Below are positions 1 to 23,213 of a stretch of 23,213 nucleotides of DNA, in pieces. Origin of the DNA: a virus. The notes under the pieces were generated by a model. The model was not told the origin of the DNA, did not search any database, and saw only the letters and a list, made by a program, of their open reading frames with translations. The first letter of the stretch is position 1; each line of letters opens with the position of its first letter. The stretch lies in the IMG/VR virus record IMGVR_UViG_3300044673_000232, positions 1-23,213 of that record; one strand, written 5' to 3'. Made by a program: the position numbers and the translations under genes.

Positions 1-435
1 GTCCTCGACCGCGCCGATGTGGGTCTTGAACATGAGGTTGAATTTGCGCGTTTCGGTGAGCTCGCCGCCGCATTCGGGGCATACCTTCTTGGCCAGCTTC
101 TCCTGGTCGATCATGTCGGCGCGGAAGCGCTGCTTGCACTTCTTGCAATCCACCAGCGGATCGGTGAAATTCTCCACGTGGCCCGACGCCTCCCATACGC
201 GGGGATGCATGAGGATGGCCGCGTCCAGTCCCACGATGTCGTCGTGGAGCTGGGTCATCTCCTTCCACCAGAATCTCTGGATGCGGTTCTTGAGCTCGAT
301 GCCCAGCGGACCGTAGTCCCAGGCGCCGTTTTGCCCGCCGTAGATCTCCGAGGATTGGAAGACGAAGCCCCTCCGCTTGCAGAGCGAGGTGAGCTTTTCC
401 ATGGTGAGCGCGCGATTGGGTTCATTTTGTGCCAT
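1..435 (-). CDS. glyS: Glycyl-tRNA synthetase, single-chain type (5' part of gene)
   Basis: The enzyme charges tRNA-Gly with glycine in the cytoplasm. Only the first 145 codons are present; the gene runs off the left edge. The protein starts [20 protein letters not shown] and then has the GlyRS N-terminal signature: SSEIYGG (28-34), [12 protein letters not shown] (39-50) and [11 protein letters not shown] (90-100). Cysteine pairs C97/C100 and C119/C122 are the zinc-knuckle positions of this family. The length and motifs fit the dimeric single-chain enzyme of spirochaetes, actinobacteria and others, not the GlyQ/GlyS heterotetramer. The ATG at 435 is preceded on the minus strand by a clear AAGGAGT. 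An internal ATG at codon 12 is an alternative start. This is a host housekeeping gene and marks the chromosomal side of the prophage junction. Confidence 0.95.
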
Positions 436-530
436 GCAGTACTCCTTGCCTACCCTCCATGGCGCGGAGGGGGACGTGGTGTCGCGTCGATTGTCGCCTG
501 TAATAGGGATTTTGTTCGAAGCGCGGCATG

Positions 531-560
531 AGTATACAATCCAAGCCGCCCAAGGCGCAA
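531..560 (-). promoter_or_regulatory. Possible promoter of the glycyl-tRNA synthetase gene
   Basis: On the minus strand there is a TATACT -10 box (531-536) with TTGCGC (555-560) 18 bases upstream. It lies about 95 bases before the GlyRS start codon and on the correct strand. The -35 box is only a partial match, so the call rests mainly on the -10 box and the position. The rest of 436-673 shows no convincing gene. Confidence 0.35.
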
Positions 561-673
561 GCGGCGGGCATGGAGGAACAAACAACCATCGGGGCTTTTC
601 CATGAGGGGGGTAGCATCGGGAAAAAGAAAGCTTTCCGCCAGAATGAGTTCCGTCTTGCGGATTGGAAAGGAA

Positions 674-717
674 TGCGACCAGAGGGACTCGAACCCCCGA
701 CCTGCTGCTTAGAAGGC
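674..717 (-). other. Prophage attachment site: 3' half of tRNA-Arg(TCT)
   Basis: Read on the minus strand this is the 3' part of a tRNA. It has an anticodon loop CTTCTAA (anticodon TCT, complement of 711-713), the 3' strand of the anticodon stem GCAGC, a T-arm GGGGG-TTCGAGT-CCCTC, the 3' acceptor strand TGGTCGC and discriminator A at 674. CCA is not encoded. The 5' strand of the anticodon stem should read GCTGC but reads TTAGC, and no D-arm or 5' acceptor strand follows. Homology to a tRNA therefore ends at about 717. Phages that integrate into tRNA genes leave exactly this: a 3' fragment at one junction and a restored tRNA at the other. The intact tRNA-Arg should sit at the right end of the prophage, outside the window. 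Confidence 0.85.
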
Positions 718-728
718 TAAAATAGCCT
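714..728. repeat. Inverted repeat at the attachment junction
   Basis: AGGCTA-AAA-TAGCCT is a perfect 6-base inverted repeat spanning the point where the tRNA homology stops. Its position suits a core-type recombinase binding pair, but this is inference. Just to the right, GAATTACGC is repeated at 738-746 and 753-761. Confidence 0.45.
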
Positions 729-800
729 ATTTTCAAAGAATTACGCCAAAACGAATTACGCGCTAACTCGTTTCGGGGCCTAAACTAGGCACTCCACCGT

Positions 801-858
801 AGACCATGGCAGACCATGGCACAATGGTGCAAATGGTTGCAAATTGGTTGCAATGGTT
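801..858. repeat. Tandem short repeats beside the attachment site
   Basis: AGACCATGGC occurs twice in tandem (801-820). It overlaps a run of four related units at 819-858: GCACAATGGT, GCAAATGGTT, GCAAATTGGTT and GCAATGGTT. The unit length of 9-11 bases is one helical turn. Repeats of this kind close to an att core are typical arm sites for integrase, or binding sites for an excision factor. No gene is called over this stretch. Confidence 0.55.
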
Positions 859-874
859 TCGCACAACGCGAAAA

Positions 875-1240
875 TCAAAGCGGGGATCGCAGGTAGAAAA
901 GATCGTATACCGCGACGGTAAAATCCTTGTCTTTGTTTTCAGGTAAAGAAAAGTAGTAATCAAAGTAGCTTATCATTATTTCAATTACCCCATCCTCCGA
1001 ATCACGAAGGCTTTTGCGCGACGCGAGAGCGGAAACATACCATTCAGGAACCGGCTGGTTTTTAGGAAGCCACACTTCGAGCTTTCCCCTGGCGTCTTCA
1101 CCTAAAAAAAAGCCGTAACAAAGGATATACCGTTCGTTCTCTGACAGGCTGTTCCAAAAATATCGCCCGACGATGGAATCCTCAGCAAAGGCCACCGCCC
1201 CCGCCAAGGCAAACAAGAGTACGAATAATGTCTTTTTCAT
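875..1240 (-). CDS. Small exported protein, possible lysogenic-conversion gene
   Basis: The 121-residue protein begins with a textbook signal peptide: MKKT, a hydrophobic core at about 5-15, and an AFA-E cleavage site near residue 19. A secreted or periplasmic product of about 100 residues is expected. There is no lipobox cysteine. The mature part has several Tyr/Phe/Trp residues and no motif I recognise. GAGGG lies 7 bases before the ATG on the minus strand, and a TATACT box (1259-1264) lies further upstream without a good -35 partner. The gene sits alone between the attachment site and the repressor region and reads toward the host. That is the usual place and orientation for cargo genes expressed from the prophage. 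Function unknown. Confidence 0.75.
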   Translation of the reverse strand: MKKTLFVLLFALAGAVAFAEDSIVGRYFWNSLSENERYILCYGFFLGEDARGKLEVWLPKNQPVPEWYVSALASRKSLRDSEDGVIEIMISYFDYYFSLPENKDKDFTVAVYDLFYLRSPL

Positions 1241-1365
1241 GGTTTACCCTCTAGCGCAAGTATAGCGCATTTTCCGGAACCGTGCTATTTTTCTATCCGC
1301 CTCCGCAAGTGCCGAGCCCATAGGGTAAAAACTTGCTCCAATCCTCATGGATGGAGCACGTCCCT

Positions 1366-1554
1366 ATGATCGACTTCAAGGCGCTTGTGGTTATGCATTC
1401 ATTAACCGAAGACCTAATCGCAAAAGTATCGGGAATTTCACCTCGTACAGCACGGGCCTACATAGCCGGGGAAAAGCATTGCCCCGAGCCGGTCCGTAGG
1501 CTCTTGGCCATATATTGCCGCGAGGAGAAGCTCGAGGACTACTTAAGCGACTAG
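1366..1554 (+). CDS. Small HTH DNA-binding protein
   Basis: This is a 62-residue protein. The stretch LIAKVSGISPRTARAYIAGE (about residues 17-36) is a helix-turn-helix of the Cro/YdaS-like kind used by phage regulators that recognise operators as dimers. The ATG at 1366 is chosen because GGAG (1353-1356) lies 9 bases before it. In-frame ATG 1351 and TTG 1333 have no such signal. The gene points toward the switch region and away from the att site, opposite to the repressor operon. Its stop codon runs into a perfect inverted repeat, GGGCGCC-CT-GGCGCCC (1554-1569), which may act as a processing or attenuation hairpin before the next gene. The target is unknown. Confidence 0.7.
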   Translation: MIDFKALVVMHSLTEDLIAKVSGISPRTARAYIAGEKHCPEPVRRLLAIYCREEKLEDYLSD

Positions 1555-1580
1555 GGCGCCCTGGCGCCCGCCGGGGGACC

Positions 1581-1763
1581 ATGACCAGCCACGACTTGCG
1601 CGAGCTTCGCGCGCAGATTTACGAGGAAATGAAGAACGGCGCGCGCATGAAGCGCCTTGCCCACCGGGAGGGAAGCCGACAAGACGAGGCCTATTGGCGC
1701 GCGTATGTCGAGAGATCCATCCGTTTCCTCTCCGCTCTGGACCGTCTCATCGTCGAGGAGTAG
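1581..1763 (+). CDS. Small hypothetical phage protein
   Basis: This is a 60-residue, highly charged, probably helical protein with many Arg and Glu residues (MTSHDLRELRAQIYEEMKNG at the start). The ATG at 1581 follows a GGGGGA Shine-Dalgarno, so the longer frame from 1515 is not used. It lies 26 bases after the HTH gene at 1366-1554 and is probably co-transcribed with it. Its last 73 bases overlap, tail to tail, the minus-strand gene at 1691-1951. I do not recognise the family. Confidence 0.55.
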   Translation: MTSHDLRELRAQIYEEMKNGARMKRLAHREGSRQDEAYWRAYVERSIRFLSALDRLIVEE

Positions 1764-1951
1764 CTGTCCCGTAAAAGGGAAATGATATAATCGCGCGGAT
1801 CGTCGCCAGATATCCGCGCAGCTTCTTCCATGGCCTCGTATGTCGCCCGGGCCAAGCTAACCGTCGCCATCATCGAATCGTCGTCCAAGAGACGCACGTC
1901 TACCATGTCCGCTATGGGCGTTGCGGGAGCCCTAAAATTAATGAGTTCCAT
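1691..1951 (-). CDS. Hypothetical protein with RHH-like centre
   Basis: The 86-residue protein is the second gene of the minus-strand operon, starting 18 bases after the stop of the gene at 1970-2338. Residues from about 28 to 64 have the outline of a ribbon-helix-helix fold: a short strand ATVSL, a helix ATYEAMEEAARISG, a turn with DDP, and a helix RDYIISLLRDSY. The N-terminus may have its own role. A weak AAAGG lies before the ATG. The position in the presumed repressor operon suggests a role in lysogeny control, but this is inference. The fold call rests on pattern only. Confidence 0.6.
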   Translation of the reverse strand: MELINFRAPATPIADMVDVRLLDDDSMMATVSLARATYEAMEEAARISGDDPRDYIISLLRDSYSSTMRRSRAERKRMDLSTYARQ

Positions 1952-1969
1952 TTTTCTACCTTTCTTTTC

Positions 1970-2338
1970 TTATCGGCCGGTCCCGTCCTTTTCAAGAGGT
2001 CCCACTTTTTTGCCTGACGAAATCCGCTTTTTTGCCACGGGAGGCGCCGTCCTGACGTAGTCGGGCTTGCCAGGGATCGGCTGGCCGTATTCTTCTTTTC
2101 GGACAATACCCCGCTTAGAAAGAGACGCGACATTTAGAGAAACAATTTCCACAGAAGTGTTTGTCTCAGACCTACAAGACAAATCAGCTCTATATACCGA
2201 CACGTCGAGGCCATTTTCTTCCAGGTAATCAAGAACCGCCCCGTACAAGACTTCCTGGGCCGAATCCTCATTTTCAGCGAGTTTTGTATTGAACACCTTC
2301 CTCACTAAATCAGGGACACGCGCGGCAACTTGTTTCAA
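1970..2338 (-). CDS. RHH-like regulator, candidate prophage repressor
   Basis: The 122-residue protein begins MKQVAARVPDLVRKVFNTKL. The strand (KQVAARVP), two predicted helices and the turn LAENEDSAQE fit an Arc/ParG-type ribbon-helix-helix DNA-binding domain over residues 1-43. A basic tail of about 80 residues follows, ending in a Lys/Gly-rich stretch. Its N-terminus is clearly related to the divergently encoded protein at 2471-2650: KQVaARvPD versus KQVsARiPD, then a matching LAENEDSAQEVL / LVQNGDTMQDVL. The start is TTG at 2338, fixed by AGGAGG 5 bases upstream. It is driven by the minus-strand promoter at 2369-2396. As leader of the leftward operon opposite the early genes, it is the best candidate for the lysogenic repressor. 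Confidence 0.75.
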   Translation of the reverse strand: MKQVAARVPDLVRKVFNTKLAENEDSAQEVLYGAVLDYLEENGLDVSVYRADLSCRSETNTSVEIVSLNVASLSKRGIVRKEEYGQPIPGKPDYVRTAPPVAKKRISSGKKVGPLEKDGTGR

Positions 2339-2352
2339 GTCAACCTCCTACA

Positions 2353-2368
2353 ATGCCAACATGCTAAC
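2353..2368. promoter_or_regulatory. Tandem operator-like repeat in the leftward promoter
   Basis: ATGCCAAC and ATGCTAAC are adjacent 8-base direct repeats (2353-2360 and 2361-2368), immediately downstream of the leftward -10 box. AACATGC, spanning the joint (2358-2364), recurs in inverted form (GCATGTT, 2425-2431) at the rightward promoter. RHH proteins commonly bind such short tandem or inverted half-sites. Binding here is inferred. Confidence 0.5.
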
Positions 2369-2396
2369 ATTATAGCACAACTCCAAGAAAATGCAA
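2369..2396 (-). promoter_or_regulatory. Leftward promoter of the repressor operon
   Basis: On the minus strand, TATAAT (2369-2374) is preceded by TGC, an extended -10, and by TTGCAT (2391-2396) with a 16-base spacer. It lies about 30 bases before the TTG start at 2338. The -10 is a perfect sigma70-type consensus. Confidence 0.75.
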
Positions 2397-2415
2397 GAAA
2401 CCTCGAAAACCCCTC

Positions 2416-2444
2416 TTGACGGGTGCATGTTACCGTGTTATCAT
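2416..2444 (+). promoter_or_regulatory. Rightward early promoter with overlapping palindrome
   Basis: TTGACG (2416-2421) and TATCAT (2439-2444) are separated by 17 bases, a good sigma70-type pair. An imperfect inverted repeat with arms GCATG (2425-2429) and CATGC (2442-2446) covers the spacer and the -10 box. A protein bound there would block this promoter. It drives the gene at 2471 and probably the early operon behind it. Confidence 0.75.
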
Positions 2445-2470
2445 GCCGATGTGCCCACAGGAGGGACCAA

Positions 2471-2650
2471 TTGAGCAGCGACTTAAAACAGGTAAGCGCG
2501 CGCATCCCAGACGATGTTTGCCGGGCTTTCAAACTCAAGTTAGTCCAAAACGGCGACACCATGCAGGATGTTCTCGAGCGCCGGGTGATGGCTTATATCG
2601 GGGATAAGAAAAAAAAGACATCCCCAAATATGAAGGAAGGCCACGCATGA
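2471..2650 (+). CDS. RHH-like regulator, Cro-position paralogue
   Basis: This is a 59-residue protein, first gene of the rightward operon. Residues 6-45 align with the N-terminus of the leftward regulator: KQVSARIPDDVCRAFKLKL, then LVQNGDTMQDVL. They form the strand-helix-helix outline of the Arc/ParG class. A Lys-rich tail follows (KKKKTSP). AGGAGGG (2459-2465) lies 5 bases before the TTG at 2471. An in-frame ATG/GTG further upstream would overlap the promoter and is rejected. Its promoter carries the palindrome at 2425-2446. By position it corresponds to Cro in lambda: a short DNA-binding-only version facing the longer repressor. The stop overlaps the next ATG by four bases (ATGA). Confidence 0.75.
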   Translation: MSSDLKQVSARIPDDVCRAFKLKLVQNGDTMQDVLERRVMAYIGDKKKKTSPNMKEGHA

Positions 2651-3054
2651 CCTTCCAAGAAATTGCCGATACGGCAGGATGTAGCGAGCGAACCGTTCGC
2701 CGGACGATTAAGCGGATATGGCCCACCCTGTTTACAAAAGGGACGCCCGTAATCAACGACCCGGAAATGCTCCGGGTATTGATATCCGCCCTTCCTAAGA
2801 GAAACATCGTCGGACAAAAGTCCGGACAAAGGTCCGAACCCTTCAAACTCCCCTCTGGCGCCCAGCTCCGCGAGATCCGGCTCATGGCCGAGGCCGGGAA
2901 GCTGTCCGCGATCCAGGTCCAGGAGATCCTCGGCGTAACCATCGTCAAGTCCCTTCCCCCTCAGTCCACGGAGCCCTTCCTCCCGAAGGAAGTCACCTCT
3001 AGGCGTCTCCTTGAACTCGCCGAGGACCTCGAGACCGGCGGGGCCAGAGGATGA
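2647..3054 (+). CDS. HTH regulator of phage antirepressor type
   Basis: This is a 135-residue protein. The N-terminus MTFQEIADTAGCSERTVRRT is a compact helix-turn-helix. The following WPTLFTKGTPVINDPEMLRV resembles the segment found after the HTH in the N-terminal domain of many phage antirepressor-like proteins. The C-terminal half (from about residue 70) has a second HTH-like stretch, KLSAIQVQEILGV. It is translationally coupled to the upstream RHH gene through ATGA. No Ant/BRO catalytic or C-terminal domain is present, so a simple transcription factor is as likely. Position second in the early operon fits a regulator of early genes. Confidence 0.65.
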   Translation: MTFQEIADTAGCSERTVRRTIKRIWPTLFTKGTPVINDPEMLRVLISALPKRNIVGQKSGQRSEPFKLPSGAQLREIRLMAEAGKLSAIQVQEILGVTIVKSLPPQSTEPFLPKEVTSRRLLELAEDLETGGARG

Positions 3055-3179
3055 CCGCCATCGGCCTTGCCGTCAACTCGGACGGGACCTGGCGGGCTTG
3101 GTTCTATGGCCTGTCGTTCACCGGGTCCTGGTGCGCCTGCCGGCATTGGCTGGACGACCAAAAGGAGCTTTGCGAATGA
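3051..3179 (+). CDS. Very small hypothetical protein, Trp/Cys rich
   Basis: This 42-codon frame starts at an ATG that overlaps the stop of the HTH gene (ATGA at 3051-3054) and stops with a TGA overlapping the next ATG (ATGA at 3176-3179). It is therefore coupled at both ends. The product has four Trp and three Cys in the second half (GSWCACRHW), and ends DDQKELCE. The only ribosome-binding signal is AGAGG directly against the ATG, so translation would depend on coupling. No family recognised. Confidence 0.5.
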   Translation: MTAIGLAVNSDGTWRAWFYGLSFTGSWCACRHWLDDQKELCE

Positions 3180-3496
3180 AAACCCAAACGGCTACATGGC
3201 GGGAAGTCCCGGGCGTGATGGTCTCCGCCCTGGAAAAGGACCAGCTCAAGGTGATCCGCCGCCAGATGCGCGAGCATGCCGTCATCGCTTGGGACGCCTC
3301 GGACGAGGCCGGGGACCGGGTTTTTATCCCGATCCAGAATCCGGAATGGTGGGACGGCGTCCTCGAGACGGACATTCTGGGCGTTCTGGACGGCCGGAAC
3401 CGCCTTCCCTTCGCTGCGGAGAACTTCGCCGCCGCCTTGAGCGCCATCCAGGAAGAGCAGAAGAAGATGGCCGCGGCCTATACGAGCATGAGGTAA
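3176..3496 (+). CDS. Hypothetical early phage protein
   Basis: This is a 106-residue soluble protein beginning MKTQTATWREVPGVMVSALE. The centre contains AWDASDEAGDRVFIPIQNPEWWDG and the C-terminus is a long helix rich in Glu, Lys and Ala. AAGGAG lies before the ATG at 3176, which overlaps the stop of the tiny gene upstream (ATGA). I do not recognise the family. Its place in the early operon suggests host takeover or regulation, without direct evidence. Confidence 0.65.
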   Translation: MKTQTATWREVPGVMVSALEKDQLKVIRRQMREHAVIAWDASDEAGDRVFIPIQNPEWWDGVLETDILGVLDGRNRLPFAAENFAAALSAIQEEQKKMAAAYTSMR

Positions 3497-3507
3497 GGAG
3501 AAAATCG

Positions 3508-3804
3508 ATGAAGTATTCGAAGAAGGATTGCCGGTCGTTTAATAAGTCGACGACGCTTGCCGTCGGACCTCGCCCCGTCATGATGAAAAATCGTTTCGGG
3601 TTTTCCGTTCCCGATCCGGCCTACCAAATAGGCGACGGTCCCTATCGGCAAGAACGGAGGATCATCGCCGCGAGATTCCGCTCGATCTACGGGAAGGGCG
3701 CCTGGCTAGAGGCGAAACGAAACGCCCGAGCGTCCGGCGGGATCCTGAATTCCATCAACGAAGCCATTACCAAGATCCGCGCCCGATGGGACGAGAAGGC
3801 GTAA
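3508..3804 (+). CDS. Hypothetical basic early protein
   Basis: This is a 98-residue, strongly basic protein starting MKYSKKDCRSFNKSTTLAVG. AAGGAG (3495-3500) lies 7 bases before the ATG at 3508. The C-terminal half is Arg/Lys/Ala-rich and predicted helical, which would suit nucleic-acid binding. It is the last gene before the 300-base structured stretch at 3805-4106. No family recognised. Confidence 0.65.
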   Translation: MKYSKKDCRSFNKSTTLAVGPRPVMMKNRFGFSVPDPAYQIGDGPYRQERRIIAARFRSIYGKGAWLEAKRNARASGGILNSINEAITKIRARWDEKA

Positions 3805-3811
3805 AGCAATC

Positions 3812-3897
3812 GGGAGCGAGGACGGCGCTAGATGCGCCTGGCCTTAGTGACGGGGTCGGCAGCCCCCACGCCGCGGGTTCAAGCCCCGCCGCTTCCA
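3812..3897 (+). tRNA. tRNA-like element with atypical D-arm
   Basis: The ends form a 7-pair acceptor stem: GGGAGCG (3812-3818) with CGCTTCC (3890-3896), one G-U, then A. Just inside is a perfect T-arm, GCGGG-TTCAAGC-CCCGC (3873-3889). A hairpin GGGG-TCGGCAG-CCCC (3852-3866) sits where an anticodon arm belongs, followed by a normal 5-base variable loop. The anticodon would be GGC, but position 33 is C instead of U. Between the acceptor and anticodon arms there are about 31 bases, nearly twice the normal D-arm, including a GGCGC-TAGAT-GCGCC hairpin. It may be a degenerate phage tRNA, a tRNA with an inserted hairpin, or a tRNA mimic. Function in translation is doubtful. Confidence 0.4.
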
Positions 3898-4021
3898 GGC
3901 AGTCGGAGAAATCCGGCAAACCACGCTCTTTGAACCGTCGGGAATCGGCCGCGTCTGGGTAAGGCAGAGGCGGCAAAGAGGTCCCGACAAACCGGAGCCG
4001 GCCGTATGGCTGGCCACCAAA

Positions 4022-4041
4022 AAGGCCCGGGCGCGGGCCTT
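4022..4041 (+). other. Strong RNA hairpin between early genes
   Basis: AAGGCCCG-GGCG-CGGGCCTT is a perfect 8-pair stem with a 4-base loop and no T-run behind it. With the tRNA-like element and the terminator at 4064-4089 it makes 3805-4106 a structured, apparently non-coding stretch. One frame is open across it (3851-4192) but has no ATG, GTG or TTG. Confidence 0.5.
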
Positions 4042-4063
4042 CCCTGACGTGGTATGGAAGTTA

Positions 4064-4089
4064 CCCGGCGGCGCCCAGCCGGGGTTTTT
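4064..4089 (+). terminator. Probable Rho-independent terminator
   Basis: CCCGGC (4064-4069) pairs with GCCGGG (4078-4083) around an 8-base loop, followed by G and TTTTT (4085-4089). It would end the first early operon. The Shine-Dalgarno AAGGAGG of the next gene starts just behind it, so it could equally act as an attenuator for that gene. Confidence 0.55.
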
Positions 4090-4106
4090 AGAAGGAGGAT
4101 CGGGGA

Positions 4107-4363
4107 ATGGAAAAGAAGGAAATCTTGGCAGGGACGGCAATCGTCGTAGCCGATCGCGGATTCGTGTACGTCGGGAACGTTAAATCCGACGGCCAGTTCT
4201 GCGTCGTGGAGAACGCGCACAACATCAGGCGATGGGGAACCTCGCGCGGGCTTGGCGAGCTGGCACTCGAAGGTCCGAAGGAAGGGACGAACCTCGACCC
4301 CGTAGGCACGGTCAGAATTCCGGCGCGCGCCGTCATCAGCATCATCGACACTGAGGCCGCAAA

Positions 4364-4382
<19 letters not shown>
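4107..4382 (+). CDS. DUF6948-like phage protein
   Basis: This is a 91-residue protein. The pattern VVADRGFVYVG...VVENAHNIRRW...LGELALEGPK...VRIPARAVISIIDTEAA matches my recollection of the DUF6948 family: small beta-rich proteins of unknown role encoded by many phages and prophages. AAGGAGG lies 9 bases before the ATG. The last 19 bases overlap the start of the Gly-X repeat gene, an arrangement I believe recurs where this family is found. The family name is from memory, not from a search. Confidence 0.7.
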
Positions 4383-4672
<290 letters not shown>

Positions 4673-4674
4673 CC

Positions 4675-4896
4675 ATGACGCCCGTGCTCATTCGTCCAAA
4701 AAATGCAGCGGAGATCCTCGGAATCTCGGAGTCCTACCTGTACGAGCTGGTGGGGCTGGGGAAGATCGAGGCTATCCGCCCGAGCAGCACCTTGACGCTT
4801 TTCGACCCGCAGGAGGTCAAGAACGCGCTCATCAAGATGTCGCGGGCACGGGAAGGACGGAGAGGGCCGAGAAAAGCAAAGGCGCCAGCCGACTGA
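4675..4896 (+). CDS. Excisionase-like / MerR-type HTH protein
   Basis: This is a 73-residue protein. RPKNAAEILGISESYLYELV followed by GLGKIEAIRPSSTLTLFDPQEVKNAL is the winged-HTH outline of the HTH_17/AlpA-excisionase group: a helix-turn-helix, a short wing, and a DPQEV helix start. These small proteins act as excision factors or transcription regulators. A basic tail (SRAREGRRGPRKAKAPAD) follows. The ATG at 4675 comes 2 bases after the stop of the repeat gene. Its own stop codon is inside the loop of a 10-pair hairpin. Given the att site in this window, an excision role is possible but not shown. Confidence 0.7.
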   Translation: MTPVLIRPKNAAEILGISESYLYELVGLGKIEAIRPSSTLTLFDPQEVKNALIKMSRAREGRRGPRKAKAPAD

Positions 4897-4908
4897 ACGG
4901 CTGGCGCC
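4881..4908 (+). terminator. Ten-pair hairpin spanning the stop codon
   Basis: GGCGCCAGCC (4881-4890) and GGCTGGCGCC (4899-4908) form a perfect stem with an 8-base loop containing the TGA of the HTH gene. There is no T-run, so it is not a classical terminator. It could be a processing or stability element, or attenuate transcription into the recombination genes. Confidence 0.45.
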
Positions 4909-4984
4909 TAGGTTGATGAAGACCGGGGAAGGCTCATCATCAAGAACTGTATCAAGTCGCGCGGCTTCGCGCAAGGGGAAAATA

Positions 4985-6019
4985 ATGAGTGATCTTGCCG
5001 TGGTCCAAGTACCAGCGGAAAGAACCGTAACGGAGATCGTCGCACATATCGCCAAAATCCAGGACGTGATGGAGAAAGTCCTTAAGGAAGGCGAGCACTA
5101 TGGGCCGAGCTTCCCGGGGGATAAGAAGAAAAACCTCCTGAAACCAGGCATCGATAAGCTGGCCTTTACTTTCCGGCTCGTCCCCGAGTACGACGTTCAG
5201 ACCATCGAAATGGCGAATGGGCATCGGGAATACCGGGTAACGACCCGATACAGGTCCCTATCTTCTGGCCTCATCGCCGGAGAAGGGCTGGGATCGTGCA
5301 GCACCATGGAAGGGAAATACCGTTGGAGAAACTCCGCCCGAAAATGCCCTATTTGCGGAAAAGAAGCGATCATCAAGGGCAAAGAGGAGTACGGCGGCGG
5401 CTGGGTATGCTTCAAAAAAAAGGATGGATGCGGCGCGAACTTCCAGGATGGTGACGTGACCATAGAAAAGCAGGAATCCGAGAAGGTCGAGAACGGCGAC
5501 ATCGCGGACACCTACAACACCGTCCTCAAGATCGCCAAGAAACGCTCGAGCGCAGACGCGATCATCACCGCTTTGGCCGTATCGGACATTTTCTCCCAGG
5601 ACGCCGACGACTTGGAACCCGGGGACGCACAGCATGGAGAGCAGGCCGGAGGAGCCGCCCCGAAGACAACGACAGCGCCCAAGAAATCCGCAGGGCCCGC
5701 GCAGAACCCCTTCGAGAAACGCATGACCGAAGCGAAGGCTAAAACCATCGAGATCGTGACGACATGCCTCCCGGACAAGACGCCTCTCTTCACGTCCGAA
5801 GAAAAAGAAATCGCCGCGAAAAAGCTCAAGAGTACCGAGCAAAAAGACGGGATCATCCTGTTCGACGAGAAAAACGCTTCCTACCTGGAATCGATCCAGC
5901 AAGAGTACGCCAAAAAACTTGCGGAACGGCTAGATCCGGAAGAAAAAGAAGAAGAGCAGCCGGAAGGTCAGGCTGGAGCAAAGACCTTTGACGAACCTAT
6001 CCCCGACGACATTTTCTAA
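4985..6019 (+). CDS. Phage recombination-associated protein with zinc ribbon
   Basis: This is a 344-residue protein. The segment GEHYGPSFPGDKKKNLLKPG (36-55), then KLAFTFRLVPEY, RYRSLSSG and, later, ADTYNTVLKIAKKRSSADAI with SDIFSQDADDL (about 174-210), is typical of a widespread phage family encoded next to RecB-like exonucleases and suspected to act in single-strand annealing. Between the halves there is a zinc-ribbon insert: C121-C124 and C142/C149. The C-terminal 130 residues are acidic and low-complexity, as in single-strand-binding partners. The ATG at 4985 follows AAGGGG by 6 bases; the longer frame from 4913 would start beside the hairpin without a good site. The exact biochemical role is inferred. 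Confidence 0.7.
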   Translation: MSDLAVVQVPAERTVTEIVAHIAKIQDVMEKVLKEGEHYGPSFPGDKKKNLLKPGIDKLAFTFRLVPEYDVQTIEMANGHREYRVTTRYRSLSSGLIAGEGLGSCSTMEGKYRWRNSARKCPICGKEAIIKGKEEYGGGWVCFKKKDGCGANFQDGDVTIEKQESEKVENGDIADTYNTVLKIAKKRSSADAIITALAVSDIFSQDADDLEPGDAQHGEQAGGAAPKTTTAPKKSAGPAQNPFEKRMTEAKAKTIEIVTTCLPDKTPLFTSEEKEIAAKKLKSTEQKDGIILFDEKNASYLESIQQEYAKKLAERLDPEEKEEEQPEGQAGAKTFDEPIPDDIF

Positions 6020-6030
6020 GGAGAAAACCC

Positions 6031-6696
6031 ATGGCAGTAATTGACAAGACCCTGGCTTCCAAGAGCCGACAGCATACCGTGTACAAGACCGCAGACGGGA
6101 CCCGGGTCCCGGGCGTAACAACCGTCCTCGGAGTCCTCGCCAAGCCCGCCCTCATCGCATGGGCTAACCGCATGGGCCTCCAGGGCATCGACACGACCAA
6201 GTACGTCGACGCCGCCGCCAAGGCCGGAACGGCCGCGCACGAAATGATCCAATGCCACCTCACGGGCATGCCCTTCGACTCCACGCAGTACCCCCAGGAC
6301 CTCCTCGACCTGGCCGTGAACGGCTTCATCAAGTACCTGGATTGGGAGAAGGGCCACAAGATCGAGGACGTGCATTCGGAAATGGGACTCGTTTCCGAGA
6401 GCTGGAAGTACGGCGGGACCATCGATATGTACTGCAAGCTGGACGGGGTCCCTACCCTCGTCGACTTCAAGACCAATTCCAGCGGTATCTACGGGGAAAT
6501 GATGCACCAGGTAGCCGGCGGATATCGGCAACTTCTCGGAGAAAACGGCTACCTCGTCCATCAGGTCCTCATCATCCGCCTCGGGAAGAGCGACAACATG
6601 GACCTCGAGGCCAGGATGATCGGAGACTGGGATCTCCACTGGGACATTTTCCGCGAGTGCCTCCACCTCTACAACCTCTTGAAAAAGGTGGCCTAG
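6031..6696 (+). CDS. PD-(D/E)XK exonuclease, RecB-like
   Basis: This is a 221-residue nuclease. The motifs are GTAAHEM (66-72), GGTIDMY (128-134), LVDFKTN (143-149) and HQVAGGY (159-165). They supply the catalytic Asp132, Asp145 and Lys147 and the downstream Gln of the PDDEXK_1/RecB-like fold. Such phage enzymes degrade one DNA strand from ends and hand the other strand to an annealing protein, encoded here directly upstream. AAGGAG lies before the ATG. All catalytic positions are present, so it looks active. The length is normal for this compact class. Confidence 0.85.
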   Translation: MAVIDKTLASKSRQHTVYKTADGTRVPGVTTVLGVLAKPALIAWANRMGLQGIDTTKYVDAAAKAGTAAHEMIQCHLTGMPFDSTQYPQDLLDLAVNGFIKYLDWEKGHKIEDVHSEMGLVSESWKYGGTIDMYCKLDGVPTLVDFKTNSSGIYGEMMHQVAGGYRQLLGENGYLVHQVLIIRLGKSDNMDLEARMIGDWDLHWDIFRECLHLYNLLKKVA

Positions 6697-6700
6697 TCCC

Positions 6701-7129
6701 ATGGTCGAAATCTTGAGGGCGCAGCGGATCAAGACCGGATCCCACCTTCTGGTGACGTTCCAGGTCGACGGCTACTACCGGCCCTTCCTGGCGAAGCTCT
6801 TCCGGGCAGGATCGCAGAAGACGGACGACCGCTACACCCTCAAGATCGACCTTCCCCGCCGGCCGCGCACGACTGGAGAGGGAAGCCAAAGCCATCATAT
6901 CAACGGCCACGTCCAGCAGATCGCCATGGAAACCGGCGCGAGCTTCCAGGCCGTCAAGGAATACGCCAAGGCCGAAGCCGTCTCGGAAGGCTGGGGATTC
7001 ACCACCCTCCCGAACGGCGACGTCCTGGCCAATTCAGAATCTACCGCGACCGTCGAGCAGGCATCGGTCCTCATCGAGGTACTGCATCGACTGGCCGCAG
7101 AATGGAGCATCCATCTTGTTGAAGAGTAG
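6701..7129 (+). CDS. NinB-like recombination protein
   Basis: This is a 142-residue protein. The second half (GSQSHHINGHVQQIAMETG, then VKEYAKAEAV, then EQASVLIEVLHRLAAEW) follows the pattern of the NinB/YqaK-type phage proteins, which bind DNA and help RecFOR-like strand exchange. The first half is beta-rich. It starts 4 bases after the exonuclease stop with AAGGTGG upstream, and ends overlapping the HNH gene by 14 bases. The NinB link is by pattern only and is moderately sure. Confidence 0.6.
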   Translation: MVEILRAQRIKTGSHLLVTFQVDGYYRPFLAKLFRAGSQKTDDRYTLKIDLPRRPRTTGEGSQSHHINGHVQQIAMETGASFQAVKEYAKAEAVSEGWGFTTLPNGDVLANSESTATVEQASVLIEVLHRLAAEWSIHLVEE

Positions 7130-7412
7130 AAGCAAAGAGGCCAGCGACTACGCCCAGGAGCATCCCTGGTGTGAGGCATGCGGCCAACACGCATCAAGCG
7201 AGGTCCACCATATCGCCCGCCGTTCCCTTCCGGGGACCGAGGACGAGGAGAACTTCCTGGCCCTCTGCCTCTGGTGCCATAAGCGATACCACGACCACGG
7301 CTGGCAGACATTCGTCAAAGACTTCCCGCACATCGAGCCCAAGATTCAGCAGGCACGAGCCGCGCACGGGCTTAAGGGATCCTCAACGAAATTATGGAGG
7401 TACGAACCATGA
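7116..7412 (+). CDS. HNH endonuclease
   Basis: This is a 98-residue protein with a complete HNH zinc-finger nuclease core: C19-C22 and C51-C54 as metal knuckles, EVHHI (29-33), the Asn in DEENFLALC (N46), and CHKRYH (54-59). It is a small DNA-nicking or cutting enzyme, here in the recombination block. The start is TTG at 7116 with GGAG 8 bases before it, overlapping the NinB-like gene. HNH enzymes beside terminase often serve packaging; this one is four kilobases away, so a replication or recombination role is more likely. Confidence 0.85.
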   Translation: MLKSRSKEASDYAQEHPWCEACGQHASSEVHHIARRSLPGTEDEENFLALCLWCHKRYHDHGWQTFVKDFPHIEPKIQQARAAHGLKGSSTKLWRYEP

Positions 7413-7516
7413 GGGGAATCATCTACAGGCTAGGCGTCCGCGTGAAGGAATTCGGCGAGCAGCGCCGGGTCATCGTGCTCATCCTCCTCGGGCTCTGGAT
7501 AAGGGATAGGGTATAG
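7409..7516 (+). CDS. Tiny membrane-type protein
   Basis: A 35-residue frame starts at an ATG that overlaps the HNH stop (ATGA) and has GGAGG (7396-7400) 8 bases upstream. The product has a basic N-terminal half (GVRVKEFGEQRR) followed by a hydrophobic stretch VIVLILLGLWI and a charged end (RDRV). It could sit in or on the membrane. It ends 3 bases before the replication gene. Confidence 0.6.
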   Translation: MRGIIYRLGVRVKEFGEQRRVIVLILLGLWIRDRV

Positions 7517-7519
7517 AAA

Positions 7520-8503
7520 ATGGCCCGCATTCGGCACATCAAGCCCGAGACCTACTTCGACGAAGACCTCGCCGCTTGCAGCTTCCCGGCCAGGTACATT
7601 TTCCCCGGCCTCTGGTGCCTGGCCGACTGCAAAGGACGCCTCGAGGACCGTCCGGCATGGATCCGAGCCCAGCTTTTACCCTACGACCAGGGGATCAACA
7701 TGGACGAGCTCCTCCAAGAGCTCACCAAGGGCGGATTCATCACGCGCTACACGGCCGACATCGACGGCGAGCCCGTGGCCTTAATCCAGGTGAACGCCTT
7801 TTCTAGGCATCAAGTCCTTTCTGGAAAAGAAGCTCACGAGGATTCCCGCTACCCTGCCCCAGAGAAGATTTCACGCGGGGAAGTGATGGTGAAGCGACGG
7901 GGAAGTGATGGTGAAGTGATAGAGCACGACCGGGAAGCGAAAGGGAACGAGGGAGGGAGGGAAGGGAAGGGAAGGGAAAGGGAGGGAATACAAGAGCCGG
8001 CCGCGGAAAGTCCGCAGCCGGTTACGCAGGACCTCGAGCTCGAATCGACTCCACCGGAAGACACCCTCGAGGATGTTCTCTGGGAGACCTTCGCCGGATT
8101 CAACCACGGACCGAACGGCAAGCCGCAGTACGCGAGCTTCCCGAAGGAGCGCGAGGGGAACAAGCGTCTGGCCAAGCTGATCCGACGGTTCGCGCCGCCG
8201 GGCGAGGAAAAACCATTCGCCAAGGAATTTCTCCGGACGTTCTGGCGGCTCAAGTCCTCGACGGACCGATTCTGGCGATCCCAGCCCATGACCCCGTCGG
8301 CACTCTCCGCGGCCGGGACCTTCGAGCGGATCCTCGAAGAGCTCAAGCGGCGCCCTACCCCCGAGGACCTGTCCGGGGACTGGCTGGCCGAACTGGCCCA
8401 AGATCAAGCGCAAAACGGGCCGGACGCGAAATTACCCCAGGACGACCTAGCGCGTTCAGCCTTACCCCTGGTTAACCGGTTGTCCAGCGAGGTTATGGCA
8501 TGA
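7520..8503 (+). CDS. Replication-organiser-like protein
   Basis: This is a 327-residue protein. MARIRHIKPETYFDEDLAAC, LWCLADCKGRLEDRPAWIRA and INMDELLQELTKGGFITRY form the winged-helix N-terminus typical of phage replication initiators (DnaD/lambda O-like class). These bind the phage origin and recruit a helicase loader. A low-complexity charged linker (about 118-160, rich in Gly/Glu/Arg) separates it from a C-terminal domain with FPKEREGNKRLAKLI and LRTFWRLKSS. The linker is encoded by direct repeats and a GGG-rich tract, suggesting that the origin lies inside the gene, as in lambda O. The ATG at 7520 follows the tiny gene by 3 bases. Confidence 0.7.
   Translation: MARIRHIKPETYFDEDLAACSFPARYIFPGLWCLADCKGRLEDRPAWIRAQLLPYDQGINMDELLQELTKGGFITRYTADIDGEPVALIQVNAFSRHQVLSGKEAHEDSRYPAPEKISRGEVMVKRRGSDGEVIEHDREAKGNEGGREGKGREREGIQEPAAESPQPVTQDLELESTPPEDTLEDVLWETFAGFNHGPNGKPQYASFPKEREGNKRLAKLIRRFAPPGEEKPFAKEFLRTFWRLKSSTDRFWRSQPMTPSALSAAGTFERILEELKRRPTPEDLSGDWLAELAQDQAQNGPDAKLPQDDLARSALPLVNRLSSEVMA
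7877..7988 (+). other. Candidate phage replication origin inside the initiator gene
   Basis: GGGGAAGTGATGGTGAAG occurs twice (7877-7894, 7899-7916), 22 bases apart, and GAAGTGAT a third time at 7913-7920. A purine-rich stretch follows, with 40 uninterrupted purines at 7949-7988 carrying eight GGG runs. Iterons plus an easily distorted tract inside an initiator gene is the lambda ori design. Origin activity is inferred. Confidence 0.5.
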
Positions 8504-8871
8504 CTCCGGCGGCATTCGTGGCCGAGATCCAAGGCTATTACGGGGTCCCCTATCCTGACGGCCAGAAAAAGGCGATGGCGGCATACCTCCAGACCGTACC
8601 GGAGGACGAGCTTGGCTACATCGTGGCGCAGCTCTTCAAGACCTACACGACGGCCTACAGCAAGGCGCCTGCCCCGCCGGACATCGCCGTCATCGAAAGG
8701 GCGCGCGAGGCCATCCAGGATGAAATGCGGGCGATACGGTCCAAGAGTATGGCAGTCGCCCTCCTGGAGGACAACGAGGAATACGCGACACCGGAACAGG
8801 TTGCCGCCGTGATGAGGGAGATCGGAGAACTAGCGAAAGCGCGGAGATTCCGCGAAAGGAATGAGTCATGA
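8500..8871 (+). CDS. Hypothetical protein in helicase-loader position
   Basis: This is a 123-residue, mostly helical protein: MTPAAFVAEIQGYYGVPYPD at the start, then TVPEDELGYIVAQLFKTYTT and APAPPDIAVIERAREAIQDE. It has no Walker motifs, so it is not an AAA+ DnaC-type loader. Coupling to the initiator gene (ATGA at 8500) and this position match that of lambda P-like or other non-ATPase loaders and adaptors. The same layout, a helical protein with an ALP/APAPPD-like hinge, is common behind phage replication organisers. The role is inferred from the neighbour only. Confidence 0.55.
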   Translation: MTPAAFVAEIQGYYGVPYPDGQKKAMAAYLQTVPEDELGYIVAQLFKTYTTAYSKAPAPPDIAVIERAREAIQDEMRAIRSKSMAVALLEDNEEYATPEQVAAVMREIGELAKARRFRERNES

Positions 8872-9023
8872 AACTATCACGCCTACTCGACGCGCTGATC
8901 CTAGCCATCGTCGGCACGGCGGCGCTGCTCCAGCTCGCTGGGCACGTCGTGACGTGCGTGGCGCGCAAGGTTGTCACACGGCTGTATAAGTCTGCTGGGT
9001 TAAGCTTACGCTGTCGCGCGTAA
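8868..9023 (+). CDS. Small membrane protein ending at an integron-like site
   Basis: A 51-residue frame starts at an ATG overlapping the upstream stop (ATGA), with AAAGGA 7 bases before. Residues 9-29 (ALILAIVGTAALLQLAGHVV) form one membrane helix, followed by a basic tail. The last codons and the TAA (9021-9023) lie within the 7-pair hairpin of the first integron-like site. The present C-terminus may have been created by recombination there. Function unknown. Confidence 0.6.
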   Translation: MKLSRLLDALILAIVGTAALLQLAGHVVTCVARKVVTRLYKSAGLSLRCRA

Positions 9024-9037
9024 GCGGGATGTTAGAT
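9004..9037 (+). other. Left integron-like half-site (L arms plus GTTAGAT)
   Basis: A 7-pair hairpin GCTTACG (9004-9010) / CGTAAGC (9019-9025) stands 5 bases before GTTAGAT (9031-9037), a perfect GTTRRRY core. No matching RYYYAAC box precedes the hairpin, so it is an incomplete attC or a secondary/attI-like target. It marks the left edge of the two-cassette insertion. Confidence 0.55.
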
Positions 9038-9047
9038 GGATTCTTAG

Positions 9048-9067
9048 CCGTAAAACAAGTTTTACGG
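9048..9067. repeat. Near-perfect palindrome in the cassette leader
   Basis: CCGTAAAAC-AA-GTTTTACGG has 9-base arms and a 2-base centre. It lies between the recombination point and the cassette gene. It could be an operator or a cruciform/hairpin; no T-run follows. Confidence 0.6.
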
Positions 9068-9113
9068 ACACGAACTAAATCGCGGCCTGAGCGTATCAGG
9101 CAAAGGAGTTTTT

Positions 9114-9356
9114 ATGCACTACCGAAATGGTCGGGAAGCACAGAACGGCGACAAGATCGTCAAATTGGAAGGCGGGAAAATCGTATCGTTCGGCGTTCTG
9201 CATAGCGCAGTTCCCGGCAACGATTATTGCAATGGAAACATTGCGGTAATTCAGGCACCGAACGACATGGCCTGCATGGTGGATTGTCTGCACGTTGACG
9301 ATCTTGTCGCAATCCTCGCCGAAAAAGGTCTGGATAAACGACCGGCTGGAAAGTAG
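9114..9356 (+). CDS. Cassette 1 protein, small conserved hypothetical
   Basis: This is an 80-residue soluble protein beginning MHYRNGREAQNGDKIVKLEG. This opening (MHYxNGREAxxGD) resembles a family of short beta-rich proteins seen in phages and mobile elements. The middle has the conserved-looking NDYCNGNIAVIQ and the end CLHVDDLVAILAEKGLDKRP. AAAGGAG precedes the ATG by 6 bases. It is the only gene of cassette 1 and ends 11 bases before its attC. Function unknown. Confidence 0.75.
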   Translation: MHYRNGREAQNGDKIVKLEGGKIVSFGVLHSAVPGNDYCNGNIAVIQAPNDMACMVDCLHVDDLVAILAEKGLDKRPAGK

Positions 9357-9367
9357 CAGGCCGCGAC

Positions 9368-9425
9368 ATCTAACAACGAGTTCGACCTGACAATCAGTAG
9401 ATTGCAGGTCAACTCAATGTTCGGC
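9368..9425 (+). other. attC-like recombination site 1 (58 bases)
   Basis: The order is as follows: left box R'' ATCTAAC (9368-9374, RYYYAAC); spacer AAC; left arm GAGTT-c-GACCTG (9378-9389) with an extrahelical C at 9383; an apical hairpin CAATC-AGTA-GATTG (9391-9404); right arm CAGGTCAACTC (9405-9415); spacer AAT; right box GTTCGGC (9419-9425). The box at the right departs from GTTRRRY at one position. The right box belongs to the next cassette, so it pairs only partly with the left one, as expected in an array. Length, layout and the unpaired base on the left arm are those of integron attC sites that recombine as folded single strands. Confidence 0.8.
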
Positions 9426-9698
9426 GGACGCCAAAGCGTCATAATAAGTTATGCCGACAGGCGCAAACATTCGGCAAAGGAGTTTAACAATGCAATGTTA
9501 CGAATGTCGGCATTACAAAAAAGACACTGAGTATAGCGGTCTTGGGTCTTGTTCGAGTGATGAAGTTTCCGGTCGGCTTGTATTCGGAAATGCCGACTAC
9601 TTTTGATAGCGGATGACTTCGGCTGTCGCTTTGCCGAAGGCACCGAACAAGCTAATCAACCTGACTCGGGCGAATAGCCCTCGCAGGTTATCAGCATG
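9420..9698 (+). mobile_element. Integron-type gene cassette 2
   Basis: The 279-base unit runs from the T after G9419 to G9698. It holds a 38-residue gene (9490-9606), a small hairpin CTTCGGC/GCCGAAG (9617-9639), and an attC. Its own right box ACCGAAC (9642-9648) complements its left end GTTCGGC at 6 of 7 positions. This is independent support for the cassette reading. Confidence 0.7.
9490..9606 (+). CDS. Cassette 2 protein, very small cysteine-rich
   Basis: The frame encodes 38 residues. It begins MQCYECRHYKKDTEYSGLGS and has C3, C6 and a later CSS motif. C-x2-C-x-HY...G-x-C is the outline of tiny zinc-binding proteins seen in phages. AAGGAG lies 7 bases before the ATG (9477-9482), so translation is well supported in spite of the length. 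It is the only gene of cassette 2. Confidence 0.6.
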   Translation: MQCYECRHYKKDTEYSGLGSCSSDEVSGRLVFGNADYF

Positions 9699-9704
9699 TT
9701 AGAC
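9642..9704 (+). other. attC-like recombination site 2 (63 bases)
   Basis: The layout is the same as the first site: left box ACCGAAC (9642-9648); spacer AA; left arm GCTAAT-c-AACCTG (9651-9663) with an extrahelical C at 9657; apical hairpin GGGC-GAATA-GCCC (9668-9680); right arm CAGGTTATCAGC (9684-9695); spacer AT; right box GTTAGAC (9698-9704), a perfect GTTRRRY. The stem sequences differ entirely from the first site while the structure is kept. That is the signature of attC sites as opposed to ordinary repeats. Confidence 0.8.
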
Positions 9705-9738
9705 CGATACAGACGCCCAACGCGGAGGAGGGGAGAGG

Positions 9739-9966
9739 ATGGAATATGTAATATTCGACATGGATTTCCTTGAAATACCTTTCCAGGATTATCCGGTAGA
9801 CAATCTCGTAGTGTGCCATGATCCGCAAAAAAGATTAGGGACGGTAACTTGGGCGGTTGTAAAAGTCTATAGTCCGGGTTCACCTCCGGACGCACTTGGT
9901 TTGTTTTGGGAAAAAGAAAATGCTGTACGCTTTGCCGAAACATTCAAACAGGAGGCCCCCAAATGA
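9739..9966 (+). CDS. Hypothetical accessory protein
   Basis: This is a 75-residue protein beginning MEYVIFDMDFLEIPFQDYPV and ending in an amphipathic helix (WEKENAVRFAETFKQEAPK). The end resembles small phage proteins in which an aromatic-rich beta part precedes a helix with an A-x-x-F-A pattern. A GGAGGAGGGGAGAGG stretch gives a strong ribosome-binding site. It is the first gene after the cassette array and overlaps the next by 4 bases (ATGA at 9963). No downstream attC with a GTCTAAC box follows, so it is probably resident phage DNA and not a third cassette. Confidence 0.65.
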   Translation: MEYVIFDMDFLEIPFQDYPVDNLVVCHDPQKRLGTVTWAVVKVYSPGSPPDALGLFWEKENAVRFAETFKQEAPK

Positions 9967-10058
9967 GCGAGTGTGTCGGCTGCCCTGGCGGTGGGATAGA
10001 CTGCGCGGATAACTGCTTCAAAAAAACCCAGGAGGCCACAAAACGGGCGGAAAAATGA
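9963..10058 (+). CDS. Tiny cysteine-rich protein
   Basis: The 31-residue frame has four Cys in MSECVGCPGGGIDCADNCF, spaced C-x2-C ... C-x3-C like a small metal site, then a Lys-rich tail. GGAGG precedes it within the upstream gene, and both ends overlap their neighbours by four bases (ATGA). Coupling at both sides supports translation. Confidence 0.55.
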   Translation: MSECVGCPGGGIDCADNCFKKTQEATKRAEK

Positions 10059-10402
10059 GCGGAAAACGATTTGGCGAATGGAGCATATCCGACGCTCTGC
10101 GTGAATGCGGTTTAATCGATCCACTCCCAGGAACGGCGCAGTATTGCGTGAAGCAAGAGCTAGACCGCCGCGCCGACACCGCGCAAGCCGACGATGCCGA
10201 GACGGTGCGGGCGCTGGAGGATGCTGCAAGAGAAATCAACAATCTTTTACAGCCGAATTACAAAACTTATTATGGCGAAGATAACGGACAGCGGGTTACT
10301 CTCGATTTAGACGGCGATGTTTTCGGCATAGCGTTGACTAATCTTGATGACGCCCTCTCCGTCCTGTCCCGCCTGTCCGCCGGGAAGGGGGAGCCGAAAT
10401 GA
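10055..10402 (+). CDS. Hypothetical accessory protein
   Basis: This is a 115-residue acidic protein. The middle is helical (ELDRRADTAQADDAETVRAL, then EDAAREINNLL) and the end is mixed (VTLDLDGDVFGIALTNLDDA). The ATG overlaps the upstream stop and the C-terminus overlaps the next gene (ATGA at 10399). No family recognised. It belongs to a tight block of small accessory genes, 9739-11101, that is less GC-rich than the virion genes. Confidence 0.65.
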   Translation: MSGKRFGEWSISDALRECGLIDPLPGTAQYCVKQELDRRADTAQADDAETVRALEDAAREINNLLQPNYKTYYGEDNGQRVTLDLDGDVFGIALTNLDDALSVLSRLSAGKGEPK

Positions 10403-10596
10403 AAACCCGTCATAGTTTCAACGATAAGAACGGCATGCATTGGACAGCTTGCTCTGAATGTAATCGGGGCGGGAATGGAATGGACAAGGATAAATGTTCT
10501 TGTGGTTGGCAAGTGAAACGCTTTAACGGGCAAGGGTGCTATATCGGAACCGAGATGAATTACACGCCGCCCATTACCCCATCGGGGAAGGAGTAA
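10399..10596 (+). CDS. Small Cys-rich, probable zinc-binding protein
   Basis: This is a 65-residue protein. MHWTACSECNRGG has a C-x2-C pair, and DKCSCGW a C-x-C pair. Together they make a likely four-Cys zinc site, with another Cys near the end (GCYIG). It is coupled to the upstream gene by a 4-base overlap. Such small zinc proteins often bind host factors; none can be named here. Confidence 0.6.
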   Translation: MKTRHSFNDKNGMHWTACSECNRGGNGMDKDKCSCGWQVKRFNGQGCYIGTEMNYTPPITPSGKE

Positions 10597-10600
10597 ATAA

Positions 10601-11101
10601 GTGAAGTACATAAAAAAGCCGGTTGAGATTGAAGCGTTTGTTTTTGTGGGCGGAAGCGTGGAGCCTGGATGGCCTATCGGATGGCTTTCCGTCCCTCATG
10701 TTTTTTCTGACGATGGTGAGAGCGTTATCATCCCGACACTCGAAGGAGATCACCGAGCGGATAAAGGTGATTACATAATCAAGGGCATCAAGGGCGAGTT
10801 CTATCCATGCAAGCCGGACATTTTCGTATTGACATACGAACCCACCTGGCCCAGCGGCCAGGACGAGGCGCGGGAGTTTCTTTTTAGCCTTGCCTCACTA
10901 AACGTGCAGGATAGAGTAATAGCTATCGTAGCCCGCGATGCCGCCCAGCGCGCCCATGGCAGACGCGACGCGGCGGAGGCGTTTTGCAAAGCGTGCCCTG
11001 GCGAACCTACGCCCAAATGCAAGATTGGATGCAAGGCTCTTAACACTATCCTCGGCGAGGTGAAGGGATCCGGAGGACAGCCCCCGGAAAAAGGAATATA
11101 A
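10601..11101 (+). CDS. Phage protein with conserved MKYIKKPVEIEA domain
   Basis: This is a 166-residue protein. The first 78 residues (MKYIKKPVEIEAFVFVGGSV, then TLEGDHRADKGDYIIKGIKG, EFYPCKPDIFVLTYE) belong to a small beta-rich protein family very common in phages of many hosts and of unknown function. Here it is extended by about 85 residues. The extension has a helical part (GQDEAREFLFSLASLNVQDR) and a Cys cluster CKACPGEPTPKCKIGC. The extension looks like a fusion with another small phage protein. The start is GTG at 10601. It is the last gene before the packaging module. Confidence 0.7.
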   Translation: MKYIKKPVEIEAFVFVGGSVEPGWPIGWLSVPHVFSDDGESVIIPTLEGDHRADKGDYIIKGIKGEFYPCKPDIFVLTYEPTWPSGQDEAREFLFSLASLNVQDRVIAIVARDAAQRAHGRRDAAEAFCKACPGEPTPKCKIGCKALNTILGEVKGSGGQPPEKGI

Positions 11102-11113
11102 TCCAGGAGAACG

Positions 11114-11767
11114 ATGCCCGACGCCCTTTTAACGCCGGAAGACGTGGCGACACCGATTGACGCCTTGAACCACCGCGAGAAGCGATTCGTCCATTCGTAC
11201 CTCGCCGATGGACGTTTCTGCCTGTCGGCGGCCGTCGCCTACGCCTACCCCGATGTCCCGCCGGAGCGCCGGGCGACCGTAGGGAACCGCGTCAGGAGCC
11301 GGCCGCACGTCAGGGCCGCGATCGCCTACCTCTGCGACCAGTCCGTTGCCTCGCTCCGGGAGCGCATCGAGTACACGCTGGCCCGATCCTTGAGCCTCCA
11401 GGCCTTCTTCAACCCGCTCGACATCATCGACAAGCAAGGCTTCCTCCGCCCGGAGATCGACCGGGACAACCTGGGCGAAATGGCCACGCTCATCCAAAGC
11501 ATTGACGCCAAGACCGGGACCGTGAAATTCGTCGACCGCCAGAAGGCCCTCGGGCAGCTCATGACGCTTATGGGATACGCGAGGGAAGCGCCGCCGCCGC
11601 GGGGCGATACCGTAGAAAACCACCTGCACGTCGGGGAAATGACCCCGGCCGTAGCCGAATTACTCGCCAAGATAATCAACGGAGGATCGCAGAGTGAACC
11701 GAAAGGAAGCGAATCTATCGTACAAGCTATTATTGGAACAAGCGCAGAAGGAGGGGTCGACCCATGA
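11114..11767 (+). CDS. Terminase small subunit
   Basis: This is a 217-residue protein directly before the large subunit. LNHREKRFVHSYLADGRFCL and AAVAYAYPDVPPERRATVGN form the HTH-type DNA-binding start of terminase small subunits: 'REKRFVxxYL...AxxxAY', then a turn, then RVRSRPHVRAAIAYL. A central helical oligomerisation part follows. It recognises phage DNA and regulates the large subunit during packaging. AGGAGA lies before the ATG. The last 74 bases overlap the large-subunit gene in another frame, so the C-terminal 24 residues (Ser/Gly-rich) may be dispensable. Confidence 0.8.
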   Translation: MPDALLTPEDVATPIDALNHREKRFVHSYLADGRFCLSAAVAYAYPDVPPERRATVGNRVRSRPHVRAAIAYLCDQSVASLRERIEYTLARSLSLQAFFNPLDIIDKQGFLRPEIDRDNLGEMATLIQSIDAKTGTVKFVDRQKALGQLMTLMGYAREAPPPRGDTVENHLHVGEMTPAVAELLAKIINGGSQSEPKGSESIVQAIIGTSAEGGVDP

Positions 11768-13208
11768 AGTCCTACGGACATTAACCCGGAACGACCCTTT
11801 CTTCCGCCTGGTCCACATCCTCCACCGGCCGGACGCGGACAACGATTGGGTCTATGAGCGATGCCGCGAGGTCCAGGAGAACCCCTGGGGATACCTCGAC
11901 CTCTGGGCGCGCGAGCATTACAAATCGACGATCCTCACCTTCAACGGGACGATCGGCGACATCATCAACGACCCGAACGGGACGACGGCCATATTCTCTT
12001 TCAACCGGCCGATAGCCAAGGCATTCCTCCGCCAGATCAAGTACGAGCTCGAGACGAACGAGAGCCTTAAGGAACTTTTTCCCGAGATCCTCTACCAGAA
12101 CCCCAAGAAGGAATCGCCCAAATGGTCCGAGGACGAGGGGATCACGGTCAAGCGGACGAGCAATTCCAAGGAGGCGACCGTCGAGGCCTGGGGCCTGGTA
12201 GACGGGCAGCCAACCTCGAAGCACTTCAAATATCGCCGATACGACGACGTAGTCACCAAGGACACGGTATCAACGCCGGAAATGATAGCCAAGACGAACG
12301 ATTCGATCCGGCTTTCCTACAACCTCGGGACGGTCGACGGCAAGCAGGGCTTCGTCGGGACCCGCTACCACTACGCGGATACCTACCAGATGCTCATAGA
12401 CAACCAGACGGCCATCCTCCGGTTATATACGGCCACCGAAAACGGGAAGCTCGACGGCAAGCCCGTACTCTGGCCGGAGGAAATCCTGGCGAAGAAGGTA
12501 CGGGACCAAGGCCCCTACGTTTCGGCCTGCCAGCTCTTCAACGACCCGGTTCAGCAGGACGCGCAGGGTTTCCGCGAGGAATGGCTCCGCTTCTGGAATG
12601 CCGACCGCTTCAACGGCTTGAACGTCTACATCCTCGTGGACCCGGCAAGCGAGAAGAAGCGCGGGTCGGATTACTCGGTTTTCTGGGTAGTAGGCCTGGG
12701 AGCCGACCGGAATCTCTACGTCCTCCGGATTATCAGGGACCGCCTGAACCTCGTGGAGCGCGCGAATATCCTTTTCAAGCTGCACCAGGACTACACCCCC
12801 GTCGCGGTCGGATACGAAAAGTATGGGCTCCAGGCCGACATCGAGCACATGAAAGACCGCATGACCCGAGACAATTACCGCTTTCCTATCATAGAACTAG
12901 GTGGTCAGACGCCCAAGCCAGACCGGATCCGGAAGCTCTTGCCGCTCTTCAACCAGGGCCGGATTTTCCTTCCGAATACGGCTCCATATACCCAATACGA
13001 CAAGACGCCCGTGGACCTCGTCAAGATATTCATTCAGGACGAGTACAAGGCTTTCCCTTTCACGGCCCACGACGACATGCTCGACAGCCTGGCCCGCGTC
13101 CTCGAGGAGGACTTATGCGCCGTATACCCTCGAGGGGATCGCCACGACCCAATGAATTCCATGCGATCGAGGGAGCAAAAATACGATCCACTTGACCATG
13201 GCCTATAA
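11694..13208 (+). CDS. Terminase large subunit (podovirus type)
   Basis: This is the 504-residue packaging motor. The ATPase half has a deviant Walker A, AREHYKST (72-79), as in many podovirus terminases, and a Walker B ending YDD (183-185). The nuclease half has VYILVDPASEKKRGSDYSVF (311-330, catalytic Asp316 and Asp327) and HDDMLDSLARV (459-469). It cuts concatemeric DNA and pumps it into the prohead through the portal encoded downstream. The start is GTG at 11694 with GGAGG about 8 bases upstream, inside the small-subunit gene. All catalytic positions are present. Confidence 0.92.
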   Translation: MNRKEANLSYKLLLEQAQKEGSTHEVLRTLTRNDPFFRLVHILHRPDADNDWVYERCREVQENPWGYLDLWAREHYKSTILTFNGTIGDIINDPNGTTAIFSFNRPIAKAFLRQIKYELETNESLKELFPEILYQNPKKESPKWSEDEGITVKRTSNSKEATVEAWGLVDGQPTSKHFKYRRYDDVVTKDTVSTPEMIAKTNDSIRLSYNLGTVDGKQGFVGTRYHYADTYQMLIDNQTAILRLYTATENGKLDGKPVLWPEEILAKKVRDQGPYVSACQLFNDPVQQDAQGFREEWLRFWNADRFNGLNVYILVDPASEKKRGSDYSVFWVVGLGADRNLYVLRIIRDRLNLVERANILFKLHQDYTPVAVGYEKYGLQADIEHMKDRMTRDNYRFPIIELGGQTPKPDRIRKLLPLFNQGRIFLPNTAPYTQYDKTPVDLVKIFIQDEYKAFPFTAHDDMLDSLARVLEEDLCAVYPRGDRHDPMNSMRSREQKYDPLDHGL

Positions 13209-13238
13209 AGGTGTATACTGGAATGAGCCGGGGGGCTT

Positions 13239-13772
13239 ATGGGTATTGGCGATTTTCTACAGGACGTGGCCTACTTCACGCTTTCGCCGATCCATGAGCT
13301 TGGTCATTGCCTGTTCGGATGGTTGTCCTTCAACCCGACGTTCATCACCGGGTGGACGACATCGGCAGTCTTCCGGGACGAGTTTTTCGTTTCCATCGGC
13401 GGAGTGCTTGGCGAGTGCCTTTTCTTGCTAGGCGTCGCCGAGCTGGTAGCGTGGAAGGCCAAGAAGAGGGCGACCTGGTGGGCAATCACCGGGATCCTGG
13501 CCGTCCTGGTTTTCTTCGGGATACCCGGAGGAACCTCGGACATCGCCTTCGATAAGCATTTTGCGGGATCAACGGGCGTAGGTTGGGCAATCTACTACGT
13601 CGGTTTCGTGGCGACCATCGCCGCGGTCTTTTACAGGAGAGGGAGAATATGGGCGATCCGGCGACGGACCTCTCGAAACTCTCACCGAGCCAAATCCGCG
13701 TACAAGAGTTTGGGGTCAACCCCTGGCTCGTCGATCCCGTCGGCGAAGCATTCCGCGCCCTCTCGGGCTTAA
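13239..13772 (+). CDS. Membrane protein with HELGH metalloprotease motif
   Basis: The N-terminal 136 residues are hydrophobic and coherent. HELGH (19-23) lies at the start, followed by FFVSIGGVLGECLFLLGVAE (49-68), a second membrane stretch at about 80-97, GTSDIAFDKHF (98-108) and a third at about 112-132. HELGH is the zinc motif of intramembrane M50/site-2-type proteases, and an Asp after the second helix (Asp101 or Asp105) could be the third ligand. The last 41 residues overlap the next gene and are Arg/Ser-rich, so the real fold probably ends near residue 137. The ATG at 13239 follows GGGGGG. It sits between terminase and portal, an unusual place for a membrane protein. Protease function is not proven. 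Confidence 0.6.
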   Translation: MGIGDFLQDVAYFTLSPIHELGHCLFGWLSFNPTFITGWTTSAVFRDEFFVSIGGVLGECLFLLGVAELVAWKAKKRATWWAITGILAVLVFFGIPGGTSDIAFDKHFAGSTGVGWAIYYVGFVATIAAVFYRRGRIWAIRRRTSRNSHRAKSAYKSLGSTPGSSIPSAKHSAPSRA

Positions 13773-14410
13773 TCAAGAAACTACCTACCAAGAAATCCGA
13801 CTCCCGCACGGACCGCCTTTACGACCTCGCCAACGCCTACCAAGCAGCCATCAAGTCCGGCGACCCGGAAAATATCCGCAAATTCGAGAAGACCCTCAGC
13901 CAGCGCGACCTCGTCGCGGCCATAGACTTCGCCGCCAAGAATGGCATGCTGTCCCAGGCGGAGAAGGACAAGGCCTACGCCGCCATGGGAACCAAGCCCG
14001 CGGCCGGACAGCTTGGATTCCTGGGCGTGACCCAGGCGGAGAACCCCGAGCCCTCCAAGCCAGTGACCTTCGGGGACCAGCCGATCGGCACCGAGCCCGC
14101 GGCGAACGCCTCTCCCGAGGGGAAGGGCTTCGACTTCAAGACCGACGAGAATGGAAAGGCCCCTGCCCGCTTCGAGTACCAAGACAAGGACCACCGCACC
14201 GAGCAGCCGGGCCTCAAGCCCATACAGACCATGCTTGCCAAGGCCGGGGCTTATGCCGCCGGCGCCAATTCTTCCCCCGACGGATACTTCGGTGACGACA
14301 CTCTCGCCGCCGTGAAGGCCTTCCAGGCCCAGAACGGACTCGACCCTACGGGCGCCCTCGATGAGGAAACGCTTAACCGCCTCAAGCTCAAATCAGAGCG
14401 GGGCCGGTGA
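13649..14410 (+). CDS. Virion-module protein with peptidoglycan-binding domain
   Basis: This is a 253-residue protein. Residues about 185-250 (LKPIQTMLAKAGAYAAG, SSPDGYFGDDTLAAVKAFQA, GLDPTGALDEETLNRLK) form a peptidoglycan-binding domain of the PG_binding_1 type, which fastens enzymes or structures to the cell wall. The first half has a helical part (YDLANAYQAAIKSGDPENIR) and a Pro/Ala-rich linker. No catalytic domain is visible. AGGAGAGGG precedes the ATG at 13649, so the longer frame from 13583 is not used. Its stop overlaps the portal start (GTGA). It could help the particle or a lysis enzyme hold the wall. Confidence 0.7.
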   Translation: MGDPATDLSKLSPSQIRVQEFGVNPWLVDPVGEAFRALSGLIKKLPTKKSDSRTDRLYDLANAYQAAIKSGDPENIRKFEKTLSQRDLVAAIDFAAKNGMLSQAEKDKAYAAMGTKPAAGQLGFLGVTQAENPEPSKPVTFGDQPIGTEPAANASPEGKGFDFKTDENGKAPARFEYQDKDHRTEQPGLKPIQTMLAKAGAYAAGANSSPDGYFGDDTLAAVKAFQAQNGLDPTGALDEETLNRLKLKSERGR

Positions 14411-16092
14411 AAGCAGAAGCAAGACCCGAAAACCGATCCATCCAAGACGAGAAGCTCAAGGAAGACCTCAAGCAGCAACTTGAGCAACTCCGCACCGTCC
14501 GCCAGCCGTGGGAAGGCCTCATCAAGGAATGCATGGAGTACGCCCTCCCCCGCCGCTCGACATGGGACGACGCGGAGACCGAGGGGAATAAGCCCTCCAG
14601 GCGCCTCTACAACACCGAGGCCATCAAGTACCTGGGGCTCCAGTCCAAGGGCTTCCAGGGCTACATGATCCCCCGGAATTCCACCTGGTTCAAGCTTAGA
14701 ATCGCGGGAAAAGAAAAGACCCCGATAGGCGCGCAACGCTGGCTCGAGGAAGTCGAGCGCATCATGTACGGCGCCTTTTCCATGTCCAATTTCTACGACG
14801 CCATGAGCGAATTCATCCCGGACTCGGGATGCTCCGGGACGGCCGTGGTCTATATCGGCGAGGGAGAGGGTGGAAAAATCCAGTTTTCCCCGCGCCATCC
14901 CTTCGAGTCCTTCATCGCCCAGGACGAAAACGGCGAGGTCGACACCCTCTTCCGCGAATTCCGCATGACAAGGCGGGCCATGATTTCCCAATTCGGGGAG
15001 AGCTCCGTCTACCAAAACGTCAAGCTGGGAGCGGAAAAGAACCCCTACGAGAAAGTCCGGATCCTCCACGCTGTCATGCCCCGCGGATCGGCAGGAAAGG
15101 CCGCGGGATCCAAGAGATTCGCGTCCTACTACCTCGACCTCGAGAACTCGCACATGCTCCGGACGGGCGGATACGACGAATTCCCCTACCTGGTATGGCG
15201 CCCGACACGCAATTCATACGAGACCTATGGGCGCAGCGCGACCATGGACGCCCTGCCCGACATCAAGATGCTGAACCAAATGGCGAGGACGACCATCAAC
15301 CTGGCCCAGATGATATCCGACCCGCCCCTGAATATCCCAGAGTCCATGAAGGGCTTCGAGCAGATCGTCCCGCACGGCTACAACTACAACGCGGCCGGAC
15401 AGAAGATCGAGCCCGTCGTCCTGGGGCAGAACTACCCGATCAGCCTGGACGCCGTGAACCGGCAGTCCCAGCTCGTCAAGGACTCCTTCAACGTCGACTT
15501 TTATCTCCTCTTGTCCCAGGCCCAGCAGTCCGGGCATGAGAAGACTGTCCGCGAGGTCATCGAGCTCCAGGGAGAGAAGGCCGCGATCCTGGGCGTGACG
15601 ATCAACAGCTTCGAGTCCGAGGTCCTCCAGCCCTGCATCCAGCGCATGTTCGCCATCCTCCAGCGCCGGGGAGAAATCCCGCCCATCCCGCAGGATCTCC
15701 AGGCGGTTGGCGGACGCATCGAGATCGACTACGTCGGCCCGATGGCCCAGGCGCAGAAGAAATACTACCAGACGCAGGGCGTGACCCAAGCCCTGAATGT
15801 CTTCCTGCCCGTGGCCCAGGCCATCCCGTCGATGATGGACCGGATCAACCCCGACGAGCTGGGGAAGGCCATCCTGGACGGCTTATCGATGCCCGCGATC
15901 ATCCAGCGCGACGACCAGGAGGTCGAGCAGGTAAGGAAAGCCGTGGCGGCCCAGCAACAGCAGATGATGCAGCAGCAGATGGGCATGGAGCAGGAGAAGA
16001 CCATCGCGGCCAACGTGGACAAGCTTAACCAGCAGGTCCAGCCCGGATCACTCCTCGAGTCCATGGGTAAGGCCGCCGGAGGCAAGCGATGA
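14407..16092 (+). CDS. Head-tail connector (portal) protein, podovirus type
   Basis: This is a 561-residue protein. The sequence LRTVRQPWEGLIKECMEYAL, PRRSTWDD, QGYMIPRNSTWFKLRI, WRPTRNSYETYGRSATMDAL and LNQMARTTINLAQM is the Head-tail_con family of T7/BPP-1-like podoviruses. The protein forms a 12-subunit ring at one vertex through which DNA enters and leaves. The C-terminus is Gln-rich (QQQQMMQQQMG) and probably points into the head. The GTG start overlaps the upstream stop. The next gene overlaps by 4 bases. It has the usual length for the family. Confidence 0.92.
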   Translation: MKAEARPENRSIQDEKLKEDLKQQLEQLRTVRQPWEGLIKECMEYALPRRSTWDDAETEGNKPSRRLYNTEAIKYLGLQSKGFQGYMIPRNSTWFKLRIAGKEKTPIGAQRWLEEVERIMYGAFSMSNFYDAMSEFIPDSGCSGTAVVYIGEGEGGKIQFSPRHPFESFIAQDENGEVDTLFREFRMTRRAMISQFGESSVYQNVKLGAEKNPYEKVRILHAVMPRGSAGKAAGSKRFASYYLDLENSHMLRTGGYDEFPYLVWRPTRNSYETYGRSATMDALPDIKMLNQMARTTINLAQMISDPPLNIPESMKGFEQIVPHGYNYNAAGQKIEPVVLGQNYPISLDAVNRQSQLVKDSFNVDFYLLLSQAQQSGHEKTVREVIELQGEKAAILGVTINSFESEVLQPCIQRMFAILQRRGEIPPIPQDLQAVGGRIEIDYVGPMAQAQKKYYQTQGVTQALNVFLPVAQAIPSMMDRINPDELGKAILDGLSMPAIIQRDDQEVEQVRKAVAAQQQQMMQQQMGMEQEKTIAANVDKLNQQVQPGSLLESMGKAAGGKR

Positions 16093-16403
16093 ACCCCGCC
16101 ATTGCATGGCTTAAGGACAAGCACCCCGACGAGCAGATGGCGGAGATCCAGCGCCGTTTCCGCATAGTTTTCGATGGCATCGATGGCACGTTCGTCCTGG
16201 CCGTCCTCCTGGACGACCTGGGATTCTGGCGGAACGCCGATTCCCCCGGGACGATGGAGCTCAAGAACTTCGGCACTTTTCTTTTAAGGGACAGGCTAGG
16301 GATGCGCGACTTGGTCGACGTTACCCAGGCCCTCCTCACGACAGAACCCAAGGAGATACCGCATGGACGCACAGACCGCGCCGACGAACCCGACATCGGA
16401 TAA
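16089..16403 (+). CDS. Bbp19-like small virion-module protein
   Basis: This is a 104-residue protein. RRFRIVFDGIDGTFVLAVLL, a D-D-LGFW stretch, and RDRLGMRDLVDVTQALL resemble the Bbp19-like family: a phosphofructokinase-unrelated, phage-specific small helical protein that lies between the portal and scaffold genes in BPP-1-like phages. Its function is not established. The ATG overlaps the portal stop (ATGA). Its last 41 bases overlap the scaffold gene, so its C-terminal tail is free to vary. The family match is by pattern and gene order. Confidence 0.6.
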   Translation: MNPAIAWLKDKHPDEQMAEIQRRFRIVFDGIDGTFVLAVLLDDLGFWRNADSPGTMELKNFGTFLLRDRLGMRDLVDVTQALLTTEPKEIPHGRTDRADEPDIG

Positions 16404-17250
16404 TTCGCCCGCGCCCGCGCTTACGGAGGGGAGCACCGGAGGCTTCCTGGACGGAGTAATGTCAGCCAATTCCGGCGATGGTGGGAAGGAGACCCCCGCG
16501 CAGACGACCCCGGCCCAAGGCCAGGGAAGCGAGCCCGAGAAGACCCAGGCCACCGCCCAGCCCGCGACGCCGTTGGCGACCGCGGAGGGCAAGGGCGACA
16601 TACCCGCATGGACGAAGCAGCTCAAGGCCGACCTCCAGGGCAACGCGAGCCTGACCAAATTCCGGGATATCTCGGAAATCGGGAAGGCATATCTCGAGCT
16701 CGAAGGCAAGCTAGGGTCCGCCATCATCCCGCCGGCGAAAGACGCCCCCCAAGAGGCATGGGACGCATTCCATCAGAAGATGGGACGGCCCAAAACCCCA
16801 CAAGACTATTCCCTGGAAGCACCGAAAGACCTTCCCAAGGGGATGAACTACACGACCGAATCCACGAAGGAATTCCGCGAGCTGGTATTCTCGCTTGGCC
16901 TGTCCCAGGACCAAGCCTCGAAGCTGCATTCCTCCATGCTCCAGGCGTCGATTCAGGCGACCGCGGCCCAAACCGCGGCCCGCGCGAGCGAAGCCAAGGC
17001 ATGTGAGGCGGCCCTCCGCGAGGAGTACGGGGACAAGTACCCCAAGAGGATCGAGAACATCCGGCGCGCTGTCACCACCTTCGGGGACAAGGAAATCATC
17101 AAGAAGATCAGCGAGCGCGGGCTGGACTGCGACGTGGGCTTCATGAAATTCCTGTCGGCCGTGGGCGAAGAACTCCGCGAGGACTCCCTCGTCGGCGCGA
17201 ACGCCGCAGGATCATCCACCGAAAAAGGCTTTGCGTTCCCGGGAATATAA
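16363..17250 (+). CDS. Scaffold (capsid assembly) protein
   Basis: This is a 295-residue protein. The first 80 residues are Ala/Pro/Thr/Gln-rich and disordered. The remainder is helical, with KADLQGNASLTKFRDISEIG, AYLELEGKLG and MGRPKTPQDYSLEAPKDLP, a pattern seen in podovirus capsid-assembly proteins encoded just before the major capsid gene. It guides capsid subunits into a closed prohead and then leaves. AAGGAG precedes the ATG at 16363, inside the Bbp19-like gene. The absence of a protease motif argues that it exits intact or is cleaved by another enzyme. Confidence 0.8.
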   Translation: MDAQTAPTNPTSDNSPAPALTEGSTGGFLDGVMSANSGDGGKETPAQTTPAQGQGSEPEKTQATAQPATPLATAEGKGDIPAWTKQLKADLQGNASLTKFRDISEIGKAYLELEGKLGSAIIPPAKDAPQEAWDAFHQKMGRPKTPQDYSLEAPKDLPKGMNYTTESTKEFRELVFSLGLSQDQASKLHSSMLQASIQATAAQTAARASEAKACEAALREEYGDKYPKRIENIRRAVTTFGDKEIIKKISERGLDCDVGFMKFLSAVGEELREDSLVGANAAGSSTEKGFAFPGI

Positions 17251-17265
17251 AACCGGAGGCCTTCA

Positions 17266-18237
17266 ATGGCCACCCTTAACGCGATAGACCAGCTCTCCCC
17301 CCTCGAGGTAGCGCGCCGCCAGGCCAATGGCGAGACGCGCAAGATCATCGAGGCTTTGTCCGAGACCAATGAAATCCTCATTGACGCCCCGATCCTCGAG
17401 GCCAATGACGGAACCGTCAACAACACCACCGTCCGGACCGTCATCCCTTCGGGAACCAGGCGTCTGTACAATGAGGACATCCTCAGCCACGCCTCGAAGA
17501 CCAAGCTGATCCAGGACTACATCGAAATGCTGGAGGACTACTCCGACGTGGACGCCGACTTGGCCGACCACGCCCCCAGCCGCGACGCCCTCCTCCAGTC
17601 CGAGTCCGAGGCGTTCCTCCAGGGCATGGGCCAGACCCAGGCCGACGACATCGTCTACGGCAACCGGGCCGCGGATCCCGCGCAGATCACCGGTTTTCAG
17701 CCCAGGTACAACGCCCTGGCCTCCGGATCCGTCGTGGCCCCGGCAACCGCCGCGTCCTCGAACGGCACGAGCCTTTGGATGGTCAAATGGGGTCCCCAGA
17801 CCTGCCACTTGATCTACCCCCGCGGCCGCAGCTCCGACCTGGGAATCAAGAGGGAATTCGTCGGCAAGGTCCACGCCCCGACCTCGAACGGCAAGCACCC
17901 GGTCTACGAGACCTTCTTCTCCACCCACTTCGGTCTGGCGGTCAAGGACCCGCGCGCCGTGAAGCGCGTCGCCAACATCAAGACCGACGGAACCGCGTCC
18001 GGCGAAGAGATCGTCAAGCGCATCCTGGCCCTCAAGAATTCCTTCCCCGCGGGGCAGGGAAACATCGTCCTCTACGCCAACAGCATCGTGAAGACCGCGA
18101 TCGAGGAATACCTCCTGGGACGCGCGAACGTGAACTACACCGTCGACGACCCGTGGGGCCGCCCGACGACCCAGGTGTTCCAGATGCGCCTCCGCCAGGT
18201 GGACGCCATCATCAACACCGAAACGATCCTCAGCTAG
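17266..18237 (+). CDS. Major capsid protein
   Basis: This is a 323-residue protein of BPP-1-like type. MATLNAIDQLSPLEVARRQA, TVRTVIPSGTRRLYNEDI, YGNRAADPAQITGFQPRY, MVKWGPQTCHLIYPRG and NFxPAGQGNIVLYAN-type segments are typical of this HK97-fold capsid family. It forms the icosahedral shell. CGGAGG precedes the ATG, 15 bases after the scaffold stop. A strong terminator follows the gene. The coding sequence is the most codon-biased in the window, with nearly all third positions C or G, as expected for a highly expressed structural gene. Confidence 0.9.
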   Translation: MATLNAIDQLSPLEVARRQANGETRKIIEALSETNEILIDAPILEANDGTVNNTTVRTVIPSGTRRLYNEDILSHASKTKLIQDYIEMLEDYSDVDADLADHAPSRDALLQSESEAFLQGMGQTQADDIVYGNRAADPAQITGFQPRYNALASGSVVAPATAASSNGTSLWMVKWGPQTCHLIYPRGRSSDLGIKREFVGKVHAPTSNGKHPVYETFFSTHFGLAVKDPRAVKRVANIKTDGTASGEEIVKRILALKNSFPAGQGNIVLYANSIVKTAIEEYLLGRANVNYTVDDPWGRPTTQVFQMRLRQVDAIINTETILS

Positions 18238-18253
18238 GCAGACCCGAGCCTGC

Positions 18254-18279
18254 CCGGCCCCGTATGGGGCCGGTTATTT
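18254..18279 (+). terminator. Terminator after the capsid gene
   Basis: CCGGCCCC-GTAT-GGGGCCGG is a perfect 8-pair stem with a 4-base loop, followed by TTATTT. It would set capsid mRNA apart from the downstream tail genes, or be only partly effective so that capsid is made in excess. Confidence 0.75.
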
Positions 18280-18296
18280 CCATTAGGAGTAAAGAC

Positions 18297-18713
18297 ATGA
18301 TGCCTTTCGATAGTAAACACGTTATGAGCGAGGCGCAGTCCTTCGCCAGCGCCGCCGGCGACGTGATCTCCACCAACGTCATCAATCTCGGAACGGGAGC
18401 GGACAACGGCGACGGCGCCGAACTCTTCTGGGAGGTATGGATTTCCACCCTCATGGCGGGAACCGCGGGCTCGACCCTGACGATCACCCTCCAGGACTGC
18501 GCCACCGAAGGCGGGACCTACCGCACCGTCCTGGCTACCAGGGCCTTCGCCATCGCTGACGTGATCGCCAGCAAGGACAAGCCCTTCCTCCGCGTCGGCC
18601 TTCCCGGCGGAGTCCAGGGCGTCCGCCAGTTCGTCCGGACCCTCTTCACCATCGGCACGCAGACCTGCTCTGCCGGCGCCGCCACCTCCGCCCTCACCGC
18701 GAAGGCCGCGTAG
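18297..18713 (+). CDS. Capsid accessory protein, Bbp16-like
   Basis: This is a 138-residue beta-rich protein next to the major capsid gene. FDSKHVMSEAQSFASAAGDV, ISTNVINLGTG, STLTITLQDCATEGGTY and FLRVGLPGGVQGVRQFVRTL fit the Bbp16-like jellyroll proteins that decorate or cement the capsid in BPP-1-like phages. TAGGAG lies before two adjacent ATG codons (18297, 18300); either may be used. Family by pattern and position. Confidence 0.75.
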   Translation: MMPFDSKHVMSEAQSFASAAGDVISTNVINLGTGADNGDGAELFWEVWISTLMAGTAGSTLTITLQDCATEGGTYRTVLATRAFAIADVIASKDKPFLRVGLPGGVQGVRQFVRTLFTIGTQTCSAGAATSALTAKAA

Positions 18714-18982
18714 TGGCCGCGGACAACAAGTCGCTGTCCGCCAAGGACTACGAGGACGCGCAGAAGCTCCCCGCGGGGTTCGAGGAACCCACCATTGCCC
18801 GCCCGGACATGATTCAGACGGACGAGGGCATCAAGAAGGCCGACGAGAAGGCCCAGCCGAAAGAGGGCCAGTGGGTCAAGGCGACCTGCAAAACCCTCTA
18901 CCAGGACGTGCTTTTCTACGCCGACGCCAAGCTCTTCATTCCGGAGGGCCAGGACGTTCCCCCGAACTTCACGCCCATGTAA
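18713..18982 (+). CDS. Hypothetical virion-module protein
   Basis: This is an 89-residue protein. The GTG start shares one base with the stop of the Bbp16-like gene. The sequence begins MAADNKSLSAKDYEDAQKLP and ends with a small folded-looking part, GQWVKATCKTLYQDVLFYAD then FIPEGQDVPPNF. The end resembles short head-associated proteins after capsid genes, but I cannot assign a family. A strong terminator follows. Confidence 0.6.
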   Translation: MAADNKSLSAKDYEDAQKLPAGFEEPTIARPDMIQTDEGIKKADEKAQPKEGQWVKATCKTLYQDVLFYADAKLFIPEGQDVPPNFTPM

Positions 18983-18990
18983 CCCAAGCC

Positions 18991-19016
18991 GCCGGGGGCA
19001 CCGCGCCCCCGGCTTT
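18991..19016 (+). terminator. Terminator before the tail genes
   Basis: GCCGGGGGC (18991-18999) pairs perfectly with GCCCCCGGC (19005-19013) around ACCGC, followed by TTT. This is the second strong stem in 800 bases and separates head and tail genes. Confidence 0.7.
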
Positions 19017-19030
19017 CCTGGAGGAGAATC

Positions 19031-19753
19031 GTGACCGACCTTGAAATAGCGAACGCGGCCCTCGACCGCTTGGGGTCCCGGACCATCACCAGCTTCGCGG
19101 ACGCCACGCACCCCCATGCCGCCATGGTCGGCCGATTCATCACGCAGTACCGCGGCGAGATCCTCCGCCTCATCCCCTGGCCCGTCGCCCTTAAGGACGT
19201 GGCCCTGGTATCCCTGGACGCCACCGCATCCGCTTGGGTCGGGAGTACCGCCTATGCCGTCGGGGCCATACGCGTCAATGGCGGGAACATCTACGCCTGC
19301 ATCACCGCTGGCACGAGCAACGCGACAGGAGGCCCGACGACCGCCGCGGCCGACATCACCGACGGGACCGTCCACTGGCGCTATCTCCGCGCCCTCGGGA
19401 CCAATTTGTCGGCCTATAGCTACCGATACGCAGTCCCGGCCGACAATCTCCGGATCAAATCCGTCGGGGACGGAGCGCCGTACCAGATGGCCTTCGGGAT
19501 AATCTACTCGGACGAGGACGCCCCCCGCCTGGTCTACGTCCATACCCTCGACTACACCCTTTTCGACCCGATCATGACCGACGCCCTCGTCCTCCGCCTG
19601 GCCGCTGGTATCGCCAAGACCGTGACCGGCGAGGCCCGTCAGGATCTCATGCAGGAATTCCAGTCCATCATCGGCCTGGCCCTCGTGGCTGCCGTATCCG
19701 AGGCCTCCGAGCGCCCGGTCAACCCGGGATTATGGACGGAAAACAATGCCTGA
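19031..19753 (+). CDS. Tail tubular protein A with inserted domain
   Basis: This is a 240-residue protein. The start MTDLEIANAALDRLGSRTIT and the later RLIPWPVALKDVAL, YAVPADNLRIKSVGD and YVHTLDYTLFDPIMTDALVL are typical of the T7 gp11-like adaptor that forms the first ring of the short tail on the portal. Between residues about 66 and 120 a repeat-type module is inserted (VGSTAYAVGAIRVNGGNIYA, then DGTVHWRYL), like small carbohydrate- or surface-binding modules of phage tails. GAGGAGA precedes the GTG start. It overlaps the next gene by 8 bases. Confidence 0.85.
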   Translation: MTDLEIANAALDRLGSRTITSFADATHPHAAMVGRFITQYRGEILRLIPWPVALKDVALVSLDATASAWVGSTAYAVGAIRVNGGNIYACITAGTSNATGGPTTAAADITDGTVHWRYLRALGTNLSAYSYRYAVPADNLRIKSVGDGAPYQMAFGIIYSDEDAPRLVYVHTLDYTLFDPIMTDALVLRLAAGIAKTVTGEARQDLMQEFQSIIGLALVAAVSEASERPVNPGLWTENNA

Positions 19754-21497
19754 AAAACAAGTCCAGACCGACTTTTCCGGCGGCATCCTCTCCGAGAAAT
19801 TCGCAGGCCGTTTCGACCTGGGCGCCTGGAAAAAATGCGTGTCCCAATGCACGAATTGGGCGCCTACCCCGCAGGGAGGCCTCACCTACAGGCCCGGGAC
19901 CTCCTGGATCATGGCGCCGGCCGCCAAAGCCCGCCTCATACCATACCAATGCAGCCCGACGACCAACTTTTTGTTGGAAATATCCTCCGGCTCGATGCGC
20001 GTCATCCAGAACGACGCCCTTGTCTCGACCATCAGCGTCCCCTGGACGACCTGGACCGATATATCCGAGCTCCAATTCGCCCTTTTGGGCGGGTCCATGT
20101 TCTTCTGCCACCGAAACCACGCCCCCCGGAAGCTGTCCTGGTCTGGCGGCACGACATTTGCCTTCGGGACTCTTTCCATCACCGGCAACACCACCGACAT
20201 CGACGGGAACCCGACCGTCCTCCCCTTCCAGTCCGCCGGGAACTACCCCGGAAGCGTCTCTGCCCTGGCCGGGCGCGCGGTTTTCGCCGGGTCGATCAAT
20301 CAGCCGCAGGCCGTTTGGCTGTCCGAGCCCTACGAGTACGAGGCTTTCCACTACTTCGAGACCGTGACCACAACCTATACCCAGGTCAAGGACTCTGCCG
20401 AATGGGCCGACCCGCACGTCCCAGAGACCGAGGAGGTCAACACGAGCCGGAACGTCGTGACGGACGCCTCGGCTATCGAGGTCGAACTGGCCAGCGACGA
20501 AAACGAATACATCCTGGGCATGGTCTCCTCGCGTGACCTCATTATCCTCACGTCCTCGAGCGAATGGATCATACCCGAGTCGATCACCGGCACGAGCCCC
20601 AGCGCGACCATCCAGTCCAGGAACGGATCCACCCGGCTCCAGCCGCTCATGGTCGGCCAGCAATGCTACTTTGCCGCAAGCCCGCGATCCATTCTGGCCT
20701 ATGCCTACTCGAGCAACTCCGAGGGATACAGCAGCCAGGATATTTCCTTCAATTCCGAGCTCCTCGCCACGGGCGTGGTAGATATGGACTTCGCCCAGCA
20801 TCCAAGCCAGACGCTTTACTGCGTCCTGGCCGACGGGACCGTGGCTGTCATGGAGATCAACCAGGCCCTCCAGTCCGCCGGCTGGTGGCTTTTTAGCACG
20901 ACCGGGACCGTGGAATCCCTGGCCGTCATGCCCGGGGCCGACGGGGACGACGATGTATACCTCTCCGTCCTTCGGGGGGCGACCAGGTCGATCGAGAAGC
21001 TGGACCGCTACTGGACCGGGAAGCACCTGGACAATGCCCGGACCGTAACGGCCGGCAGCGGGACAGCCTCCGGGCTTGCGCACCTGAACGGCCAGGCGGT
21101 CTACGCCGTCAACGGCTCAACCGTCCTCGGGCCCGCGACCGTCTCCGGGGGCGTCCTCACCCTGGCCGGCCTGGCGAATGGGACGAGCTACCGAATCGGG
21201 ATCCTCCAGACCGCGACGATGCGGATGCTCCGCGTCATGTCCACCACGGCCGACGGCCAGGTCGGGATGATGGAGGACAAGCGGATTGCCCGCGTCCTGG
21301 CCCGGGTATACAAGACCTACGCGCTCAAGATCGGGCGGACGGCCGCGGCCGTGTTCCCCCTGCCCATAACGACCGAATTTACCGGGGACCAGGTCTCCCC
21401 CTTCAATGGCGATTGGGACACCGACGGCTGGGTCTACGTCGTCCAGGACACGCCCCTGGCGGCCACCGTCCTCGCCCTCATTGTGGAGGTACTGTAG
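19746..21497 (+). CDS. Tail tubular protein B (tail nozzle)
   Basis: This is a 583-residue protein. TDFSGGILSEKFAGRFDL, NWAPTPQGGLTYRPGTSWI and LAGRAVFAGSINQPQAVWLS are hallmarks of the T7 gp12-like nozzle/stabilisation protein, found in many podoviruses (Bbp13-like in BPP-1). It continues the tail tube below the adaptor. Beta-rich blade-like repeats make up the middle, and the C-terminal part (TAGSGTASGLAHLNGQAVYA) resembles an added sandwich domain. The start overlaps the adaptor gene by 8 bases; the stop is followed at once by the next ATG. Confidence 0.87.
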   Translation: MPEKQVQTDFSGGILSEKFAGRFDLGAWKKCVSQCTNWAPTPQGGLTYRPGTSWIMAPAAKARLIPYQCSPTTNFLLEISSGSMRVIQNDALVSTISVPWTTWTDISELQFALLGGSMFFCHRNHAPRKLSWSGGTTFAFGTLSITGNTTDIDGNPTVLPFQSAGNYPGSVSALAGRAVFAGSINQPQAVWLSEPYEYEAFHYFETVTTTYTQVKDSAEWADPHVPETEEVNTSRNVVTDASAIEVELASDENEYILGMVSSRDLIILTSSSEWIIPESITGTSPSATIQSRNGSTRLQPLMVGQQCYFAASPRSILAYAYSSNSEGYSSQDISFNSELLATGVVDMDFAQHPSQTLYCVLADGTVAVMEINQALQSAGWWLFSTTGTVESLAVMPGADGDDDVYLSVLRGATRSIEKLDRYWTGKHLDNARTVTAGSGTASGLAHLNGQAVYAVNGSTVLGPATVSGGVLTLAGLANGTSYRIGILQTATMRMLRVMSTTADGQVGMMEDKRIARVLARVYKTYALKIGRTAAAVFPLPITTEFTGDQVSPFNGDWDTDGWVYVVQDTPLAATVLALIVEVL

Positions 21498-22364
21498 ATG
21501 GCCTTAGATTGGGGAAAAGTAGACTGGAAAAACGACTGGTGGAAGTATGCCCTCATGGGAGGGGCGACCCTGGTATCGCCTATCGTGGGAGGAAGCATCC
21601 TCCTTGGGGCTCTGGCGAACGAAGAAGAACGCCAAAGGGTGAACCAGCAGCAACAAGATGCGGAATCAGAACATACGGCAACCGAAGCCGCCACCGACGC
21701 AACCTGGCGCAAGCAGATGCAGGAATCCGAACGGCAGGCTGGCGACATAGAGGCGCAAATTGCCGAACTGTCCCGCCGGGCTGAGGCCAATAACGAATCG
21801 AGCATCGACCAACTCAAGACGGCCTACGGCTACGACGGACGGATCGGTACGGCTTGGTCGGATTACATCAACAATTCCACGGCCGCCCGACAATCCCAAG
21901 GATCCTACAAGCAAGCCGCGGCCTCTTCCGGCCTTAAGAATTCAGGATCGATTCAGACGATGGGGACCATGCTGGACCAGAACATCGCCCAGGCCCAGCA
22001 GATCCAGCGAGACGCGATCGAGGGAGGCCTCCGCGCGAACGTCTCTGGAATCAAGGACCAATGGGACTCGGCTCAATTCACCATAGGGCAGGCCCGGGAA
22101 GATGTAGCCAATTTGAGAGAGGACTGGGAGGGCTTTAACTGGGATAGCTTCATCAATCCCGCCGGGGATTCCTTGAACCAGCAGTTGTACCAGACGAAGC
22201 GCGCCGCATTGGACGCTTCCTGGACGCAGCAGAACCGCCAATTCCAGTACGCCCTCGAGGATTCGGATCCGTTCAACATTTGGAACATCGCCAATGGGGC
22301 CAAGAGCGGCATCGACTTGGGGCTGAACCTCTTCGGGAAAGCCATGAGCTTCGGGATGATCTAG
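21498..22364 (+). CDS. Probable internal virion / ejection protein
   Basis: This is a 288-residue protein. A membrane-like stretch (YALMGGATLVSPIVGGSILL, about residues 17-36) is followed by a long Gln/Glu/Ala-rich helical, coiled-coil-like region and a Trp-rich C-terminal part. Podoviruses encode such helical proteins after the tail nozzle; they leave the head first and form a channel through the cell envelope (T7 gp14 class). The GGAGG before the ATG lies at the end of the nozzle gene. Assignment is by position and composition. Confidence 0.65.
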   Translation: MALDWGKVDWKNDWWKYALMGGATLVSPIVGGSILLGALANEEERQRVNQQQQDAESEHTATEAATDATWRKQMQESERQAGDIEAQIAELSRRAEANNESSIDQLKTAYGYDGRIGTAWSDYINNSTAARQSQGSYKQAAASSGLKNSGSIQTMGTMLDQNIAQAQQIQRDAIEGGLRANVSGIKDQWDSAQFTIGQAREDVANLREDWEGFNWDSFINPAGDSLNQQLYQTKRAALDASWTQQNRQFQYALEDSDPFNIWNIANGAKSGIDLGLNLFGKAMSFGMI

Positions 22365-22373
22365 GGGAGAACC

Positions 22374-23213
22374 ATGACGCCATTTGCGCAGTTTCTTAAA
22401 GGCATTCCGGACACCGTCAACACGGGCATGAACATCATCGGCCAGGCCTTCCAGATTGAGAAGGCGGCCGCCTTCGACCGCATCGAGGCGAACCTGGCCC
22501 AGGAGTCCATGCGCTTCCGCGAAAGCCTCAAGACCGACGAGGATTACGACCAATTCATCAGCGAAGACGGGAGCACGGGGAAATACGCCGAATTCCGCAA
22601 GCGCATGGAGGGCATGGTCAAGTCCGAAACGGGCGGGAAGCTCTACCAGGACCAGGCCCTCGTTTTCCTCAAGAACTCCCTCGTCAACGACGAGCAATAC
22701 GCGCGCCAATTCCAGGCCCAGCAGATGGTCAACGTCGGGCTCAAGAAGAGCATCGCGTCGACCGTCCAGATCCTCTCCACGGTAAAAGACGACCCAGCGA
22801 CGTGCGCGGCCGAAATGAGCCAGAGATACGCCGACGGCCTCGAACGATTCGTCAACTCGGGCGTGATGCTCAAGGATACCTATGACGCCGTCTGGAAAGA
22901 GAACATGACGCCGTTCGTCGAGAACAACGTCGTGCAGGAAGTAAGGAAAGTCTTGGACATGGGCGGCATGGAGGCCGTAACATCTTTCGCGGGGTGGCTC
23001 CAGGCTAATCCCGCATATCTCGCGGGTGGCGACGACGTTCCGGCTGTTACCTTCGACAAGGACACCGTTATCGCAATAGGACAAAAGGAATCCGAGGCCC
23101 GCCGGAAGCTCCGCGCCGAGGCGTGGGACAAGGAAATGTCCGACACCCTCCTTATCGGGAAGAACATCCCCATGGCCAAGGAAGTCCTAGGGAAAGCCCG
23201 GGCCGACATGGAG
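22374..23213 (+). CDS. Probable internal virion protein (5' part, runs off window)
   Basis: The reading frame is open from the ATG at 22374 to the window end, 280 codons, with GGGGAGA before the start. It begins MTPFAQFLKGIPDTVNTGMN and continues as long charged helices, for example IEANLAQESMRFRESLKTDE and VGLKKSIASTVQILSTVK. No catalytic motif is visible in this part. The position after the first ejection-type protein suggests the second component of the DNA ejection channel; in T7-like phages that protein is large and may carry a wall-degrading domain further on. Complete length unknown. Confidence 0.65.
   Translation, partial: MTPFAQFLKGIPDTVNTGMNIIGQAFQIEKAAAFDRIEANLAQESMRFRESLKTDEDYDQFISEDGSTGKYAEFRKRMEGMVKSETGGKLYQDQALVFLKNSLVNDEQYARQFQAQQMVNVGLKKSIASTVQILSTVKDDPATCAAEMSQRYADGLERFVNSGVMLKDTYDAVWKENMTPFVENNVVQEVRKVLDMGGMEAVTSFAGWLQANPAYLAGGDDVPAVTFDKDTVIAIGQKESEARRKLRAEAWDKEMSDTLLIGKNIPMAKEVLGKARADME

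Follow-up and report, generated by a model that had tools for sequence, protein, structure and literature searches.

Two genuine integron attC sites, bounding two gene cassettes, are confirmed in the 23,213-nucleotide stretch of prophage-bearing DNA analysed here (the window, an IMG/VR record). A phage-borne cluster of attC sites without an integrase (CALIN) is itself already known and the window is a further example; the new part is a pair of folded cassette ends, termed P3 and P1, which occur in the window virus and about 30 others and which were seen neither in the bacterial integron arrays examined nor in any publication searchable here. The best explanation, and in our judgement a probable one, is that these are phage-borne cassettes with P3/P1 on which a host integron integrase (IntI) acts in trans, with a junction stabilising the attC of the excised circle.

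attC sites and cassette boundaries

A scan of the whole 23-kb window for RYYYAAC/GTTRRRY boxes with complementary arms gave two sites (attC1 and attC2, with scores of 12.2 and 10.8; Table 1) and no others, while in ten dinucleotide shuffles no score exceeded about 9. A covariance model (R1), for which the training set consisted solely of 21 attCs from chromosomal spirochaete arrays adjoining intI, matched both significantly (45.7 bits, E = 4.7e-10, and 32.0 bits, E = 2.3e-6, respectively) and matched nowhere else in the window. The bottom strand of each site adopts the hairpin fold of an attC (z = -5.5 and -3.4), imperfect in both cases, with an extra-helical base and an unpaired spacer. The original prediction of two attC-bounded cassettes is thus confirmed by the boxes, the scan, the R1 matches and the bottom-strand folds. 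Over 68 bp, attC1 shares 88% identity with an attC of Tetrasphaera phage TJE1, and a near-identical copy of attC2 lies in another viral contig (L084, around 10950–11012).

The four box sequences and the extra unpaired C in each left arm (9383 in attC1, 9657 in attC2) were read directly in the window, as had been described; two of the boxes are fully consensus, and ACCGAAC and GTTCGGC are each one base off. The left end of each cassette complements its own R'' box, at 7/7 positions in cassette 1 and 6/7 in cassette 2; the 8/8 previously given for the former is seen when one flanking base is included. The left crossover of cassette 1 falls between 9031 and 9032. The span of 9004–9704 assigned to the feature holds for the attC cassettes but not for its start, which takes in a hairpin. 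That hairpin was rejected as a third attC, having no R'' box and no R1 match. A palindromic hairpin stands directly 5' of the first cassette both in the window and in TJE1 (49197–49217), and might represent either the initial target of insertion or a terminator.

Table 1. Features of the window (positions in the 23,213-nucleotide stretch)
Feature	Position	Strand	Remarks
Host glyS	1–603	reverse	84–88% identity to spirochaete genomes
8-bp hairpin	9004–9025	+	Directly 5' of first R' box; not attC
Upstream R' box G^TTAGAT	9031–9037	+	Left bound of cassette 1; 7/7 complement of R'' 9368–9374
P3 leader, cassette 1	9031–9079	+	R2 45.8 bits, E = 3e-9
Cassette 1 (388 bp)	9032–9419	+	Between crossover points of flanking R' boxes
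P1 5' arm, cassette 1, TCGCGGCCTG	9080–9089	+	10/10 complement of 9357–9366
Cassette 1 ORF (80 aa)	9114–9356	+	Widespread conserved phage protein
P1 3' arm, cassette 1, CAGGCCGCGA	9357–9366	+	One base 5' of R''
attC1	9368–9425	+	R1 match, TJE1 identity, fold z
R'' box ATCTAAC, attC1	9368–9374	+	Read directly
R' box GTTCGGC, attC1	9419–9425	+	Read directly
P3 leader, cassette 2	9419–9469	+	Degenerate; R2 30.6 bits, E = 9.4e-6
Cassette 2 (279 bp)	9420–9698	+	Between crossover points of flanking R' boxes
P1 5' arm, cassette 2, TTCGGCAAAG	9470–9479	+	10/10 complement of 9629–9638; adjoins ribosome-binding site
Cassette 2 ORF (38 aa)	9490–9606	+	From translation
P1 3' arm, cassette 2, CTTTGCCGAA	9629–9638	+	Complement of 9470–9479
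attC2	9642–9704	+	R1 match, near-identical attC in L084
R'' box ACCGAAC, attC2	9642–9648	+	Read directly
R' box GTTAGAC, attC2	9698–9704	+	Read directly

Prophage, host and integrase

The array lies in a prophage, in that phage structural genes are joined to host DNA; the phage genes of the window include terminase relatives, a portal-type gene (phrog_332) and a replication initiator. A 36.8-kb sister contig (L003/G001) matches the window at 99.99% from position 5889 onwards and again at 672–2449, which places the start of the phage at about 672, adjoining host glyS. This contig is the only close relative and has the same two cassettes; the replication protein has no matches besides it, and none of 63 terminase relatives has an attC in the available DNA. 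At the left end of the prophage, around 672–712, the C-terminus of a forward ORF resembles what translation of a tRNA 3' end typically gives, so that a tRNA gene may serve as the attachment site; in the window as a whole, ARAGORN detected no complete tRNA. The ORF at 4364–4672 of the prophage is glycine-rich and of low complexity, with GDGSGYGYGDG repeats.

The host glyS is 86–88% identical to that of the spirochaetes G115 and G246 and 84% identical to that of G221, with G297 also within 84–88%. Integron integrases scoring above the curated cut-off are present in G115, G246 and G221 and in the other close glyS matches G083, G071, G217 and G178. No intI above the cut-off was found in the 37 viral records, the sister contig (a weak tyrosine-recombinase match of 20 bits only) among them; the window, G001 and some other records are partial, and this absence refers to the available records rather than to the whole phage or host. 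With at least two attCs and no intI, the array classes as a CALIN, in a record that may be incomplete, and the intI and attI of a complete integron were not found in it. Together with the R1 matches, the folds and the TJE1 identity, this supports the integrase-less attC cluster in a prophage that had been proposed.

Exchange of cassettes with chromosomal integrons, also part of the original prediction, is likely given the glyS host and the attC arms of its relative G246, whose chromosomal array has the arms AACAACTGCTTCAACCTGA...CAGGTTAAGCAAATGTT that are common in phage arrays, but the cassettes of the window were themselves found in no chromosomal array. Two spirochaete genomes hold intI together with a phage-type array: in G038 the array contig is also listed as a virus and carries a terminase, and in G045 the array lies beside ssb and terminase-like genes (named from reading of translations rather than from a family search) and reads as a prophage.

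The attC pattern, defined without any leader sequence, was searched in IMG/VR and in 84,980 species genomes, and matched 37 contigs of the former and 21 of the latter. R1 gave 72 matches in 30 of the viral loci, in a few cases hitting both strands of a single site. Terminase_6N alone is present in 11 of 33 viral records, and many of these are therefore clearly phages. As to the supposed rarity of such an arrangement, phage attC clusters have been known since 2023 and this attC type occurs in 37 viral contigs. The array adjoins a single-strand-binding protein gene in three phages: L002 (TJE1), L083 and L303 (the G045 prophage).

Folded cassette ends

The folded 5' ends of the cassettes had been missed in the original prediction. 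In most viral cassettes a hairpin, P3, starts at the attC R' box and lies 5' of the ribosome-binding site, with the layout GTTRRRY-N-GA(C/T)-stem A-stem B-loop-stem B'-GACA-stem A'. When 30 leaders were aligned with the window left out, 12 of 12 base pairs show compensatory changes and 85% of the alignment cells pair, compared with 59% after shuffling (0 of 500 shuffles as high); pairing falls to 37% or less when the partners are slid by one column. The leader covariance model (R2), also built without the window, matches both window cassettes directly at R' (Table 1).

The second element, P1, is defined by bases after P3 that are complementary, with a score of at least 7, to bases within 4 nt of R''. 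It is found in 23 of 55 cassettes (42%) versus 1.7% of cross-paired ends, with a nearly two-peaked distribution of scores; over half of the cassettes lack it. In the window, each cassette has a P1 of 10 bp without mismatch. When the cassettes were circularized in silico, 21 of 55 gave a minimum free-energy fold of the bottom strand in which P1, attC and P3 meet in a three-way junction; this junction is predicted for the circle of window cassette 1, and window cassette 2 has P1, yet its predicted fold forms no junction. In the freely accessible literature covered, no integron paper was found among the matches listed for the term three-way junction, and none that combines integron, attC and viral contigs.

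Among the contigs picked by the same attC pattern, 30 of the 37 viral ones (including the window's sister contig) have the P3 leader, versus three of the 21 genome ones (p = 9e-7); of these three, one is a contig that is listed as viral too and the others are shorter than 4 kb. Chromosomal integrons and further attC-bearing genome loci, about 620 kb in all, gave no leader above 23 bits; the best R2 score there, 23 bits, belongs to a mini-hairpin. Among 296 spirochaete genomes the leader is present in one, within a prophage, and there was no match among the best candidates per genome in Desulfobacterota, in the class of G041 or in the phylum of G049. P1, too, shows no excess in 59 spirochaete chromosomal cassettes, which rules against its being a general integron feature. 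These distributions weigh against a simpler account, possible but doubtful, according to which the window holds a plain CALIN of ordinary cassettes from a host integron, the folded ends being a trait of the donor lineage with no phage-specific role. That account would accommodate the match of the attC arms to host-type integrons, and also the mini-hairpins that follow R' in chromosomal cassettes (bottom-strand z = -1.8, control 0.1). Such short hairpins directly after R' were noted in the chromosomal spirochaete cassettes L271, L277, L280, L286 and L293–L297 (e.g. GGACGCCCGCACTGGGGCGC), and no description of them was found in the literature searched.

A further alternative, which we regard as unlikely, is that the leader is an mRNA element acting in translation start or antitermination and letting phage genes behind attC hairpins be expressed. 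Its location directly 5' of the ribosome-binding site, which P1 often touches or contains, would suit this role. However, mismatches in stem B are A.C, a wobble on the bottom strand only, rather than G.T, a wobble on the top strand, in a ratio of 15:1, or 13 versus 1 with identical helices counted once (one-sided p = 0.0009), a small count from stem B to which mutational asymmetry may have contributed; stem A (2 versus 4) is uninformative. By DNA folding energies, 27 of the 34 leaders that differ are more stable on the bottom strand and seven on the top strand (p = 1.6e-4). The excess of A.C together with the greater bottom-strand stability therefore indicates that P3 is conserved as bottom-strand DNA, as attC is, and this signature argues against an mRNA element, as does the lack of any meaningful Rfam match in the whole window and four array loci. 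The attC hairpins are strong stem-loops, but that these inverted repeats are terminators rather than recombination sites is very improbable and strongly disfavoured given the matches to an independent attC model, the R''/R' circularity rule, the extra-helical C and homology to the experimentally active TJE1 sites (PMC9892861).

Proposed mechanism

We favour phage-borne cassettes mobilized by a host enzyme. With no integron integrase in the prophage, chromosomal host IntI would act in trans on the phage attCs and could thereby excise, insert and reshuffle phage cassettes. The cassettes belong to a class that occurs mainly in phages, with P3 at the R' box of the 5' end and P1 in about 40%. As the R' box of each attC in the array is followed by the leader of the next cassette, a cassette's own attC and leader would be joined only in the circle. 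In the excised circle attC, P3 and P1 would be contiguous, allowing a three-way junction of the bottom strand in which attC forms one arm, and the extra arms may hold the bottom-strand attC in its recombinogenic fold, so that re-insertion is favoured over loss. Support comes from attC identity, phage context, distribution, the absence of intI in the available records, P3 covariation, the strand signature and the P1 excess; IntI action in trans, the three-way junction in vivo and the effect on recombination rates are what we infer.

More tentatively, these elements might constitute a phage lineage of integron cassettes in its own right, with a site larger than the classical attC, namely a bottom-strand junction of attC, P3 and P1 formed in full only in the circle; host IntI would thereby be biased towards insertion of phage cassettes, and phages could trade small counter-defence and early genes. 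The attC is a textbook recombination site that is read as folded single-stranded DNA. If the proposal is correct, a strand-specific second structure that is almost exclusive to phages and contiguous only in the circular intermediate would offer a direct handle on how integration is favoured over excision. The arrays also show that phages shuffle genes of the early and counter-defence types (Lar-like, DNA methyltransferases, HNH, DUF551) in cassette form, presumably by an enzyme that is not their own. The P3/P1 variant of the phage CALIN deserves a bench test.

Comparison with known systems

Qi et al. (2023; PMC9892861) report 17 CALINs in phages and recombination with attI1 for five of six phage attCs tested, including both TJE1 sites, which were recombined by IntI1. 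The TJE1 CALIN resembles that of the window in being an integrase-less attC array with small phage-type ORFs, a folded leader and P1; TJE1 is described there as virulent on an actinobacterium, whereas the window phage sits as a prophage next to the glyS of a spirochaete. No mention of the folded leader or of P1 was found in the accessible text of that paper. The chromosomal integrons of Treponema and other spirochaetes (PMC3607928) share with the window the attC architecture, a mini-hairpin after R' and, in G246, the same arm sequences, but differ in having intI, a short leader hairpin and no P1 excess. The complete integrons borne by prophages of Vibrio anguillarum and Shewanella M16-3 likewise place cassettes inside a prophage and, unlike the window, have intI and host-type cassettes (PMC9892861).

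Cassette cargo

For the cassette 1 protein, 372 relatives from viral contigs were confirmed; the best of them are 78–88% identical to it and the 34 that were aligned 79–88%, and 38 of 80 positions are invariant among the 35 sequences. It has no match in Pfam, PHROG or NCBIfam and none in 50,697 named phages; its predicted structure (pLDDT 65) was too weak for a structure search, and its profile gave no convincing solved structure. With 372 viral relatives, and an attC nearby at only one of 79 loci examined (L200), the gene is thus one common among uncultured phages that has become a cassette. At that locus, in another phage, the possible attC (1230–1315, minus strand, 28.4 bits) lies beside the homologue of the cassette 1 gene. 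The product of the cassette 2 ORF has no family match. Cargo of the viral cassettes includes DUF551, Lar, HNH, Dam and D12 methyltransferases and RtcB. Reshuffling is supported by a cassette protein that is 98% identical in L093 and L109, where the neighbouring cassettes differ.
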